Source: Sphingobium sp. Z007 (GTDB lineage Bacteria; Pseudomonadota; Alphaproteobacteria; Sphingomonadales; Sphingomonadaceae). Taken from it: a stretch of 64,000 nucleotides of DNA. The stretch is from positions 2,480,001 to 2,544,000 of the forward strand of contig NZ_FBXK01000005.1 in assembly GCF_900013425.1 (NCBI RefSeq), in the 5' to 3' direction. How positions within the stretch are numbered: the stretch's first letter is position 1; every line of letters begins with the position of its first letter. This document shows, in pieces, positions 1 to 64,000 of the stretch. The notes beneath the pieces were generated by a model. The model had not been told where the DNA came from. It searched no databases and saw only the letters and a program-made list of their open reading frames with translations. Position numbers and translations under genes: made by a program.

Positions 1-1
1 C

Positions 2-361
2 GAGGCGACCGTCTATTATGGCGCCAAATGGGTCAATGGCAGCTACGGCGCAGACGATTATACCGGCTATATCGACGTTACCGGCGTCGACCTGCGGATG
101 GACCTGGGCAAGCGTTTCGACATCGGCGTGCAGGCATCGGTGCAGCACGCGTGGAGCCGCGGCGCGGTGGCGTTCAGTGGCGGGCCGTCGGCAGGCGTCT
201 CCCCTGCGGCCAATGTCTGGATCAGCGCGGGCTATAACATCGCCGGTTATCGCGACCGCGATTTCGAGGATGATCGCTATACCCGTCGCGGTCCCTATGT
301 GACGATGCGGATGAAGTTCGATCGCAACGCTATCGCCGACTTGCTCGGGAAGGGCCGCTGA
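2..361 (+). CDS. C-terminal end of a large outer-membrane or surface protein (partial)
   Basis: The reading frame is open from the window edge and stops at 359-361, so only the last 119 residues are visible. They have an alternating pattern typical of beta-barrel strands (for example VDLRMDLGKRF, AANVWISAGYNIAGY, PYVTMRMKFD) and end in a short charged tail after the last strand. The end resembles the terminal barrel of very large DUF11-repeat surface proteins of sphingomonads; that likeness is from memory. Its stop overlaps the ATG of the next gene by one base (TGATG), so the two are probably co-translated. The function of the missing N-terminal part cannot be judged. Confidence 0.6.
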   Translation, partial: EATVYYGAKWVNGSYGADDYTGYIDVTGVDLRMDLGKRFDIGVQASVQHAWSRGAVAFSGGPSAGVSPAANVWISAGYNIAGYRDRDFEDDRYTRRGPYVTMRMKFDRNAIADLLGKGR

Positions 362-876
362 TGCGCCGGTTCGCCTTCCTGCTGCTCGCCGGGCTGTCCA
401 CGCCTGCTCTGGCCGATCCGATCTCGGCAACCAAGTCGGTGAGCATCATATCCGATCCTATGGGTAACCTCATCCCACGCGCCATTCCCGGCGCTGTGGT
501 CGATTACAGCGCGACCCTCGCCAATCCGCTCACAAACCTGGGCAAAGCGGTGCGCGGCATCGCGTTCGAGGATCAACTGCCCGCCAATGTCATCCTGCGC
601 GTCAGCGATCTCGGCGCAACCGGCAGCGGCCCGCTGGTCTTCACCAACGGCGCGATCGTGCTGGGTATCGGCGACAGCGGCCTGACTTACAGCTTCGCCG
701 GCCTTGGTAGCACGACCGACGGCATCGAATTCAGCAATGGGGCAAACTGGACCTACACGCCCGTCCCGGACGCCAATGGCTATGACGCCAATGTCCGCGC
801 CATCCGCGTTAAGCCCGTCACTACATTCAAGGCCGGTGGATCGTTCACCGTCCGTTTCCGCGTCAAACTGCGTTAA
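361..876 (+). CDS. Small secreted protein, DUF11-like fold
   Basis: A 171-residue protein with a clear signal peptide (MRRFAFLLLAGLSTPALA, cleavage after about residue 18). The mature part starts with DPISATKSVSIISDP and contains PGAVVDYSATLANP and GGSFTVRFRVKL, a pattern seen in DUF11/CARDB-like beta-sandwich repeats of surface proteins. It is translationally coupled to the large barrel protein before it and is probably its periplasmic or surface partner. No catalytic motif is visible. The specific role is unknown. Confidence 0.65.
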   Translation: MRRFAFLLLAGLSTPALADPISATKSVSIISDPMGNLIPRAIPGAVVDYSATLANPLTNLGKAVRGIAFEDQLPANVILRVSDLGATGSGPLVFTNGAIVLGIGDSGLTYSFAGLGSTTDGIEFSNGANWTYTPVPDANGYDANVRAIRVKPVTTFKAGGSFTVRFRVKLR

Positions 877-894
877 AAAGGGGGAAATCGAGAC

Positions 895-1560
895 ATGTCA
901 CCTGGAATGGAACCAGCGGCGATGCTGCCAATCGCCGCTGTCCCGATTGCCATCGCATCCATCGCTGCGTCATCGACGATCCCGATCGAGCGGCGGCGCG
1001 GCGAACGGGCGGCAACGGTTTTCACGATCGGCAAGATATCCTTCGACGGCCGCAGCCTGCCCTGCATGGTGCGCGACCTGTCGGAAGGGGGGATGCGCAT
1101 CCAATTGCCTGCCCCGCCGCCGCCGGGCGCGCGCGTCCTGATCGAAATGCGCGGCCTCGACCCGCGCCTCGCCCGCGTCCGTTGGGCGGTGGGACATGAA
1201 GCCGGCCTCAGTTTCGACCTGCGCTGCTGCCCGGCGGATATTTTCGCGGCGCGCACCAGCCGGTCGGGCCGGATCGCACGCCAGCCGCGCTTCCCGTTGC
1301 GCCGCGCCGTGCCGCTGCTGATCGACAACAGACCGATCCCCGCCATGATCGAGAATATTTCAGTCGGCGGTGCCCGACTCACCCTGTCCGAACCCCTGGA
1401 GGACGGTCGGCAGGGGGTGCTCGGCCTGACGCTCGGCGACCGCGATGGCGTGGCTGGCACCATCTGCTGGGCGCGCGACGACAGCTGCGGCTTTCGTTTT
1501 GTGCAGCCGATCAGCAGTGTCACACTGGCCGTGACGCTGGATAGCGTCGGCCTAAGCTAA
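895..1560 (+). CDS. Tandem PilZ-domain protein, probable c-di-GMP effector
   Basis: A 221-residue protein with two copies of the PilZ signature. Copy one has the arginine motif ERRRGERAA near residue 31 and DLSEGG near residue 61. Copy two has RQPRFPLRR near residue 126 and NISVGG near residue 154. In PilZ proteins the RxxxR and D/NxSxxG motifs bind cyclic di-GMP. The first 25 residues are hydrophobic and Ala/Ile-rich, which could be a membrane anchor or an over-long N-terminus; GGGGGAAA precedes the chosen ATG at a suitable distance. Its 3' end overlaps the convergent HPt gene by 4 nt. The downstream target is unknown. Confidence 0.85.
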   Translation: MSPGMEPAAMLPIAAVPIAIASIAASSTIPIERRRGERAATVFTIGKISFDGRSLPCMVRDLSEGGMRIQLPAPPPPGARVLIEMRGLDPRLARVRWAVGHEAGLSFDLRCCPADIFAARTSRSGRIARQPRFPLRRAVPLLIDNRPIPAMIENISVGGARLTLSEPLEDGRQGVLGLTLGDRDGVAGTICWARDDSCGFRFVQPISSVTLAVTLDSVGLS

Positions 1561-2135
1561 GCCAGCCAGCGGTTGATCGCGACCAGCGCGGTCCGGCTGT
1601 CACGCAGCGCCGCCGCCCGATCGCCCGTCCCCTGATCCACCGCCTGCCAGCTGGCGCTTGCGGCGGCAAAGCCCAATGTCCCCGCCAGCCCCGCCATTTT
1701 GTGGGCGTCGGCTTGGTCGGCACGGGCGATCGCCTGCTGCAACGCCACGCGCAGCCCTTGGACCAGCGGCATCAACGCCTCGCGTCCGAACATGGCCTCC
1801 ATGCGCACAAGGCGCTCACCATCAGGCGGCAGCCAGAGCCTGAACTGCGCGACCATTTGCTCGACCGGCTCATCGGGATCGACCCGCAGATCCGCCGGAT
1901 GTGCCCGATCCTCTGCCCCATCGCCCACAATCGCCACGATCGGATCCCGACGCACCGTCGGTAAGGGCGTCCCCGCTTTCAGCACCAGCAGGGACGCTTC
2001 CGCCAAGGCTTTTGCATCGTCGGGCTGAACTTCCCGCAAGTCCCATCCGGCGCTTTGCAATGCCCTGCCGATATCAGGATAAGTTAACGCTGTAGAAACA
2101 AAGATGACAGCCGATGTAGTTTGTGATTGCGACAT
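1557..2135 (-). CDS. HPt-domain phosphotransfer protein with receiver-like N-terminus
   Basis: A 192-residue protein. The C-terminal half is a four-helix HPt domain with the phospho-accepting histidine at residue 145 in DAHKMAGLAGTLG. The first ~70 residues (AVIFVSTAL, LLVLKAG, PIVAIVGDG) read like alternating strands and helices of a degraded receiver domain without the phospho-aspartate; this is my inference. HPt proteins shuttle phosphate between hybrid kinases and response regulators. It lies divergently next to a LuxR-type regulator and a hybrid kinase that has no HPt domain of its own, so it probably completes that relay. Confidence 0.8.
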   Translation of the reverse strand: MSQSQTTSAVIFVSTALTYPDIGRALQSAGWDLREVQPDDAKALAEASLLVLKAGTPLPTVRRDPIVAIVGDGAEDRAHPADLRVDPDEPVEQMVAQFRLWLPPDGERLVRMEAMFGREALMPLVQGLRVALQQAIARADQADAHKMAGLAGTLGFAAASASWQAVDQGTGDRAAALRDSRTALVAINRWLA

Positions 2136-2151
2136 GAATGAATTATAACAC

Positions 2152-2163
2152 GTTAGCGCTAAC
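2152..2163. promoter_or_regulatory. Perfect 12-bp palindrome in a divergent promoter region
   Basis: GTTAGCGCTAAC is a perfect palindrome in the 75-bp gap between the HPt gene (minus) and the LuxR-type response regulator (plus). It sits 17 bp upstream of the HPt start and 48 bp upstream of the regulator start. A further GATTAGCCC follows 5 bp later and shares TTAGC. It could be an operator for the response regulator itself; no direct evidence. Confidence 0.4.
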
Positions 2164-2210
2164 CAAGATTAGCCCATTCTTTATAGGATGGACAATGATA
2201 AGGCAGGTGG

Positions 2211-2867
2211 ATGGCGGAGACTGTGCCGGGCGGCCGCGTATTGATCGCGGATGATCATCCTTTGATCCGGGAGGGTCTGGCGCTTGCCGCCCGCGCGGCG
2301 ATGCCTGGCGTCACCGTCGATACAGCCGGCACGATCGGCGATGCTGTTGCAGCCTTGAAGCGCCACGCCAAATATCGGTTGATCCTGCTTGATTTCGTGC
2401 TGCCCGACGCGCGCGGCTTTTCCGGCTTTCTGCAATTGCAGCATGAAGCCGGCCGGATACCGATCGCCATGATCTCTGCCAATGAAAACCCCACTCTGGT
2501 GGAAAGCGCCCGCGCCTTGGGCGCTGCGGGTTTCCTGCACAAAACCAGGCCGTTTGACGATCTGGCGCGGGATATAAAGAAGCTGGCGGAAGGACAGACC
2601 AGTTTTCCGGCCGTGGACGCCGGGGTGGCCCCGTCCGCATTGCGCGACCGGATCGCCAGCCTGTCCGGGGCACAGTTGCGCGTGCTGATCGCGCTGTCCG
2701 ACGGGCGGCTTAACAAACAGATCGCCGCCGACTTGGCCGTGTCGGAAGCCACGGTAAAGGCGCATATGACGGCGATCTTCCGCAAGCTCGACGTCGGAAA
2801 CCGCGCCCAGGCGCTGCTTGCGGTGCAACCCCTGCTGGGCATCGTCACGGCTGATCGCTCCACATGA
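2211..2867 (+). CDS. LuxR/NarL-type response regulator
   Basis: A 218-residue protein with an N-terminal receiver domain: acidic pair D14/D15 (LIADDHP), phospho-acceptor D61 (LILLDFVLPD) and K111 (GFLHKTRP). The C-terminal helix-turn-helix (about 150-210) has the LuxR pattern, with NKQIAADLAVSEATVKAHM as the DNA-contacting part. It is expected to regulate transcription when phosphorylated. The end overlaps the hybrid kinase by 4 nt (ATGA), so the two are co-translated and are very probably partners in the same relay. Confidence 0.93.
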   Translation: MAETVPGGRVLIADDHPLIREGLALAARAAMPGVTVDTAGTIGDAVAALKRHAKYRLILLDFVLPDARGFSGFLQLQHEAGRIPIAMISANENPTLVESARALGAAGFLHKTRPFDDLARDIKKLAEGQTSFPAVDAGVAPSALRDRIASLSGAQLRVLIALSDGRLNKQIAADLAVSEATVKAHMTAIFRKLDVGNRAQALLAVQPLLGIVTADRST

Positions 2868-5368
2868 ACGGCGTCGCGCCCCGGCCGCCCAGCGCATCGC
2901 CCTTCGTACTGGCTGCGCTGGTCGTTCCGCTGGTGCTGGCGGCGCTCCTTTTCTGGTTGGGGGGCGAATATGGCCGCTGGAACGGCCTGCGCGAGGATGC
3001 CGACCAATCCTTTGCGCGGCGCGTCCTGTTGATCGACATATTGTCGAACATGCGCGCCGCTGAATCCAGCCAGCGCGGTTATGTCATTACCAACGACCCG
3101 GAGTTTCGCGCCCGATACACCGAATGGCACGCCCAAATCCAGCGCCGCTTCGCCAGCGCGGACGCGCTCTACCGCGACGAACCATCGCACCGCACCGGCT
3201 TCGACAATCTGCGCCGCCTCGCCGACGCCAAGATCGCCGAAATGGACGAAGTCCTGCGCCTTTATGCCAGCGAAGGTCCCCAAGCCGCACGCCAGCGGGT
3301 CGCCGATGGCGAGGGTAAGCGGCTGATGAGCCGCCTACAATTCCAACTCGACCGCGTGATCCGGGCCGAGCAGCGGATCGGCGAGGCGCGTGTCGTCGCC
3401 TATCGCAACCGCACCGAAACGCTGCAGCGGGTGATGTGGATTCTCGTTGCGGTCAGCAGCCTGTCGCTGGCGATCGCGCTGCTGGGACTATGGCGCCAGC
3501 GGGTGTCGCAATATCATGTCGAATTGCGCGGGTTCGAAGCGGCGCGACGTAACGAAACCATCCTCGACAGCACGATCGACCCGATCATCATCGTCAACCC
3601 CAGCGGGAGCATCGAAACCATCAACCAGGCGGCGAGCCGGATGCTGGGCTATGAGGGCACCAGCCTCGCCCGCCGCGATTTCGACCTCATTTCCGACATA
3701 GCGCCCGGCATTGGCAGCTTCCTCGACCGCATCGGTCTGGTCGATGGCCAACTGCGCACGCCCTATTGGACCGACCGACAGGTCCGGCATCAGAATGGCC
3801 GGATGCTGCCGGTCGATATCGCGCTGGGCGTCATGCCTCTTCCAGATGGTGACCATATCGTCGTCTCGCTGCGCGATATCGTCGAACGCAAGCGCGTAGA
3901 AAGGCTCAAGGATGACCTGATCTCCACCGTCAGCCATGAATTGCGCACGCCGCTGACGTCGATCGTCGGCGCGCTGGGCCTGTTGCGGCTGGATGCCGGC
4001 AATCGGCTCGACCCGGAATCGGCAGGTCTCGTCACCATCGCTGAAAATAATGCGCAGCGGCTGATCCGGCTGATCAACGACATGCTCGACATCGACCGCA
4101 TCGATTCGGGCAAGCTGCGCATGACGCTGACGCCGATCGACCTTCACCATGTCGTGCTGCGCGCCTGCGACGACAATGGCGGCCTGGTCCGATCCGCCGG
4201 CGCCGTGCTGGACCGCGCCGTGGCGGACGAAACGCTGATGGTCCAGGGCGACGAGGAACGGTTGCTGCAGGTCATCACCAATCTGTTGTCCAACGCCGCC
4301 AAAATATCGTCTGAAGGGAGCCGCATCGCCGTCGGCCTCATGCGCAGCGAGGATGGCTGTCGCGCCATCGTCTATGTCGATGATGAGGGCGCGGGCATCC
4401 CGGATGAATTTCGCGGGCGCATCTTCGGCCGGTTCGAGCGCGCAGCCAGCGATGAAGCGGCGCCGGGCACGGGGCTGGGGCTGGCTATCGCCCGCGAAAT
4501 CGTGACTCAGCATGGCGGCGAATTATGGTTCGAGGATCGGCCCGGCAGCGGCACTCGCTTCGCCTTCACGCTGCCGGTCATGCTGCCCGTCACGCTGCCC
4601 CGCACCGATCCGGGCGACCGATCGAAAGGGCCTCGCATCCTGATTTGCGAGGGCAATCCAGCCGTCGCTCGCCTGCTGCAATCGCAACTGACCGACGAAG
4701 GCTATGCCAGCCACGTCGTCGCCAACGCGGTCGCCGCCCGCGCAGCGATTGCGACCCATGGCTATAATCTGCTGCTGCTCGACATGGCGCTGGACGACGC
4801 AGATGCGTTCCATTTCGCCCGCGAAGTCCGACGGCTCGAAAGCCCCGAAAAACTCTCGATCCTGATGGTGTCGGCGCATGGTGGCGATGCAGCGACGCCG
4901 CTGTCGCTCGATCTGATCGACTGGATCGACAAGCCGATCGATCCGGGCCGGCTAAAGGCTGCTATCGCCGCATCCTTCCGCCATTCGGGCATCGAACAGC
5001 CGACCGTGCTGCATCTCGACGACGATCAGGACACGCTTGAAATCACCGCCGCCGCGCTCAAGGGCATCGCCTATATGCTCAAGGCCACGACCCTGGCCGA
5101 CGCGCGCGCGCTGCTGCGGGTGGAAACGCCGCATCTGGCGATCCTGGACGTGCATCTGGAGGAAGGATTGGGCCTCGACCTGTTGCCCGATCTGGTGGAC
5201 GAAAGGGGCGTCGCCATCCCGACCATCATCTATTCGGCGCATGACATCGACGTGGAGATTGCGGGCCAGATCGACGCCGTGCTGGTCAAGTCCCGCACCT
5301 CACTGCCTGATCTCAAGGCGACGGTGCGCCGGGTCGTTGCGACCCGCCACGCCAATGGAGAGGGATAG
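2864..5368 (+). CDS. CHASE3-PAS hybrid sensor histidine kinase with two receiver domains
   Basis: An 834-residue inner-membrane kinase. Order: TM helix (about 15-35), a periplasmic CHASE3-type region with the typical SQRGYVITNDPEF, second TM helix (about 193-212), PAS domain (about 228-340), HisKA with the phospho-His near 358 in SHELRTPLTS, HATPase with the N-box NLLSNAAK and G-rich GTGLGLAI, then two C-terminal receivers (about 592-710 and 716-830). The first receiver has CEGNP where an acidic pair is expected, but keeps LLLLDMAL near 641. The second has LHLDDDQ and AILDVHL near 761. There is no HPt domain. It overlaps genes on both sides and forms a three-gene relay operon with them. Confidence 0.93.
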   Translation: MNGVAPRPPSASPFVLAALVVPLVLAALLFWLGGEYGRWNGLREDADQSFARRVLLIDILSNMRAAESSQRGYVITNDPEFRARYTEWHAQIQRRFASADALYRDEPSHRTGFDNLRRLADAKIAEMDEVLRLYASEGPQAARQRVADGEGKRLMSRLQFQLDRVIRAEQRIGEARVVAYRNRTETLQRVMWILVAVSSLSLAIALLGLWRQRVSQYHVELRGFEAARRNETILDSTIDPIIIVNPSGSIETINQAASRMLGYEGTSLARRDFDLISDIAPGIGSFLDRIGLVDGQLRTPYWTDRQVRHQNGRMLPVDIALGVMPLPDGDHIVVSLRDIVERKRVERLKDDLISTVSHELRTPLTSIVGALGLLRLDAGNRLDPESAGLVTIAENNAQRLIRLINDMLDIDRIDSGKLRMTLTPIDLHHVVLRACDDNGGLVRSAGAVLDRAVADETLMVQGDEERLLQVITNLLSNAAKISSEGSRIAVGLMRSEDGCRAIVYVDDEGAGIPDEFRGRIFGRFERAASDEAAPGTGLGLAIAREIVTQHGGELWFEDRPGSGTRFAFTLPVMLPVTLPRTDPGDRSKGPRILICEGNPAVARLLQSQLTDEGYASHVVANAVAARAAIATHGYNLLLLDMALDDADAFHFAREVRRLESPEKLSILMVSAHGGDAATPLSLDLIDWIDKPIDPGRLKAAIAASFRHSGIEQPTVLHLDDDQDTLEITAAALKGIAYMLKATTLADARALLRVETPHLAILDVHLEEGLGLDLLPDLVDERGVAIPTIIYSAHDIDVEIAGQIDAVLVKSRTSLPDLKATVRRVVATRHANGEG

Positions 5369-5754
5369 TGAGCGAGGCCGATCGACTGCGCATCCTCTAT
5401 GTCGATGATGACAAGGATATTCGCCACATCGTCAAATTGTCGCTGGCGCTCGATCCCGCGATCGAACTGCGGCTGTGCGCCGATGGCGCGCAAGCGCTGG
5501 AGGCCGCCGCCACCGACCATTGGCGACCCGACCTTGTCATGCTCGATGTCATGATGCCCCGCATGGACGGTCCCACGCTGATGATCGCACTGCGCGGGAT
5601 GCCAGGCTTTGCGAAAACGCCCTTTGTCTTCGTCACCGCCCGCGCCCGCGAAGCCGACGTGCAAAGCTATTATGCGGCCGGGGCCAGGGGCGTGATCCTC
5701 AAACCCTTCAACCCGCTGACCTTGGCCGACAGCGTGCGAACACTGGTCGGCTGA
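5368..5754 (+). CDS. Stand-alone CheY-like response regulator
   Basis: A 128-residue single receiver domain. All key residues are present: the acidic cluster D13-D15 in YVDDDKD, phospho-acceptor D60 in LVMLDVMMPRMDG, T90 in FVFVTAR and K112 in VILKPFNP. No output domain. The GTG start shares one base with the stop of the hybrid kinase (TAGTG). Such proteins relay phosphate or act by protein contact. In this setting it is a likely receiver in the hybrid kinase/HPt relay. Confidence 0.92.
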   Translation: MSEADRLRILYVDDDKDIRHIVKLSLALDPAIELRLCADGAQALEAAATDHWRPDLVMLDVMMPRMDGPTLMIALRGMPGFAKTPFVFVTARAREADVQSYYAAGARGVILKPFNPLTLADSVRTLVG

Positions 5755-5766
5755 ACCACTACCCTG

Positions 5767-7791
5767 TCAGGCGTCGACCAGATGCCGGGCGCGCATCAGG
5801 GCGCTGGCGTCCGGCGCGCGGCCCAGAAACGCCCTGAACGAGTCCATCGGATCTCGACTGTCGCCTGCCGCCAATATCTCATCGCGGAACCGGGTGGCGA
5901 GGGTGGAATCGAAAATGTCGCCCGCCGCCACAAACGCCTCGAACGCGTCGGCGTCCAGCGCCTCCGACCAGGCATAACTATAATAGGCGCTGGCATAGCC
6001 ACCATCGAAGATATGGGTAAAATAGGGGAAGCGATGCCGCAGCCCGATTTCCGGCGGCATCCCCAGCCGCTCCAGTTCCGCCGCGACGAAGGCGCGCGGA
6101 TCGGCCGATGCGTCGCTCGATCGATGCATGGCCAGATCGACCAGCGCGCAGCTTATCAGTTCCACCGTCGCAAAACCCTGGCCATAGGATTCGGCCTTGC
6201 GGATCGCGTCGATCAGCGCGTCGGGCACGCCAAAGCCCGACAAGACGTCACGGCTCACGATCCAGTTTTCCATAAATTTGCTGGGAAACTCCACAAAGTC
6301 CCGCGCTACCGCCGTGCCCGACTGGCTGGGATAGGTAACGCGCGAGAGCAGACCGTGCAGCGCATGGCCGAACTCATGGAACAGGGTGCGCGCCTCGTCG
6401 ATCGACAGCCGTGTCGCGGCGGTATCGGGCGGCGGCGCGGCGGCGAAATTGGCGACCAGATAGACGACCGGGCGCACGTCGCCGTCCATTGCTTCCTGCA
6501 CGCACAGGCTGCCCATCCAGGCGCCGCCATGTTTTCCCAGCCGCGCCAGATAGTCGGTGAACAATAGGCCGACCGGCGCGCCCGCCGCATCGCCCACTTC
6601 CCAGGCCGATACGTCGGGATGATAGCCCGCTATGTCGGCCCGGCGCGTGAACGTCAGGCCATAAAGGCGCGCGGCCGTGCCGAAAGCCGCCTGCCGCACT
6701 GCGTCCAGCCGCAAATGGTCCGCCACCGCCCCGCCGTCCAAGGCATAGCGGTCGCGCCGCACCCGTTCCGCATAATAGCGCCAGTCCCAGGGCGCGAGCG
6801 CAAAGCCGCCGCCCTCCGCATCAATCAGCGCTTGCAGTTCGGCCGCTTCCTCGGCGGCGCGCCGCTTGCCTGGTTCCCACAGCTGGGCGAGCAGGTCGGC
6901 GGCGGCGGCCGGATCATGCGCCATACTGTCTTCCAGCGCATAATGAGCGTGGTCGGCATAGCCCAGCAGCGCCGCTCGCTCCTGCCGCAGCGCCAGCGTC
7001 TCCGCGATCACCGGCCAATTGTCATGCGCCCCGCCATCGCAGCGATCGGTAAAGGCGCGCCACAGCGCCTCACGCAGGTCGCGCCGCGCTGAAAAGGTAA
7101 GGAAACTCTCATAATCGGTGCGGTCGAGCGTCACATGATAGCGCCCCGCCTGCCCCTTCGCCGCCGCGCGCCCGGCCGCCACATCGCACAGGCCCGACGG
7201 CAGCCCGGCCAGATCGTCCGGGCCAATGTCCAGCACCCAGTCCCCCGTCGCCGCCAGCACATTATGGCCGAACTGCACCGCCAGCGCCGAGAGCCGCGTG
7301 TCAATCGCGGCGAACCGTTCTTTCTGCGCGGGCGCAAGTTCCGCCCCGCCCCGCCGGAAGCCGGCATGGCTGCTTTCCACCAAACGTATCTGTTCCGCCG
7401 TCAGTCCCATGTCATGGCGGCCCGCATGGACCGCCGCGACCTTCGCCGCGATCGCGGCGTCATGGCTGATCGCGGTCCCATGGGCGCTCAGCATGGCCGA
7501 CACCTGCCCCTCGATGGCGCGGATGCCGGGCGTTCCTTGCGCCGACGATAATGTCCAGAACAGCCGGCGCACCCGCGCCAGCGGCGCACCCGACCGCTCC
7601 AGCGCGGCGATCACCGTGTCAAAGGTCGCAGGCGCGCTTCCTTGCGCAATCGCGGCGATTTCGTCCCGATGCCAGGCCATCGCCGTCTCGAACGCAGGCA
7701 GGAAATCGTCTTCCCGCACCTGGTCAAAGGGCGGCGCGCCCAGCGGTCCGTCCCAGGGTTGCAGCAAGGCGTTGGCATGGGCGTCAGTCAA
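5767..7791 (-). CDS. M3-family zinc metallopeptidase (oligopeptidase A / Dcp type)
   Basis: A soluble oligopeptidase of the thimet family, about 674 residues, close to the usual length. The zinc site FHEFGHALHGLLS is near residue 470, with the downstream Glu in a conserved helix. No signal peptide, so probably cytoplasmic, where the family degrades short peptides and signal-peptide fragments. I chose the TTG at 7791 because an ACGAGG lies 9 nt upstream and the start then overlaps the preceding stop by 8 nt; another TTG at 7845 would extend the protein by 18 residues. It is the last gene of a three-gene operon with two transglutaminase-like proteins. Confidence 0.9.
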   Translation of the reverse strand: MTDAHANALLQPWDGPLGAPPFDQVREDDFLPAFETAMAWHRDEIAAIAQGSAPATFDTVIAALERSGAPLARVRRLFWTLSSAQGTPGIRAIEGQVSAMLSAHGTAISHDAAIAAKVAAVHAGRHDMGLTAEQIRLVESSHAGFRRGGAELAPAQKERFAAIDTRLSALAVQFGHNVLAATGDWVLDIGPDDLAGLPSGLCDVAAGRAAAKGQAGRYHVTLDRTDYESFLTFSARRDLREALWRAFTDRCDGGAHDNWPVIAETLALRQERAALLGYADHAHYALEDSMAHDPAAAADLLAQLWEPGKRRAAEEAAELQALIDAEGGGFALAPWDWRYYAERVRRDRYALDGGAVADHLRLDAVRQAAFGTAARLYGLTFTRRADIAGYHPDVSAWEVGDAAGAPVGLLFTDYLARLGKHGGAWMGSLCVQEAMDGDVRPVVYLVANFAAAPPPDTAATRLSIDEARTLFHEFGHALHGLLSRVTYPSQSGTAVARDFVEFPSKFMENWIVSRDVLSGFGVPDALIDAIRKAESYGQGFATVELISCALVDLAMHRSSDASADPRAFVAAELERLGMPPEIGLRHRFPYFTHIFDGGYASAYYSYAWSEALDADAFEAFVAAGDIFDSTLATRFRDEILAAGDSRDPMDSFRAFLGRAPDASALMRARHLVDA

Positions 7792-8599
7792 TCGATTGGA
7801 CCTCGTCAGTATGGACTTCGAACCGCACCAGATTCGCCGGACCAAAGGCGGTGGTCAAGGCGACATCGGTCGCGTCGCGCCCGCGCGCCATTAAAATCCG
7901 GCCGATGCGCGGCATGTTGTGACGGGCGTCATGGGTGTACCATTCGCCGTCGATATAGACATCAAACCAGGCGCTGAAATCCATCGGCGCATCGACCGGC
8001 GGGATGCCGATATCGCCCAGATAGCCGGTGCAATAGCGCGCGGGGATATTCATGCAACGGCACAGCGTGACGGCGAGATGAGCGAAGTCGCGGCACACCC
8101 CCTGCCGTTCCTGATAGGCGTTCCAGGCGGTCTTGTCCGCCCGCGCATGATGATAGCCGAACTCGATATGGTTGTGCACGAAATCGACGATCGCATCGAC
8201 CCGCGCCCGCGCCGATGTGTAATGCGCGAAATTGCCCCACGCGACCGCCATCAGCCGGTCGGTCTCGCAATAGCGGCTGCCCAGCAGGAACGGCATGACC
8301 GCGTCGGGCAGATCCTCGACCGCCATTTGCGGCCCGTCGGGCGCGCGCGCATCGGGCAATCCGCTGTCCTCGATCACGAAGTCGCAGGACAAGGTGACCC
8401 CGCCCGCCGGTATGGCCAGGCGAGTGGCGACATTCCCGAACCCATCCTCGAAATGATAGAGCGGGATATCGGGGTCGGCCATCAGTCGCTGCGGCGTGCG
8501 CAGATCCTGATGGCGCGAGGGATGAAGGCTCAGCATCGCCATCATCGCCGTCTTCGTTCCGGTCTCGAACCTTATATCATATCCGCAGCGAATCAGCAT
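7784..8599 (-). CDS. Transglutaminase-like protein, catalytic His apparently replaced
   Basis: About 271 residues. It has a transglutaminase/protease-like core with the nucleophile motif RQGVCRDFAH (Cys near 169) and an Asp-containing HDARHN. At the position where the family normally has HAW the sequence is DFSAWF (near 208), so the His of the Cys-His-Asp triad seems to be Ser. A start at 8599 (MLIRCGYDIRFE) matches the family N-terminus better than the longer reading frame reaching 8692, which would overlap the preceding gene. It lies 7 nt after another transglutaminase gene. It may be a peptidase, a cross-linker or a non-catalytic relative. Confidence 0.8.
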   Translation of the reverse strand: MLIRCGYDIRFETGTKTAMMAMLSLHPSRHQDLRTPQRLMADPDIPLYHFEDGFGNVATRLAIPAGGVTLSCDFVIEDSGLPDARAPDGPQMAVEDLPDAVMPFLLGSRYCETDRLMAVAWGNFAHYTSARARVDAIVDFVHNHIEFGYHHARADKTAWNAYQERQGVCRDFAHLAVTLCRCMNIPARYCTGYLGDIGIPPVDAPMDFSAWFDVYIDGEWYTHDARHNMPRIGRILMARGRDATDVALTTAFGPANLVRFEVHTDEVQSID

Positions 8600-8606
8600 C
8601 TTGAGG

Positions 8607-9545
8607 TCACTTTCCTGAAGCGCCGATGGCTCGGCTGTTGATGGCCCCATGGTCTGACGGGGGGAATTTGCGGGGATCGGCGCGCCGCACATCGACGGTT
8701 ACGTCCATCCCCAGGAAGCTGGCGGGCAGGCCGAAATAGGTACCCGACAAAGGCAGCGCCTGATAAGGGTCGCGCGCGCTGGCCACGCGGATCAAGCCAC
8801 GATTGCCGATGATCCCATTGGTGGGATCGAACTCGACCCAGCCCGATCCCGGCAGGAAAATGCGCACCCAGGCATGGGTGTTGCCGCCGCCCACCACATC
8901 CTCCGTGCGTGACGGGTTATAGACATAGCCTGAAACGAAGCGCGCGGCAAAACCCAGCGCCCGCACCGCCTCAATCATCAAAACGGCGAAGTCGCGGCAG
9001 GTACCCTGGCGCTTTTGCAACGTCTCGATCGGCGACTGGGTGCCCTTTTCGTGGCGCGGGACGTAGGTGAAATCCCGCTGGATGCCAGTCGCCATCCGGG
9101 TCAGCAGATCGACCGTGCCGGTATCGCCATGATTGCTGACGAAGGCGCGCGCCCAATTATCGACGATCCGTCCCGGATCATGATATTGCCGTTCGATCGA
9201 TCGCAGCAGGTCGGGCATGTCCTCTGACGCATATGTGAAGGGGAACAGCCGGGCATAGGCCTCCACATCCACCAGTCTTTGCGCCAGCGGCGCATGTTCC
9301 AGCGTCGCCTCGCTCGTCACCACCAGATGCGAGGCGCGTCGCTTGAACGATGCGATCGCCACCGAATTGCCGAATACATCATGCAGCCAGCGCAACTCGC
9401 TGGGTTCCGGGTCGATGTCGAGCCGGGCGGACAGCAGGCGCTGGTCAAACGCCTCGCGCGGGCGCATCATGATGCGATGGTCACCGAGCGACACCGGCTG
9501 CTGATAGCGATAGCTGGTCACATGATGGATCGTCAGCAGCGGCAT
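8607..9545 (-). CDS. Transglutaminase-like protein with bacterial N-terminal domain
   Basis: About 312 residues. The first ~80 residues form the beta-rich N-terminal domain seen in bacterial transglutaminase-like proteins (TIHHVTSYRYQQPVSLGDHR). The catalytic core has Cys near 181 in RQGTCRDFA, His near 223 in THAWVRIF and Asp in VEFDPTNG, so the full triad is present. No signal peptide, so probably cytoplasmic. I chose MPLLTIHH at 9545; the frame is open further upstream but would run into the divergent gene. First gene of an operon with a second transglutaminase-like protein and an M3 peptidase. The substrate is unknown. Confidence 0.88.
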   Translation of the reverse strand: MPLLTIHHVTSYRYQQPVSLGDHRIMMRPREAFDQRLLSARLDIDPEPSELRWLHDVFGNSVAIASFKRRASHLVVTSEATLEHAPLAQRLVDVEAYARLFPFTYASEDMPDLLRSIERQYHDPGRIVDNWARAFVSNHGDTGTVDLLTRMATGIQRDFTYVPRHEKGTQSPIETLQKRQGTCRDFAVLMIEAVRALGFAARFVSGYVYNPSRTEDVVGGGNTHAWVRIFLPGSGWVEFDPTNGIIGNRGLIRVASARDPYQALPLSGTYFGLPASFLGMDVTVDVRRADPRKFPPSDHGAINSRAIGASGK

Positions 9546-9559
9546 GGGAAGCAATCCTG

Positions 9560-10369
9560 ATGGCCGGGCGCACGGCATATACATTATTAGGTGCGGACGA
9601 TCCGGCGCCGGTCGGACTGTTTAACGCAGCAGGCTCCTCGCCGTTCCTGCTGATCGGCGACCATGCCGGATCGGCGGTGCCGACCGCGCTCGGCGACCTT
9701 GGTCTTTCCCCTGCTGATCGCGGCCGCCACATCGCGATCGACATCGGCGTCCATGGCCTTGGCCACGTCCTTGCCAGGCTGCTCGACGCGCCGTTCCTGC
9801 ACCAATATTATTCGCGCCTCGTCATCGACTGCAACCGCGACCCCGCCCAGGCGGAGGCCATCCCCGTCATCTCCGACGGCAGCCGGATCGCCGGCAATGA
9901 AGGGCTGGACGCCGCCGCCCGCGCCGCGCGCATCAAGGCGATCCACGCGCCCTATCAGGCCGCGATCGCCGCCACCATAGCCGCGCGCCAAGCCGCGGGA
10001 CGCGCAACCATCCTGCTGTCGCTGCACAGCTTCACTCCTGTCATGAACGGCATCGCTCGCCCCTGGGAGGTCGGCGTGCTGCACTGGCGCGGCCGCACCG
10101 ATTTCGCGCGGGCCATGCTCGACGCGCTGCGCACCGACGCTGCGCTCACCGTCGGCGACAACCAGCCTTATCAGATGGACGCCACGGACCATACCGTCCC
10201 CCGCCACGCCTTCCCGCACAATCTTCCCTATGCCGAAATAGAGGTCCGCCAGGATCTGATCGGCGACGCCGACGGCCAGCATATCTGGGCGCAACGGCTG
10301 GCGCAGGCCGCGCAAAGCGCCGCTGCCTGCATTGGCCATGGATCAAATGTCGCCGTCCGGGAATTATAG
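9560..10369 (+). CDS. N-formylglutamate amidohydrolase family protein
   Basis: A 269-residue protein of the HutG/N-formylglutamate deformylase family. Family features seen: LIGDHAGSAVP near residues 31-40, HIAIDIGVHGLG, YSRLVIDCNRDP, LLSLHSFTP and a C-terminal YAEIEVRQDLI. The family hydrolyses N-formylglutamate in histidine breakdown, but no hut genes are nearby, so the true substrate may be another N-acyl amino acid. The start lies only 14 nt from the start of the divergent transglutaminase gene, so at least one promoter must lie inside coding sequence. Confidence 0.85.
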   Translation: MAGRTAYTLLGADDPAPVGLFNAAGSSPFLLIGDHAGSAVPTALGDLGLSPADRGRHIAIDIGVHGLGHVLARLLDAPFLHQYYSRLVIDCNRDPAQAEAIPVISDGSRIAGNEGLDAAARAARIKAIHAPYQAAIAATIAARQAAGRATILLSLHSFTPVMNGIARPWEVGVLHWRGRTDFARAMLDALRTDAALTVGDNQPYQMDATDHTVPRHAFPHNLPYAEIEVRQDLIGDADGQHIWAQRLAQAAQSAAACIGHGSNVAVREL

Positions 10370-10501
10370 CCTCGCACGGACCGGCACAGCCGACGGCATC
10401 ACTCACCACATGATAGCAGCAAGAGGGAGCATAACAGCGATGCCCGACTCCAGGTCATGGCAACGGCCCGCCGACCGGCATGACCCGGCTGCAGCGCGCC
10501 T

Positions 10502-11524
10502 GTGAAAAATCCTTTCTCGACAGCGCTCAAGGCCACGCGCATGGCGCGCAGAGGCCGCCCCCTGTCCGCAGCCCTGCTGTGGCAGCGCGCGCTGATGCCC
10601 GCCATCCCCAAGCCACCGCGCGCGCCCAAGCGCAAAAACATCCCAAAAAAGGCTGACCCCGTCAAACGCCCCGCCCCTGGCAGCTTTGTCGAAGGCGACT
10701 ATAATTGCGCGCAGGGATCGCTACACTACCGGCTCTATACGCCGGTCGGCTCCACCCGCCGCCGCCTGCCACTCATCGTCATGCTGCACGGATGCACCCA
10801 GTCGGCCGCCGACTTTGCGACCGGCACGGCGATGAACCGGATCGCCGACGAACTGGGCTTCCTGGTCCTCTATCCCGAACAATCGTCGCGCGCCAATCCC
10901 AACCGCTGCTGGAACTGGCACAGCCCGTCGCATCAAAAGCGCGGTCGGGGCGAAGCCGCTGTCATCGCCGGCATGACCCGCCACATCCTGGATTTGTGCA
11001 AGGGCCATGACGAACGCGTCTATATTGCGGGCATATCAGCCGGCGGGGCCGCCGCCGCAATCATCGCCGCCGCCTATCCGCAGCTTTACGTCGCGGTCGG
11101 CGTCCATTCGGGCGTGCCCATGGGCACAATCGGCTCCGTCGGCGAAGCGCTGGCAGCGATGCGCGGGCAGGCCACCCCGACCGTCGGCAAGACGACCCCG
11201 CCGCTGCCCATGATCCTCTTCCATGGCGACAGCGACCGGGTGGTCCATCCCTCCAACGCCAGCGGCTTCGTCAGCCATTTGCAGCGGTCGAGCACGCGCG
11301 CACTCAATGTCCAGTCACAGGAGGGCGTCGCGCCGGGCGGGCGGGCTTTCACCCGAACCTTCTACCGCTATGGCCGCGGGCCGGCGGTGCTGGAGGAATG
11401 GACCGTCCATGGCAGCGGCCATGCCTGGTCTGGCGGCAACGCGGGCGGCAGTCACACCGACCCCAAAGGCCCGGACGCTTCGCGCGCCATGGCGACCTTC
11501 TTCCTCGCGCGCCGTCGCGCCTGA
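10502..11524 (+). CDS. PHB-depolymerase-family esterase
   Basis: A 340-residue alpha/beta hydrolase of the poly(3-hydroxybutyrate) depolymerase/feruloyl-esterase type. The oxyanion region is LIVMLHGCTQSAADF, the nucleophile is S179 in IAGISAGGA, the acid is probably D245 in FHGDSDRVVHP and the base H307 in GSGHAWSGG. The first ~60 residues are basic and Pro-rich rather than a normal signal peptide, so cytoplasmic location is more likely unless the GTG start chosen here is wrong. The substrate (PHB, short polyesters or acyl esters) cannot be read from sequence. 132 bases without a gene precede it. Confidence 0.87.
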   Translation: MKNPFSTALKATRMARRGRPLSAALLWQRALMPAIPKPPRAPKRKNIPKKADPVKRPAPGSFVEGDYNCAQGSLHYRLYTPVGSTRRRLPLIVMLHGCTQSAADFATGTAMNRIADELGFLVLYPEQSSRANPNRCWNWHSPSHQKRGRGEAAVIAGMTRHILDLCKGHDERVYIAGISAGGAAAAIIAAAYPQLYVAVGVHSGVPMGTIGSVGEALAAMRGQATPTVGKTTPPLPMILFHGDSDRVVHPSNASGFVSHLQRSSTRALNVQSQEGVAPGGRAFTRTFYRYGRGPAVLEEWTVHGSGHAWSGGNAGGSHTDPKGPDASRAMATFFLARRRA

Positions 11525-11834
11525 TAAGCGTCAGGTGCCTTCGCTGTCCTCATCGCGCCCATTCTCTTGAGCGACACCAGCACCCAGAAGGTCAGCACGA
11601 TACAGGCGGTCGGCACCACCGCCACATCATCGCTGTGCGAAAAGCCGACGCCCGTGATCACGCCTTCCAGCACGCGGGGGACGGCGGCGGAGTCGTACGC
11701 CATCATTGTCTCCACCGCCTGCACCAAGCCGCAGCTTGCCACCGCGACCAGCGGAAAGGTTGAGATGCTCCGCTGCGTTCGGCCTGATCCCGGTTCCAGC
11801 GGATCGGCACGCCCTGTGCATCAGTGATCAACAT
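11452..11834 (-). pseudogene. Possible frameshifted small membrane-protein gene
   Basis: The stretch after the esterase gene has no intact gene, but the minus strand shows protein-like reading in two frames. From 11834 one frame reads MLITDAQGVPIRWNRDQAER. From about 11770 the next frame reads STFPLVAVASCGLVQAVETM and continues with a hydrophobic segment VVPTACIVLTFWVLVSL, with strong G/C preference in third positions. A single frameshift near 11770 would join them into one protein of about 125 residues whose end overlaps the convergent esterase gene by 73 nt. It could also be a short intact gene starting with GTG at 11742. No family recognised. Confidence 0.33.
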
Positions 11835-12074
11835 GGCAAATTTCGGTTGTGCCGGGCATAACGCGTGGCGATCTATTCGGATGCCCAATGATGGAGCGGG
11901 ATCAGCCTACATGGTCAGGATGCTGAGCCACTGAACCAAAGTGGACTGTCATTGTCGGAGGCCCCGGCCCATGATATTATGCCGACAAAGGCGCTCCATA
12001 GGCTGTTTCCATCGTCATAAACCGACGAACCGAAACCGCAGACATCCTACGTCCAAATCTATGGTGAGGGGTTC

Positions 12075-12425
12075 ATGGCGAATCACGTACATTTTCTATG
12101 TCTCTGCCTGCTCGCGGGTGGCTGCGTGAACGATGCACCAGCGGACGGTGCGCCACCGCTGGCGGAACGGCGCAGATTGCCCGGCACCGGCGGCATCATG
12201 GCCCCACCATCAGATTCGGAAGCCGCGATCCGATCGGAATTTGCCGCGGTGGAGCAGAAGGATTCTGCGTCGGCTTATGACATATTCGCGCAACGCCATC
12301 CCGCCCATTCCTTGGCGGCCGAAGCCCGGCGACGCGCCGCTGCGATGGATGCAAAAGCGCCGCGTCGCACCGATCCGGCTCCCTGTCCAGGTGCCGACAT
12401 GCGCAACTGCAAGCCGCCGTCGTGA
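12075..12425 (+). CDS. Small secreted protein, possible lipoprotein
   Basis: A 116-residue protein with a hydrophobic N-terminus (MANHVHFLCLCLLAGGC). Cys17 follows LLAGG, which resembles a lipobox but has Ala at -3, so lipidation is uncertain. The rest is charged and helical, with Pro at the end (CPGADMRNCKPPS). GAGGGG lies just upstream of the ATG. It is 192 bases before the RTX protease gene on the same strand, so it may be expressed with it, but no functional link is shown. No family recognised. Confidence 0.5.
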   Translation: MANHVHFLCLCLLAGGCVNDAPADGAPPLAERRRLPGTGGIMAPPSDSEAAIRSEFAAVEQKDSASAYDIFAQRHPAHSLAAEARRRAAAMDAKAPRRTDPAPCPGADMRNCKPPS

Positions 12426-12573
12426 TTTTACGTGGAGTCGTTTCGCCAAAAATCGAGACAATACAATATCCTATTTCTTTGAGTCTCCTATGCTGTTGAT
12501 TTGCGGGCTAAATGTAAAGCTTGGCACACGCGCTGAATAGTGCCATGAGTGCGCCCAAGAAACGGTCGCCAAT

Positions 12574-12592
12574 TGACACAGTGAACGTGTCA
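12574..12592. promoter_or_regulatory. Inverted repeat upstream of the RTX protease gene
   Basis: TGACAC and GTGTCA form a perfect 6-bp inverted repeat with a 7-nt spacer, ending 25 nt before the ATG and 14 nt before the AGGAGG ribosome site at 12608-12613. It could be a regulator-binding site or a short hairpin near the ribosome site. The 192-base gap 12426-12617 otherwise holds no gene. Confidence 0.35.
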
Positions 12593-12617
12593 CCCTCTCT
12601 GCTCTTTAGGAGGATGT

Positions 12618-15600
12618 ATGTTCAAAGTCACTGGCTCTGGGCCTATCAAGGTCAAGTTAACTCCCGATTATGCCCTTCCCTCGACTTCCGACGCTAGCGG
12701 ATCGGGGCCGGAATTTACCGGCACTTGGTCGCTGTCGCGCGAAGCGCAGGTCCGCAGCGAAGTCCGGCTGCTCTATCCGATGGACGCACCGACCCCACCC
12801 GATACGGCACCGGGTTCCGACGATTTGGCGGAAAATGGCAGCGCATCCACGATCTTCGCGGTGGCCGCCACCGGCGATGCCCGCATCGATGGCATTTTGC
12901 GCGGAAACGGGTGGTCTGGAAGCATCACCTATGCGGATGTGGACTCGACCGCCGACTATCAGGCGGGTTATTTTTCCGACAGCGACGGTGATGGCACCAG
13001 CGCGCAGAATGAGGGCTTCTCCCAATTCACGCCCCAGCAACTGCTGGCGATGCATAGTGCGCTCAACGCCGCAACCTACACGCAACTGGCCGGTGCCTAT
13101 GGTTTTTCGATCGAAGGTTTTACTAACCTGACGATCGATTATGCCGGCGCAGGCAGCGGCGCGGCAACCATTCGCGGCGCCAATTCCAGCGACGCACCGA
13201 CCGCCTATGCCTATTACCCTTCAAACAGCATCTATGGCGGCGACACCTTCTTCGGCAACTTTTATGACGGCACGTCCAATTCGCTGAAGAACCCGGTGGC
13301 CGGCAATTATGCCTGGCATACGATGTTGCATGAACTTGGTCATTCGCTCGGTCTCAAACATGGGCAGGAAACGGGCGGCGTCAGTAACGTGGCCCTTCCG
13401 ACAGCCTGGGATTCGATCGAATTTTCGGTCATGACTTATCGCAGCTATGTTGGCGCGCCGCTCAGCGGATACAGCTATGAACAGTTTGGCGCCCCGCAAA
13501 CCTATATGATGCTCGACATCGCTGCGCTCCAGACCATGTATGGCGCCGATTATACGGTTCACGCTGAAAATACGACCTATAGCTGGAACCCGACCACCGG
13601 CATCACCTATATCAATGGCGACGTCGCGATCCAGCCGGGCGACAATCGCATCTTTGCGACCATCTGGGACGGTGGGGGCATCGATACCTATGATCTGTCA
13701 GCCTATGGCAATGCGGTCACCATCAATCTGGCGCCTGGCGGCCATTCGCTGTTCAGCGCTACGCAGCAGGCCTATCTGGGCGGCGGCAATTATGCCCGCG
13801 GCAACATCTTCAACGCCCTCACCTTCGGCGGCAGCAACGCCTCGCTGATCGAGAACGCCACTGGCGGATCGGGTAACGATACCATCACCGGCAATGTCTT
13901 GGCCAACGTGCTCAAGGGCGGCAGCGGTCAGGACACCATCTATGGCGGCGACGGCAACGACGTAATCCAAGGCGGTTTTGGGACCGATACCGTCTATGGC
14001 GAAGCAGGCGACGACGTCTTCCAGGTTCTTCAGGGTGAATTTGGCGACAATATCGACGGCGGCAGCGGCACGGATCTATTGGACCTAAGTAATTATACCG
14101 CCACCTATGGCGCTACGGTCGATCTCAGTGCAGGCAGCTGGGACTTCAACCCCAGCTTCGGCGGCCCCTACACCATCTCAGGGGTCGAAAATGTGGATGG
14201 CACTCAACTCGCCGACACCATTACCGGCACCATCGGCAGCAATGTCCTGAATGGCAATGGCGGCAATGACACGCTTTTGGGCGGCAGCAGTAGCGACATC
14301 ATCTATGGTGGCGATGGCAACGACATCATCCAGGGCGGATTTGCGACCGATACCGTCTATGGCGAAGCAGGCGACGATGTCTTCCAGGTTCTTCAAGGTG
14401 AATTTGGCGACAATATCGACGGCGGCAGCGGCACGGATCGATTGGATCTGAGTAATTATACCCTCACCTATGGCGCCACTGTCGATCTCAGCGCGGGCAG
14501 CTGGGACTTTAATCCCAGCTTCGGCGGCCCATACACCATCACCAGTGTCGAAAACGTCGATGGCACCCAGCTCGCAGATACCATAACCGGCGACAGCAAT
14601 GACAATGCGATCAACGGTAACAGCGGTAATGACACGCTGAAGGGCGGGATCGGCCTAGACATCATCCATGGCAATGGTGGCAATGACGTCATTCAGGGCG
14701 GCTTCGGAATCGACACGGTTTACGGCGATGCTGGTGACGACGTCTTCCAGGTGCTGCAGGGCGAATTTGGCGACAATGTCAATGGCGGCAGCGGCAGCGA
14801 CCGGCTGGACCTAAGCAACTATACGACAACCTATGGCGCCACGGTGGATCTGGCCGCAGGAAGCTGGAACTTCAGCCCCAGCTTCGGCGGCCCCTACACC
14901 ATCACCGGCGTCGAAAATGTCGATGGCACTCAGCTTGCCGACACCCTTACCGGTAACGGCGTCAATAATGTGCTGAACGGCAATGATGGCAACGACGTGA
15001 TCAATGGTGAGGCCGGCAACGACACCATCAATGGTGGCAATGGCAATGACCAGATGATCGGCGGTATCGGCAATGATACCTTCAATGGCGGATCCGGCGT
15101 AGATGTCGCCTATGGCGAAGCGGGTGATGATATCTACAAGGTCATTGCCGGCTGGAATGGCGGCTATGGCGAGTTGTTCTCTGGCGGCGCTGGCGTCGAT
15201 ACGATCGACGGCTCCGCACTGATCTCCGACTATGTCGTCAATCTCTCCGATGGCGAATTCGCAATCAGCGGCGGTTCCGGCCTCATCGCGCTCGCCAGCG
15301 TGGAAAATGCGACGACCGGATCGGGCAATGACCAAGTGACTGGTTCGGCGGAGGCCAACCGTCTTATCGGCAATGCCGGCGCCGATACGCTGAACGGCTT
15401 GGACGGCAATGACGTTCTGCAGGGCGGCGCGGGTAACGACCTGCTGAATGGAGGCGCAGGTAATGATACAGTTGATGGCGGTGCGGACATCGATACTGCC
15501 ACCTATGCTGGCATGGCTGCTGGTGTAACCGTCAGCTTGGCGGTTGCAGGCGCGCAGAATACGATCGGGGCCGGCACCGACACGCTGATCGGTATTGAAA

Positions 15601-16835
15601 ATCTGACCGGCACATCCTTTAATGATGTGCTGACTGGCAACAGCGGCGCCAATGTGATTAGCGGTGGAGCCGGCGCCGATATCCTCGACGGCGGCGCAGG
15701 TGCCGACACATTGGAAGGCGGCGCGTCCAACGACATCTATTATGTCGACAATGTCGGTGACAATGTCCTGGAAGGCTCCTCGACTGGCGGCACGAACGAT
15801 CAAATCTTCTCGTCGGTGACCTATTCGCTGCCCGGTCGCCAAATCGAAAAGCTGACCCTGACTGGATCGGCAAACATCAACGCCACCGGCAATAGTCTGG
15901 TTCAGACCCTCATCGGCAATAGCGGCAACAATATCTTGACCGGCCTCGCCGGCAACGATGTGCTTAACGGCGGCCTGGGCAATGACACGCTGGATGGTGG
16001 TGCGGACAGCGATACAGCCACCTATGCTGGCATGGCTGCTGGTGTAACCGTCAGCCTGGCGATCGCAGGCGCGCAGAATACGGTCGGGGCCGGCACCGAC
16101 ACGCTGGTGGGTATAGAAAATCTGACCGGCACATCCTTTAACGACGTGCTGACCGGCAATAGCGGTGCCAATATCATCACCGGTGGGGATGGCAGCGATA
16201 CTCTCAACGGTGGGGCGGGCGCAGACACATTGGATGGTGGAACGTCCAGCGACACCTATTATGTCGACAATGTCGGCGACAATGTTGTGGAAGGCGCTTC
16301 GACAGGCGGCACGAACGACCAGATATTCTCGTCGGTAACCTATTCGCTGGCCGGTCGCCACATCGAGAAACTGACACTAACCGGTTCTGCCAACGTCAAC
16401 GCCACCGGCAATGATCTGGGTCAGACCATTACCGGCAATAGTGGCAATAATATTCTGGACGGCCTTGACGGTAACGATGTGCTCAACGGCGGATTGGGCG
16501 TGGATACGCTGAAAGGCGGGGCCGGTTCCGACATCTTCCTCTTCGCCTCGACGCTGGGCGGCGGCAATGTCGATACGATCACCGACTATGTCGTAGCCAA
16601 TGATACGATCCAACTGGACGACGCAATGTTTGCGGGACTGACGGCAGGCGCGCTGTCGGCTCCCCAGTTCCAGATCGGGTCGGCCGCCAACGATGCCGGC
16701 GATCGGATCATCTACAACAGCGCGACCGGCGCGCTGTTGTTCGATGCCGATGGCACCGGCGCGATCGCGGCGGTTCAGTTCGCAACGATCGGCACGGGAT
16801 TGAGCATGGTCGCGTCCGAATTCATCATCGTGTGA
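12618..16835 (+). CDS. Serralysin-like RTX zinc metalloprotease, type I secreted
   Basis: A 1405-residue protein without a signal peptide. The N-terminal ~350 residues form a metzincin protease: zinc motif HELGHSLGLKH near 238-248 and Met-turn SVMTYR near 271. Then a long series of glycine/aspartate-rich calcium-binding nonapeptides (GGxGxDxxx). The region contains three copies of a 121-residue unit and two copies of a 173-residue unit. The extreme C-terminus, SEFIIV, is an acidic residue followed by hydrophobic residues, as in serralysin secretion signals. AGGAGG precedes the ATG. A strong terminator follows. The convergent TolC/ABC/HlyD operon is its obvious exporter. It is far longer than classical serralysins (about 480 residues) because of the repeats. 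Confidence 0.92.
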   Translation: MFKVTGSGPIKVKLTPDYALPSTSDASGSGPEFTGTWSLSREAQVRSEVRLLYPMDAPTPPDTAPGSDDLAENGSASTIFAVAATGDARIDGILRGNGWSGSITYADVDSTADYQAGYFSDSDGDGTSAQNEGFSQFTPQQLLAMHSALNAATYTQLAGAYGFSIEGFTNLTIDYAGAGSGAATIRGANSSDAPTAYAYYPSNSIYGGDTFFGNFYDGTSNSLKNPVAGNYAWHTMLHELGHSLGLKHGQETGGVSNVALPTAWDSIEFSVMTYRSYVGAPLSGYSYEQFGAPQTYMMLDIAALQTMYGADYTVHAENTTYSWNPTTGITYINGDVAIQPGDNRIFATIWDGGGIDTYDLSAYGNAVTINLAPGGHSLFSATQQAYLGGGNYARGNIFNALTFGGSNASLIENATGGSGNDTITGNVLANVLKGGSGQDTIYGGDGNDVIQGGFGTDTVYGEAGDDVFQVLQGEFGDNIDGGSGTDLLDLSNYTATYGATVDLSAGSWDFNPSFGGPYTISGVENVDGTQLADTITGTIGSNVLNGNGGNDTLLGGSSSDIIYGGDGNDIIQGGFATDTVYGEAGDDVFQVLQGEFGDNIDGGSGTDRLDLSNYTLTYGATVDLSAGSWDFNPSFGGPYTITSVENVDGTQLADTITGDSNDNAINGNSGNDTLKGGIGLDIIHGNGGNDVIQGGFGIDTVYGDAGDDVFQVLQGEFGDNVNGGSGSDRLDLSNYTTTYGATVDLAAGSWNFSPSFGGPYTITGVENVDGTQLADTLTGNGVNNVLNGNDGNDVINGEAGNDTINGGNGNDQMIGGIGNDTFNGGSGVDVAYGEAGDDIYKVIAGWNGGYGELFSGGAGVDTIDGSALISDYVVNLSDGEFAISGGSGLIALASVENATTGSGNDQVTGSAEANRLIGNAGADTLNGLDGNDVLQGGAGNDLLNGGAGNDTVDGGADIDTATYAGMAAGVTVSLAVAGAQNTIGAGTDTLIGIENLTGTSFNDVLTGNSGANVISGGAGADILDGGAGADTLEGGASNDIYYVDNVGDNVLEGSSTGGTNDQIFSSVTYSLPGRQIEKLTLTGSANINATGNSLVQTLIGNSGNNILTGLAGNDVLNGGLGNDTLDGGADSDTATYAGMAAGVTVSLAIAGAQNTVGAGTDTLVGIENLTGTSFNDVLTGNSGANIITGGDGSDTLNGGAGADTLDGGTSSDTYYVDNVGDNVVEGASTGGTNDQIFSSVTYSLAGRHIEKLTLTGSANVNATGNDLGQTITGNSGNNILDGLDGNDVLNGGLGVDTLKGGAGSDIFLFASTLGGGNVDTITDYVVANDTIQLDDAMFAGLTAGALSAPQFQIGSAANDAGDRIIYNSATGALLFDADGTGAIAAVQFATIGTGLSMVASEFIIV
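13983..14956 (+). repeat. Three tandem copies of a 363-bp coding unit in the RTX gene
   Basis: Units start at 13983, 14346 and 14709, an exact 363-nt (121-residue) period. Each contains DTVYGEAGDDVFQVLQGEFG (with small changes), SNYT.TYGATVDL and PSFGGPYTI..VENVDGTQ. The third copy is partial and diverges after about 14956. DNA identity is high, so the duplications are recent or kept alike by recombination. Confidence 0.85.
15501..16501 (+). repeat. Two tandem copies of a 519-bp coding unit in the RTX gene
   Basis: Units start at 15501 and 16020, a 519-nt (173-residue) period. Both encode TYAGMAAGVTVSLA, NLTGTSFNDVLTGNSGAN, YYVDNVGDNV and QIFSSVTYSL. Similarity ends at about 16501, before the C-terminal secretion region. 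This is a second, independent duplication in the same gene. Confidence 0.85.
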
Positions 16836-16857
16836 ATATGACCTAATCGTTTTGAAC

Positions 16858-16892
16858 AGGGCCACCCGATCCGTCGGGTGGCCCTTTTTTTT
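16858..16892 (+). terminator. Rho-independent terminator after the RTX gene
   Basis: AGGGCCACCCGA (16858-16869) and TCGGGTGGCCCT (16874-16885) form a perfect 12-bp stem with a 4-nt loop, followed directly by a run of T. It starts 23 nt after the stop codon. It isolates the RTX gene from the convergent secretion operon. From 16893 to 17241 I see no convincing gene. Confidence 0.93.
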
Positions 16893-17241
16893 GGAGCCAT
16901 ATGAAGGGTTGCCAGAAGGACTTATCTGCGTCCCTCGCTGCGACCATCCTACTGGTGCAAACCGGCAAGACTGCAATGGCCGCATCTGCCGCATATGGTA
17001 TGCGCTGATTCAGGCAAAGCGACAGAGCGTGACGCCCGTCCGCCTTCTCCAAATCTGTAACCGCACGATATGCGGCCATGGCAGCGATGGGCGATGGAGG
17101 TGCACAGCCTTGGCGCACCGCTCTCCGTCACCGGATCGCAAGATGGCTTCCTTAAGGCGTCTCAAGGGCGGCTGGATGCCTGTCGCCAGCCAGACTGATG
17201 GCCGCGATCCGACATCGCACCGCCCCCCAATTCAAGCCGGA

Positions 17242-18543
17242 TCATTCGCGGAAGGCGGTTTCCTTGAGACGCGTCAGCGGGGTCAGGATATAGGCCAGTA
17301 TCGTGCGCTTGTCGCCAAGCAGGCTGACATTGGCCCCCATGCCCGGTCCGATCCGAAGCCGACGCCCTTCCCTGTCCAGAATGGCGTCGTTAATTGTACG
17401 CACGCGGACGAGATAATGGCTCTCGCCGGTCCGTTCGTTGATGACAGCATCAGGCGACAGCGCAACGACCTGCCCCTGCATCGACCCGTAGATCGCACTG
17501 TCATAGGCAGAAATTTCAACCTTGGCCCGCTGCCCCAGCCGCACCGAGGCAATATCCTTGGCGGCCACCATCGCCTCGACCAGCAGGTTGTCGCGCGCCG
17601 GCACCATTTCCAGCAGCGGATCGCCCGCCCGCACGCTGCCACCGACCGTCGTCACGAAGACCCGGTTGACGCGTCCATCCAAGGGCGCGCGGACGACGGT
17701 GCGGTCGAGCTTATATTCATAGGCAGGCATGGTCGCGTCGCGCACCGACATTTCGGCGCGCGCAGCAGTGAGTTCATTCCCCGCACGCGCGATCCAGTCG
17801 CGCTGCTGCTGCACGGCGCTGGCCTGCGCCTCCGCCAGGATATAATGGGCGCGGCTGAGCGCGGCGCCGGACCCGACCGCTTCGCTCGCGGCAACGCTAT
17901 AGGCATTTTCCGCCTGTAGCAGCGACCGGCGCGGCTCGATTCCTTCTCGCACAAGCGGGCGCATCAGGTCGAGATCGCTGCGCGCGGTATCGCGGGCGGA
18001 GATACGGGCAGCCTGCGCCGCGGCGGCCTCACCGATCCCACGCTGCGCCTGGGTTATGCGGGCCGACCCGACATTGGACAGGCTCGCCAGTTCGGCCATG
18101 CGCGCGCGATACAGGCTCTGCTCCACTGCGATCTGGCTGGCCATGCTGGGATTACGGGCAGCAGGGAACATAGGCGTTCGCCCTGAAATCTCCGCCTCAA
18201 GCCGCAATATCTTCAGGCTCAGCGCATCGCCGCTGGCCCGGTTGCTCGCCAGTTCTGCACCGGGCTGGATCGGGCTGAGACGGATCAAAGGCGCACCGGC
18301 TTTCACATCCTGACCGGTCCGCACCAGGATCGTATCCACCACACCGCCTTCCAGATTGGAGATCACCTGCAACTGCGAACTGGGGATGACCCGCCCATTG
18401 GCTCGCACGGTCCGGTCGATTTCGGTCAATCCCGCCCATAGCAGGAAGATCAGCAGGAAAGCCGCGATCGCCCACAGGAAGATATTCGCAGGGACGGCGG
18501 GCCGGATATGCCCATAGCCTGGAAGTTGCGCCTCGCCGCTCAT
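17242..18543 (-). CDS. HlyD-family type I secretion membrane fusion protein
   Basis: A 433-residue adaptor. It has a short cytoplasmic N-terminus, one TM helix (about 23-43, IFLWAIAAFLLIFLLWAGL), a lipoyl/barrel half-motif (NGRVIPSSQLQVISNLEGG), a long alpha-helical hairpin (about 100-290) and a second barrel part (DRTVVRAPLDGRVNRVFVTT). It bridges the inner-membrane ABC transporter and the outer-membrane TolC channel. Its ATG overlaps the ABC gene stop by 4 nt. It is the last gene of the operon and points toward the RTX protease, its likely cargo. Confidence 0.94.
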   Translation of the reverse strand: MSGEAQLPGYGHIRPAVPANIFLWAIAAFLLIFLLWAGLTEIDRTVRANGRVIPSSQLQVISNLEGGVVDTILVRTGQDVKAGAPLIRLSPIQPGAELASNRASGDALSLKILRLEAEISGRTPMFPAARNPSMASQIAVEQSLYRARMAELASLSNVGSARITQAQRGIGEAAAAQAARISARDTARSDLDLMRPLVREGIEPRRSLLQAENAYSVAASEAVGSGAALSRAHYILAEAQASAVQQQRDWIARAGNELTAARAEMSVRDATMPAYEYKLDRTVVRAPLDGRVNRVFVTTVGGSVRAGDPLLEMVPARDNLLVEAMVAAKDIASVRLGQRAKVEISAYDSAIYGSMQGQVVALSPDAVINERTGESHYLVRVRTINDAILDREGRRLRIGPGMGANVSLLGDKRTILAYILTPLTRLKETAFRE

Positions 18544-20267
18544 GCCGCTTTGCCCCGCGTCAGCCGTTGCAGGATGACATCGCGCGGTCCGTCTGCGGCG
18601 ATCCGCCCCTGTTCCATCACGACGATCCGATCGACCAACCGGAGCAACGAGGGACGGTGGGTGATCAACACTATGGTGCGCCCTTCCACTTCCGGTTGCA
18701 GGCGGTCGATCAGGTCGGTTTCGGTCTGGGCGTCCATCGCGCTGCTCGGTTCATCGAAGATCAGAATCGGCGGTCGTCCCGCCAGTGCGCGCGCCAGCGA
18801 AATGGACTGCCGCTGCCCGCCCGACAGGCCTTCGCCGCGATCCGTGAGCTTGAGGTCATAGCCGTTGACGATCTTGCCCATGAAATCATGGGTGCCGCTC
18901 AGCGATGCCACACGGATCATCTCGTCATGATCGATATCCGCGCGGTCGAGACAGATATTGTCCCGCACTGATCCGGCGATCAGCACATTATCCTGCATCG
19001 CAGCGCCGATGAACCGGCGCAATCGGCCGGGATCGAACTGACGCACATCGGTGCCGTCGATCATGACCACGCCCTCCTGCGGTTCGTACAGTCCCAGGAT
19101 CAGCCGCGCCAGGGTCGACTTGCCCGAACCTACCCGGCCCAGAAAACCGACGCGCTCGCCAGGCGCGATCGAGAGGCTGATCTGGTCCAGCGCCTTTTCG
19201 GACGCGCGCGGGTAGCGGAAAGCGACGTTTCGCAACTCGATTCCACCGAGCAGGCGCGCGGGTTGCAGCGGCTCACCCGCCGGCCCTTCGCTGGGCGTGT
19301 CCATCAATGTGTTGATTTGGCGACAGGCGATGCGGGTGGCGGACAGGCGCGCCAGCAGGTTGGCGATCTGCGCCAGCGGCGCGATCGCGCGTCCGCACAA
19401 AATCGAGCAGGCCAGCAGCGCACCGGTCGTGATGCTATTGTCGCGGATCAGCCCGACGCCCAGGATGATGATGCCGCAATAGGCGATGATGTTCGCGCTG
19501 TTCGCCACCGTCATCGCGATGGACGCGGTCAGTCGCTGGCTCAGCGAGCTTTGCGCATGGCTTTTGAGCGCCGATCGCCACCGCGCGCTCAGCATCCCGC
19601 CCGCACCGATCGCCTTGACCGTTTCCAGACTCCCGATGGTTTCGACCAGCACCGACTGTTTGCGCAGTCCGTCGCCAAGGCTGGCCGCCGACAGGCGATC
19701 GAGCGCCGGATTGGTGATCAAGCCGGCGACGACCACGACAGGGATCATAGCCAGCGGCGGTAGCACCAATATCCCACCCAACATGGCCATGACGGCCAGC
19801 GTAATGATGATGAACGGCACGTCGATGATCGCCGTCAGCGTTGCGGATGCGAAAAAGTCGCGCATCGTTTCCAATTCGCGCATCAATCCGGTGAGCGTGC
19901 CAGTGGACCCGGCGCGGTGGTCGAGCCGCATGGACAACAGCTTGGCAAACAGCGTGTCGCCCACCTCATAATCGATATTGGCACCGGCGATGTCGACGAA
20001 ATAAACACGCAGCAGCCGCAACACGAAATCGAATAGGACCACGATAGCAAGGCCAATGCTCAGCCCGACCAGGGAGGATGACGCATCGTTGGGGATGACC
20101 CGGTCATAGACGGTCATCGTGAACAGGGACGAGACCATCGCGAACAGATTGATCATCGCCGCAGCCACGCCGACCTTGATGTAGGTGCCACGATTGCGGA
20201 GCATCGGTTCGATCAGCCAGGGGGCAAAGCGTTTCCGGGCGGCGGCGATCAGGGGCTGGTCGGTCAT
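18540..20267 (-). CDS. Type I secretion ABC transporter (permease-ATPase), no N-terminal peptidase-like domain
   Basis: A 575-residue half-transporter: six-helix membrane domain (about 25-310) and a nucleotide-binding domain with Walker A GRVGSGKST near 375, signature LSGGQRQ near 480, Walker B ILIFDEPS near 500 and H-loop LITHR near 535. The C39 peptidase or C39-like domain (~130 residues) found in HlyB or LapB is absent, as in PrtD-type exporters of serralysins. This fits a cargo with a C-terminal uncleaved signal. It overlaps both neighbours by 4 nt in a TolC-ABC-HlyD operon. Confidence 0.95.
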   Translation of the reverse strand: MTDQPLIAAARKRFAPWLIEPMLRNRGTYIKVGVAAAMINLFAMVSSLFTMTVYDRVIPNDASSSLVGLSIGLAIVVLFDFVLRLLRVYFVDIAGANIDYEVGDTLFAKLLSMRLDHRAGSTGTLTGLMRELETMRDFFASATLTAIIDVPFIIITLAVMAMLGGILVLPPLAMIPVVVVAGLITNPALDRLSAASLGDGLRKQSVLVETIGSLETVKAIGAGGMLSARWRSALKSHAQSSLSQRLTASIAMTVANSANIIAYCGIIILGVGLIRDNSITTGALLACSILCGRAIAPLAQIANLLARLSATRIACRQINTLMDTPSEGPAGEPLQPARLLGGIELRNVAFRYPRASEKALDQISLSIAPGERVGFLGRVGSGKSTLARLILGLYEPQEGVVMIDGTDVRQFDPGRLRRFIGAAMQDNVLIAGSVRDNICLDRADIDHDEMIRVASLSGTHDFMGKIVNGYDLKLTDRGEGLSGGQRQSISLARALAGRPPILIFDEPSSAMDAQTETDLIDRLQPEVEGRTIVLITHRPSLLRLVDRIVVMEQGRIAADGPRDVILQRLTRGKAA

Positions 20268-21727
20268 GGCGTTTCCATCCGGTCCGAAGGATTGACGGCG
20301 ATCGAGAGACTGGGCAGCAATCGGCCCGTCCGCCCCAGCAGGGCAAAGCGCGACACATCCCGTTCGGCGAGGGTCTGCACATAGCTTGCAATGGAATAGA
20401 AATAGTTATCCTCGACATAGAGCAGGTCGTACAGCGTGCCCTGCGAGGCTTCGAAGCGCGTCGCGATGACGTCGCGCGTGTTGCGATTGGCGATATAGCT
20501 CGCTTCCGCCGCTGCGAGTTGATCGTCCAGCCCCCTTATGTCGGCGAGCGCCATCTGCGCGTCGCGCATCGCTTCCTGCCGGACGCGGTCGGCATAGGCG
20601 TCCGCCGCATCCGCCCGCGCCGTCGCCTGGTCAGCCTTGGCGTTGAAACCGGCGCCAAGTTGCGCACGAACGATGATGCGGCCGCGCACATCATAGTCGC
20701 CGGGGCTTTCGAACACGCCATAGCGTCCTGCATCCACGCCCGCGGCAATGGTGGGCAATCGATCCGATCGCGCTGCCCGCGCTTCCTGGCGCGCTGCGCG
20801 AGCCTCTGCTTCCGCCTTGCGGACGACGGGCGATCGCAGCACGATCGCATCCAGCACCTCCATATCGACCGCCGCCTCTGGCGGCAGGGTGGCACGGGCC
20901 AGTTCGGGCGGCGGTTCATGGCCGGTCAAGGCGCGATATTGTGCTTCCGCGCCCGCCAGGTCGCGGCGGATGCCGGCAAGGCGCGACCGGACATTGGCGA
21001 TCGAACTGTCGACCCGCGGCAGATCGCCCTGCGCCGAAAAGCCCTGATCGATCCGGCGTTGCAAGCCACCGCGCAGCTGCATCTGGCGCACGATATATTC
21101 CTGCGCCGCCTGCGCCATCAGCCGCTGCGCGAATACCGAATACCAGGCGGTGATGGTGCGTAGCCCCACTTCTTCGCCATAGCCCAATATGCCTTGCCGC
21201 GCCGCGTCCACCCGCGCATTGCCAGCCCCGATCCGGTTCGACGCCGCGCCGAAATCGAGCAACCGCTGCCGCACGGACGCGGTCGCATCGGTCCGTCCTT
21301 CGGGTCGCGACCGTTCGATGATGTTGCCGGGATCGTTGGAAAAATTGCGGGCGACTGACCGGTTGGCGTCGATCGAAAGGTCGATCGAGGGAAAGAGTAG
21401 CGATCGGGCCTGCGTCCGCGCCGCGCGCGCCTCGCGTTCGCTCGCCCGCGCTTCGTCGAGCAGCGGATTGTTGCGGATCGCGGTTTCGATTTCCGATCGG
21501 AACAGCGGATCGGCACCAGCCGGTTTCGCCAGTTCGAGCAGCGGGTCGGACGCTATCGGCGCGCTGAAGGGGCGCGGATTGGGCGCCTGCACCAGCGTGC
21601 GCGGGGCATTGGGAGCGCGCGCTTCCTGGCTGTGGACACACGGCACCATGCCGAGCGCAATAGCGACGCACCCGACAGCGCGGAGGTCGAGCCTCCCTCT
21701 TCCGATTCTGCGATATAACAAAAGCAC
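20264..21727 (-). CDS. TolC-family outer-membrane channel of the type I secretion system
   Basis: About 487 residues with a hydrophobic N-terminal segment (LRAVGCVAIALGMVPCVHSQ) as signal peptide, then two TolC repeats of long helices (EIETAIRNNPLLDEARASE; ASVRQRLLDFGAASNRIG; YIANRNTRDVIATRFEASQG). The start is uncertain: GTG at 21727 is chosen because GGGG lies just before it, while TTG at 21769 would add 14 residues. It is the first gene of the secretion operon. The 213-bp gap upstream, to the glycosyltransferase, probably holds the promoter. Confidence 0.9.
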   Translation of the reverse strand: MLLLYRRIGRGRLDLRAVGCVAIALGMVPCVHSQEARAPNAPRTLVQAPNPRPFSAPIASDPLLELAKPAGADPLFRSEIETAIRNNPLLDEARASEREARAARTQARSLLFPSIDLSIDANRSVARNFSNDPGNIIERSRPEGRTDATASVRQRLLDFGAASNRIGAGNARVDAARQGILGYGEEVGLRTITAWYSVFAQRLMAQAAQEYIVRQMQLRGGLQRRIDQGFSAQGDLPRVDSSIANVRSRLAGIRRDLAGAEAQYRALTGHEPPPELARATLPPEAAVDMEVLDAIVLRSPVVRKAEAEARAARQEARAARSDRLPTIAAGVDAGRYGVFESPGDYDVRGRIIVRAQLGAGFNAKADQATARADAADAYADRVRQEAMRDAQMALADIRGLDDQLAAAEASYIANRNTRDVIATRFEASQGTLYDLLYVEDNYFYSIASYVQTLAERDVSRFALLGRTGRLLPSLSIAVNPSDRMETP

Positions 21728-21982
21728 AGTGCCCCGGCCGCGCGTATAATCCCCTCCACATCCCTGCAATGCTCAACAAAAAGCCGTGCAGCGACCTGGC
21801 GATTCTCAATATGCCCGATCGTGGCTTCTCAGGCAACTTACATAGGCTGTAATGTTCGGCAGAACGGGGGTGCAAGATCATTTCGTGACGACACCATCAT
21901 CGGCAGGCTGAACTGGCCGTCAACTATGGCGACATCTTCGTCCCGACGGCGCGCCTGCATCATGCGCCGCCTCATCGACAAG

Positions 21983-23122
21983 CTATCGTGTGCGGGAGAT
22001 CGGCTGATGCAGGGGAGCGATGGACGCAAGAAGCCCGGCCCATTGGTCCAGCATCGCGTCCAGCCGATAGGCGTCGATCCGGCCGCCCGGCCGGATGGCG
22101 CGCGTCGGATCGATCTGCTGCGCCATCGCCTGCGCCATGGCTGCCGGGTCCGATGGATCGACCAGCAACCCATGACGCCCCTGCTCCAAGAGCGATGCCG
22201 CATTGCCCGCGCTCCGCGAGACGACGACCGGCACGTCCAGCGCCATCGCCTCCAGCAGCACATTGGCCGACCCCTCCCACCAGGACGGCAACACGAACGC
22301 GCCGGCGCGTGCGAGCCAGGGGAAGACATTGTCGACCGTGCCGGGCAGCAGCAGGTCCGCGCCGATGCCGAGCGCATCGGCCTGGTCGCGCAGCGCCTGT
22401 TGCGCGCCGTCGCGGCTTTCTCCCAGGATGATGAGGCGGGCCGTGGTGCCGTCGCGGCGTAGCTGCGCAAAGGCCGCGAGCAAGGTGCCGAAATTCTTCT
22501 GCGGCGCCAGTCGGCCGATCGCGACGATGACCGGGACTCCATCCTCATAGCAGCCATGGGGCGACGGTCCGGCTGCGCGGGTGCGCGCGATAGCGGGATC
22601 GATCGCATTTTCGATGACGTGCGCCCGTCCTTCGGCAAAAGCGCTGACGAAGGCGCCGACCGCCAGCGTTGGCGACACCAGCACCAGCCGGTCGCCGTCC
22701 GCGGCCAACAACCGCATGGCGATAGACCGGACCAGCGAACCGGCTACCCCGCCCGGCGTTCCCGGTGCCGCGCGGCGCAGGTCGTTGCTGATCCGGTAGA
22801 TGCGGCGCAGGCCCGGCACCGCCCGACTGCCCAGCATCGCGGTCAGATGGCCGTGATTGCCGGCCGACAACACTATATCGGGTCGCGCGCCGCGCAGATA
22901 GGCGTTGAGCTGCGGCATCGCCCGCCATTTCTGCAGCATCCGCGATCCGCCCGCCTGCGCCAAGAGCGCATGATGCGGCACGCCAGCCACCCCTTCCCCG
23001 CCGGGCAGCGCCGTCACCAGCATCACGTCATGACCCCGCGAGTGGAAGTCAGCGGCGAGCAGGCGCACATTGCGCACGACGCCGGTGGCTGCGAGCGCAT
23101 GGACGTAGAGGGCGATCTTCAC
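21983..23122 (-). CDS. GT4-type glycosyltransferase
   Basis: A 379-residue GT-B enzyme. The N-terminal half has MKIALYVHALAATGVVRNVR; the C-terminal half has VIVAIGRLAPQKNFGTLLAAF and the donor-binding EX7E motif in PSWWEGSANVLLEAM (near 283-296), typical of retaining family-4 transferases. It uses a nucleotide-sugar in the cytoplasm. Its ATG overlaps the ATP-grasp gene stop by 4 nt. It is the last gene of a four-gene operon; the acceptor is unknown but is probably the product of the two ATP-grasp enzymes or a surface glycan. Confidence 0.9.
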   Translation of the reverse strand: MKIALYVHALAATGVVRNVRLLAADFHSRGHDVMLVTALPGGEGVAGVPHHALLAQAGGSRMLQKWRAMPQLNAYLRGARPDIVLSAGNHGHLTAMLGSRAVPGLRRIYRISNDLRRAAPGTPGGVAGSLVRSIAMRLLAADGDRLVLVSPTLAVGAFVSAFAEGRAHVIENAIDPAIARTRAAGPSPHGCYEDGVPVIVAIGRLAPQKNFGTLLAAFAQLRRDGTTARLIILGESRDGAQQALRDQADALGIGADLLLPGTVDNVFPWLARAGAFVLPSWWEGSANVLLEAMALDVPVVVSRSAGNAASLLEQGRHGLLVDPSDPAAMAQAMAQQIDPTRAIRPGGRIDAYRLDAMLDQWAGLLASIAPLHQPISRTR

Positions 23123-24204
23123 CGCCGGTCCCGTTGCACCGCCTGCGCTGCGCGCCAGTCCGCATCGGTCAATCGATCAAGCGCATGGCGATAGAGCGCG
23201 CCCAGCCGACTGTCCGCCACGCCCCGGCCGTTCACCAGTTGCACGATGTCGGTGCCGGGGTTCCAATTGCCCTCGATCAGCACCGGCCCCTGCGTCGTCA
23301 GACCGATGTCCCAGCCGATCACCGTGAAGCCGTGCCGGAACCGATCGTGCGCCCGTAGCGCGAGTGCGCAAGCGGCGTCATGGTCGGGCAATATCATGCC
23401 CTTGATCGGCGCACCCGTCAGAGGGTGACGGCTGTGGCGGGACGGGGCGCGCTTGCCGCCGCTGCGCCAGGCGGGGCCGCAATGTCCCTGTCCATCGACC
23501 GCCAGCACCAGATTCCCCGCGTTGAAATTATCGACCGGCCGCGGTCCGCCCGCCGAGAGGCGCAACGCCGTGTCGCAGATTTCCGGCGCGCCGCCCTCGT
23601 TCAGGCAGGTGACGATGCGCAATGTCGGCAAAGCGCCGGGCGACAGGTCGGCCAGCGCCTTGTGGGTCGGCAGGCGTTGCTGAATCACGCCGCCCCTGCG
23701 CCAGAGCGCGCGCAAAGATACAGCGAGTTGGACAGTTGTACGCGTATACTCGCCGTCGCGCCAATCGTCGCCGTGGCGGACGAAACGCGCGACGCCCTGC
23801 CCCTTGGAGCGATAGCTGGGCTTGGCGATGATGTCGTCCTGCCGGGCCAGCCAGGCATCGAGGTCCATCGTATCGGGATTGCAGGCATCGGGAAGCGGCA
23901 GTCCTACAGCTATTTTTGCAAATAACTGTTTATTTTTCAATATGTTATTTGACAGTGGAAAAGCGCCGGGGTTGAGCAGGCGGTGCAGGCCCTTGCGATC
24001 CTTCATGCTGAGGCCCTGCGTCCGCACGGCCTCGCTTAGGTACAGCCGCTCGCCGGGCGACCAGCCGCCACAGCCGATCGCCGACAGGCCATGCGCCGCT
24101 AGCCGTCGCGCGGGCGACCAGTGGCGCGCCAGCCCGTCATGATAGGCAGCGGTCAGGCTGTTGCCGCCGTCCCGCCGGACCGGCAGCGCGCGCAGCGTGA
24201 GCAA
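23119..24204 (-). CDS. ATP-grasp enzyme of the sugar-transfer-associated type
   Basis: A 361-residue protein. The C-terminal two thirds looks like the sugar-transfer-associated ATP-grasp domain: DDIIAKPSYRSKGQGVARFV (ATP-binding Lys), LPTLRIVTCLN, GPRPVDNFNAGN and VLIEGNWNPGTDIVQ (metal-binding Glu/Asn). ATP-grasp enzymes join a carboxylate to an amine or thiol through an acyl phosphate. Domain name is from memory of the family. The region near 23900-23960 is AT-richer than its surroundings but lies in frame. It overlaps the glycosyltransferase by 4 nt and follows the nucleotidyltransferase after 3 nt. The substrate is unknown. Confidence 0.85.
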   Translation of the reverse strand: MLTLRALPVRRDGGNSLTAAYHDGLARHWSPARRLAAHGLSAIGCGGWSPGERLYLSEAVRTQGLSMKDRKGLHRLLNPGAFPLSNNILKNKQLFAKIAVGLPLPDACNPDTMDLDAWLARQDDIIAKPSYRSKGQGVARFVRHGDDWRDGEYTRTTVQLAVSLRALWRRGGVIQQRLPTHKALADLSPGALPTLRIVTCLNEGGAPEICDTALRLSAGGPRPVDNFNAGNLVLAVDGQGHCGPAWRSGGKRAPSRHSRHPLTGAPIKGMILPDHDAACALALRAHDRFRHGFTVIGWDIGLTTQGPVLIEGNWNPGTDIVQLVNGRGVADSRLGALYRHALDRLTDADWRAAQAVQRDRR

Positions 24205-24207
24205 GCC

Positions 24208-25020
24208 TTACTCCGCCGCCACGGCCAGCGTGCTGCGCATGGCCAGCATCTCTTCCGCCACGCCGTGCGAGCGGGCATTGTCCACATCGACCGCCACCGC
24301 GCCGTCGGTCAGGATCACCGGGCTGATCGTCAGGCGGAAACGGCGCGAAAAGCGGGCGAAGGCCTGGTCCAGCGTGCCGATGCCGAAGCGGAAGCGAATG
24401 AGGTTGAGCAGGCCGAAAGCGCCGACGATACGCGCGGGATGCTTGACGAACTGGCCACCCGACCGGAACGTCTCGGCAACTTTCAGCGCCGTCCGATCGC
24501 GCAGCCAATAGGTGTTGCAGTTGGAATAGCTATCGTCGGCGAAATTGTAGAATTTGCGCTGCCCTTGGCGGTGGGCGGCCAGCACCGACGCACGGCGGGT
24601 GAAGGCGACGGCGGCGTCCGCCCCCTGCGCCATGCATCCGTCCAGCATCTCGTCCACAGCCTCCGGCGTCAGCATCACATTGTCGGCGGTCGTGATGAGC
24701 AGCGGGAAGGCCGCGCCGTCCGCGCCCGCCAGCACGCTGTCCACCAGATTGGGCTGCGCAGCTACACCGATCACCCGGCCGCTGTGCAGCAACCCGCGCA
24801 GCGGCGGTAGGCCGGCCAGCAGCGCCGGGTCTTCGATCACGACGCGCACGGTGCCGATCCGGCGATTGGCGACCAGAGCCTCGATCACATGCAGCAGCAT
24901 CGGCTGACCCGCCACCGGGACCAGGCATTTATGCGTGACACCGGCCGCCAGCGCCAGCGGATCGGTCGCGCCATCGCGCCGGCCGGCGAGCAGGATCGCG
25001 GTGGTGCAGCCGGTCCTCAT
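24208..25020 (-). CDS. MobA-like nucleotidyltransferase
   Basis: A 270-residue protein of the NTP-transferase fold. The start has TTAILLAGRRDG, a changed form of the usual LAGGxGxR, followed by THKCLVPVAGQPML (Lys that binds the NTP) and ITTADNVMLTPEAV (metal-binding Asp). It would activate a sugar phosphate or similar as an NDP/CMP derivative. The C-terminal half (FSRRFRLTISPVILTDGAVAVDVDN) is family-specific. Its ATG overlaps the stop of the Ddl-like ATP-grasp gene by 4 nt. It presumably makes the activated donor used by the glycosyltransferase in the same operon. Confidence 0.85.
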   Translation of the reverse strand: MRTGCTTAILLAGRRDGATDPLALAAGVTHKCLVPVAGQPMLLHVIEALVANRRIGTVRVVIEDPALLAGLPPLRGLLHSGRVIGVAAQPNLVDSVLAGADGAAFPLLITTADNVMLTPEAVDEMLDGCMAQGADAAVAFTRRASVLAAHRQGQRKFYNFADDSYSNCNTYWLRDRTALKVAETFRSGGQFVKHPARIVGAFGLLNLIRFRFGIGTLDQAFARFSRRFRLTISPVILTDGAVAVDVDNARSHGVAEEMLAMRSTLAVAAE

Positions 25021-26048
25021 GCCGCCACCCGCATGATGGCGTCGCTCAGCAGGCCCTGCCGCGCCAGGCTATGGCCGACGATCGTTTCGACCAGCGCCGC
25101 GTGATCGAGACCGATCGAGGCGGCGGAGCGGGCGATCGTCTTTTTCGACCAGAGATTGCAGGACAGGTTGACTTCCATGAACAGCAGCTGCCCGCTGGCC
25201 GGATCGTAGCGAAATTCGAAGCGGCCATAATCGAACGGCCAGAGTTCGGGCAACAGCGCGGCGGTCATCGCCTCCAGCCGGGCGCGCAGATCGGCATCCT
25301 CGACTAGGATCAGCGGGTCATCGCCTGCATCGACCAAACCGCGCTTCTCTTCATAACTGCGCTCGCGATGCGGATCGGCGGGGACATACATCATGGGCGG
25401 CAAGATCCAGGGCTGGCCGCCGCTGCCGCCGATCACCGGCACGGCGACGTCCAGCAGTGGCGCCCATTGTTCGACCAGCACGTCATGGCCGAGCGCGAAC
25501 AGGCTGTCGGCATGGTCCCGCGCTTGGCTCCAGTCATCCACCATCTTGACGCCCCAGGAGGCCGAAGAGGCGTTGGGCTTCACCACCAGCCGGTCGGCGT
25601 GGAAGGTCGGGGCGTCGAACAGGCCGCCGCGCCGGAACAGTTGCGCCTGCATCGTCGGCACGCCGCGCGCGCGCGCGATCAGCTTGCTGAGATATTTGTC
25701 GTCGGACAGGCCGCGCACGATCGGGCTGGCGCCCAGATGGGGGACGGCGTGACGGCTGAGCAGCAGCGGCGCGAGCATCTCGCTATTCAAGAAACCGCCG
25801 CGATTGAGCAGGGTGACGACGAAATCGGCGTCGGGCCGATCGAACAGCGCGTCATAGCTGTCGGCGACATCGACATGCAGGCCGATCGCCTCCAGCGTCG
25901 TGCGCATTTCATGATGATAGACGGCATGATTGCCGTCCTGCGCATCGGGCCGGCCGCCGGCGCGCGCATGTTTGGCGAGGAAGAGGATATGCAACCGCGC
26001 CTTGTCGGCAGCCGGGATGCGGATCTGGCGGGGATGTATTGCTGTCAT
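25017..26048 (-). CDS. D-Ala-D-Ala ligase-like ATP-grasp enzyme
   Basis: A 343-residue protein. It has an N-terminal pre-ATP-grasp region (RLHILFLAKHARAGG), a Ddl-like segment VPHLGASPIVRGLSDDKYLS, ATP-binding DRLVVKPNASSASWGVKMVD, and the metal site FRYDPASGQLLFMEVNLSCN. These resemble D-alanine-D-alanine ligases, but the flanking sequence is unlike ordinary Ddl, and cell-wall genes are not beside it. First gene of the four-gene operon, so it probably sets the pathway in motion by making an amide or peptide bond. The substrate is unknown. Confidence 0.85.
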   Translation of the reverse strand: MTAIHPRQIRIPAADKARLHILFLAKHARAGGRPDAQDGNHAVYHHEMRTTLEAIGLHVDVADSYDALFDRPDADFVVTLLNRGGFLNSEMLAPLLLSRHAVPHLGASPIVRGLSDDKYLSKLIARARGVPTMQAQLFRRGGLFDAPTFHADRLVVKPNASSASWGVKMVDDWSQARDHADSLFALGHDVLVEQWAPLLDVAVPVIGGSGGQPWILPPMMYVPADPHRERSYEEKRGLVDAGDDPLILVEDADLRARLEAMTAALLPELWPFDYGRFEFRYDPASGQLLFMEVNLSCNLWSKKTIARSAASIGLDHAALVETIVGHSLARQGLLSDAIMRVAA

Positions 26049-26148
26049 GCTGTCCGATTACAGCGGGCGCATGACGTGCCGCTTACGCCGCGGTTGCAAC
26101 GGCATGAAGGCCATCGGTCAGTCCTGTGACGCTTTATGCGCAGATTTG

Positions 26149-27489
26149 TTACCGCAGGTCGATCGGCGCGGAATCCGCATCGGGCAGCGTCCCGCCCATG
26201 ATCGTCGCCAGCGTCGGCGCGATCGCGCGCATATCGATCCGGCCCAGATCCTTGCCCGCGGCGATCCCCTTGCCCATCACCATGAAGGTCGCGTCCAGAT
26301 GGGCGGGACCGGGCAGATAGCCGTGCATCCCCTTGACCGGCGTGGGCGCGATCAAGGGCGCGCTCGCCCCACGGAAGATGTCGGTGACGAAGCCGGGCTT
26401 CAGATTGACATAATAAGACGCCTGCGGATTGCCGCCGATTTTGGCGATCGCCGCCTTGTCCAGCACTGCCGCGATGCCGTTGGCCGGGTTGGCGGCGAGT
26501 CGGTCGAGCAGCGTCTTCGTCCGATCGGCGATGGCGGCGTCATCCAGGCGCGCCAGCATGATCGCGGCCGACCCGCCCGCTATCCAGGGCATTGCCTGCC
26601 AGGACGCGACCTTGCCGTCCTTGTCCAGCGTGATGAGCCCTTCGTCGATGAAGGCGCGGAAAAGGTTGAGGCCGGTCTGGGTCGCTTCGAACCCATGGTC
26701 GCTGACCAGCGCGATCGCCGCGTCGGGATGCGCCTTGCGCTCCGCGGCGATCAGATCGCCGACGATGGCGTCGATCTTTTCCAGCACGGCTTTGGCCTGT
26801 GGCGTATCTGGCCCCATCGCATGTTGTTCATGGTCGAGCGCGGTCAGATAGACGGTCAGGAATTGCGGCTTGTGCGCGGCGATCAGCGCGGCAGCGAAAC
26901 GGCCCCTATTCTGGTCGCCGGGCAGGCTCTCGTCGATGCCCATGGCGTAGGGCTGGCCGACTTTCGCTTCCAGTTCCGCTTTCAGCCCCGACGTCGCCAG
27001 CGCATCGAGCAATTTCGCATCGTCGGCATGGCCGGTGCGCCAGATTTGCGAGAGGTTCCAGGTCACGCCCCTGGCCGCCACGCTGACCGGCCAATGGACG
27101 TTGCCAGTGGACAGGCCCGCCTTCGTGGCCGCCTCCCACAGGGTCGGCACCTTGATATCCTGCGCATACCAGTACCAGCCGCCCTGGTTGATGCCGGTCG
27201 GATCGAAACTGTTATTGGCGACGATGCCATGTGTCGCGGGCGACACCCCGGTCATCAGCGTCGTGTGGCTGGGATAGGTCAATGTGGGCGCGACCCCGGT
27301 GACGCCCGACGCATGGGCGCCATCGGTCAGAAATCGGCGCAGATTGGGTAGGGAAAGGCCGCGCTTTTGCGCCTCCAGCACGTCGCCGGGCCGCAGCCCG
27401 TCAATCGAGATGAGGAGCAGCGGCTCCGCCAGCGCCGCGCTCGGTGTGAACGCGGTAAGAGCGGAGAGGAGAAGCGCGACCTTTTTCAC
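26149..27489 (-). CDS. ENPP-type nucleotide pyrophosphatase/phosphodiesterase, periplasmic
   Basis: A 446-residue alkaline-phosphatase-superfamily enzyme with a signal peptide (MKKVALLLSALTAFTPSAALA). Zinc ligand D30 in ISIDGLRPGD, nucleophile T71 in APTLTYPSHTTLMTG, DHEQHAMGP, and VSDHGFEAT, and a C-terminal His in VKGMHGYLP. The family splits phosphodiester or pyrophosphate bonds of nucleotides or phospholipid-like esters. It lies 4 nt after a TonB receptor gene, so the enzyme and receptor probably handle the same phosphorus-containing nutrient. Confidence 0.9.
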   Translation of the reverse strand: MKKVALLLSALTAFTPSAALAEPLLLISIDGLRPGDVLEAQKRGLSLPNLRRFLTDGAHASGVTGVAPTLTYPSHTTLMTGVSPATHGIVANNSFDPTGINQGGWYWYAQDIKVPTLWEAATKAGLSTGNVHWPVSVAARGVTWNLSQIWRTGHADDAKLLDALATSGLKAELEAKVGQPYAMGIDESLPGDQNRGRFAAALIAAHKPQFLTVYLTALDHEQHAMGPDTPQAKAVLEKIDAIVGDLIAAERKAHPDAAIALVSDHGFEATQTGLNLFRAFIDEGLITLDKDGKVASWQAMPWIAGGSAAIMLARLDDAAIADRTKTLLDRLAANPANGIAAVLDKAAIAKIGGNPQASYYVNLKPGFVTDIFRGASAPLIAPTPVKGMHGYLPGPAHLDATFMVMGKGIAAGKDLGRIDMRAIAPTLATIMGGTLPDADSAPIDLR

Positions 27490-27493
27490 TATT

Positions 27494-29794
27494 TTAGAAC
27501 CCGGCCTTCAACGTCGCGAAGAATTGCTGCGGCGCGCCGACCAGCAGGGTCTGCGCGTCGCCGCTGTTGCCGAAACCGCCCGACCCGATCGTGCCGACAT
27601 ATTTCTTGTCGAACAGGTTGGTGACGTTCATCTGGATTTCGACCTTGTCGGTGAAGCGATAGCCCAGCGACGCATCCACGATCACGCGCTCGGGCACAGA
27701 GGCGTCGTTGGTGTAGCTGTAGAAGCGACGCGACATATAGTTGACGCCGACGCGGAAGAAGCGCTGGCCATCGTCATAGTTGAATTCGCCGCGCGCCATA
27801 TGCTTGGGGCTGTCGACCACGGTCTTGTCCTCGATCGCGGCGACCACCACGCCATTGCCGTTCACGACATCGTCGCGATAGGTAGCGTCGGTGTAGCTGT
27901 AGCTGGCATAGAGGCCAAAGCCGCCGCCCAGCCGCAGGTCGCCCGCCGCCTCGACGCCGACCGCGCGGACGCCACCGACATTCTGGAGCGCCGACGGATT
28001 GCCTTGGATCGCCGAGCCGACCTGCACGGCCAGCAGACGGTTCTTGAAGTTGACCAGATAGGCGCCCAGCGTGCCGTTGAAGACCGGCGTGTTATAGCGC
28101 AGGCCGAGTTCGAAGGTGTCCGACGTTTCGGGCTTCAGATCATCCTTGATCGCGTCGAAACCGGCCTGGTTGGTGGAAAAGGGACCAGTGGTCGTGGCGC
28201 TGGCGAAGGCGCGGGTGACCTGGGTGAAGCCGCCGAAGATTTCCGCTTCGGGCGTCAATTCGACCGCGAAGCCCGCATGCGGCTGGAACCAGTCTTCCGC
28301 CTTGATCTTGCCTTCGGGGAAGGTGGACGACACGACCGCTTCGGCCTTGTTCGTGACCTTGAAGCCCTTCCACCCCAGATTGATCGTCACCATGCCGAGA
28401 TCGATCTTGTCCTGCACATGATATTGGAAGGTGTCGGTGGTGAAGTCGAATTCCCACTGAGTGAAGAAGGGGTTTTTGGGATAGTCGCGGAACGACAGGC
28501 CCGGTTCGGTCCGGCTGGCGAAGGCGTAGAAGCGGCGGGCCTGATGGAACTTGTTATTCTCATACCAGGCGCCGACGCTCAGATTCTGGATGCCCAGCGT
28601 ATAGTCGAGGCTGCCGAACACGCCGATCCGGTCCATGTCATATTCGGTGGTGCGCACCGACATGGGCACGCCGTTCGGGCTGGGGGTATAGGGGGTGCCC
28701 CACAGACCCATGCCGCTGTTATTGTGGTAATAGCCCTTGATCTTGAAGGTCGCGGCGTCGCCCAGCGGCGTGGTCAGCCCCACCGCGCCCAGCCAGTCCT
28801 TGCGCAGGCCGGCCGCGTCATAATAGGCGTCGTCGGCGCTGGTGACATTGCCGGGATAGACCTGGCCACCGGCGACCGGCGCACCGCTATAGTCGAAACG
28901 ACCATCGGGGAAGGGCGAGCCGCCGCTATTGCTAACGCGGTCCACGTCATTGAGGCGGTCGGCATAGTCGATCGCACGGGTATAATCGGGATAAGTGTTG
29001 TCCCAGTCCCAGCCGAGGCGACGGATCATGCCCATCGACATGTCCTGATAATCCTGTTCGCGGCGGTCGGAATAGCTCAGCCAGCCGTCGATCTTCGCGT
29101 CGCCGATGGGGATGATGACCTTGGCATTGCCCATATGCTGGTCCTGAACGCCCTCGCCCTTATATTTGTCGGTCGAGCCATAGCCATAGGACACGTAACC
29201 GCGGATACCGTCCGCGCTCCCTAAGTTGATGCGACCAAAGGCGCGCCAGGTGTCGTTGCTGCCATAGGTCAGGTTGCCCTGCGCGCCCAGTTCGCCGGTC
29301 GGGTCCATCGAGAAGGTTTCGACCGTGCCGCCGAGGTTGCCGGTGGCCTGCGTGCCGAGCGAACCGGCGCCCTGGCTGACGCGCACGCTGCCGATATTTT
29401 CGCTGCTGATTGCGCGGGTGATGTGCAGGCCGTTATGGTTGCCATAGCTCATGTCGCCCAGCGGGATACCGTCGAAGGTGAAGCCGAGCTGGTTCTGATT
29501 GAAGCTGCGGATGGTGATCCGCTGCGACCATTCATAATTGCCGAACGGGTCGGCCGACTGGAAATTGACGCTGGGCAGCTTCTCGATGGCTTTGAGCGGA
29601 TTGGTGCCCGGCGTCAGCACGACGATGTCGCGCGCCTTGATTTCCTGCACCTGGCGGGTTTCGCCCCGGCCGAACACGATGATATCAGCGCCATCGACAG
29701 CGGCGGCATCGGCGGCGGGCGCAACATCCTGGGCATAGGCGGATTGGGCGATGATGGCGGTCGACGCCATCAGCAGAGCGGTGGTGATACGCAT
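27494..29794 (-). CDS. TonB-dependent outer-membrane receptor
   Basis: A 766-residue protein with a signal peptide (residues 1-21, ending AYAQ), a plug domain (TNPLKAIEKLPSVNFQSADP, ITIRSFNQNQLGFTFDGIPL) and a 22-strand barrel that ends in Phe (FFATLKAGF). TonB receptors take up scarce nutrients across the outer membrane. Substrate not readable from sequence. Directly followed by the ENPP phosphodiesterase, in one operon. A large hairpin lies in the 122-bp gap on its 5' side. Confidence 0.93.
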   Translation of the reverse strand: MRITTALLMASTAIIAQSAYAQDVAPAADAAAVDGADIIVFGRGETRQVQEIKARDIVVLTPGTNPLKAIEKLPSVNFQSADPFGNYEWSQRITIRSFNQNQLGFTFDGIPLGDMSYGNHNGLHITRAISSENIGSVRVSQGAGSLGTQATGNLGGTVETFSMDPTGELGAQGNLTYGSNDTWRAFGRINLGSADGIRGYVSYGYGSTDKYKGEGVQDQHMGNAKVIIPIGDAKIDGWLSYSDRREQDYQDMSMGMIRRLGWDWDNTYPDYTRAIDYADRLNDVDRVSNSGGSPFPDGRFDYSGAPVAGGQVYPGNVTSADDAYYDAAGLRKDWLGAVGLTTPLGDAATFKIKGYYHNNSGMGLWGTPYTPSPNGVPMSVRTTEYDMDRIGVFGSLDYTLGIQNLSVGAWYENNKFHQARRFYAFASRTEPGLSFRDYPKNPFFTQWEFDFTTDTFQYHVQDKIDLGMVTINLGWKGFKVTNKAEAVVSSTFPEGKIKAEDWFQPHAGFAVELTPEAEIFGGFTQVTRAFASATTTGPFSTNQAGFDAIKDDLKPETSDTFELGLRYNTPVFNGTLGAYLVNFKNRLLAVQVGSAIQGNPSALQNVGGVRAVGVEAAGDLRLGGGFGLYASYSYTDATYRDDVVNGNGVVVAAIEDKTVVDSPKHMARGEFNYDDGQRFFRVGVNYMSRRFYSYTNDASVPERVIVDASLGYRFTDKVEIQMNVTNLFDKKYVGTIGSGGFGNSGDAQTLLVGAPQQFFATLKAGF

Positions 29795-29871
29795 GGTCGG
29801 ATAATCCCCCTTTGGATCTTAATTCGGGGGCGGCCTATCCGCGTCATGTTGCACCGCAATGTGGATTGCGC

Positions 29872-29906
29872 GACGGCGCCATGTCATATCAATGACAGGC
29901 GCCGTC
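29872..29906 (-). terminator. Long hairpin between the DUF4198 gene and the TonB receptor gene
   Basis: GACGGCGCC-A-TGTCAT and ATGACAGGCGCCGTC form a 15-bp stem with one bulged A and a 4-nt loop. It lies 11 nt after the stop of the DUF4198 gene on the minus strand and upstream of the receptor. There is no T run, so it is either a Rho-type or transcript-stabilising hairpin, or an attenuator of the receptor operon. Confidence 0.5.
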
Positions 29907-29916
29907 ACATTGTTGC

Positions 29917-30549
29917 TCAGTCGTTCAAGAAGGTCAGCGTCGCGATGTGATAGAGGGTCGCCACCTTCTGCCCGGCCAGGCTGAGGTCGCCCTTTTCCGT
30001 CTGCGTCGCGCTCAGGATATAGCGGCCCTTGTCCTTGAGCGGCAGCGTGACGCGCCCCTGCGCATCGGTGACGAAAGCCTTGGACCATTTGTCGGGCGAG
30101 ATGACGGTCAGTTTGGCCGCGGACACCGGCTTGCCGTTGCGCAGCAAGGTGAAGCTGTCGGCGTTGGCGGCGGTCGGCACGATCTCCAGCGGCAGGCCCG
30201 CCTTGGCTTCGGCGCGGCCAGCGCGGGCGTAATAGATTACGCCTTCCTTCTTGCCCTCTTCGCCCCAGGGCGCGAACACGCTGTCGTCGATGACGCGCAC
30301 ATCGCCGGGCGGCGCGGCCACCTCGATATAGCCGGTCTTGCGGACCTGTGCGGCGCTCGACGCGGGCACCAGCTTGGGGCTTTTCAGCTTCTCGAACTCA
30401 GGATCGCCGCCTTCCGGCAACGCCTCACCCGGTTCGCCCAGATAGATGCGCGCCGGCCCCGTGCCGTCGCGCTCCACCCACACTTCATGCGCCTGCGCCG
30501 TGGAGGACAGGCTCAACAGCGCCGCCAAGACGATGGATAGTGTCTTCAT
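29917..30549 (-). CDS. DUF4198-type periplasmic protein
   Basis: A 210-residue protein with a clear signal peptide (MKTLSIVLAALLSLSSTAQA) followed by HEVWVERDG, the hallmark N-terminus of DUF4198/NikM-like proteins, where the first His of the mature protein can bind metal. The rest is a beta-sandwich (GRVTLPLKDKGRYILSATQ). The family occurs with metal uptake systems. It lies 22 nt after the siderophore receptor gene on the same strand, so it is probably expressed with it. Confidence 0.85.
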   Translation of the reverse strand: MKTLSIVLAALLSLSSTAQAHEVWVERDGTGPARIYLGEPGEALPEGGDPEFEKLKSPKLVPASSAAQVRKTGYIEVAAPPGDVRVIDDSVFAPWGEEGKKEGVIYYARAGRAEAKAGLPLEIVPTAANADSFTLLRNGKPVSAAKLTVISPDKWSKAFVTDAQGRVTLPLKDKGRYILSATQTEKGDLSLAGQKVATLYHIATLTFLND

Positions 30550-30571
30550 GTTCGCTCTCCTTTTATGATCG

Positions 30572-32659
30572 TCAGAACCGGAAGCCGACCGTGCCCATCA
30601 CGTTGCGCGGCGCGCCGACGAAGCAGTCGCCCCGCGCCAGGCAGGACGCATAATAGCGGTTGTCGAGCAGATTGGTCGCGTTCAGTGCAAAGCGCCAGCT
30701 GTTCCAGTTGATCTCCGCCAGCGCATCGACCGTGGTGCGGGCCGGGGTGACGATGGACCAGAGGGCGCTGGTCGAGACGCTCCTGCCACTATAGACGACG
30801 CCGCCGCCCAGGCGCAGCTGGGCTTCGTCCACGAGGCCGAATGTCTTGGTGGTCCAGAAGGACGCGGTGTGGCGCGGCATATAGTCCAGGCTGGTGTTCA
30901 CTTCCGACTTGAGCTTGGCATAGCCATAATTGGCCAGCAGCTCGAAATTGCCCGGCAGGGTGCGGCTGGCCTCGATCTCGAACCCCTTGGTGTCCAGCAC
31001 GCCCGACTGGGACGTGGAATTATTGGCGCCGTAGAGGACGCGGTTGCGTTCCTTGATCTTGAAGACCGTGGCGGTGACCAGCGTGTTGACGTCCGGCTGC
31101 CACTTCACGCCCGCTTCATATTGGGTGCCGGTCTGGGGACGGTAGGGATCGCCGAAGATCGTGTTTCCAGTTTCGTCCTGGCCTATCTGAAGTCGGCCGG
31201 CGACCGGCAGGAAGCTCTCGGTATAGCTGAAGAAGGGCGAGATGCCGGCGCCGATCTCGCCGATGATGCCGGCGCGGAAGGTGGTGGCATTATCTTTCTG
31301 GCCCGACGAGCCGGTGACACGGTCGCGGCGCGCGCCCAGTACGACCGATACGCGGTCGTAGAGGCGGATCTGGTCCTGGACATAGACGCCAAGCTGCTTC
31401 TGCGATTCCGTGATGAAGGGACCGGTGGGATCATAGGTTTTCAGCGCATCATAATCGATGTCGTAGAGATCGACGAGTTCAGACCCACCAGCATAGCGCT
31501 TGGATACTTTGTTCCAGCTATAATCAATGCCGACCAGCATCTTATGTTCGATATTCGCGCCGGTGTTGAAAGTGAACTGGATGTTGTTGTCGGTCGAGAA
31601 CACGTTCATCCGCGCGTCGCTGGCATCCGCGGTCAGGCCGATGGTGCGCCCGTCCGTGCCATAGACCGAGAAGGGGTCCTTAGGGTTCGAATAGCTGTCG
31701 GCATAATGGGTGTTATATTCCAGGTCGCTGTCGATGTAGCGGGCCTTGAGGTTGATCTTGATCGCGTCGGAGAAGCTGTGGGTGATGGAGCCGCCGCCTT
31801 GCAGCGAGCGGCCATTGTAACGGTCCCAGCCTGCCTTGCCGACGAATGTGTAGCGACCAAGTTGCTCGCCAGCGACAGTGTTCGGGCGGAACGTGCCGAC
31901 GATCGGCAGGAATTGCGAAGTCGAACCGGTGTCGTCCTCCTGGTAAAGCCCGGTCAGCACGACGTCGGTATCCGGCGTCGGCTGCCAGCGGATCGACGGG
32001 GCGAACATCACCCGGTCGTCGGGCACATGATCGACATAGGTGTCGGCGTCGCGGGCACGGCCGACGAAGCGCACCGCCAGATTATCGGCCAGCGCGACAT
32101 TGGCGTCGCCCAGTACCTCCTTGCGATCATAGCTGCCATAGACGAGATTGATTTCGCCCCCGGTGCGGAACTCCGGCGACTTGGACACCAGGTTGACGAG
32201 GCCGCCGATCGACCCCTGGCCGAACAGCACGGACGCCGGACCGCGCAGGATTTCCACGCGCGAGAAATTATAGGGGTCCGACGTGATGCTGGCATAATAG
32301 CTGAAGATGTCGCGCATGCCGTCGCGGAACTGCAATGCGTCCAGGCCGCGCACGTTGAACCCATCGACGCGGGTGTCGCGGCCATAGGGATTGGCGAGCA
32401 CACCCGCGGCATATTTGACCGTGTCGGAAATGCTGATTGCACCCTGCGACAGATATTGTTCCGAGGTGATGACCTTGATCGGCTGGGGCAGTTCGATCAG
32501 CGCGGTGTCCGTCTTGGACCCGGTCGTGGCGGCAGTGACGACGATATTGTCCTGCGCCTGCTCCACATCCGCCGCCACGGCGTCGTCCGCCGCATGAACG
32601 GCCGGATGGCACAACGCGATTGCCGCCACACTGCCAAGCGCGATCCATTTTACGGTCAT
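30572..32659 (-). CDS. TonB-dependent siderophore receptor
   Basis: About 695 residues. I chose the start at 32659 because AAGGGGG lies 7 nt upstream and MTVKWIALGSVAAIALCHPA is a signal peptide; the frame is open to 32986 but that part looks non-coding. The plug has LPQPIKVITSEQYLSQGA and VDGFNVRGLDALQFRDGM and VEILRGPASVLFGQG, the siderophore-receptor pattern (FhuA/FpvA type). The barrel ends in GTVGFRF. Iron-box-like palindromes lie 54-98 bp upstream. It is likely induced by iron shortage. The exact siderophore is unknown. Confidence 0.94.
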   Translation of the reverse strand: MTVKWIALGSVAAIALCHPAVHAADDAVAADVEQAQDNIVVTAATTGSKTDTALIELPQPIKVITSEQYLSQGAISISDTVKYAAGVLANPYGRDTRVDGFNVRGLDALQFRDGMRDIFSYYASITSDPYNFSRVEILRGPASVLFGQGSIGGLVNLVSKSPEFRTGGEINLVYGSYDRKEVLGDANVALADNLAVRFVGRARDADTYVDHVPDDRVMFAPSIRWQPTPDTDVVLTGLYQEDDTGSTSQFLPIVGTFRPNTVAGEQLGRYTFVGKAGWDRYNGRSLQGGGSITHSFSDAIKINLKARYIDSDLEYNTHYADSYSNPKDPFSVYGTDGRTIGLTADASDARMNVFSTDNNIQFTFNTGANIEHKMLVGIDYSWNKVSKRYAGGSELVDLYDIDYDALKTYDPTGPFITESQKQLGVYVQDQIRLYDRVSVVLGARRDRVTGSSGQKDNATTFRAGIIGEIGAGISPFFSYTESFLPVAGRLQIGQDETGNTIFGDPYRPQTGTQYEAGVKWQPDVNTLVTATVFKIKERNRVLYGANNSTSQSGVLDTKGFEIEASRTLPGNFELLANYGYAKLKSEVNTSLDYMPRHTASFWTTKTFGLVDEAQLRLGGGVVYSGRSVSTSALWSIVTPARTTVDALAEINWNSWRFALNATNLLDNRYYASCLARGDCFVGAPRNVMGTVGFRF

Positions 32660-32712
32660 TATCAAGCCCCCTTGTTGATTTGGCGATTCGTTCAAGCGGC
32701 TCTTAAGGATAA

Positions 32713-32757
32713 TGCGACATATTCGCAATTGATTGCGATATTGCGACAAATTTGCAA
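32713..32757. promoter_or_regulatory. Overlapping iron-box-like palindromes
   Basis: Three overlapping inverted repeats: TGCGA-CATAT-TCGCA (32713-32727), TCGCAA-TTGA-TTGCGA (32723-32738) and TTGC-GACAAATTT-GCAA (32741-32757). TGCGA/TCGCA arms resemble alphaproteobacterial iron-responsive (Fur-type) sites. They lie 54-98 bp upstream of the siderophore receptor start, where binding would block transcription when iron is plentiful. Confidence 0.6.
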
Positions 32758-32870
32758 GGCGGGCAATCGCCTTAACCTGGATTAGTCGCCTCCCTTTTCC
32801 ATAAGGCGCAATGAACTCAATGGCTTGTGGCGCGTTGTCGGGGAGTAAAAGGCGGGGATGGAGGCAGGCA

Positions 32871-33161
32871 ATGGCGATTTCGGTACGATTCCCCGATGGC
32901 AGCTGGCGAGACGTTCCCAGCGAATTACGCCATGTCGATCCTACAACGACCGGCGTGGCGAGCCGCTTTTGCAACATACCCGTCAATTGTGATCCGCAAT
33001 GGCGCTATCTGTGCATGGCCGGCGTCTGGCACGCGCGGCCGCGCCATGGCAAACTGGCGATCCTGACGCCCACGGTCGAAGATTGGTGGAATGGGATAAC
33101 GGCCATGGCCGATACGCCGGCCTCTTCGGACAGGGCCGCCCATTCGCCGCGTGCCGCCTGA
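32871..33161 (+). CDS. Small hypothetical protein
   Basis: A 96-residue protein starting MAISVRFPDGSWRDVPSE; GGAGG lies 6 nt upstream of this ATG, so I prefer it to the longer frame from 32811. It contains WRYLCMAGVWHARPRHGKL and VEDWWNGITAMADT, rich in Trp and basic residues, with no signal peptide. It is divergent from the siderophore receptor across the iron-box-like sites and could share their control. No family recognised. Confidence 0.5.
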   Translation: MAISVRFPDGSWRDVPSELRHVDPTTTGVASRFCNIPVNCDPQWRYLCMAGVWHARPRHGKLAILTPTVEDWWNGITAMADTPASSDRAAHSPRAA

Positions 33162-33172
33162 CTATATGCGTG

Positions 33173-34222
33173 TCAGGGGCACGGATCGGGGATGGCGCGA
33201 TGCACCGCCTCTATCGCGGCCAGTTGTTCTTCGGTCAATTTGATGTCCACGCTCGCAATATTCGCCTTTAGCTGATCCAGACTGGTTGCGCCGATGATCG
33301 TTGCGGTGACGAAGGGCTGCGCGTTGACGAAAGCCAATGCCAGCTGCGCCGGGTCCAGCCCGAAGGCATGGGCGATCGCCACATAGCGTGCGCTGGCGAG
33401 CGGCTGATTGGGGAGGTCGTAGCGCACGAACTGGCGCGACACGTCGCGGCGCGAACCGGGCGGAATGACCCCGCCCAGATATTTGCCCGTCAGATTGCCC
33501 CCCGCCAGCGGAGAGTAGGCCAGCAACCCTACATCCTCACGCAACGCATATTCCGATAGGCCAATCTCGAACGTCCGGTTTAGCAGGCTGTAGGCGTTCT
33601 GGATGGAGGCGACCCGCGGCAACCCCTGATCGCGCGCCAGCCGCAGATATTCGCTCAAGCCCCATGGCGTTTCGTTCGACACACCGACATGGCGGACCTT
33701 GCCGGCCCGGACCAGTTCGGCCAGCGCCTCCAGCGTTTCCTCAATAGGCACCGTATCGGGACCATCGGCCAGCGCGCTCAGGCCACGCGCGCCGAAGGAC
33801 GGCACCGGCCGGTCGGGCCAATGCACCTGGTACAGGTCGATATAGTCGGTGCGCAACCGCTTCAGGCTGTCATCGACCGCCTGATGGATGTTGCGGCGGT
33901 CCAGCCGGTTGTCGCCGCCGCGAAATGTGCGGATCGGGTCGCGTGACGGCCCAGCCACTTTTGTCGCCAGGACGATGTCGTCGCGCTTGCCGCGCGCCGC
34001 GATCCAGTTGCCGATATAGGTTTCGGTCAGGAATTGCGTGTCGGCGCTGACCGGCGTCACCGGATAGGCTTCGGCCGTATCGATGAAGTTGACGCCCTGG
34101 TCGATCGCATAATCGAGCTGGGCGTGCGCCTCCGCCTCGCTATTTTGCGAGCCCCAAGTCATGGTGCCGAGGCAAATCAGGCTGACTTTCAGGTCCGTGC
34201 GGCCGAGCGTGCGGTAGTCCAT
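33173..34222 (-). CDS. Aldo/keto reductase (Tas-like)
   Basis: A 349-residue TIM-barrel oxidoreductase. Catalytic tetrad seen: D48 and Y53 in FIDTAEAYP, K88 in LATKVAG and H134 in YQVHWPD. GVSNETPWGLSEY and YSPLAGGNLTGKYL are typical of the Tas/YghZ group. The family reduces aldehydes or ketones with NADPH in the cytoplasm. The substrate is unknown. It stands alone, with its stop 11 nt from the end of the convergent small gene. Confidence 0.92.
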   Translation of the reverse strand: MDYRTLGRTDLKVSLICLGTMTWGSQNSEAEAHAQLDYAIDQGVNFIDTAEAYPVTPVSADTQFLTETYIGNWIAARGKRDDIVLATKVAGPSRDPIRTFRGGDNRLDRRNIHQAVDDSLKRLRTDYIDLYQVHWPDRPVPSFGARGLSALADGPDTVPIEETLEALAELVRAGKVRHVGVSNETPWGLSEYLRLARDQGLPRVASIQNAYSLLNRTFEIGLSEYALREDVGLLAYSPLAGGNLTGKYLGGVIPPGSRRDVSRQFVRYDLPNQPLASARYVAIAHAFGLDPAQLALAFVNAQPFVTATIIGATSLDQLKANIASVDIKLTEEQLAAIEAVHRAIPDPCP

Positions 34223-34328
34223 GCGATCCTCTCGATACTATAGGCTGGGGTCTTACCCGGCGGCAGGCGGAAAGAAAGGGGACAGAACGTGCTTCACCAA
34301 AACTCATCAATCTATAAGGCGCGCGCGG

Positions 34329-34580
34329 TCAGCCCTGTTCGGTCAGTTCCATGAAATTGCGCGCGGCATCGCGGTCCGCCGCATCCTTGAACGCCACGTC
34401 CAGGTCGGGGGCATCGCCAAGCAGGAACAGCAGCGACCAGAGCGCGAAGCGCCGCCCGCGATCTTTCTCCAGCCCCAGGTCGACGCGCATCCGCTCGATC
34501 CCCGACGCCAGCGCAGCGGGCGGCAGGCTGTCGATCTCGGTCGTGCCGAAATAGCGCTGGAGCTGGTCGTCGAAATGCAT
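34329..34580 (-). CDS. Small hypothetical protein
   Basis: An 83-residue protein starting MHFDDQLQRYFGTTEIDSLP, containing ERMRVDLGLEKDRGRRFALW and ending FMELTEQG. The frame is open upstream into the methyltransferase gene, but MHFDDQ is the first start codon after that gene ends. It is helical and charged, with no signal peptide. It follows the methyltransferase by 46 nt on the same strand and is probably the last gene of the prfB operon. No family recognised with certainty. Confidence 0.6.
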   Translation of the reverse strand: MHFDDQLQRYFGTTEIDSLPPAALASGIERMRVDLGLEKDRGRRFALWSLLFLLGDAPDLDVAFKDAADRDAARNFMELTEQG

Positions 34581-34626
34581 CGCTATCCGCCCTACAGCCG
34601 CGCGCGCCCGGTGGGCAAGGTCGGGA

Positions 34627-35346
34627 TCAACCCTGGAAGGCGCATGGCACGATGCTGGCCGGGTCGGGCCGCGCGGCGATGCGCCGGAACCGGGCGAGAT
34701 AGCCCCCCGCCGTCGGCTTGGGGATGACCTGCTCCATGCGAAATCCCATGGCCGCCAGTTCGCAGGCCAGCAGGCGGGGTGGCGTGCCATGCTGGTCGGT
34801 CGGCCGGTCGGCATCGACAACGATCAGTTCGCCATCTTTCTTCAACGCCGGGCTGAGATGCCAGAGGAAGGCGTAGGGCTCGGCGATTTCATGATACATA
34901 TGGACCATCATGATCCGGTCGAAGCTGTTTTCGGGGAGCCTGGGATCTTCCGGGGCGCCCAGCTTCAAGCTGACATTGTCCCATTTTTCGCGGGTGATGC
35001 GGCGCGACAGCGCCTCTATCACTTCCGGCATGATATCTTCGGCCAGGACGCGGCCCTTGTCGCCCACTCGCTTGGCGAGCCGCACGGTGTAATAGCCCTC
35101 GCCAGCGCCGATGTCGGCGACGGTCATGCCGGCGCGGATGCCCGCCCGGTCCATGATATCCTCCGCCTCGTTGACCCGGTCACGCGCTTCCTCGCTCGAC
35201 CAACGGGTCGATACGATCGGCGCGACCGGCCGGTCGGCCTGCGGAAAGGGCACGGCGGCGACCGATCGCTGCGTTTCGCTGCCGCCGGCCATCTGGTCGC
35301 AGGCGGCCAGCAGAACAAGGACGCCCGCCATCGCCGCCCGTATCAT
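34627..35346 (-). CDS. SAM-dependent methyltransferase with a lipoprotein signal
   Basis: A 239-residue protein. The C-terminal part is a class I methyltransferase: SAM motif VADIGAGEGYYTVRLAKRVG, then VLAEDIMPEV, DRIMMVHMYHEI and GELIVVDADRP. The N-terminus [18 protein letters not shown] is a lipoprotein signal with the lipobox LAAC (Cys16). A lipid-anchored periplasmic methyltransferase is odd because SAM is cytoplasmic. The alternative is a later start, but no good one was seen before the motif. The ATG shares one base with the prfB stop (TGATG), so the two are translationally coupled. Confidence 0.85.
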   Translation of the reverse strand: MIRAAMAGVLVLLAACDQMAGGSETQRSVAAVPFPQADRPVAPIVSTRWSSEEARDRVNEAEDIMDRAGIRAGMTVADIGAGEGYYTVRLAKRVGDKGRVLAEDIMPEVIEALSRRITREKWDNVSLKLGAPEDPRLPENSFDRIMMVHMYHEIAEPYAFLWHLSPALKKDGELIVVDADRPTDQHGTPPRLLACELAAMGFRMEQVIPKPTAGGYLARFRRIAARPDPASIVPCAFQG

Positions 35347-36473
35347 CAGTCCACATCCTCCACATCGACTTTCTCGCCCGTCACCTTTTGCGACAGGGCA
35401 GCGGCCATGAAGGGGTCGAGCGCGCCGTCGAGAACATCGTCGGGCGCGGTAGAGGTGACGCCGGTGCGCAGATCCTTTACCAGCTGATAGGGTTGCAGCA
35501 CATAGGAACGGATCTGGTGGCCCCAGCCGATCTCGGTCTTGGCCTGATAGTCGCTATTGGCCACTTCCTCGCGCTTGCGCAGTTCCGCTTCATACAGGCG
35601 CGCTTTCAGCATGTTCATGGCCGTGGCGCGGTTCTTGTGCTGCGAGCGGTCGTTCTGCGACGCCACGATGATGCCGGAAGGAACGTGGGTGATGCGCACC
35701 GCGGAGTCGGTGGTGTTGACGTGCTGCCCGCCCGCGCCGGACGCGCGATAGGTATCGATCTTGAGGTCGCTTTCCTTGACCTCGATATCGATATTGTCGT
35801 CGATCACCGGATAGACCCACACTGACGAGAAGCTGGTGTGGCGGCGCGCCGCGCTGTCATAGGGGCTGATGCGGACCAAGCGATGGACGCCGCTTTCGGT
35901 CTTCGCATAGCCATAGGCGTTCTCGCCCTTGATGAGGAAAGTGGCCGACTTGATGCCCGCGGTTTCGCCGGCCTGATAATCGACGAGGTCCACCTTGTAG
36001 CCGCGCCGTTCCGCCCAGCGGCGATACATGCGCGACAGAATTTCGGCCCAGTCCTGGCTTTCGGTGCCGCCAGCGCCTGCGTGAATTTCCAGATAGGTGT
36101 CGCTTGCGTCGGCTTCGCCCGCCAGCAGCGCCTTGATCTTGTCCTCGTCCGCCCGGTCAGCCAGCGCCTTCAACGACGCGATGGCTTCGGCCACCATCTC
36201 CTCGTCGCCCTCGGCCTCCGCCATCTCGATCAGTTCTGCATTGTCGGTCTTGCCGCCCTCGATCGCGCGGGTCGCGCCGATCGCGCTTTCCAGCCGGGTG
36301 CGCTCGCGCATGACTTCCTGCGCCAGCTTGGCATTGTCCCACAGCGTCGGGTCTTCGACGCGCGCGTTCAGCTCGTCCAGCCGGCGCAGCGCGCGGTCCC
36401 AGTCGAGGAAGCGGCGCAGCAATTCCAGCGCGGCGTCGATACGGTCGATATATTGCTGCGCTTCGGCGCGCAT
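35346..36473 (-). CDS. prfB: Peptide chain release factor 2
   Basis: A 375-residue class I release factor that ends translation at UGA and UAA. The catalytic GGQ is in [19 protein letters not shown] (near 250). The stop-recognition tripeptide, SPF in E. coli RF2, reads SPY here ([15 protein letters not shown], near 201). The frame is continuous from [12 protein letters not shown], so there is no programmed frameshift as in E. coli. It is translationally coupled to the methyltransferase after it. Whether that enzyme has anything to do with GGQ methylation is doubtful, since it looks exported. Confidence 0.97.
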
Positions 36474-36571
36474 GGGGAGTCTCCGGGTATTGGGCTGGCG
36501 CGTTAACGCATCAAGCGACTGCCCCTATCCGAGGGCGGCAGATTTGGGAAGAGTGTAGGCCGGGTAGCACG

Positions 36572-39109
36572 TCAGTAGATCCCGCCCTGCCCTTCCAGGA
36601 AGTCGGCGTCGCTGCGCTGGCGGCTGCGGCCCGTCACCGCTCTGGCGGCGGCGACCTTGGCCTGGGCTTCGGCTTCTTCCTTGCGGATCGAGCGGCGGGG
36701 TTCGGATTCAGGCTTGAACGCTTCCCAGATGACCGCGGGCTTGGCGTCGGTGCCGGGCCAGGCGCCATAGACGCGCTTGCCCGACCGGCGGTCGATCGCG
36801 ACCATGCGAATGCCGGCCGGCGCGACGAAGGGCGTCTTGGGCATGGTTTCCAGGATCGGCGCCATCGCCGCTTTCCAGATCGGCGCGGCGATACGGCCGC
36901 CCTGCGCCCAACCGCCCAAGCTGCGTGGCTGGTCGTAACCGATATAGACGCCCGCGACGAGATCGGGCGATCCGCCCACGAACCAGACATTCGTCGGGCC
37001 GTTGGTGGTGCCGGTCTTGCCGAACAGCGGGCGTTTCAAGTCCGCCAGCACCGTCGCGGTGCCGCGCTGGATCACGCCTTCGGTGATGTGGACGACCTGA
37101 TAGGCGGTCATCGGGTTCATCACCTGGCGACCCTCCATGCCGAAGCGGGGCATGGGCTTGCCGTCCCAGTTCGCCATGTTGCAGCCGTCGCAGGGACGCC
37201 AGCGTTCCGGCCAGATCACTTTGCCGCGCCGGTCCTGGACATAATCCATCAGCTTGGACGGGAATTGGCGGCCCTGGTTGGCGAGTGTCGCATAGGCGTT
37301 AACCATCTTTTCCACCGTCGTCTCGCCCGCGCCAAGCGCGAAGGAGAGATAGGGCTGATAATCGCCGATGCCCATATTCTTGATGGTGCGCACGACTCGG
37401 TCCATGCCGGTCTGGCTGGCGGCGCGCACGGTCATCAGGTTGCGCGACTGTTCCACGCCCCAGCGCATCGTCTGTGGCCCGGCGCTGCCGCCGGAGAAGT
37501 TGCGGAAGCATTTCTGGCCGAGGCCCGCGCCCTGATAGACGCATAAGGGACCATCGACAATGATCGACGCCGGAGTCATGCCGCCGTCGAGCGCGGCGGC
37601 ATAGACGAACGGCTTGATGGTGGAGCCGGGCTGGCGCATCGCCTGGGTCGCGCGGTTATAGGAGGACAAGCGCGAATCGAAGCCGCCCTGCATCGCGCGG
37701 ATGCGGCCGCTATGGACTTCTTCGGCGACCATGCCGCCCGACACTTCGGGGATGGAGCGCAGCGCCCAGCTCGATCCGTTGCGCGCGACGACGATCAGGT
37801 CGCCGGGCTTCATCGCGGAAAAGGCCGGGCCGCCGATCTTGCGATAGGGCATCTGCGCCGATCCGGCGGGCAGCGTGCCCGTGCTGCCGTCGGCAAAGCC
37901 GATCTGCGCATCGGACGATGTCCGGCTGATAATGACGGCGACGCGCCACTGCGCATAATCGACGGAGATATAGCTGGCGGCCAGCTCGCGTTCCCAGCCA
38001 TTGTCGATATTGATATGGCCGACCGGGCCGGACCAGCCGCGCCCGGCGTCGAAGCGCAGCAGACCGTTGCGCAATGCGGTGGCGACGCTGTCCTGCACCA
38101 CCGGATCATAGGGGCTGCGCACCCACAGGCCGCCGGCATAGACGCTGTTGGGACCGTCTTCGGCCTTTTCGCCGAACAGCCCGATCAGGCGACGACGGAC
38201 TTCCTCCATATAATAGCCGCCCGCGCGCGCATCGAAGCTGGAACCATGGGCGGCGACGGTGCCGAGCGGTTGGGCCACCGCCGCGTCGCGCTGCGCCGCG
38301 GTGATGAAGCCATTTTTGAGCATTTCGCCCAGCGCCCAATTGCGCCGGTCGAGCGCGCGGGCGTGGCCGGTTTCGCTTTCGGGACGGTAATTGGCCGGCC
38401 CCTTGGGCAGGATCGACAGATAGGCCATTTCATGCAGTTGGAGGTCGGCGACATCCTTGTCGAAATAGGCGCGCGCGGCGGCCTGCACGCCATAGGCGTT
38501 CCGGCCCAGGAAAATCTGGTTGAGATAGAGTTCGAGAATCTGCTGCTTGCTCAGCACATTTTCCATGCGGTAGGCGAGGATCATCTCCTTCACCTTGCGC
38601 GTGGGCGAATATTCGTCGCCGATCAGCAGATTCTTGGCCACCTGCTGCGTGATGGTTGAGCCGCCGCGGGCGCGCTGGCCGGAGCCGAGCTTGCTGGCAT
38701 AATCCACGACCGCGCCCGCGAAACCGGGAATGTCGACGCCATGATGTTCGAAGAAGGTCTTGTCCTCCGCCGCCAGATAGGCGCGGATCAGCAGCGGGGG
38801 ATAATCGCTATATTGCAATTGGACCCGGCGTTCGCGGGCATAGCTGTGGACCGGCTGGCCGTTGATGTCGCGCACGATGGTCGGCAGCGGCGGCTCATAT
38901 TCCAGCAGCGTCGCCGCATCAGGCAGGCCGCGCGCGAAGATCAGCCAGAAGAGTGCGCAGAACAGCGTGAAGCCGCCCAGCAAAATCGCTATCCAGCGAA
39001 ACCAGCGGCGCTGCCACAAGGGGCGCAGACGGCCGAAAAAGCCCCCCGCGTCGCGGCGCAGGCGATAGGCGAAGGACGACGGGGCGGGTTCGGAACGGGC
39101 CTCTTCCAT
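36572..39109 (-). CDS. mrcA: Penicillin-binding protein 1A (glycosyltransferase/transpeptidase)
   Basis: An 845-residue bifunctional peptidoglycan synthase. Order: short cytoplasmic part, TM helix (about 36-60), GT51 domain with AAEDKTFFEHHG and RGGSTITQQVAKNL, then an OB-like insert and the transpeptidase domain with the active Ser in RQPGSTIKPF (near 492), SRNLMT and KTGTTNG (near 695). It polymerises and cross-links cell-wall strands in the periplasm. It is probably in one strand run with the amidase gene upstream, but an inverted repeat pair lies between them. Confidence 0.96.
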   Translation of the reverse strand: MEEARSEPAPSSFAYRLRRDAGGFFGRLRPLWQRRWFRWIAILLGGFTLFCALFWLIFARGLPDAATLLEYEPPLPTIVRDINGQPVHSYARERRVQLQYSDYPPLLIRAYLAAEDKTFFEHHGVDIPGFAGAVVDYASKLGSGQRARGGSTITQQVAKNLLIGDEYSPTRKVKEMILAYRMENVLSKQQILELYLNQIFLGRNAYGVQAAARAYFDKDVADLQLHEMAYLSILPKGPANYRPESETGHARALDRRNWALGEMLKNGFITAAQRDAAVAQPLGTVAAHGSSFDARAGGYYMEEVRRRLIGLFGEKAEDGPNSVYAGGLWVRSPYDPVVQDSVATALRNGLLRFDAGRGWSGPVGHINIDNGWERELAASYISVDYAQWRVAVIISRTSSDAQIGFADGSTGTLPAGSAQMPYRKIGGPAFSAMKPGDLIVVARNGSSWALRSIPEVSGGMVAEEVHSGRIRAMQGGFDSRLSSYNRATQAMRQPGSTIKPFVYAAALDGGMTPASIIVDGPLCVYQGAGLGQKCFRNFSGGSAGPQTMRWGVEQSRNLMTVRAASQTGMDRVVRTIKNMGIGDYQPYLSFALGAGETTVEKMVNAYATLANQGRQFPSKLMDYVQDRRGKVIWPERWRPCDGCNMANWDGKPMPRFGMEGRQVMNPMTAYQVVHITEGVIQRGTATVLADLKRPLFGKTGTTNGPTNVWFVGGSPDLVAGVYIGYDQPRSLGGWAQGGRIAAPIWKAAMAPILETMPKTPFVAPAGIRMVAIDRRSGKRVYGAWPGTDAKPAVIWEAFKPESEPRRSIRKEEAEAQAKVAAARAVTGRSRQRSDADFLEGQGGIY

Positions 39110-39191
39110 GGGGAAGAGGCTCTAGGGTCAAATTATCGCCAAGACCAGTGGGCATGACGCGATCCGACGCAACTGTTGCTGCCACCCCCAG

Positions 39192-39281
39192 CATCCGTTC
39201 GCCCTGAGCCTGTCGAAGGGCCGCTCTTTTTTCCTTGGTAAAGCGAAGAGCAGGGCTTCGACAGGCTCAGCCCGAACGGTG
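39192..39281. repeat. Inverted repeat pair, sphingomonad-type intergenic element (copy 1)
   Basis: Arm 39192-39220 reads CATCCGTTCGCCCTGAGCCT and continues TGTCGAAGGG; the opposite arm ends at 39281 with GGGCTTCGACAGGCTCAGCC then CGAACGG. Arms match by about 22 bp with two mismatches and can form a long hairpin. It lies in the gap between the amidase and PBP1A genes. The same element occurs four more times in this window. Confidence 0.85.
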
Positions 39282-39304
39282 AGTGTTTGGGACGTTGAAT
39301 GCGC

Positions 39305-40585
39305 TCAGCCGCCCGCAGCCTCGCCGCGCATCGCCAGCTTGCGGGCGAAATGCACCTCGATCGCGCGGGCGACGCCGCGGGCGATCTTGCCCTGCCCTTC
39401 GCGCGACGACAGGAAGGCCGCGTCGTCGGCATTGCTGATATAGCCGGTTTCGAAGAGGACCGACGGCGTGTCCGGGGCCTTCAGGACCATCAGCGACGCA
39501 AAGCGGTGATAGGCGCTGCGGAAGGGCACATAGGGCGCCGCTTCCCGCTGCAACAGCCGCGCGAAATTGGCCGAGATGTTCATCGATTCGCGCTGGGTCA
39601 GGTCGATCAGGATCGATGATACGTCACCCGACTGGCCGCCAAGGTTTACGCCGTTGATGATATCGGCCTTATTTTCCCGCGCTGCCAGCCGCGCCGCTTC
39701 CCGGTCTGACGCGGTTTCGGACAGGGTATAGACGGTCGCGCCATGCGCTTCCGCATTTTCCGCCGCATCAGCATGGACGGAGATGAAGAGGTCCGCGCCC
39801 AGCTTGCGGGCAATGCCATAGCGTTCCTGCAACACCAGGAACTTGTCGTCGTCGCGGGTCAATGCCACGCGCACCCGGCCGGATTTGACCAGCTGGTCGC
39901 GAATCGCCTGGGCGATGGCCAGCGTCACGTCCTTCTCCCGCTTGCCATTGTCCTTGTTGATCGCGCCTGGATCATGACCGCCATGGCCCGCATCGATCAC
40001 CACCAGCGGCCTGGCGCCGTTATTCGCGCCCTCCACCTGCGGCAGCGAGACGCCGCGCGACGCGGCGGGGATCGGCACGGTGATCGAATGGATGCGCTTT
40101 TGCGGAAAGGCCGCCATATTGGCGGGCGCATCGAAGCGGGTGCGCCCTTTCGCCACTGCGGCGCGGAACCGGCTGTCCGTGACGCCCTGCAACGAGAAGC
40201 TGAGCGATTTGCCGTCCTGCGCCAATCGCGCATTGCCGAGCGTCGCCGGGGTGGAAAGGTCCAGCACCACACGCGCCGTGTCGCCGCTCAGCTGCCCCTG
40301 GCGCACTGCGGCGATCGCCCCATTGCCAGGCGTGAACCGGCCCCGCCCCATTTGCGCGCCGTCGATGTCGAGCGCGATACGGCGCGGCGAATCCAGCAGG
40401 AAGGCCGAAGCCCCGTCCACGCGGTCGTCGAAGCGCACGACGACCGTGTCGTCGCGCACGTCCACGCCGGCTATGCCGCCGGCGCTGCCGGGGACCGCCA
40501 TCAATATCGTGCCTGCCAGGGCAATGCTTTGGAGCATGCGCCGCTTGTGCGACGTGCGCCTATGGGCCGTCCAGCCAAATTTCAT
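39305..40585 (-). CDS. N-acetylmuramoyl-L-alanine amidase (AmiC type)
   Basis: About 426 residues. The N-terminus (about 1-50) holds a basic stretch and a hydrophobic segment (MLQSIALAGTILMAVPGSAGG), likely an export signal. Next an AMIN domain (VDVRDDTVVVRFDDRVDG, about 50-160) and an Amidase_3 domain with zinc ligands in VVIDAGHGGHDPG, Glu in GKREKDVTLA, His in ISVHADAAE and the catalytic Glu in VLFETGYISN. It splits cross-walls during cell division. The start was set at MKFGWTAHRR; the frame continues upstream to 40633. Confidence 0.92.
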   Translation of the reverse strand: MKFGWTAHRRTSHKRRMLQSIALAGTILMAVPGSAGGIAGVDVRDDTVVVRFDDRVDGASAFLLDSPRRIALDIDGAQMGRGRFTPGNGAIAAVRQGQLSGDTARVVLDLSTPATLGNARLAQDGKSLSFSLQGVTDSRFRAAVAKGRTRFDAPANMAAFPQKRIHSITVPIPAASRGVSLPQVEGANNGARPLVVIDAGHGGHDPGAINKDNGKREKDVTLAIAQAIRDQLVKSGRVRVALTRDDDKFLVLQERYGIARKLGADLFISVHADAAENAEAHGATVYTLSETASDREAARLAARENKADIINGVNLGGQSGDVSSILIDLTQRESMNISANFARLLQREAAPYVPFRSAYHRFASLMVLKAPDTPSVLFETGYISNADDAAFLSSREGQGKIARGVARAIEVHFARKLAMRGEAAGG

Positions 40586-40639
40586 TTGGGCTAATCCGTT
40601 CAGCGTCCCCACGCTAAACCCCGGATTAAGCATTGCTCC

Positions 40640-41107
40640 TTGTGGCCCGGTAAAATGAGAGGGTTAACCCGTCCTTCACGATGAATAGGACATCGATAGC
40701 CATAGCGGCGGACACGGCATTATATTTCAGGCGGCCGTTGCCCCGTCGGTATTTGACTGCTACCCATTCATATTCCCGAAAGACTTGCCGATATCACGGC
40801 AGCCTTGCGGGGCAATGAGATAGGCACCGGCGGAGGCAGTATTTGCCCCCCGCAGTGCCGCAAACAGGTTGACGCTGCATGAGGCATGATTTCCATTCCA
40901 CGCTTGCCCCGGTAACGGGCGATGCGGCGTGGATGGTCCGGCCCGGCGATTTGTCCGGCCCTGCCGACGCAGCAGACGCGCAACATTTCCTACAAACCTG
41001 GACGATGTCGACATCCGCGCCCTTAACGGAGCGCGCCCGGCCGTCCCTTCACTATCGCGTGGCGGCGCGGCCCTGTGCCGCAGCCCGCCCACGCCGGAGA
41101 TATATAG
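40640..41107 (+). promoter_or_regulatory. Long 5' leader / promoter region of the RNase E gene
   Basis: No gene was found in the roughly 470 bases before the rne start. In E. coli and other bacteria rne has a long 5' untranslated leader through which RNase E controls its own mRNA; the same may hold here by analogy. GGAG lies 8 nt before the ATG. TTGACT at 40754 and TTGACG near 40871 could be promoter -35 elements but no clear -10 was found. Confidence 0.4.
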
Positions 41108-43876
41108 ATGACAATGCGTATGCTGATCGACGCGCGCCACCGGGAAGAGACCCGGGTCGCGGTCGTCAAGGGTAACCGGATCGAGGAATTCGACTTCGAG
41201 TCCGCTGAGCACAAGCAGCTCAAGGGCAATATCTATCTGGCCAAGGTGACTCGCGTGGAGCCCTCGCTCCAGGCGGCCTTCGTCGATTATGGCGGCAACC
41301 GCCACGGCTTCCTCGCTTTCAGCGAAATCCACCCGGACTATTACCAGATCCCGCGCGAAGACCGCGAGGCATTGCTGCGCGAAGAGCGCGCGCACGCCGA
41401 GGAAGAGGCCGCGCTGCGCGCCGATTTCGATGATGACGACGACGGTCACGATCTGGACCATGATCCGATCGCGCCCGAAGGCGGCGTCGAATATGTCGAG
41501 GCGACCCATCATCATGACGATGAGGAGCCAGGCGAAGAGGGCGAACAGGCCGAAGGCGAAGGCGGAAACGACAGCACCAATGGCGCGCCGAACGGCCGTC
41601 GCGGTGGTCGAGGGCGTGGTCGCGGTGGCGATGAAGCTGCCGACGAACTGCGTCGCAAGCGCATGGCGCTGCGCCGCCGCTACAAGATCCAGGACGTCAT
41701 CAAGCGCCGCCAGGTTCTGCTGGTGCAGGTCGTCAAGGAAGAACGCGGCAACAAGGGCGCTGCGCTTACCACCTATCTGTCGCTGGCCGGCCGCTATTGC
41801 GTGCTGATGCCCAACACCAGCCATGGCGGCGGCATTTCGCGCAAGATCAGCAATGTGGCCGACCGCAAGCGGTTGAAGTCGATCATCGCCGAAATGGCGC
41901 TGCCCTCGTCCATGGGCTGCATCGTGCGCACCGCCGGGCTGCAACGCACCAAGCCGGAGATCAAGCGCGACTTCGACTATCTCGCCCGCCTGTGGGACGA
42001 GATTCGCGAAAAGACGCTGAGCGCCGCCGCTCCCGCCCTGATCCACAATGACAGCGACCTCATCAAGCGGGCGATCCGCGATATCTACAACAAGGATATC
42101 GAAGAGGTCATCGTCGAGGGCGAGCATGGCTATCGCGCGGCCAAGGACTTCATGCGCCTGCTGATGCCCAGCCATGTGCGCCGGGTGAAGCAATATGCCG
42201 ATCCGGTGTCGCTGTTCCAGCGCGCCAGCGTGGAAGAGCAGCTGGCGGCGATGTATAATCCTGTCGTCCAGCTCAAGTCCGGCGGCTATCTGGTCATCAA
42301 CCCGACCGAGGCGCTGGTGTCGATCGACATCAACTCCGGCCGGTCGACCCGCGAACATGGTATCGAGCAGACCGCCGTCGCCACCAACCTGGAAGCCGCC
42401 CGCGAAATCGCGCGCCAGCTGCGCCTGCGCGACATGGCGGGCCTGGTCGTCATCGACTTTATCGACATGGAGGTGAACTCCAACATCCGTAAGGTCGAGA
42501 AGGCGATGAAGGAGGCGCTGAAAGACGATCGCGCCCGCATCCAGGTCGGCCGCATCTCCGGCTTTGGCCTGATGGAAATGAGCCGCCAGCGCCTGCGCAC
42601 CGGCGTCCTGGAAGCGTCCACCCGCCAGTGCCCGCATTGCGAGGGCACCGGCCTCGTCCGCACCGCATCGTCGGCGGGCCTGGGCGCGTTGCGTATGTTG
42701 GAAGAAGAAGCGGCGCGCGGTCGCGGCAGCCTCATCACGCTGCGCGCCAGCCAGGAAGCGGCCTTCTACGTGCTGAACAACAAGCGCCGCGAACTGGACG
42801 AAATCGAGCAGCGCTATGGCGTGTCGATCGAAGTGCTGCCCGATGGCGAGGTCGAGGGCGCGCGCATGTCAGTCGAAGCCAGCGGCCCCCGACCGGAGCG
42901 CGTCGTAAGCTACGCGCCGTTGCCGGAAGAGGATGACGATCTGGACGTCATCGAGGAGGAAGAAGAGGAAGAGGTCGAGGAGGCCGAAGCCGAAGTCGAA
43001 ACCGAGCGTGAGGAACGTGCCGATCGCGGCGAACGCGCGGACGAAGATCGGGACGGCGGCCGCCGTCGCCGTCGCCGTCGTCGCCGTCGTGGCGGCCAGC
43101 GCGATGAAGCGCGCCCCGGCGAAGGTGCCGAGGACGAGGCCGGCGACAATGGCGACGCGGAATCGGAGGATGAAGACGAAGCCGTCGTCACCGCCGACGA
43201 CGCGACCGACGCACAGGCAGAAGTGGCTGCCGTTGGTGATGACGAAGAGGGTGGCGCGCGTCGCCGCGGTCGTCGCGGTCGCCGTGGCGGTCGCCGCCGT
43301 CGCGAAGGTGGCGAGGACGCCGTAACGCTGGAAACCGAAGCCGGCCAATCGGACGAGCCGGTTGCCGAAGCGGTCGAAGCGCCGATGGTCGAAGCTGTGG
43401 TCGAAGAAGCGCCCGCCGAGGACGCCCCCAAGACCCGTCGTCGTCCCCGCGCTCGCAAGGCCAAGGCGGATGTAGAGCCGGTAGCCGACGTGGTCGAGCC
43501 GGTGGCGGAAGCCGCCGCCGAGCCCGCCCCGGTCGAGGAAGCTGTCGAAGCGACTGCTGAGGAAGCCCCGGCCAAGCCCAAGCGCACTCGTCGCAAGAAG
43601 CCGGTCGCCGACGCAGCGGAAACCGATGTGGTCGCCGAGGAAGCCGCACCGGTCGCCGATGCGCCCGTCGCCGAAGACGCGCCGGCCAAGCCCAAACGTC
43701 CCCGTCGCAAGAAGGCCGTCGTTGCTGATGCAGAGGCGGAAGCCGCTGCACCTGCGGTCGAAGCGCCTGCCGAAACGCCGGTCGCAGAAACCGCCGACGC
43801 CGCCAATGGCGAAGAGGGCGTGGGCGACGATGGCGAACCGCGCCGTGGCTGGTGGCAGCGCACCTTCGGCCAATAA
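41108..43876 (+). CDS. rne: Ribonuclease E
   Basis: A 922-residue endoribonuclease that organises RNA decay and processes rRNA and tRNA. S1-type RNA-binding domain at about 38-75 with a long acidic insertion (about 97-178, DDDDDGHDLDHD), as in other alphaproteobacterial RNase E proteins. Catalytic Asp residues are in VSIDINSGRS (near 407) and VVIDFIDME (near 447); the zinc-link CPHC is near 507. The C-terminal third is disordered, with runs of Arg and of Glu/Ala and repeated KPKRTRRKK-like blocks for RNA binding. It ends in RRGWWQRTFGQ, a GWW peptide that in Caulobacter binds PNPase. A terminator follows. Confidence 0.97.
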   Translation: MTMRMLIDARHREETRVAVVKGNRIEEFDFESAEHKQLKGNIYLAKVTRVEPSLQAAFVDYGGNRHGFLAFSEIHPDYYQIPREDREALLREERAHAEEEAALRADFDDDDDGHDLDHDPIAPEGGVEYVEATHHHDDEEPGEEGEQAEGEGGNDSTNGAPNGRRGGRGRGRGGDEAADELRRKRMALRRRYKIQDVIKRRQVLLVQVVKEERGNKGAALTTYLSLAGRYCVLMPNTSHGGGISRKISNVADRKRLKSIIAEMALPSSMGCIVRTAGLQRTKPEIKRDFDYLARLWDEIREKTLSAAAPALIHNDSDLIKRAIRDIYNKDIEEVIVEGEHGYRAAKDFMRLLMPSHVRRVKQYADPVSLFQRASVEEQLAAMYNPVVQLKSGGYLVINPTEALVSIDINSGRSTREHGIEQTAVATNLEAAREIARQLRLRDMAGLVVIDFIDMEVNSNIRKVEKAMKEALKDDRARIQVGRISGFGLMEMSRQRLRTGVLEASTRQCPHCEGTGLVRTASSAGLGALRMLEEEAARGRGSLITLRASQEAAFYVLNNKRRELDEIEQRYGVSIEVLPDGEVEGARMSVEASGPRPERVVSYAPLPEEDDDLDVIEEEEEEEVEEAEAEVETEREERADRGERADEDRDGGRRRRRRRRRRGGQRDEARPGEGAEDEAGDNGDAESEDEDEAVVTADDATDAQAEVAAVGDDEEGGARRRGRRGRRGGRRRREGGEDAVTLETEAGQSDEPVAEAVEAPMVEAVVEEAPAEDAPKTRRRPRARKAKADVEPVADVVEPVAEAAAEPAPVEEAVEATAEEAPAKPKRTRRKKPVADAAETDVVAEEAAPVADAPVAEDAPAKPKRPRRKKAVVADAEAEAAAPAVEAPAETPVAETADAANGEEGVGDDGEPRRGWWQRTFGQ

Positions 43877-43901
43877 GGCCGGACGTCAGACTGTTATGAA
43901 C

Positions 43902-43950
43902 AAGCGCCGCTGCCCATCCGGTCCCGACCGGTGCGCAGCGGCGCTTTTCG
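43902..43950 (+). terminator. Rho-independent terminator after rne
   Basis: AAGCGCCGCTGC (43902-43913) and GCAGCGGCGCTT (43935-43946) form a perfect 12-bp stem, with a smaller hairpin (CCGGT/ACCGG) in its loop, followed by TTT. It lies 26 nt after the rne stop codon. Confidence 0.8.
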
Positions 43951-44041
43951 TTGCGCCCGCGCGCTTCACGGCAGGTTCAGCCCGACCCTGCCATGCGGTC
44001 GCCGTGACGGTCTGCCCCTCCCCCTGCCCGGTCCGCCTCTG

Positions 44042-45391
44042 ATGCGGCGGTCCATCAAGCTCTCCATCCTGGCGATCGCCGCGCTTGCCAGCATGGCGTG
44101 CCCGGCCGCCGCCCAGCAGATATTGCGCGATGCCGAAACCGAAGCCTTCATGGCCGACATGTCGGGGCCACTGGTCAAGGCGGCCGGTATGGACCCGCGC
44201 AATGTCCAGGTGATGGTCATCAACGACCCGGAGATCAACGCCTTCGTCGCCGGCGGCCAATATGTCTGGGTGCATAGCGGGCTGATCGCCCAGGCCGACA
44301 ATGTGAACCAGTTGCAGGGCGTGGTCGCGCATGAACTGGGCCATATCGAGGGTGGCCATGTCATCCGGTCGGGCGAGGGGATCAAGGACGCCACCAGCGT
44401 CACGCTGTTGAGCCTGGTGTTGGGCGCCGCGGCGATCGCGGCGGGCGGCGCGGAAGCGGGCATGGGGATCATGGGCCTGGGCCAGCAGGCGGCGATGAGC
44501 AAGTTCCTGGCTTTTTCGCGCGGGCAGGAAAGCTCCGCCGATCTGGCGGGTGCGCGCTATCTGTCGAAAGCGGGGCTGAGTGGCAAGGGCAGTCTGGAAT
44601 TTTTCAAGAAGCTGCAGAACCAGGAATATCGCCTCGCCATCCCTCAGGATAATAGTTATGGGCGCACCCATCCCCTGTCGGGCGAACGCATCAACGTGTT
44701 GCGCGAAGTCTATACGGTCGATCCGGCCTGGGAACGTCCGGTCAATCCGGCGCTGGAGGCGCGGTTCGAGCGGATCAAAGCCAAGCTGATCGGTTTCGTG
44801 TCCGAACCCACCCAGACCTTGCAGAAATATCCCGAAAGCGACCAGTCGATGCCGGCCCATTATGCCCGCGCCTATGCCTGGCACAAGAGCGCCTATCCGC
44901 AAAAAGCGCTGGAGGAGGCCGACGCCCTGCTGGCGGCCGCGCCGGACGACCCCTATTTTCTTGAGTTGAAGGGCCAGATCCTGCTGGAAAGCGGCCGCCC
45001 CAGGGATGCGGTGGCGCCGCTGCGCGAAGCGGTGAAGATCACCAATCAGCCGCTGATCTCCGTGCTGCTCTCCCACGCCCTGATCGCGACAGAGGACGAA
45101 AGCAATTTCGCCGAGGCTGAACAGGTGCTGCGCCTAGCGGTGCAACGCGACCGGGAAAATCCCTTCGCATGGTATCAACTGGGCGTCGTTTATGAGCGGC
45201 GCGGCGACACGCCTCGCGCGGCGCTGGCGACGGCGGAACGCTATGCCATGATGGGCGAACATCCCATGGCGCTGCGCAGCGCCGACGGCGCGATGCAGGG
45301 GTTGAAGCCCGGCACGGTTGACTATCTGCGGGCGCAGGATATCGCGATGACATCGCGCGCGGCGATCGAGCAGCAGCGCAAGAAAAGATAG
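44042..45391 (+). CDS. M48 metalloprotease with TPR repeats (BepA-like), periplasmic
   Basis: A 449-residue protein with a signal peptide (MRRSIKLSILAIAALASMACPAAA). The M48 catalytic motif VAHELGHIEGGH is near 94-105, with the third zinc ligand in SRGQESSADLAGARYL. Then tetratricopeptide-like helices (LLAAAPDDPYFLELKGQILL, NPFAWYQLGVVYERRGDT). BepA-type proteases control assembly of outer-membrane proteins. The start at 44042 is preferred over the upstream open frame because it begins the signal peptide. It is followed after 2 nt by the DsbA-like gene, so they form an operon of envelope quality control. Confidence 0.92.
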   Translation: MRRSIKLSILAIAALASMACPAAAQQILRDAETEAFMADMSGPLVKAAGMDPRNVQVMVINDPEINAFVAGGQYVWVHSGLIAQADNVNQLQGVVAHELGHIEGGHVIRSGEGIKDATSVTLLSLVLGAAAIAAGGAEAGMGIMGLGQQAAMSKFLAFSRGQESSADLAGARYLSKAGLSGKGSLEFFKKLQNQEYRLAIPQDNSYGRTHPLSGERINVLREVYTVDPAWERPVNPALEARFERIKAKLIGFVSEPTQTLQKYPESDQSMPAHYARAYAWHKSAYPQKALEEADALLAAAPDDPYFLELKGQILLESGRPRDAVAPLREAVKITNQPLISVLLSHALIATEDESNFAEAEQVLRLAVQRDRENPFAWYQLGVVYERRGDTPRAALATAERYAMMGEHPMALRSADGAMQGLKPGTVDYLRAQDIAMTSRAAIEQQRKKR

Positions 45392-45393
45392 AT

Positions 45394-46158
45394 ATGACAG
45401 ACCAGACCCGGCCCAGCGTTCGCGCGGCCCTTTCCAACAGGACGATCCAGATGACCCTTGGCGCTTTTGCCCTGACCGCCGTTGTCGGCATCGCGCTGGC
45501 GGCGCAAGCGCCCGCCAGCGTCAACGCCACCGACAAGGCGGCGATCGAAAAGATCGTTCGCGACTATATTCTCGACCATCCTGAAATCATCCCGCAGGCG
45601 GTGGAGAAGCTGCAGGCCAAACGTATGTCGAACACGATCGACGCCAGCCGCAGCACGCTCGAAACCCCCTATGCCGGGGCGTGGGAAGGCGCGGCCAATG
45701 CCGATGTGACCGTGGTCGAATTTTTCGACTATGCCTGCGGCTATTGCCGCGCTTCGCTGCCTGACCTGGTCAAGCTGGTCGCGGGCGACGCGAAGGTGAA
45801 GGTCGTCTATCGCGAACTCCCGATCCTGTCGGACGAAAGCAGCGCCGCCGCCAAAGTCTCGCTGCTGGCGGCCGAGCGCGGGCAATATATGGCCTATCAC
45901 AAGGCGCTTTACGGCGCGGGCAAGGTGACGCGCGATACGATCGCGGCGGCGGCGGCGAAGGCGGGCATTACCAGGTCGGAAGCCGAATCGGCGATCGCAT
46001 CGACCAAATATGACGCCGAAATCCAGTCCAACATCGCCCTTGCCCAGAAATTGCAGGCCAGCGGCACCCCGACCTTCGTGATCGGCGGTCAGGTGCTGGG
46101 CGGGGCGGTCGGCTATGACGCGCTCAAGGCCGCCGTGGCGACAGCGCGGGGGAAGTAA
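45394..46158 (+). CDS. DsbA-family thiol-disulfide oxidoreductase
   Basis: A 254-residue thioredoxin-fold protein with an N-terminal membrane anchor or signal (MTLGAFALTAVVGIALAAQA, about 20-40). The N-terminal extension (AAIEKIVRDYILDHPEIIPQ) is of the ScsC-like type. Active site CGYC near 115-118 in FFDYACGYCRAS and a cis-Pro in GTPTFVIGG. It acts in the periplasm on disulfides of exported proteins. It starts 2 nt after the M48 protease stop, so the pair is co-expressed. It was not assigned a specific gene symbol. Confidence 0.9.
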   Translation: MTDQTRPSVRAALSNRTIQMTLGAFALTAVVGIALAAQAPASVNATDKAAIEKIVRDYILDHPEIIPQAVEKLQAKRMSNTIDASRSTLETPYAGAWEGAANADVTVVEFFDYACGYCRASLPDLVKLVAGDAKVKVVYRELPILSDESSAAAKVSLLAAERGQYMAYHKALYGAGKVTRDTIAAAAAKAGITRSEAESAIASTKYDAEIQSNIALAQKLQASGTPTFVIGGQVLGGAVGYDALKAAVATARGK

Positions 46159-46165
46159 CAAAGAC

Positions 46166-46229
46166 CCGTTCGGTTCGAGCCTGTCGAGAACCTGGCGCGA
46201 AGGGTTCTCGACAGGCTCGAACCCAACGG
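46166..46229. repeat. Inverted repeat pair, sphingomonad-type intergenic element (copy 2)
   Basis: Arm 46166-46192 (starts CCGTTCGGTTCGAGCCTGTC) and arm 46203-46229 (ends CTCGAACCCAACGG) are 27-bp inverted repeats with one mismatch, separated by 10 nt. It begins 8 nt after the DsbA-like stop and can form a very stable hairpin, so it may end transcription or protect the mRNA. Confidence 0.88.
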
Positions 46230-46368
46230 ATGTCAGGATTTGGTGACCGTCCACCCATTGACTTGCCCCCCCCTTTTGCCTATCGGACGCCCCCTGACAT
46301 GTGGCCGCTGCTTTGGCGGCCCTTTTTTGTCACGCCCGATTCTCTAGTTGTTTTTTGAGGAATGAACG

Positions 46369-46503
46369 ATGAAGCGCACTTTTCAGCCGAGCAATCTGGT
46401 TCGGAAGCGCCGTCACGGTTTCCGCGCCCGCATGGCGACCCCAGGCGGCCGCAATGTGATTCGCGCGCGCCGTTCGCGCGGCCGCAAGAGCCTGAGCGCC
46501 TGA
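46369..46503 (+). CDS. rpmH: 50S ribosomal protein L34
   Basis: A 44-residue, highly basic protein reading [20 protein letters not shown] then [10 protein letters not shown] and ending RGRKSLSA, which is the L34 signature throughout. TGAGGA lies 8 nt upstream. It is the first gene of the conserved rpmH-rnpA-yidD-yidC block that sits near the replication origin in many bacteria. It is located in the large ribosomal subunit. A long overlapping open frame from 46362 is a shadow except for its rnpA part. Confidence 0.98.
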
Positions 46504-46535
46504 TCGACGCGCCGCCGTCCGTTGCGCCTGCCACC

Positions 46536-46949
46536 ATGCGCAGGCGTGCGGATTTTCTGGCGGCGAATCGCGGACGTCGCGCGCCCATGCCGGGATTCGT
46601 CCTGCTGGTGCGCGAACGCGGCGATGGCGACCCGGTGATGCGTATCGGCATCACGGTCACGAAGAAAATCGGCGGCGCCGTCATCCGCAACCGGATGAAG
46701 CGCCGCTTTCGCGTTCTGGCGCGCGAGCTGCTGCCAGCCCATGGCATTGCCGGCGCGGATCATGTGCTGATCGGCCGCGAAAGCGGGATCGAGCGGGATT
46801 TCGCGCTGCTGCACGCCGAATTGGGCAAGGCGTTGGGCAAGATCATGACGCGGCCCATCGATCCGCCGCGTGGTCCGCCGCGCCCCCGCAAGGGCAAGCC
46901 TGCAAAAAAGAGCGACACGCACGCGCCGCGCATGGGTGAAAAGCCATGA
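46536..46949 (+). CDS. rnpA: Ribonuclease P protein component
   Basis: A 137-residue basic protein that helps the RNase P RNA mature tRNA 5' ends. It starts [20 protein letters not shown], and the RNR signature is in [20 protein letters not shown]. It has an unusually long basic and Pro-rich C-terminal tail ([20 protein letters not shown]). The start is placed at the ATG just before the conserved RADFL region; the open frame runs further upstream through rpmH. Its end overlaps yidD by 4 nt (ATGA). Confidence 0.95.
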
Positions 46950-47158
46950 TCGCGCGCCTGCTGATCCTGATTGCGCGCTTCTGGCAACTTGGCCCTTCGC
47001 GCATCCTGCCCCCCACCTGTCGTTACGCCCCGTCCTGTTCGGAATATGCGATTGTCGCGATCCGCAAATATGGCGCGATCAAGGGTAGCTGGCTGGGGTT
47101 CAAGCGGCTAATGCGATGCCACCCATGGGGCGGGTCGGGCTACGACCCGGTCCCCTGA
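46946..47158 (+). CDS. yidD: Membrane protein insertion efficiency factor YidD
   Basis: A 70-residue protein with the family pattern [13 protein letters not shown] (conserved Cys) and [13 protein letters not shown] at the end. The N-terminal part is amphipathic ([19 protein letters not shown]). It helps YidC insert membrane proteins. Overlaps rnpA by 4 nt and lies 30 nt before yidC. Confidence 0.97.
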
Positions 47159-47188
47159 CACAGACATAAGACGGCGGAGCCGAACAAC

Positions 47189-48892
47189 GTGGACGACAAG
47201 AAGAATATCATTCTGGCGGTGCTGCTGACCGCGGCGATCCTGTTCGGCTGGCCCTATGTCTCGCATTATTTCTTCCCGGCGGCCAATCCGCCCGCCACGA
47301 AGATCGAAGGCGGCAAGACCACCCCGGTCGCCGCGCCCGGCACCGATACGGCCGACGGCCCCGCCACGATTCGCGATCGCGCCATCGTGCTGAAGGAAAG
47401 CCCGCGCGTGCCGATCCGCACGCCCAAGCTGACCGGGTCGATCAACCTGCGCGGCGCGCGCATCGACGATATCGTGCTGCCGACCTATCGCGAGACCATC
47501 GCCAAGGATTCGCCCGCCGTCCGCCTGTATAGCCCCAGCGGCACGCAGGACGCCTATTTCGCCGGCTTTGGCTGGCAGGGTGAGGGGTTGAAGACGCCGA
47601 ACAAGGACACGGTCTGGACCGCGCAGGGCAGCGAATTGACCCCGACCAGCCCGGTCACATTGATCTGGAATAACGGCGCGGGGCAGCTGTTCGAGATTCG
47701 CCTGAGCGTCGATGAAAATTATATGATTTCTGCCGCGCAGAAGGTGTCGAACAGCGGCGCGGGCGCGGTGGGCGTCAAGCCATACAGCTATATCAGCCGC
47801 ACCGGCATTCCCAAGGACCCCGACACCTGGACCATCCATGTCGGGCCGATGGGCGTGTTCAATGGCGCGGCCAATTATGACGTGAACTACAAGGATCTGG
47901 ACAAGGGTCCATCGACCCAGAGCTTCCAGTCCAAGGGCGGCTGGATCGGCTTCACCGACAAATATTGGCTCTCCGCCCTGGTTCCCGGCACGGACGCCGA
48001 TTTCGCCGGGCAGTTCCGCAAGGGCGCAGGCACGCAATATCAGGCGGATGCTGCGCTCGGCTCGACCATGCTCGCGCCCGGCAAGGCCGCGACGCAGACC
48101 ATTCGCCTCTATGTCGGCGCCAAGGAGGTCAAGACGCTCCAGGCCTATGAGCGCGACGGCGTGAAGCTGTTCGACCGCGCGATCGACTGGGGCTGGTTCT
48201 ACTGGTTCGAACAGCCGATCTTCGCGCTGCTTCACTGGCTGTTCGAAACGCTGGGCAATTTTGGCTTCGCGATCATCTGCCTGACCTTCGTCGTGCGCGG
48301 CCTGATGTTCCCGGTCGCCCAGCGCCAGTTCGCCAGCATGGCGGCGATGCGCGCGGTGCAACCCAAGATGAAGGCGCTGCAGGAGAAATATAAGGACGAC
48401 AAGCCCAAGCTCCAGCAGGAGATGATGGCGCTCTACAAGACGGAAAAGGTCAATCCGCTGGCCGGCTGCCTGCCCATCTTCATCCAGATTCCGATTTTCT
48501 TCGCGCTCTACAAGGTGCTGATGCTGACGATCGAAATGCGCCACCAGCCCTTCGTCCTGTGGATCAAGGATCTGTCCGCGCCCGACCCGCTGCATATCTT
48601 CAACCTGTTCGGCCTGCTGCCCTTCACCCCGCCGTCCTTCCTGGCGATCGGCGTGCTGGCGCTGCTGCTGGGCATCAGCATGTATTTCCAGTTCAAGCTG
48701 AACCCGGCCCAGATGGACCCGATGCAGCAGCAGATCTTTTCGATCATGCCGTGGATGATGATGTTCATCATGGCCCCTTTCGCGGCGGGCCTGCTGGTTT
48801 ACTGGATCACCAACAACTGCCTGTCGATGGCGCAGCAATGGTGGCTGTATCGCCGCCATCCGGTGCTAAGTACGGCGACGGCGACGAAGTAA
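47189..48892 (+). CDS. yidC: Membrane protein insertase YidC
   Basis: A 567-residue inner-membrane insertase starting with GTG. It has an N-terminal TM helix (KKNIILAVLLTAAILFGWPY), a large periplasmic beta-domain (about 60-350), then the conserved five-helix core: GWFYWFEQPIFALLHWLFE, GFAIICLTFVVRGLMFPVAQ, a cytoplasmic coiled hairpin (MRAVQPKMKALQEKYKDDKP), GCLPIFIQIPIFFALYKVL and NCLSMAQQWWLYR. It inserts membrane proteins alone or with Sec. An inverted-repeat cluster follows before engB. Confidence 0.98.
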   Translation: MDDKKNIILAVLLTAAILFGWPYVSHYFFPAANPPATKIEGGKTTPVAAPGTDTADGPATIRDRAIVLKESPRVPIRTPKLTGSINLRGARIDDIVLPTYRETIAKDSPAVRLYSPSGTQDAYFAGFGWQGEGLKTPNKDTVWTAQGSELTPTSPVTLIWNNGAGQLFEIRLSVDENYMISAAQKVSNSGAGAVGVKPYSYISRTGIPKDPDTWTIHVGPMGVFNGAANYDVNYKDLDKGPSTQSFQSKGGWIGFTDKYWLSALVPGTDADFAGQFRKGAGTQYQADAALGSTMLAPGKAATQTIRLYVGAKEVKTLQAYERDGVKLFDRAIDWGWFYWFEQPIFALLHWLFETLGNFGFAIICLTFVVRGLMFPVAQRQFASMAAMRAVQPKMKALQEKYKDDKPKLQQEMMALYKTEKVNPLAGCLPIFIQIPIFFALYKVLMLTIEMRHQPFVLWIKDLSAPDPLHIFNLFGLLPFTPPSFLAIGVLALLLGISMYFQFKLNPAQMDPMQQQIFSIMPWMMMFIMAPFAAGLLVYWITNNCLSMAQQWWLYRRHPVLSTATATK

Positions 48893-48907
48893 ATAACCCT
48901 ACCAAGT

Positions 48908-49024
48908 CCCCGTTCGTGCTGAGTAGGGACTGAGCGAAGTCGAAGGCCCGTATCGAAGCATCGCGCGCCTTCGGCCCTTCGATACACCGCTTCGACAAGC
49001 TCAGCGGTTACTCAGGGCGAACGG
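48908..49024. repeat. Imperfect inverted repeat, sphingomonad-type intergenic element (copy 3)
   Basis: Left arm starts CCCGTTCGTGCTGAGTAGGG and right arm ends CTCAGGGCGAACGG; in between are further nested pairs (CCTTCGGCCCTTCGATAC, CTTCGACAAGCTCAG). It fills most of the gap between yidC and engB, and its right end is immediately followed by the engB ribosome site. Confidence 0.75.
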
Positions 49025-49032
49025 AGAAGAAC

Positions 49033-49677
49033 GTGACAGAAGAAAATACTGACCTGATCGAGGAAGCGCGCAAGCTCTTCAGCGGGCCGATCGCCTTCCT
49101 CAAATCCGCGCCCACGCTCGACTTCCTGCCCGACATGGACGTGAACGAAGTGGCGTTTGCGGGCCGGTCCAATGTCGGCAAATCCTCGCTGCTCAATGCG
49201 CTGACCAACCGCAATGGCCTGGCCCGCACGTCCAACACGCCGGGACGCACGCAGGAATTGAACTTCTTCGACGTGGGCGTGCCGCTGCAGTTCCGGCTGG
49301 TCGACATGCCGGGCTATGGCTACGCCAAGGCGCCCAAGGACGTCGTGCGCAAATGGAAGTTCCTGGTGAACGACTATCTGCGCGGCCGCGCCTCGCTCAA
49401 GCGGGCGCTCGTGCTGATCGACAGCCGCCACGGCGTCAAGGATGTCGATAATGACATGCTCGACATGCTGGACGGGGCGGCGGTCAGCTATCGCATCGTC
49501 CTGACCAAGGCGGACAAGATCAAGGCGAGCGAACTCGCCGCCGTGACCCAGGCCACCGCCGACGCGATCCGCAAGCGCCCCGCCGCCCATCCCGACATCA
49601 TCGTCACGTCGAGCGAAAAGGGCATGGGCATCCCGCAATTGCGCGCCGCGGTGCTGCAAAGCGTAACCCAGGGGTAA
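49033..49677 (+). CDS. engB: Ribosome biogenesis GTP-binding protein EngB/YihA
   Basis: A 214-residue GTPase. G1 [14 protein letters not shown], the Thr-containing switch [16 protein letters not shown]3 [11 protein letters not shown] and G4 TKADKIK are all present. It is needed for large-subunit assembly. It starts with GTG, with GGAG 6 nt upstream. The preceding repeat ends at that ribosome site. It follows yidC, as in related alphaproteobacteria. Confidence 0.97.
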
Positions 49678-49683
49678 TTCGCC

Positions 49684-49983
49684 ATGGCCGACGACGATTA
49701 TGTCTATGACGAAGCCAGCGGCGAATGGATCAGCGCGGCGGACGCCGTGGCAGCCGCCGGTACGGATGCCGTCGAGGTGCGCGATTCGGTTGGCAACCTG
49801 TTGGCGGACGGCGACCAGGTGACGCTGATCAAGGATCTGACCGTCAAGGGCGCGGGCCAGACATTGAAGCGCGACACGCTCATCAAGTCGATCCGTCTCA
49901 CTGGTGACGCCCAGGAAATCGACTGCCGCTATGACGGGATCAAGGGCCTGGTGCTGCGCGCGGAGTTTGTGCGCAAGCGTTGA
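49684..49983 (+). CDS. PhnA-domain protein without the N-terminal zinc ribbon
   Basis: A 99-residue protein. The C-terminal ~70 residues match the PhnA/YjdM domain (VRDSVGNLLADGDQVTLIKD, KDLTVKGAG, KSIRLTGDAQEIDCRYDGIK). E. coli YjdM has a Cys4 zinc ribbon first; here it is replaced by a Cys-free segment (MADDDYVYDEASGEWISAAD). Function of the family is unclear despite the name. It starts 6 nt after engB stops, so it is probably in the same mRNA. Confidence 0.82.
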   Translation: MADDDYVYDEASGEWISAADAVAAAGTDAVEVRDSVGNLLADGDQVTLIKDLTVKGAGQTLKRDTLIKSIRLTGDAQEIDCRYDGIKGLVLRAEFVRKR

Positions 49984-50019
49984 GTGGACGGACCGGCACC
50001 GACCATTACAGACATCCAA

Positions 50020-50118
50020 CATCCGTTCGGGCTGAGCCTGTCGAAGTCCTGTTTTTCTTTAAATCCCTCGCATTTTAAAAGAAGTGAAGCCCTTCGACAG
50101 GCTCAGGGCGAACGGATG
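50020..50118. repeat. Inverted repeat pair, sphingomonad-type intergenic element (copy 4)
   Basis: Arms 50020-50046 (starts CATCCGTTCGGGCTGAGCCT) and 50092-50118 (ends GCTCAGGGCGAACGGATG) are 27-bp inverted repeats with two mismatches, around an AT-rich 45-nt centre. It lies between the PhnA-domain gene and the convergent RNA-ligase gene and could end transcription of both. Confidence 0.88.
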
Positions 50119-50159
50119 TTTGGATTTTGGGAATGGCAGGAAACCACCCATCCCCTTCG

Positions 50160-50711
50160 TCAAAACAGCCGATATTGCGCATCGCCCTTGAGCGGCCAGC
50201 TGCCTAAAATCTCATGCCGGGTGCGGCCGACATGGCTGCATATCAACACCACCTCGTCCACATGCCAGCTAAAGCCATCGATGCGCTGCTGGCTGGGCCG
50301 CGCGTCGCTGTAGAACAGGGTCTGGTGCGGGCTGAAGGTCCAGCCCGGACGCGGCGTCGCCCCGGCGCGCGCCATCGCGGCAGCGACCTGCTGCTGCACC
50401 GTCTTCAATCCGGCGATGCTGCGCGATGGCCGCAGGGCCGCCGACCGGCCGCCGACATGCACCGCGTCCATCATCAGGTCGAACGGCTCCGCCATGATCC
50501 CCGCTGCCGCCCGGCGCAACGCCTTGATGAGTTCATAGGGATAGTCCGGCCAGTCGGTCGTGATGCCCAGCGTCACATGCTGATGGTCGGGCAGGATGCG
50601 GTCCGCCTCCGGCGCCAGGGTCGCGGCGAAATGATCGATTTGCCGCGCGACGACCGGCGGCGGTTTCAGCGCGAAAAAGGGGCGGTAAAGCGGCTTGGTG
50701 CGGCCTTCCAT
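50160..50711 (-). CDS. thpR: 2'-5' RNA ligase family protein
   Basis: About 183 residues of the two-histidine phosphoesterase fold. The HxTx motifs are HVTLGI (near 43) and HQTLFY (near 128). Members open or join 2',5' RNA linkages or cyclic phosphates. I chose the start at 50711 because GGGAG lies 9 nt upstream; the frame extends to 50747 (MNIIGMIRESLV), where no ribosome site is visible. It is divergent from the PNPOx-like gene. The biological substrate is not known in general for this family. Confidence 0.85.
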   Translation of the reverse strand: MEGRTKPLYRPFFALKPPPVVARQIDHFAATLAPEADRILPDHQHVTLGITTDWPDYPYELIKALRRAAAGIMAEPFDLMMDAVHVGGRSAALRPSRSIAGLKTVQQQVAAAMARAGATPRPGWTFSPHQTLFYSDARPSQQRIDGFSWHVDEVVLICSHVGRTRHEILGSWPLKGDAQYRLF

Positions 50712-50840
50712 GACAAGCGACTCCCGAATCATGCCGATTATGTTCATGATATGTTCTTATCCCTTCAGAGTCGAATCCCATCGGTGGAACCCGATCCGGC
50801 CCGTCCCGCGTTGACGACCTATCGAAAAGAGGAGACTCCC

Positions 50841-51287
50841 ATGGTGCAGCACACGATAGCGAGCCTGGCCGAAAAGATGCAGCAGATCGATTTCGCCATG
50901 CTGTCCACTCATACGGAGGATGGCCATATCGGCGCCCGTCCGATGAGCAACAATCACGATGTGGCCCATGGCGGCGACAGCTATTATTTTACCACCGAAG
51001 ACACGCTGATGGTGCGCGATATCGAGCGCGATCCGCGGGTCAGCCTGTCTTTCCATGGCAAGAGCGGCCTGTTCGGCCAGCGCCCACTGTTCATCGCGCT
51101 GGAGGGCCGCGCCGACCTGATCCGCGATCGCGCTCGGTTTGATGAACATTGGAACCCCGATCTGGAACTCTGGTTCGAGGATGGCGCCGACACGCCGGGT
51201 CTGGTGATGATCCATGTCCATGCCGAACGCGCCCATTATTGGGACGGGCAGGATGAGGGCGAACTTGAAATCGACGTGACGCATTGA
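50841..51287 (+). CDS. Pyridoxamine 5'-phosphate oxidase-like (general stress type) protein
   Basis: A 148-residue split-barrel flavin- or haem-binding protein. It starts MVQHTIASLAEKMQQIDFAM, then STHTEDGHIGARPMSNN, TTEDTLMVRDIERDPRVSL and a C-terminal VHAERAHYWDG, the pattern of the general-stress/PNPOx group. It is probably not a true vitamin B6 oxidase. GGAG lies 7 nt upstream. It is followed by a DoxX-like gene that overlaps or nearly abuts it. Confidence 0.85.
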   Translation: MVQHTIASLAEKMQQIDFAMLSTHTEDGHIGARPMSNNHDVAHGGDSYYFTTEDTLMVRDIERDPRVSLSFHGKSGLFGQRPLFIALEGRADLIRDRARFDEHWNPDLELWFEDGADTPGLVMIHVHAERAHYWDGQDEGELEIDVTH

Positions 51288-51292
51288 CCGCG

Positions 51293-51688
51293 ATGCGCGG
51301 CAGGACCGTCGCCCGGCTGGTGCTGGCCGCCGCTTACGCCTTTGCCGGTATCGCGCATCTGACGCGGCCGGCAGGTTTCCTGGCGATCACGCCCCATTGG
51401 GTGCCCATGCCCGAGCTGGCGGTGGCCCTGACTGGCGTGGCCGAATTGGCCGGCGCCATCGGGCTGATGATCCCGCGGTTGCGCTCCGCGGCGGGCATCG
51501 GCCTTGCCCTCTACGCGCTGTGCGTGTGGCCGGCCAACATCAACCATGCATTGAACGATATCCCGCTGGGCGGCGTGCATCTGGGCTGGTGGTATCATGG
51601 GCCGCGGCTGGCGCTGCAACCCGTCATCATCTGGTGGGCGCTATGGGCCAGCGGGGTCATCGACTGGCCGTTCCGTCGCCGCCGATAA
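51293..51688 (+). CDS. DoxX-family membrane protein
   Basis: About 131 residues with four TM helices (VARLVLAAAYAFAGIAHLTR, ELAVALTGVAELAGAIGLMI, AAGIGLALYALCVWPANI, LQPVIIWWALWASGVID) typical of the DoxX/DoxD family. Function unknown; relatives have been linked to redox stress. The ATG at 51293 was chosen; a TTG at 51284 would overlap the preceding stop. It follows the PNPOx-like gene by 5 nt and is probably in its operon. Confidence 0.85.
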   Translation: MRGRTVARLVLAAAYAFAGIAHLTRPAGFLAITPHWVPMPELAVALTGVAELAGAIGLMIPRLRSAAGIGLALYALCVWPANINHALNDIPLGGVHLGWWYHGPRLALQPVIIWWALWASGVIDWPFRRRR

Positions 51689-51825
51689 CAAGAGAGCGCG
51701 AGGGACGGCGCGCGTCATGTCCCCCAAAGGTAGGGGGCACGCGCTAGACGGTTGTCTTTCAGGCCCAGCAGCTTAGGGTAATGCGCGCAATCCCGAAACG
51801 GGAAGTCTATCATTGGCGAGGCGGC

Positions 51826-53874
51826 ATGACCCGGCATATTCCCTGGATTTTGACGGCGATCATCGGCGCGGTCGCGCTCAGCGTCGTAGCCGTGTCGCGT
51901 GGCGAGGCTGTCAATGCGCTGTGGATCGTGGTCGCGGCGGTCAGCTGCTTCCTGGTCGCCTATCGCTATTATGCCCTTTTCATCGCCCGCCATGTGATGC
52001 GGTTGGACCCTGCGCGGCCCACGCCGGCGATCCGCCGCGCCGACGGCCTCGATTATGTCGCGACTGAAAAGTCCGTTCTGTTCGGCCATCATTTCGCGGC
52101 GATTGCAGGCGCGGGGCCGCTTGTTGGTCCCGTGCTGGCGGCGCAGATGGGCTACCTTCCCGGCACACTGTGGATCATCGTCGGCGTCGTGCTGGCGGGC
52201 GCGGTGCAGGATTTCATGATCCTGTTCATCTCCATGCGCCGCGACGGCAAGTCGCTGGGGGAACTGATCCGCATGGAAATGGGGCAGGTCGCAGGCACCA
52301 TCGCCCTGTTTGGCGCTTTCATGATCATGGTCATCATCCTCGCCGTGCTGGCGCTGATCGTGGTGAAGGCGCTGGCGGAAAGCCCCTGGGGCATGTTCAC
52401 CGTCGCCGCCACCGTGCCGCTGGCCATGGCGATGGGTGCCTATACCCGCTGGATCAGGCCGGGGCGCATCGGCGAAGTGTCGCTGCTGGGCCTCGTCGGC
52501 CTGCTTGCGGCGATCGTCTATGGGCAGGCGATATCGCTCTCGCCGGTCTGGGGTCCGATCTTCACCTTCACGCCCGTCCAGTTGTGCTGGATATTGATCG
52601 GCTATGGCGCGGTCGCCTCCGTCCTGCCGGTCTGGCTGCTGCTCGCGCCGCGCGATTACCTCTCGACCTTCCTCAAGATCGGCGCGATCGCCGCGCTCGC
52701 CATCGGCATCGTCATCATGGCCCCGCCGCTCAAAATGCCGGCGCTGACCCAGTTCGTCGGCGGCAACGGTCCGGTCTGGGCCGGCGGTCTCTTCCCCTTC
52801 CTGTTCATCACCATCGCCTGCGGCGCGGTGTCCGGTTTCCACGCGCTCATCTCCAGCGGCACCACGCCCAAGCTGATCGCGAGCGAAGCCCATGCGCCGA
52901 TGATCGGCTATGGCGCGATGCTGATGGAGGCGTTCGTGGCGATCATGGCGCTGGTCGGCGCGTCGATCCTTGACCCTGGCATCTATTTCACGATGAACAG
53001 CCCGGCCGCGCTGATCGGCACCGATGCGGCGAGCGCATCGGCCGCCGTCACCGCCATGGGTTTCCCGATTTCGCCCGACCTCATCGCCCAGACGGCCAAG
53101 GATGTGGGCGAACATAGCATCATCAGCCGCGCAGGTGGCGCGCCGACGCTGGCGGTGGCGATGGCGGAAATCTTCAGCCATGTCGTCGGCGGCCCGGCGA
53201 TGAAGGCCTTCTGGTATCATTTCGCGATCCTGTTCGAGGCGCTCTTCATCCTCACCGCAGTGGATGCAGGCACCCGCGCCGGGCGCTTCATGTTGCAGGA
53301 TCTGATCGCGCTGGCCGTGCCATCCTTCAAGGACACGACGAGCCATGTGCCGGGGATCGTCGCCACGGCGCTGACCGTCGCGGCCTGGGGCTTCTTCCTC
53401 TATCAGGGCGTCACCGATCCGCTAGGCGGGGTGAATACGCTGTGGCCGGTGTTCGGCATCTCCAACCAGATGCTCGCGGCGATCGCGCTGATGCTGGGCA
53501 CGGCCGTGCTGTTCCGCATGAAGCAGGACAAGTTTGCCTGGGTCACGTTGGTCCCCACAATCTGGCTGCTGATCTGCACATTGTCGGCGGGCTGGCTCAA
53601 GCTGTTCTCGGCCGATGCCAAGGTCGGCTTCCTGGCCCATGCCGCCAAGTTCAGCGCGGCGGCGGATGCCGGCACGGTGCTGGCCCCCGCCAAATCGATG
53701 GCGGAGATGCAGCGCATCATTTTCAATGACCGAATCGACGCCGCGCTGGTGGCGCTGTTCCTGGCCGTCGTGCTGGCGCTGCTCTTCTTCACCATCCGCA
53801 CCTGCCTTGCCGCCCGGCGAATCGCCACGCCGACGACGCGCGAAATCCCCTCGCAATTCGTGCCGGCCGAATGA
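51826..53874 (+). CDS. cstA: Carbon starvation protein A (peptide/pyruvate transporter)
   Basis: A 682-residue inner-membrane protein with about 16-18 TM helices, close to E. coli CstA (701). Conserved blocks: FGHHFAAIAGAGPLVGPVLA, TLWIIVGVVLAGAVQDFMIL, FHALISSGTTPKLI and a C-terminal TM pair. The CstA family imports pyruvate or peptides when carbon is scarce. GAGG lies 4 nt before the ATG at 51826; an open frame begins at 51781 but lacks the family N-terminus. Co-translated with the YbdD-type gene. Confidence 0.94.
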   Translation: MTRHIPWILTAIIGAVALSVVAVSRGEAVNALWIVVAAVSCFLVAYRYYALFIARHVMRLDPARPTPAIRRADGLDYVATEKSVLFGHHFAAIAGAGPLVGPVLAAQMGYLPGTLWIIVGVVLAGAVQDFMILFISMRRDGKSLGELIRMEMGQVAGTIALFGAFMIMVIILAVLALIVVKALAESPWGMFTVAATVPLAMAMGAYTRWIRPGRIGEVSLLGLVGLLAAIVYGQAISLSPVWGPIFTFTPVQLCWILIGYGAVASVLPVWLLLAPRDYLSTFLKIGAIAALAIGIVIMAPPLKMPALTQFVGGNGPVWAGGLFPFLFITIACGAVSGFHALISSGTTPKLIASEAHAPMIGYGAMLMEAFVAIMALVGASILDPGIYFTMNSPAALIGTDAASASAAVTAMGFPISPDLIAQTAKDVGEHSIISRAGGAPTLAVAMAEIFSHVVGGPAMKAFWYHFAILFEALFILTAVDAGTRAGRFMLQDLIALAVPSFKDTTSHVPGIVATALTVAAWGFFLYQGVTDPLGGVNTLWPVFGISNQMLAAIALMLGTAVLFRMKQDKFAWVTLVPTIWLLICTLSAGWLKLFSADAKVGFLAHAAKFSAAADAGTVLAPAKSMAEMQRIIFNDRIDAALVALFLAVVLALLFFTIRTCLAARRIATPTTREIPSQFVPAE

Positions 53875-54056
53875 GCGGGCTGTTCGCTACGCTGCGCCAG
53901 ACCGCGCGATTGATGGTCGGCCTGCCCGATTATGACGCCTATTTGCGCCACATGGCCGCCCATCATCCCGGCCGGCCAGCCATGAACCGCACGCAGTTTT
54001 TTCGGAATCGGCAGGAGGCGCGCTACGGCGGGAAGAATGGTGGGCGCTGCTGTTGA
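53871..54056 (+). CDS. YbdD/YjiX-family small protein
   Basis: A 61-residue protein with the DUF466 pattern: LMVGLPDYDAYLRHM, NRTQFFRNRQEARYGGK and GGRCC at the end. It is the regular partner of CstA-type transporters and overlaps the cstA stop by 4 nt (ATGA). Members occur with CstA, BtsT and YhjX systems. The precise role is not settled; it is needed for transport in E. coli. Confidence 0.93.
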   Translation: MSGLFATLRQTARLMVGLPDYDAYLRHMAAHHPGRPAMNRTQFFRNRQEARYGGKNGGRCC

Positions 54057-54253
54057 ACATCCCCCATTGGATAAAAGAAGATGACGGCCTTCGCTCGAAA
54101 ACCCTGCCGCCAAATATTGCAGTTTCTGTAATATTACGACTGCAAAATCACGTTGAGCGACAATAAATTTCGTCAATACACCATTTGGGGTATTGATCCA
54201 TCTCGTCGCTTTGCTAGGGCGCGCCATCCTTTGTGCCCGACAGCGTAAGGGAT

Positions 54254-54287
54254 GTGTCCCCTGCCCATCCCTTGCGGCAGGGGACAC
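54254..54287. terminator. Perfect 12-bp hairpin between convergent genes
   Basis: GTGTCCCCTGCC (54254-54265) and GGCAGGGGACAC (54276-54287) form a perfect stem with a 10-nt loop, in the 325-bp gap between the YbdD-type gene and the convergent xdhC. There is no T run on either strand. It may still end or shield both transcripts. The rest of the gap, 54057-54381, is AT-richer than its surroundings and holds no gene. Confidence 0.5.
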
Positions 54288-54381
54288 GCATCAGCGCGAT
54301 TTCTAATCAGATAGAATCCTCTGATGCTTCGGAGCCGATGCCAGCGCAACTAAATCGCGTAAAACCAATAATCTAGATCGG

Positions 54382-55299
54382 TCAGCGTCGCGCGTTGAAC
54401 CCCGCGACCATCCCCGCCGTGATCGACAGCGCGATTTCCGCCGCGCCGATCGCGCCGATATCCAGCCCTGCCGGCCCGTCGATGCGGGCCAGGTCGCCAG
54501 CCCCAAAGCCCATCGCCCCCAGCCGCTCCAGCCGCGCCGCATGGCTCTTGCGCGATCCCAGCGCCGCGACATAGCCGGTGGGCGCGCGCAACGCCGCCAC
54601 CAGCGCGGGGTCGTCGATCTTGATGTCATGGCTCAAGGTGACCACCGCGGTCGATTCGCCGGGGAAGCGCGCGGCGACCGCCTCATCGGGCCAGCGATCG
54701 TCTAATGCCACGCCTGGGAAGCGCTCCGCCGTCAGGAAGCGCCCGCGCGGATCGATCACCACCGGCGTCACGCCGATCGCCTGCGCCAGCGGCACCAGGC
54801 TCTGGGCGATCTGCACCGCGCCAACGATCAGCAGGCGGCGCGGCGGATCGTAGCGATTGAGGAAATCCTCCGTCTCGGCCGCTTCGCGCGTTACCCCGCT
54901 CTCCAAATCGGTCGCCAACGTCAGCGCCCGGCCCCGCGCGTTTTCCGCGGCAATCCGGTCGAACAAGGCGGACGCGAAACCCGCCTCGCTCACCGGCTGC
55001 ACCAGCACGGCGATTTCGCCACCGCAGGGGAGGCCGACTTCCCAGGCATCGCCATCAGCCACACCATAGGTTTCGACATGCGCCGCGCGCCCGGCGATGA
55101 CCTCGGCCGCGCGCTGCAACACATCGGTTTCGACGCAGCCGCCCGATATGCTGCCTTCGAACCGGCCGTCGGCGTGGACGATCATATGGCTGCCGCGCGG
55201 CCGCGGGGCCGATCCCCAGGTCGACACCACTGTCGCCAGCGCCAGAGGCGCGCCGCGCCATTCCTGTCCCTTGCGGATCACCGCGCCATTATCGTTCAA
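54382..55299 (-). CDS. xdhC: XdhC-family molybdenum-enzyme maturation protein
   Basis: A 305-residue protein. The N-terminal domain has LATVVSTWGSAPRPRGSHM and SISGGCVETDVL and VGLPCGGEIAVLVQ (Cys for molybdopterin). The C-terminal Rossmann domain has LLIVGAVQIAQSLVPLAQAI and GYVAALGSRKSHAARLERL. XdhC/CoxI proteins bind and insert the molybdenum cofactor into xanthine-dehydrogenase-type enzymes. None of these is in the window, so the partner is elsewhere. The start is TTG at 55299, supported by GGGAG 7 nt upstream. Confidence 0.93.
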   Translation of the reverse strand: MNDNGAVIRKGQEWRGAPLALATVVSTWGSAPRPRGSHMIVHADGRFEGSISGGCVETDVLQRAAEVIAGRAAHVETYGVADGDAWEVGLPCGGEIAVLVQPVSEAGFASALFDRIAAENARGRALTLATDLESGVTREAAETEDFLNRYDPPRRLLIVGAVQIAQSLVPLAQAIGVTPVVIDPRGRFLTAERFPGVALDDRWPDEAVAARFPGESTAVVTLSHDIKIDDPALVAALRAPTGYVAALGSRKSHAARLERLGAMGFGAGDLARIDGPAGLDIGAIGAAEIALSITAGMVAGFNARR

Positions 55300-55394
55300 T
55301 CGGAAACTCCCGGACGGTCTGCGACTTCGTCCCTATCGTCACTATGGTAGGCACTGCATGGCAGGATGGGATGCGGCTCCGCACAGTTCAATGC

Positions 55395-56063
55395 CTAATG
55401 CAATCGCCTGCCGCTCCACACGACCCGGCCGACGATATCCACCAGCGCCGGATCGATGTCGGCCCAATCCGGGTAGTGCGGATTGTCGCTCACGACGCTG
55501 AACCAGCCGCGCCGCGGCCCCATGGCTACCCGCTTGACCATCAACACCCCGTCCAGCCGCAAAACATAGACGCCGTCGCGCAGGCGGCTGGCGTCGTCGT
55601 CATGATCGACCATGATGTCGTCGCCATCGTTCAAGGTCGGCGCCATCGATTCGCCATCAACCCGGATGATCGACACGCGTTGCGGCCGCACCCCCAGGTG
55701 CCGCAGCCAGCGCGCGTCGAACGCCATCACGCCCGCCGCCTGCTCATCTTCGTCAAGCGACCCCAGCCCTGCCGACGCACCGAGCGCCAAGCGCGGCACC
55801 GCGACCACCGCCGGCATCCCGCGCATCCGGGCGGGCACCGCAACCGGCGCCGTCGTTCCGCCCAGCATCTGTTCGGGCACGCCGAAATAGCGCGCCAGCA
55901 CGCGGCGATCCTCCTCATCCAGCTTGCGCGGCGTGCCGCGTTTGATGAACTGCTGAATATAGGCGGGATTGCGGCCGATCAGCCGGGACAGATCGGCATA
56001 ATTTTCCCCCCGCTCGGCAATTAGCCGGTCGAGCGCAATGCGGGCGTGCTGCGATTCATCCAT
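55395..56063 (-). CDS. S24/LexA-like repressor with HTH domain
   Basis: A 222-residue protein. The N-terminal helix-turn-helix (about 15-60, NYADLSRLIGRNPAYIQQF) is of the XRE type and the C-terminal domain is a self-cleaving S24 peptidase: Ser near 134 in VDGESMAPTLNDGD and Lys near 172 in VLMVKRVA. Proteins like this are repressors, sometimes cleaved after DNA damage. A cluster of TAGGAA sites lies just upstream and probably serves it, both for self-control and for control of the divergent pair of small genes. Confidence 0.92.
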   Translation of the reverse strand: MDESQHARIALDRLIAERGENYADLSRLIGRNPAYIQQFIKRGTPRKLDEEDRRVLARYFGVPEQMLGGTTAPVAVPARMRGMPAVVAVPRLALGASAGLGSLDEDEQAAGVMAFDARWLRHLGVRPQRVSIIRVDGESMAPTLNDGDDIMVDHDDDASRLRDGVYVLRLDGVLMVKRVAMGPRRGWFSVVSDNPHYPDWADIDPALVDIVGRVVWSGRRLH

Positions 56064-56079
56064 ATCCAGTCCATAATGA

Positions 56080-56134
56080 TAGGAATTTTCCTAGACAAGT
56101 AGGAAATTGGGTTAGAGATAGGAATAGGCCTATC
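56080..56134. promoter_or_regulatory. Operator cluster for the S24-type repressor
   Basis: Perfect inverted repeat TAGGAA-TT-TTCCTA at 56080-56093, another TAGGAA at 56100-56105, and GATAGG-AATAGG-CCTATC at 56117-56134, which contains the palindrome ATAGGCCTAT. All share the core TAGGAA or ATAGG. They lie between the divergent starts, 17-71 bp from the repressor start and 45 bp or more from the start of the small gene at 56179. A weaker match, AGGAATAGGAAA, occurs at 56411-56422 inside the next gene. Together they fit a repressor-binding array. Confidence 0.7.
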
Positions 56135-56178
56135 GACTTGCAGCGGGCGAGTCGCACCAAACGGGGAGAAGAAAGCCA

Positions 56179-56364
56179 ATGCTGCTGCGTATGATCGAGC
56201 AATTTCTTCGCGAATTTAAGATGCCACCAACCACCTTCGGACGGGCGTGCGCGCGCGATCCACGCCTGGTGTTCGACCTGCGCCTGGGTCGGCAACCCGG
56301 CGATCGCATAAAAAGACGTGTAGAACATTTCATGAACATCTATCGCAGGAGCATTAGCCAATGA
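56179..56364 (+). CDS. Small conserved-looking protein of unknown function
   Basis: A 61-residue basic protein: MLLRMIEQFLREFKMPPTTF, ACARDPRLVFDLRLGRQPG and a C-terminal RRVEHFMNIYRR. It looks like a small helical DNA- or protein-binding protein. It is the first gene of a two-gene operon (ATGA overlap with the next) divergent from the S24 repressor. I believe similar proteins exist in other sphingomonads next to such repressors, but no family name is known to me. Confidence 0.7.
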   Translation: MLLRMIEQFLREFKMPPTTFGRACARDPRLVFDLRLGRQPGDRIKRRVEHFMNIYRRSISQ

Positions 56365-56732
56365 CAAGCCTGGATCATGGTTTCGGCGCGGCCAACCTCA
56401 TCCGAAATAAAGGAATAGGAAATCGCCGCACGAGTCCGCTGCCGCCCCTGCTCGCGCAATTGCTCGCCCGCGCGGGCCAGCCGGCGATTGTCGAGCGGGC
56501 GGTCAGCCGCCCTTGGGCCAGCGCCCTGTTTGAAGGGCAGCGCCATATGATAAGGCTGCGCCTGAGCGGGGATGATTTCCCGGAACGCGGCACGGCGTTC
56601 ATGGCCGGCCTTGCCGACGCCGAATGGGTGCTGCCGGGTCATTTTGTCGCCGATATCAGCGTCGATGATGGCGATGCGGACATAGAGAGCGTCTGGCTTG
56701 AACTGTCCGCCCTGACGATCGAAGACTGGTAA
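56361..56732 (+). CDS. Hypothetical protein coupled to the repressor locus
   Basis: A 123-residue protein: LPPLLAQLLARAGQPAIVER, SRPWASALFEGQRHMIRLRL, FVADISVDDGDADIESVWLE. It is soluble, mostly mixed alpha/beta, and acidic at the end. It overlaps the preceding small gene by 4 nt, so the two are one unit under the TAGGAA operator cluster. No family recognised. If the repressor responds to DNA damage, this pair could be damage-induced. Confidence 0.75.
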   Translation: MTSLDHGFGAANLIRNKGIGNRRTSPLPPLLAQLLARAGQPAIVERAVSRPWASALFEGQRHMIRLRLSGDDFPERGTAFMAGLADAEWVLPGHFVADISVDDGDADIESVWLELSALTIEDW

Positions 56733-56795
56733 ACTGCGACGGGCAGCTTCAGGCGGGTGTCAGATCGCCCGCCCTGAAGTTATGTCAGAACCATG

Positions 56796-56871
56796 TCCGT
56801 TCGCTTCGAGCGAAGTCGAGAAGCACGCAGCGCAAACGCCCTGTTTCTCGACTACGCTCGAAACGAACGGA
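56796..56871. repeat. Inverted repeat pair, variant of the sphingomonad-type element (copy 5)
   Basis: Arms 56796-56822 (starts TCCGTTCGCTTCGAGCGAAG) and 56845-56871 (ends GCTCGAAACGAACGGA) are 27-bp inverted repeats with two mismatches. It lies between the hypothetical gene at 56732 and the convergent membrane-protein gene. The outer ends (CCGTTCG/CGAACGG) match copies 1-4 but the inner part is different. Confidence 0.82.
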
Positions 56872-56907
56872 GCAAGATGAAGTATTCCGCTTAGAGCGCG
56901 TGATGCC

Positions 56908-57945
56908 CTACCCTCGCCCGGTCATGGAGCGCAGCGCGCCCAGCGCGGCGCGCAGCGCTTCGTCGGCATCCGGCTCCACCGCCGGGCGCACCGGCACCGC
57001 CGATGCGACCGGCATGTCAGCGATAACGCCGCCATCGCCCGCCAGCGGCGAGATTTTGCGCGACCGATGCTTCAGGCCGCGCTCCAGCCGCTCGGTCAGC
57101 TCGCTGATCGACAGGCCGTGCGTGGAAGGCATGGGGGTAGAGGGCATCGGCAGCGGCGCGGGGCGAAGCGATTCGGCTGGCTGGGCGATGAAAGCGGGCG
57201 TCGCAGGCGGCGTCCATACGGCCTCGACCGGCGTCTCCGCGACCGCCGCAGCAGGCGCGTCCGCGCCATCATCCTCAATATCGTCTTCGACCAGGCTCGG
57301 TGCGGCGAAGGGACCGGCCGGCCGCAGGAAGGCCGGCTGCGGCAGGTACGCTTCGGTCAACGGCATCGGCGCGCTGGGCATGGCCAGCTTGCCGAGCGGC
57401 ACGATCGTCTCGCGCTCCGGGTCGCGATGCGCCACCAGCGATCGGCGGCCCGATTCGGCGCGCGGAAAGATATCGATCCCGTCGAAATCGCGGCTCGCGA
57501 AGATGGGCGGACGCGACGGCGCGTCAGGATGGGCGTCGGCGCGCCGCAGGATCGGCGCTTCCGGTTCGATGCCCGGTGCAGCACGGCCCCGCGCCAGTGC
57601 GGTCAGCTTGGAGAATGCGAAACCCATTATATGTGCTCCCTGGACGCGATGGGCGCGTCCTTTCCCATTATCTTGTTCCGGCCCACCATCTTGACCTGAT
57701 ACGTCCGTGTCGCGGCGGGCCAGGCCGACCAGCCCGATCGCCATGATTCCGGCGAAGGCCGCCATCATCAGCCGCGCCTTCAATCCCAACGGCGGCGCCG
57801 CGGCCGGCAGCGCTTCACTGAGGCCACTGGACGCGACGATCATCTCGACCAGGCCGACCGGAATCCACAATATCAGCAACGCAGCCGCCAGGCCGGCCAG
57901 TGCCGTTATCGCTATCCCTCGCCTGCTGATGACTCGCGCCGCCAC
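56908..57945 (-). CDS. Membrane protein with long Pro/Ala-rich tail, function unknown
   Basis: A 345-residue protein. Two hydrophobic helices at about 10-35 (IAITALAGLAAALLILWIPV) and 57-75 (LMMAAFAGIMAIGLVGLARR) are followed by a disordered tail rich in Pro, Ala and acidic residues, with short repeats such as PMPSTPMPST. Near the end is GLSISELTERLERGLKHRSRK and a final helix. It precedes nothing recognisable on its strand and follows the exosortase-type glycosyltransferase gene by 18 nt, so it may be part of that unit. No family recognised. Confidence 0.6.
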   Translation of the reverse strand: MAARVISRRGIAITALAGLAAALLILWIPVGLVEMIVASSGLSEALPAAAPPLGLKARLMMAAFAGIMAIGLVGLARRDTDVSGQDGGPEQDNGKGRAHRVQGAHIMGFAFSKLTALARGRAAPGIEPEAPILRRADAHPDAPSRPPIFASRDFDGIDIFPRAESGRRSLVAHRDPERETIVPLGKLAMPSAPMPLTEAYLPQPAFLRPAGPFAAPSLVEDDIEDDGADAPAAAVAETPVEAVWTPPATPAFIAQPAESLRPAPLPMPSTPMPSTHGLSISELTERLERGLKHRSRKISPLAGDGGVIADMPVASAVPVRPAVEPDADEALRAALGALRSMTGRG

Positions 57946-57963
57946 CTTTTGTTCAATCCTTGC

Positions 57964-59190
57964 TCATGCGGCCGCGCGCGCCTTTGACGGACGCGCCAGC
58001 AACCGCTGGTAAACAGGTTCGTAACGCACAATGTTTGACGACCAGTTACGATCGCGCTCCACGAAGGCGCGGGCCACGGCGCGGCGTTCATCCCATCCGT
58101 CCCGATTGGCGAACAGGTCCGCCAAGGCCGCGGCGACCGCGGCCGGATCATCGGGCGCGAACAAGGTGCCGGTTACGCCATCCTCAATCAGCTCGCGATG
58201 CCCGCCGACGCTGGAGGCGGCGACCAGGCGGCCCTGCGCCATTGCTTCCAGGGGCTTCAAAGGCGTCACCAAATCGGTCAGCCGCATCGCCTTGCGCGGA
58301 TAGGCCAATATATCGACCTGCGCATAATAATGTTCGACCTGGTCGTGCGGCACCCGGCCGACGAAGACGATATGGTCCGCGAAGGGCGATGCCAGCGCTT
58401 GGTCCCGCAGCGCCTGTTCGCGCGGGCCGCCGCCGACCAGCAGCAGCTTGGCCCTGGGCCGGGCGCGCACGAGTCGCGGCATCGCGGCGATCAGGTCGTC
58501 CAACCCCTCATAATCATAAAAGCTGCCGATGAAGCCTACGACGTCCGCGCCTTTCAGCCCCAGCTTCGCGGTCAGCGCCGGGTCGCGATCGACCGGCGTG
58601 CCGAACTGGTCCATGTCGACGCCATTGGGCGACACGACGATCTTGTCCGCATCCACGCCGCGCGCGATCAGGTCGCTGCGCAGCCCCTCGCAGATCACCG
58701 CCACGGCATCGGCCGCGCGCACCGCATGAGTCTCCAGCTGGCGCGTCAGCCAATAGCGCGGATTGCCCTCGACCCCGGTGCCGTTGCCGACCGCCGCATC
58801 CTCCCAAAAGGCGCGGATTTCGTAGATCATCGGCAGGCCGTGGCGCTTGGCCACGCGCTGCGCGGCCATCGCATTCAACACCGGCGAATGGGCGTGGATG
58901 ACATCCGGCCGCCACTGCCGCACCAGCGCGTCGATCGCATCGGCATGGGCGGAAATGTCGCGCCATTCGCGAATCAGGGGATTGCCAGTCGCCGGTTCGC
59001 CCGGCGTGCGGTGGAAGGTCAGGCCGTCCACCACTTCCTCTTGCGCGCCCGGCGCGGCATGGCGGTGGCCGGTGATGCCGCGCACCTCCCACCCCCTGGC
59101 CATCTGCGCGCGCAGGATCGCGCGGGTGCGAAAGGTATAGCCGCTGTGCAGCGGCAGACTGTGGTCCAGGACGTGGAGAATACGAGTCAT
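57964..59190 (-). CDS. Glycosyltransferase of the exosortase-A type
   Basis: A 408-residue GT-B enzyme. MTRILHVLDHSLPLHSGYTF at the start is the signature of the exosortase-A-associated glycosyltransferases. Others: DVIHAHSPVLNAMAAQRVAK, VVSPNGVDMDQF, VGFIGSFYDYEGLDDLI, and a C-terminal LTDLVTPLKPLEAMAQG with the donor-binding Glu. It is divergent from the O-glycosylation ligase gene of the same system. It probably builds the glycan or exopolysaccharide made by XrtA loci. No exosortase is visible in this window. Confidence 0.9.
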   Translation of the reverse strand: MTRILHVLDHSLPLHSGYTFRTRAILRAQMARGWEVRGITGHRHAAPGAQEEVVDGLTFHRTPGEPATGNPLIREWRDISAHADAIDALVRQWRPDVIHAHSPVLNAMAAQRVAKRHGLPMIYEIRAFWEDAAVGNGTGVEGNPRYWLTRQLETHAVRAADAVAVICEGLRSDLIARGVDADKIVVSPNGVDMDQFGTPVDRDPALTAKLGLKGADVVGFIGSFYDYEGLDDLIAAMPRLVRARPRAKLLLVGGGPREQALRDQALASPFADHIVFVGRVPHDQVEHYYAQVDILAYPRKAMRLTDLVTPLKPLEAMAQGRLVAASSVGGHRELIEDGVTGTLFAPDDPAAVAAALADLFANRDGWDERRAVARAFVERDRNWSSNIVRYEPVYQRLLARPSKARAAA

Positions 59191-59296
59191 AGCCCGATCT
59201 GTTTGCCGAAAAAGGTTTAACGGCCCGTCAACTCTGTCTCGCTAGTGGGGGAATCGTGCCGAACGGAATCACTCACACCACCATGATCGACGCGCG

Positions 59297-59434
59297 ATGA
59301 TCGACGCCCTGTCTCTGCTGATCAGCCATGGCGTGATCCTGCTCGCCGCCTGGCGGCTGTTGCCGCGCGCCGAACTGGATCGCGACCCGCCGCCATCGCT
59401 TCCTTCGGCATCGGAGCCGCACGCCGATGCGTGA
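59297..59434 (+). CDS. Small single-pass membrane protein before the O-glycosylation ligase gene
   Basis: A 45-residue reading frame: MIDALSLLISHGVILLAAWR then LLPRAELDRD and a Pro/Ser tail ending PHADA. One TM helix (about 3-19). It overlaps the ligase start by 8 nt. A second copy of ATGATCGACGCG lies 14 nt upstream, so the start could shift. It is too short for certainty but has coding-like composition and good position. Confidence 0.5.
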   Translation: MIDALSLLISHGVILLAAWRLLPRAELDRDPPPSLPSASEPHADA

Positions 59435-60791
59435 CCTCTTCTTCATCGCCTTCCTGGGGTTGTTCGGCCTGATGGGCCTGAAACGGCCGTTCCTGCTGGT
59501 GGCGGTCTATGCCTATATCGACATCGTCTCGCCCCAGCGCCTGTCTTATTTCCTGCTGAACACCATCCCCATCTCCGCCATGGCCTTTGCCGCGATGGTC
59601 GGCGCCTGGCTGGTGATGGACGACAAGAAGGATTGCCGATTTTCGGTGCGGCAGGGGCTGATGCTCGTCCTGGTGGCCTATTGCGGCTACACCACCATGA
59701 CCGCCGATTTCCCGGTCGAAGCGCTGACCAAGTGGAATTGGGTGTGGAAAGCGATCATCGCGGGCATTTTCCTGCCGCTGGTCCTGCGCACACGGTTGCG
59801 GATAGAGACGCTAACCGTCTTCATGATCCTGTGCGCCAGCACCATCATCATCAATGGCGGCATGAAGACCGCGCTGTCGGGCGGCGGCTATGGCGTGCTC
59901 AACCTGATGGTCGAAAATAACAGCGGCCTGTATGAAGGCAGCATCATCAGCTGCGTCGCCATATCGCTGATGCCGCTCATCCTTTGGCTGTCGAACCATG
60001 GCACCATCTTCCCGCCGGACTGGCGCGTGAAGACCTTCTGCTATGCGCTGTGCCTGGCCTGCATGTTGATGCCGATCGGCACCGAAGCGCGCACCGGCCT
60101 TGTGTGCCTCGTCATCCTCTTTGGCATGATGCTGGTGCGATCGAAGCGCAAATTCGTCTATGGCCCGTTGCTGGCGGTCGCTGCGCTGGCGTCCATCCCC
60201 TTCCTGCCCGCCAGTTTCACCCAGCGGATGGAGACGATCGAGAATCATCAGGGCGACGAGAGCGCCGCCACCCGCGTCGCGGTGTGGATGTGGACGCTCG
60301 ATTATGTGAAGCAGCATCCGGGCGGCGGCGGCTTCGACAATTATCTCCAGAACAGCTTCACCTATTTCGCCCAGAGCACCGTCGTCGATAGCGGCGGCGC
60401 GCGGATCGAGCGGCGCATCGTCACCGACAAGGGCCGCGCCTATCACAGCGCCTATTTCGAGATGCTGGGCGAGCAGGGCTATTTCGGCTTCTTCATCTGG
60501 GCACTGATCCACGGCATCTGCTTCATCCGCACCGAATCGATCCGTCGCATGTATCGGAAGCGCAACGGCCCGGACGAAGCCTGGATCTCTCCCTTCGCCT
60601 CGGCCCTGCAACAGGGCCATGTCGTCTATATGATCGGATCGCTGTTCGTGGGCATTGCCTATCAACCCTTCATCTTCATGATGCTGGCGCTGCAAATCGG
60701 GCTGGACACCTACCTGACTCGCCTGCGCAAAGATGCGGCGAAGCGCGACCTGAACGCCGCGCTGGGCGTCCAAAGGGGCTTTGCGACATGA
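59427..60791 (+). CDS. Putative O-glycosylation ligase, exosortase-A system type (Wzy/WaaL-like)
   Basis: A 454-residue membrane protein with about 10-12 TM helices. FFIAFLGLFGLMGLKRPFLL, VAVYAYIDIVSPQRLSYFLL, GTEARTGLVCLVILFGMML and GRAYHSAYFEMLGEQGYFGF match the family of O-antigen-ligase-like proteins that accompany exosortase A. These proteins are thought to join glycans to lipid carriers or exported proteins. It overlaps the next gene by 4 nt. With the divergent glycosyltransferase it forms the core of a glycosylation locus. Confidence 0.9.
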   Translation: MRDLFFIAFLGLFGLMGLKRPFLLVAVYAYIDIVSPQRLSYFLLNTIPISAMAFAAMVGAWLVMDDKKDCRFSVRQGLMLVLVAYCGYTTMTADFPVEALTKWNWVWKAIIAGIFLPLVLRTRLRIETLTVFMILCASTIIINGGMKTALSGGGYGVLNLMVENNSGLYEGSIISCVAISLMPLILWLSNHGTIFPPDWRVKTFCYALCLACMLMPIGTEARTGLVCLVILFGMMLVRSKRKFVYGPLLAVAALASIPFLPASFTQRMETIENHQGDESAATRVAVWMWTLDYVKQHPGGGGFDNYLQNSFTYFAQSTVVDSGGARIERRIVTDKGRAYHSAYFEMLGEQGYFGFFIWALIHGICFIRTESIRRMYRKRNGPDEAWISPFASALQQGHVVYMIGSLFVGIAYQPFIFMMLALQIGLDTYLTRLRKDAAKRDLNAALGVQRGFAT

Positions 60792-61495
60792 CCGGGGAAT
60801 TGCGCCTGTTGGGCATAGCCCATGGCCTGCTGCTGGGCCTGTTGCTCGCCTGCCCGCTTATAGCGCCGGGCCTGCTGCCCTGGGGCATCGACGCCTTATT
60901 GCTGGTCGGCGGATTTCAGTTGCGGCTCGCCGATCGCCGTTTTGCGCCGCGTGTCGGGGCGCGGGAGTGGGTCAGCCATATAATGATGGCGCCGACGCGG
61001 CTGCTGCGCTGGGGCGCGGCCGCGGTAGTCGCGCTGATCGCCGGGCGGTCCGATATGGCCGTGTCCGTTCTGCTGGCCGCTCTGGTCTGCGAGTTGCTGG
61101 CCTATCCGCTAACCAACCGACTGGTCGGACGCATCACATTACCGTCGGCGGCACCGATCCTGATCCTGTTGATCGCCGCGCTGGGCCTGCCCGGTCCATC
61201 CACGCTGCACCTGATACTCAGCTTCCTGACGGGCGTTACTGCCGCCATGGCGTGGCTGCGCGGCCCTGATGGTGAGCCGCGCGCCCTGGCCGTCGTGCTG
61301 GGCGGCGGGGTCGCCGCCACCGCCGCAGCATGCCTCTTCCCCGGCACGCTGGCCTTTGCCGCCCCGATACTGACCGTCTGCGCGGCATGGACGCTAGCCT
61401 ATCTGTCGCTGCTCCGCCGCCCGGTCACGCCCTGGCGTCTGGGCATCGCGCCGCTCAGGCTGCGACCGTCTGGGATTCGCTCACCGCTTTCCTGA
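60788..61495 (+). CDS. Multi-pass membrane protein, unknown function
   Basis: A 235-residue protein with about six TM helices (GIAHGLLLGLLLACPLIAPG, WGIDALLLVGGFQLRLAD, VALIAGRSDMAVSVLLAALV, SAAPILILLIAALGLPGP, LAFAAPILTVCAAWTLAYLS). It overlaps the ligase gene by 4 nt and shares its operon, so a role in glycan export or assembly is likely. Its 3' end overlaps the convergent DJ-1-type gene by 41 nt. No family recognised. Confidence 0.7.
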   Translation: MTGELRLLGIAHGLLLGLLLACPLIAPGLLPWGIDALLLVGGFQLRLADRRFAPRVGAREWVSHIMMAPTRLLRWGAAAVVALIAGRSDMAVSVLLAALVCELLAYPLTNRLVGRITLPSAAPILILLIAALGLPGPSTLHLILSFLTGVTAAMAWLRGPDGEPRALAVVLGGGVAATAAACLFPGTLAFAAPILTVCAAWTLAYLSLLRRPVTPWRLGIAPLRLRPSGIRSPLS

Positions 61496-62009
61496 ACGCC
61501 TCGACAAAGGCGGGAATATCGTCGGGATTGCGGCTGGTGATGATGTTCCCGTCGATCGCCACCTGCATGTCCACCACCTGACCGCCGGCATTGGCGAGGT
61601 CGGTGCGCACCGACGGCCAGCTAGTGACGGTCTTGCCGCGCACAACGTCGGCTTCCACCAACAACCACGGCGCGTGACAGATCGCCGCCACGGGCTTTCC
61701 CGATTCGACAAAGGCGCGGATGAGCGCCACCGCTTTCTCGTTCGTCCGCAATGTATCGGGATTGGCGACGCCGCCGGGCAGGATCAATCCGTCATATTCG
61801 GCGATCTTCACCGCCTCCAGCGTGATTTCGGGCGTGATGGTGTCGCCCTTCTCGTCATGCTTCATGCCCTGAATGGGCTTCGTTTCGGGCGAGGCGAGCA
61901 CGACCTCCGCCCCAGCGTCGATCAGGGCCTGGCGCGGATCGAACAGTTCGGACTGTTCGAACCCGTCGGTCGCGATCATCAAAATGCGGCTTTCTTCGAT
62001 GGCGGGCAT
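61455..62009 (-). CDS. DJ-1/PfpI-family protein (type 1 glutamine amidotransferase fold)
   Basis: About 184 residues. MIATDGFEQSEL (Glu), GLILPGGVANPDTL and the nucleophile Cys in VAAICHAPWLLVEADVVRG are the PfpI/YhbO motifs. Members are proposed deglycases, glyoxalase-III enzymes or peptidases in stress protection. The start at 62009 (MPAIEES) is supported by AAGGA 7 nt upstream; the frame continues to 62030. Its end overlaps the membrane-protein gene by 41 nt on the opposite strand. Confidence 0.93.
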   Translation of the reverse strand: MPAIEESRILMIATDGFEQSELFDPRQALIDAGAEVVLASPETKPIQGMKHDEKGDTITPEITLEAVKIAEYDGLILPGGVANPDTLRTNEKAVALIRAFVESGKPVAAICHAPWLLVEADVVRGKTVTSWPSVRTDLANAGGQVVDMQVAIDGNIITSRNPDDIPAFVEAFRKAVSESQTVAA

Positions 62010-62129
62010 GGGATTTTCCTTCATTGGCACAGGTGTGTCCTAACGGGCCGCAGCGGTAGAAGTTGCGGAACGAAAGCGACGAACGGCGGGTTTTTCGGGC
62101 TTAAGCAACGATAAGATGGCGAGCAGGAT

Positions 62130-63140
62130 ATGATGGCCCAACCCCAGACCGCCGATGCACAGGAAGCCGTTCCCGGCATCACGCGGCGCAAGCTCAAGCG
62201 CGGCTGGGCCTATTATGATGTCGATGGCGACCGCATCACCGACCGCGACGAAATCGACCGGCTGAACGCGATCGCCCTGCCGCCCGCTTATGTCGATTGC
62301 TGGTATTGCCCATCGGGCCTGGGCCACATCCAGGCGACCGGCTATGACGACCGGGGCCGCAAGCAATATCGCTATCACCCCGACTTCCGCGCCGCGCGGG
62401 AGGCGGAGAAATATGCCGGATGCCCGGATTTCGGCCGCGCCCTGCCCAAGCTGCGCGCGCGGCTGGAAGCCGACCTGTCGCGCCGCGGCCTGCGCAAGGA
62501 CCGGACTTTAGCCGCCGTCATCCGCCTGCTCGACCTCGGCAAATTGCGGGTGGGCAACGAACATTATGCGACGACCAACAAGAGCTTCGGCGCGACCACG
62601 CTGCGCCGCCGCCATGTCGACCTGTCCGGCAAGTCGCTGACGCTGCGTTACCGCGCCAAATCAGGCAAGGACCAGCAACTCACCATCACTGACGCCCGCC
62701 TGCTCCGCTTCGTGCGACAGGTGCAGGATCTGCCCGGCCAGCATCTGTTCCAATATCTGGACGAGGATGGCGACGCCCGCCCGATCACGTCCAGCGACGT
62801 CAACGCCTATATCGCCGACGCCATGGGCGGCCCCTTCACCGCCAAGCATTTCCGCACCTGGGGCGCGTCCACCATCGCCTTCGAAACGCTGGCGGCGGGG
62901 CATGTCTCCTTGAAGCAATTGCTCGAACCGGTAGCGCAGGCGCTGGGCAACACCCCCGCGATCAGCCGCAAATCCTATGTCCATCCCGCTCTTTTGGCGC
63001 TGTGCAAGGACGGGCAGGATGCCTGGCGGGAAGGGCTTCGCCTGCCGCGTCAGACGCGCTATCTGTCGCGCGGGGAGCGTGGCCTGATTGCGTTTCTCGA
63101 CGGAATCGCGGATTGCACGCCGTTAGCAGTGGCGGCCTGA
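62130..63140 (+). CDS. DNA topoisomerase IB (poxvirus type)
   Basis: A 336-residue protein that relaxes DNA by a tyrosine intermediate. It has the N-terminal domain (KRGWAYYDVDGDRITDRDEI, PPAYVDCWYCPSGLGHIQA) and the catalytic domain with Arg in LRVGNEHYATTNKSFG, Lys in LRYRAKSGK, FTAKHFRTWGASTIA (Arg and His region) and the catalytic Tyr near 283 in SRKSYVHPALLAL. Such enzymes are common in alphaproteobacteria. MAQ at 62133 is an equally possible start. It is a stand-alone gene. Confidence 0.94.
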   Translation: MMAQPQTADAQEAVPGITRRKLKRGWAYYDVDGDRITDRDEIDRLNAIALPPAYVDCWYCPSGLGHIQATGYDDRGRKQYRYHPDFRAAREAEKYAGCPDFGRALPKLRARLEADLSRRGLRKDRTLAAVIRLLDLGKLRVGNEHYATTNKSFGATTLRRRHVDLSGKSLTLRYRAKSGKDQQLTITDARLLRFVRQVQDLPGQHLFQYLDEDGDARPITSSDVNAYIADAMGGPFTAKHFRTWGASTIAFETLAAGHVSLKQLLEPVAQALGNTPAISRKSYVHPALLALCKDGQDAWREGLRLPRQTRYLSRGERGLIAFLDGIADCTPLAVAA

Positions 63141-63167
63141 TCCGCTAAACTATTAAAACGGAATAGC

Positions 63168-64000
63168 ATGGCCGATACAAAAGACCCCGCCCCCGCCATT
63201 ACGGTGCAGGCGCCCAATCTGCGCGCAATGTGGGACTCCACGATCGCCTGGTTCCAGGTCCATTATGTCCAGATCCTGATCGCGATCGGCGCGGCCGTCC
63301 TCATCTATCTGGCGCTGACGGCGCTGCGCGAACTGGGCAAGCGGCACAAGGGCCATCGCGGCGATCCGCTGGGCTATACCAACGTGCTGGGCCGCGCGGC
63401 GGCGCGCACCACCCATTATTTCATGGTGCTGGTCGCCGCCCGGCTGGTCGTGGGCTATGCCGACGCGCCGCCCGCGCTGGCCAAGACCATCGGCTTCCTC
63501 TTCACCATCGCCACCGTGTTGCAGGCCGCACTGTGGGCGCGGGAAATCATCCTGGGCCTTATCGAGCGCAAGACGCTGGCGGAGGATGGCGGAGGCGAGA
63601 CGCTGGCCAACGCCATGGGCCTTATCCGCGTACTGGTCAGCTTTGCCCTGTTCGCGATCGCGACCATCGTGGTGCTGGACAATCTGGGCGTCAACGTGAC
63701 TGGCCTGGTCGCGGGCCTGGGCATTGGCGGCATCGCCATTGGCCTTGCTGCACAGGGCATTTTCTCTGACCTGTTCGCTGCGCTCTCGATCATCTTCGAC
63801 AAGCCGTTCCGGCGCGGCGAGATCATCCAGTTCGATCAGACGACCGCGCGGGTCGAGCGGATCGGCCTCAAAAGCACCCGCCTGCGCGCCATGTCGGGCG
63901 AGCGCAAGGTCGTGTCGAACGCCAATTTGCTGCAAAAGGAAATCACCAGCCTGCAGACGCTGACCCAGCGCCGCGTCACCTACGCCATCGGCATTATCTA
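63168..64000 (+). CDS. MscS-family mechanosensitive channel (partial, 3' end beyond window)
   Basis: The frame starts with ATG at 63168 (MADTKDPAPAITVQAPNLRA) and is open to the window edge, giving 277 residues. TM segments include YVQILIAIGAAVLIYLALTA, YFMVLVAARLVVGYAD, and LIRVLVSFALFAIATIVVL; the pore helix GLVAGLGIGGIAIGLAAQGI is the MscS signature, followed by the beta-domain (DKPFRRGEIIQFD). It opens under membrane tension to release solutes after osmotic downshock. Confidence 0.93.
   Translation, partial: MADTKDPAPAITVQAPNLRAMWDSTIAWFQVHYVQILIAIGAAVLIYLALTALRELGKRHKGHRGDPLGYTNVLGRAAARTTHYFMVLVAARLVVGYADAPPALAKTIGFLFTIATVLQAALWAREIILGLIERKTLAEDGGGETLANAMGLIRVLVSFALFAIATIVVLDNLGVNVTGLVAGLGIGGIAIGLAAQGIFSDLFAALSIIFDKPFRRGEIIQFDQTTARVERIGLKSTRLRAMSGERKVVSNANLLQKEITSLQTLTQRRVTYAIGII

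Follow-up and report, generated by a model that had tools for sequence, protein, structure and literature searches.

A conserved four-gene operon of sphingomonads that may encode the cytoplasmic steps of a cell-envelope pathway

Sphingomonads replace lipopolysaccharide with glycosphingolipids. Here we describe a four-gene locus (genes A to D) of Sphingobium sp. Z007, to which two described systems offer partial parallels. In Caulobacter, CpgD makes CDP-glycerate for ceramide diphosphoglycerate (CPG2), and CC_1153, a second nucleotidyltransferase, is also needed for CPG2 (PMC12275187, PMC11324152). The likeness is that a small acid destined for an envelope lipid is activated by a nucleotidyltransferase, with a possible flippase in the region, whereas no ATP-grasp ligase is among the CPG2 genes listed in the available passages of these papers (PMC12275187, PMC11324152). 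In addition, neither a ceramide kinase nor a CDP-alcohol transferase was seen beside A-B in the window neighbourhood. The pseudomurein biosynthesis of methanogens, in the available part of its description, likewise involves an ATP-grasp enzyme together with a MobA-like NTP transferase, as well as a flippase that an earlier study identified (PMC11915815). However, it also relies on Mur ligases and an MraY-like enzyme, neither of which recurs near A-B, and the two systems are likened by gene content, not by sequence.

The window, by which we mean the whole 64,000-nucleotide stretch of DNA that was analyzed, carries all four genes on the minus strand. Gene A (25017..26048, 343 aa) encodes a Ddl-fold ATP-grasp ligase with 33.5 bits to Pfam Dala_Dala_lig_C (cut-off 24), and gene B (24208..25020, 270 aa) a MobA-superfamily nucleotidyltransferase with 39.1 bits to Pfam NTP_transf_3 (cut-off 27). 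Gene C (23119..24204, 361 aa, TTG start) encodes a sugar-transfer-associated ATP-grasp protein with 125.1 bits to Pfam ATPgrasp_ST, PF14397 (cut-off 31.4), and gene D (21983..23122, 379 aa, GTG start) a GT4 glycosyltransferase with 110.9 bits to Pfam Glyco_trans_1_4, PF13692 (cut-off 27). This is the gene set and position that an earlier note on this DNA had described. The note had also joined the genes by 3-4 nt junctions with ATGA overlaps; the junction lengths are as claimed, but the ATGA overlap occurs only between A and B (25017..25020, 4 nt), because the 4-nt C/D overlap (23119..23122) reads GTGA and B and C are separated by a 3-nt gap with no overlap. A defence system was rejected as an explanation, as PADLOC gave no match to any of the four proteins at E 0.01, and so was a mobile element, as gene A had no plasmid match at E 1e-20.

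The neighbourhood search proposed in the earlier note showed that the homologues are found together in relatives. It covered 80 public loci, chosen as the best 80 among 200 confirmed matches, and the sample therefore leans to close relatives; some of these loci share genomes with other counted sets (e.g., L080 and L036). For part of the neighbourhoods inspected, including the flippase-bearing loci L079, L080 and L100, the genes were called with a simple caller of our own, with some starts truncated. Among these best 80 of 200, there are 64 loci in which B is the next gene downstream of A in the same orientation, and 35 of the 64 have the exact 4-nt A/B overlap. Of the 80, 42 have C no more than 4 kb from A and 25 have D at this distance, with no D near A in the remaining 55, and the complete order A-B-C-D occurs in 22. 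Since the genes keep this order at other loci and dN/dS was 0.07-0.39 in all 32 comparisons (four genes against eight relatives), which indicates purifying selection, the four-gene unit is more than a chance arrangement, and the view that A-B-C-D forms one unit holds.

Co-inheritance was analyzed in 199 genomes of the family, with co-occurrence sets compiled by hand from the search listings and with cut-offs for B and the flippase (see below) that we set after viewing the match lists. A was present in 71 genomes and B in 77 at E <= 1e-45: 70 had both, one had A only, seven had B only and 121 had neither. With a stricter B cut-off (E <= 1e-60), 61 had both, 10 had A only and five had B only. 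The Fisher tests of co-occurrence ignore phylogeny, for which a count of one genome per genus is a partial remedy (n=94; both in 33, A only in one, B only in five, neither in 55). C (E <= 1e-20) was found in 17 of the 199 genomes, 16 of them with A and 14 with C within 5 kb of A. A-B-C-D is part of a widely conserved, unnamed pathway, and no publication with this set was found in searches of an open-access library, in agreement with the earlier note, which knew of no pathway with exactly this set.

Gene A has the Ddl fold and shares the ATP-grasp residues of Ddl, whereas its substrate pocket differs. Its scores lie below the curated Ddl cut-offs (TIGR01205, 52.7 vs 245.65 bits; NF002378, 53.7 vs 243). 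In E. coli DdlB numbering, Ser150 and Tyr216 (of the substrate triad) and Ser281 are what we take to be the substrate positions; these align with Ala163, Arg236 and Lys303 of gene A, and the residues are Ala and Arg in all of 39 A sequences and Lys in 37 of them. The Ddl residue Arg255 and the metal ligands Glu270/Asn272 are kept as Arg276, Glu292 and Asn294, each in 39/39. The Ddl profile alignment starts at A residue 49, and the Glu15 position, which serves the first D-Ala amino group, lies outside it. Given that three mapped Ddl substrate positions carry other conserved residues, gene A is, as judged from sequence, probably not a D-Ala-D-Ala ligase, and its assignment as a true Ddl was rejected on the curated cut-offs together with these altered residues. 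The housekeeping ddl of the window genome, which is the second genome match to A, is found elsewhere (L035:407-1357), beside fts genes.

The residues R15, K31 and D113 of gene B are invariant in 40 sequences. We equated them, without an alignment, with R16/K26/D112 of CpgD/IMPCT as given in the available passages of the source (PMC12275187), so that they are a putative catalytic Arg/Lys and a putative metal-binding Asp. The nucleotidyltransferase fold of B is also that of TTHA0179 (PDB 2dpw), an uncharacterised protein to which B is 25% identical and on which no publication was found in the open-access literature. A B paralogue, 36% identical, occurs in a genome of the same genus (L146), accompanied by a flippase, a LicC-type NTP transferase, a CDP-alcohol phosphatidyltransferase and a protein just below the Glyphos_transf cut-off. 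As a separate observation, the PF12804 match list includes Caulobacter vibrioides. Gene C is well over the ATPgrasp_ST cut-off; the match of its window form begins at profile position 112 of a five-sequence family alignment, and this form lacks a stretch found in four other members. Against PDB sequences it gave only marginal matches (best E 0.0086).

Two parts of the relatives' loci are absent from the window, namely a flippase gene and a PLP-type gene. The order A-B-C-D-flippase is found in Erythrobacter litoralis SNB-035; it is contiguous in L100, as is A-B-C-flippase in L079 and L080, so that in L079, L080 and L100 a Wzx/MurJ-like flippase gene is the last of the operon. Croceicoccus estronivorus and Sphingomonas oleivorans are among the species with the contiguous operon. 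At bits >= 440 this flippase was found in 46 of the 199 family genomes, 44 of which also have B, and in 27 of these 44 no more than 5 kb separates it from B; the wider flippase family occurs in 121 of the 199 at E <= 1e-40. A high-scoring flippase of the A-linked type is absent from the window genome, whose best match reaches 409 bits and lies in another cluster. The PLP-type gene was found in 31 of the 199 genomes, every one of which also has A no more than 3 kb away. Searches with its product gave no hit among PDB sequences at E <= 1 or in Pfam and NCBIfam at 0.01; this protein is likely a PLP enzyme, as judged from our reading of its motifs and from a cysteine-desulfurase-type name on two of 120 listed relatives. 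The presence of these two genes in relatives points to a membrane-linked envelope product, not a free metabolite.

Downstream of D on the same strand, about 0.2-0.3 kb off depending on the TolC start, lies a type I secretion operon comprising TolC (20264-21769), ABC (18540-20267) and HlyD (17242-18543) genes. The earlier note had allowed that this adjacency may be chance, and type I genes are indeed found within 10 kb of A, at differing positions, in only two of the 80 public loci (best 80 of 200); a conserved link was rejected on this count, and the operon is probably a chance neighbour. Upstream of A by 100 bp, on the minus strand, is an exported type I phosphodiesterase gene (26149..27489; PF01663, 160.6 bits), preceded by a TonB-dependent receptor gene (27494..29794, minus strand; PF00593, 128.9 bits). 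The phosphodiesterase (E <= 1e-90) occurs in 17 of the 199 family genomes, five of them with A, and adjoins A in three of these five; the pair also adjoins A in L043 and L151. These two were rejected as core parts because they are not co-inherited with A, and they are possibly companions of the operon.

Based on these results, we propose, with about even confidence, that A-D carry out the cytoplasmic steps of a cell-envelope pathway in which a nucleotide-activated, amide-bearing unit is linked to a lipid, glycosylated and flipped. B would join a nucleotide to a small phosphorylated molecule, probably giving a CDP- or UDP-type activated unit, and A and C may each form an amide-type bond by ATP-grasp chemistry. 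The substrate of A would most likely be anionic, bearing a phosphate or carboxylate, and not D-alanine. In some genomes, the likely PLP enzyme beside A may supply or alter the amine or amino acid. A transferase encoded outside the operon would load the lipid carrier; no phosphotransferase or phospho-glycosyl transferase of this kind recurs in the clustered A neighbourhoods inspected. D would then add a sugar, and a Wzx/MurJ-type flippase, whose gene stands at the operon end in some relatives and directly behind B in others, would move the lipid-linked unit across the inner membrane. The order of these steps and the envelope location of the product are what we infer from the locus. The combination of amide ligation, nucleotide activation and glycosyl transfer put forward in the earlier note therefore stands as a family-level suggestion, with a membrane-linked envelope product favoured over a free metabolite.

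We also considered the possibility that an envelope molecule already present (e.g., a glycosphingolipid or polysaccharide) receives an amino-acid or phosphoryl group from these enzymes, so that the flippase serves the parent molecule. The lack of D near A in most of the best 80 of 200 public loci would fit this, as would the rarity of a nearby flippase, which lies within 6 kb of A in seven of the 80. However, the frequent adjacency of B and the flippase where both score high and the flippase at the operon end in three relatives suggest a dedicated export step, and we regard mere decoration as unlikely. A more specific form of the envelope proposal is a miniature lipid-II-like pathway in Gram-negatives, in which B would provide a nucleotide-activated starter, A and C would use ATP-grasp chemistry instead of Mur ligases to attach amino-acid-like groups, D would perform a MurG-like sugar step and the MurJ/Wzx-type flippase would export a lipid-linked unit resembling a glycopeptide; we consider this rather unlikely.

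It is quite improbable, in our estimation, that the locus belongs to a phospholipid or phosphosphingolipid headgroup pathway like that of Caulobacter CPG2, in which B would activate an acid headgroup and A would amidate its carboxyl. The companions of the B paralogue in L146 and the roles of CpgD and CC_1153 speak for such a pathway, but neither CpgD nor LicC appears among the PDB sequence matches of B or its top 50 structural matches, and the A-B neighbourhoods inspected contain no CDP-alcohol transferase. More improbable still is a soluble glycosylated amide or nucleotide-peptide metabolite, secreted perhaps via the adjacent type I system. Amide ligases with a glycosyltransferase are common in small-metabolite clusters, and the type I operon directly follows in the window; however, that operon is rarely near A elsewhere, the RTX protein at 12825-16835 is its more natural partner, and the linkage of the flippase to B and to the operon in relatives argues against a soluble product.

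Under the envelope proposal, co-inheritance and gene order join at least four and up to six gene families (A, B, the flippase, C, D and the likely PLP enzyme) into one pathway. Gene A, annotated as a D-Ala-D-Ala ligase or phosphoribosylglycinamide synthetase, would be recast as a distinct enzyme, and the uncharacterised nucleotidyltransferase fold of PDB 2dpw gains a biological setting. Much of sphingomonad surface chemistry is unassigned, and the product of the operon is directly testable by single-gene deletions. If the lipid-II-like reading is true, then the Sphingomonadales would have, in addition to peptidoglycan, a further envelope polymer or lipid that bears peptides.

The four genes lie on the minus strand of the window, whose genome is of Sphingomonadaceae type with Sphingobium species as its closest named relatives, and each product matches its Pfam family above the cut-off: A, a Ddl-fold ATP-grasp ligase (Dala_Dala_lig_C, 25017-26048); B, a MobA-superfamily nucleotidyltransferase (NTP_transf_3, 24208-25020); C, a second ATP-grasp ligase (ATPgrasp_ST, TTG start, 23119-24204); and D, a GT4 glycosyltransferase (GTG start, 21983-23122). 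The sequence has 4-nt overlaps between A and B (ATGA) and between C and D (GTGA), and a 3-nt gap between B and C. Inside the operon, neither promoter-like sites (2 found vs. 0.5 expected) nor terminator-like sites (3 vs. 2.3) stood clearly above the shuffled background. Comparison with eight relatives indicated purifying selection on all four genes: each of the 32 dN/dS values lay between 0.07 and 0.39, and in most cases A evolved most slowly and D most rapidly. We also observed an AT-rich patch within C (23905-23960, minus strand), although the operon is GC-rich; it includes a promoter-like match (23940-23912) and encodes LKNKQLFA, and a similar stretch occurs in C of three loci from related genomes (L079, L080 and L100).

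We then considered gene order in public loci, namely the best 80 of 200 confirmed matches from an A-family profile scan of named genomes. In 64 of these 80, the gene immediately downstream of A, in the same orientation, was B; C and D were found within 4 kb of A in 42 and 25, respectively. The A/B junction was an exact 4-nt overlap in 35 of the 64 and a start within 30 nt in 28 others, and it was off the contig in one. The 16 loci in which B did not directly follow A included L101 (B upstream), L112 (contig end) and several Erythrobacter-type loci. The full A-B-C-D order was observed in Erythrobacter litoralis SNB-035 and on 21 contigs of Sphingobium type, 22 of the 80 loci altogether; within Sphingobium, the cassette was found in several unrelated surroundings. 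A flippase gene lay within 6 kb of A in seven loci, and 11 loci had a gene for a likely PLP enzyme no more than 4 kb from A.

Co-inheritance was examined in 199 genomes of the family, with A counted at E <= 1e-30. A was present in 71 genomes and B in 77 at E <= 1e-45, a cut-off that we chose after the fact; 70 genomes had both, one A only, seven B only and 121 neither. The corresponding counts were 61, 10, 5 and 123 at 1e-60, 70, 1, 11 and 117 near 1e-35, and 33, 1, 5 and 55 with one genome per genus (n = 94). When all weaker matches were counted, 157 of the 199 genomes had a B-like match, because many genomes carry a paralogue of B, which in the window genome is 36% identical to it. C was found in 17 genomes, 16 of them with A and 14 within 5 kb of it. 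Beyond the family A is rare, since two other genomes passed E 1e-40 in a class-wide draw of 289; loci in named genomes also include Methylopila, Hansschlegelia, Chelatococcus, Aureimonas, Kordiimonas and Eilatimonas.

The likely PLP enzyme (about 490 aa, divergent from A) occurred in 31 of the 199 genomes, and all 31 have A no more than 3 kb away; the window genome has none. In L127:8644-12337 and L133:7696-12331, two A-type genes flank it, an arrangement suggesting that two distinct ligations may be required. The flippase is Wzx/MurJ-like (Polysacc_synt). At a loose threshold it was found in 121 genomes, so the presence of a family member is not in itself specific. At bits >= 440, again chosen after the fact, it was found in 46, of which 44 had B; in 27 of these 44 it lay within 5 kb of B, often less than 60 bp behind it (e.g. 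L140-L143). The order A, B, C, flippase was seen in L079 and L080 (junctions of -4, 3 and 3 nt in the latter), and L100, from E. litoralis SNB-035, carries A, B, C, D and flippase in order. In the genomes G033 and G062 (e.g. locus L055), which have no A match at E 1e-30, the flippase directly follows B, and thus B and flippase may function without A. The best flippase of the window genome (409 bits) lies away from the operon, in a cluster that this genome (L145:5207-11207) shares with a same-genus genome (L146:6316-12140). Besides the flippase, this cluster encodes a LicC-type nucleotidyltransferase, a HIT protein, a CDP-alcohol phosphatidyltransferase and a protein of 357-380 aa, which in L146 scores slightly below the Glyphos_transf cut-off; the cluster is reminiscent of the Caulobacter CPG2 genes, and the B paralogue is present in its L146 version.

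Type I secretion genes lay within 10 kb of A in two of the best 80 of 200 public matches. The window's own type I secretion operon adjoins, on the opposite strand, a gene for a 1336-aa RTX protein (12825-16835, plus strand) whose calcium-binding repeats fall into 17 stretches. This protein is likely its cargo, which would account for the operon without A-D. Upstream of A, genes for an exported type I phosphodiesterase and a TonB receptor (26149-29794, minus strand) form a pair that also adjoins A in L043 and L151, from other genera (three genera overall), and that showed no co-inheritance with A.

From the enzyme families and gene linkages observed here, we give about an even chance to the proposal that the A-D operon and the flippase make a nucleotide-activated, amide-bearing, glycosylated, lipid-linked unit and flip it across the inner membrane. 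B would attach a nucleotide to a phosphorylated small molecule and so activate it, A and C would form amide-type bonds on this molecule or its acceptor, and D would add a sugar. A transferase outside the genes found here would link the product to a lipid, and the flippase would carry it through the inner membrane. We infer the chemistry, the lipid carrier, the step order and the location. The proposal is weakened by the missing carrier-loading enzyme (no such transferase recurred among clustered A neighbourhoods), by the lack of a high-scoring linked flippase in the window genome, by the absence of a flippase near A in most public loci and by the post hoc choice of two cut-offs.

In the pathway to CPG2, an envelope lipid, CpgD produces CDP-glycerate (PMC12275187), and CC_1153, another nucleotidyltransferase, is involved as well, perhaps together with a flippase (PMC11324152). 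Pseudomurein gene sets contain an ATP-grasp enzyme and a MobA-like nucleotidyltransferase (PMC11915815). These systems are a precedent for the pathway logic but not for membership of the A-D operon, and our search within an open-licence library yielded no description of this gene set. Under our proposal, the A-D system would be a nucleotide-activated, flippase-dependent envelope pathway whose unusual feature is its pair of ATP-grasp ligases.
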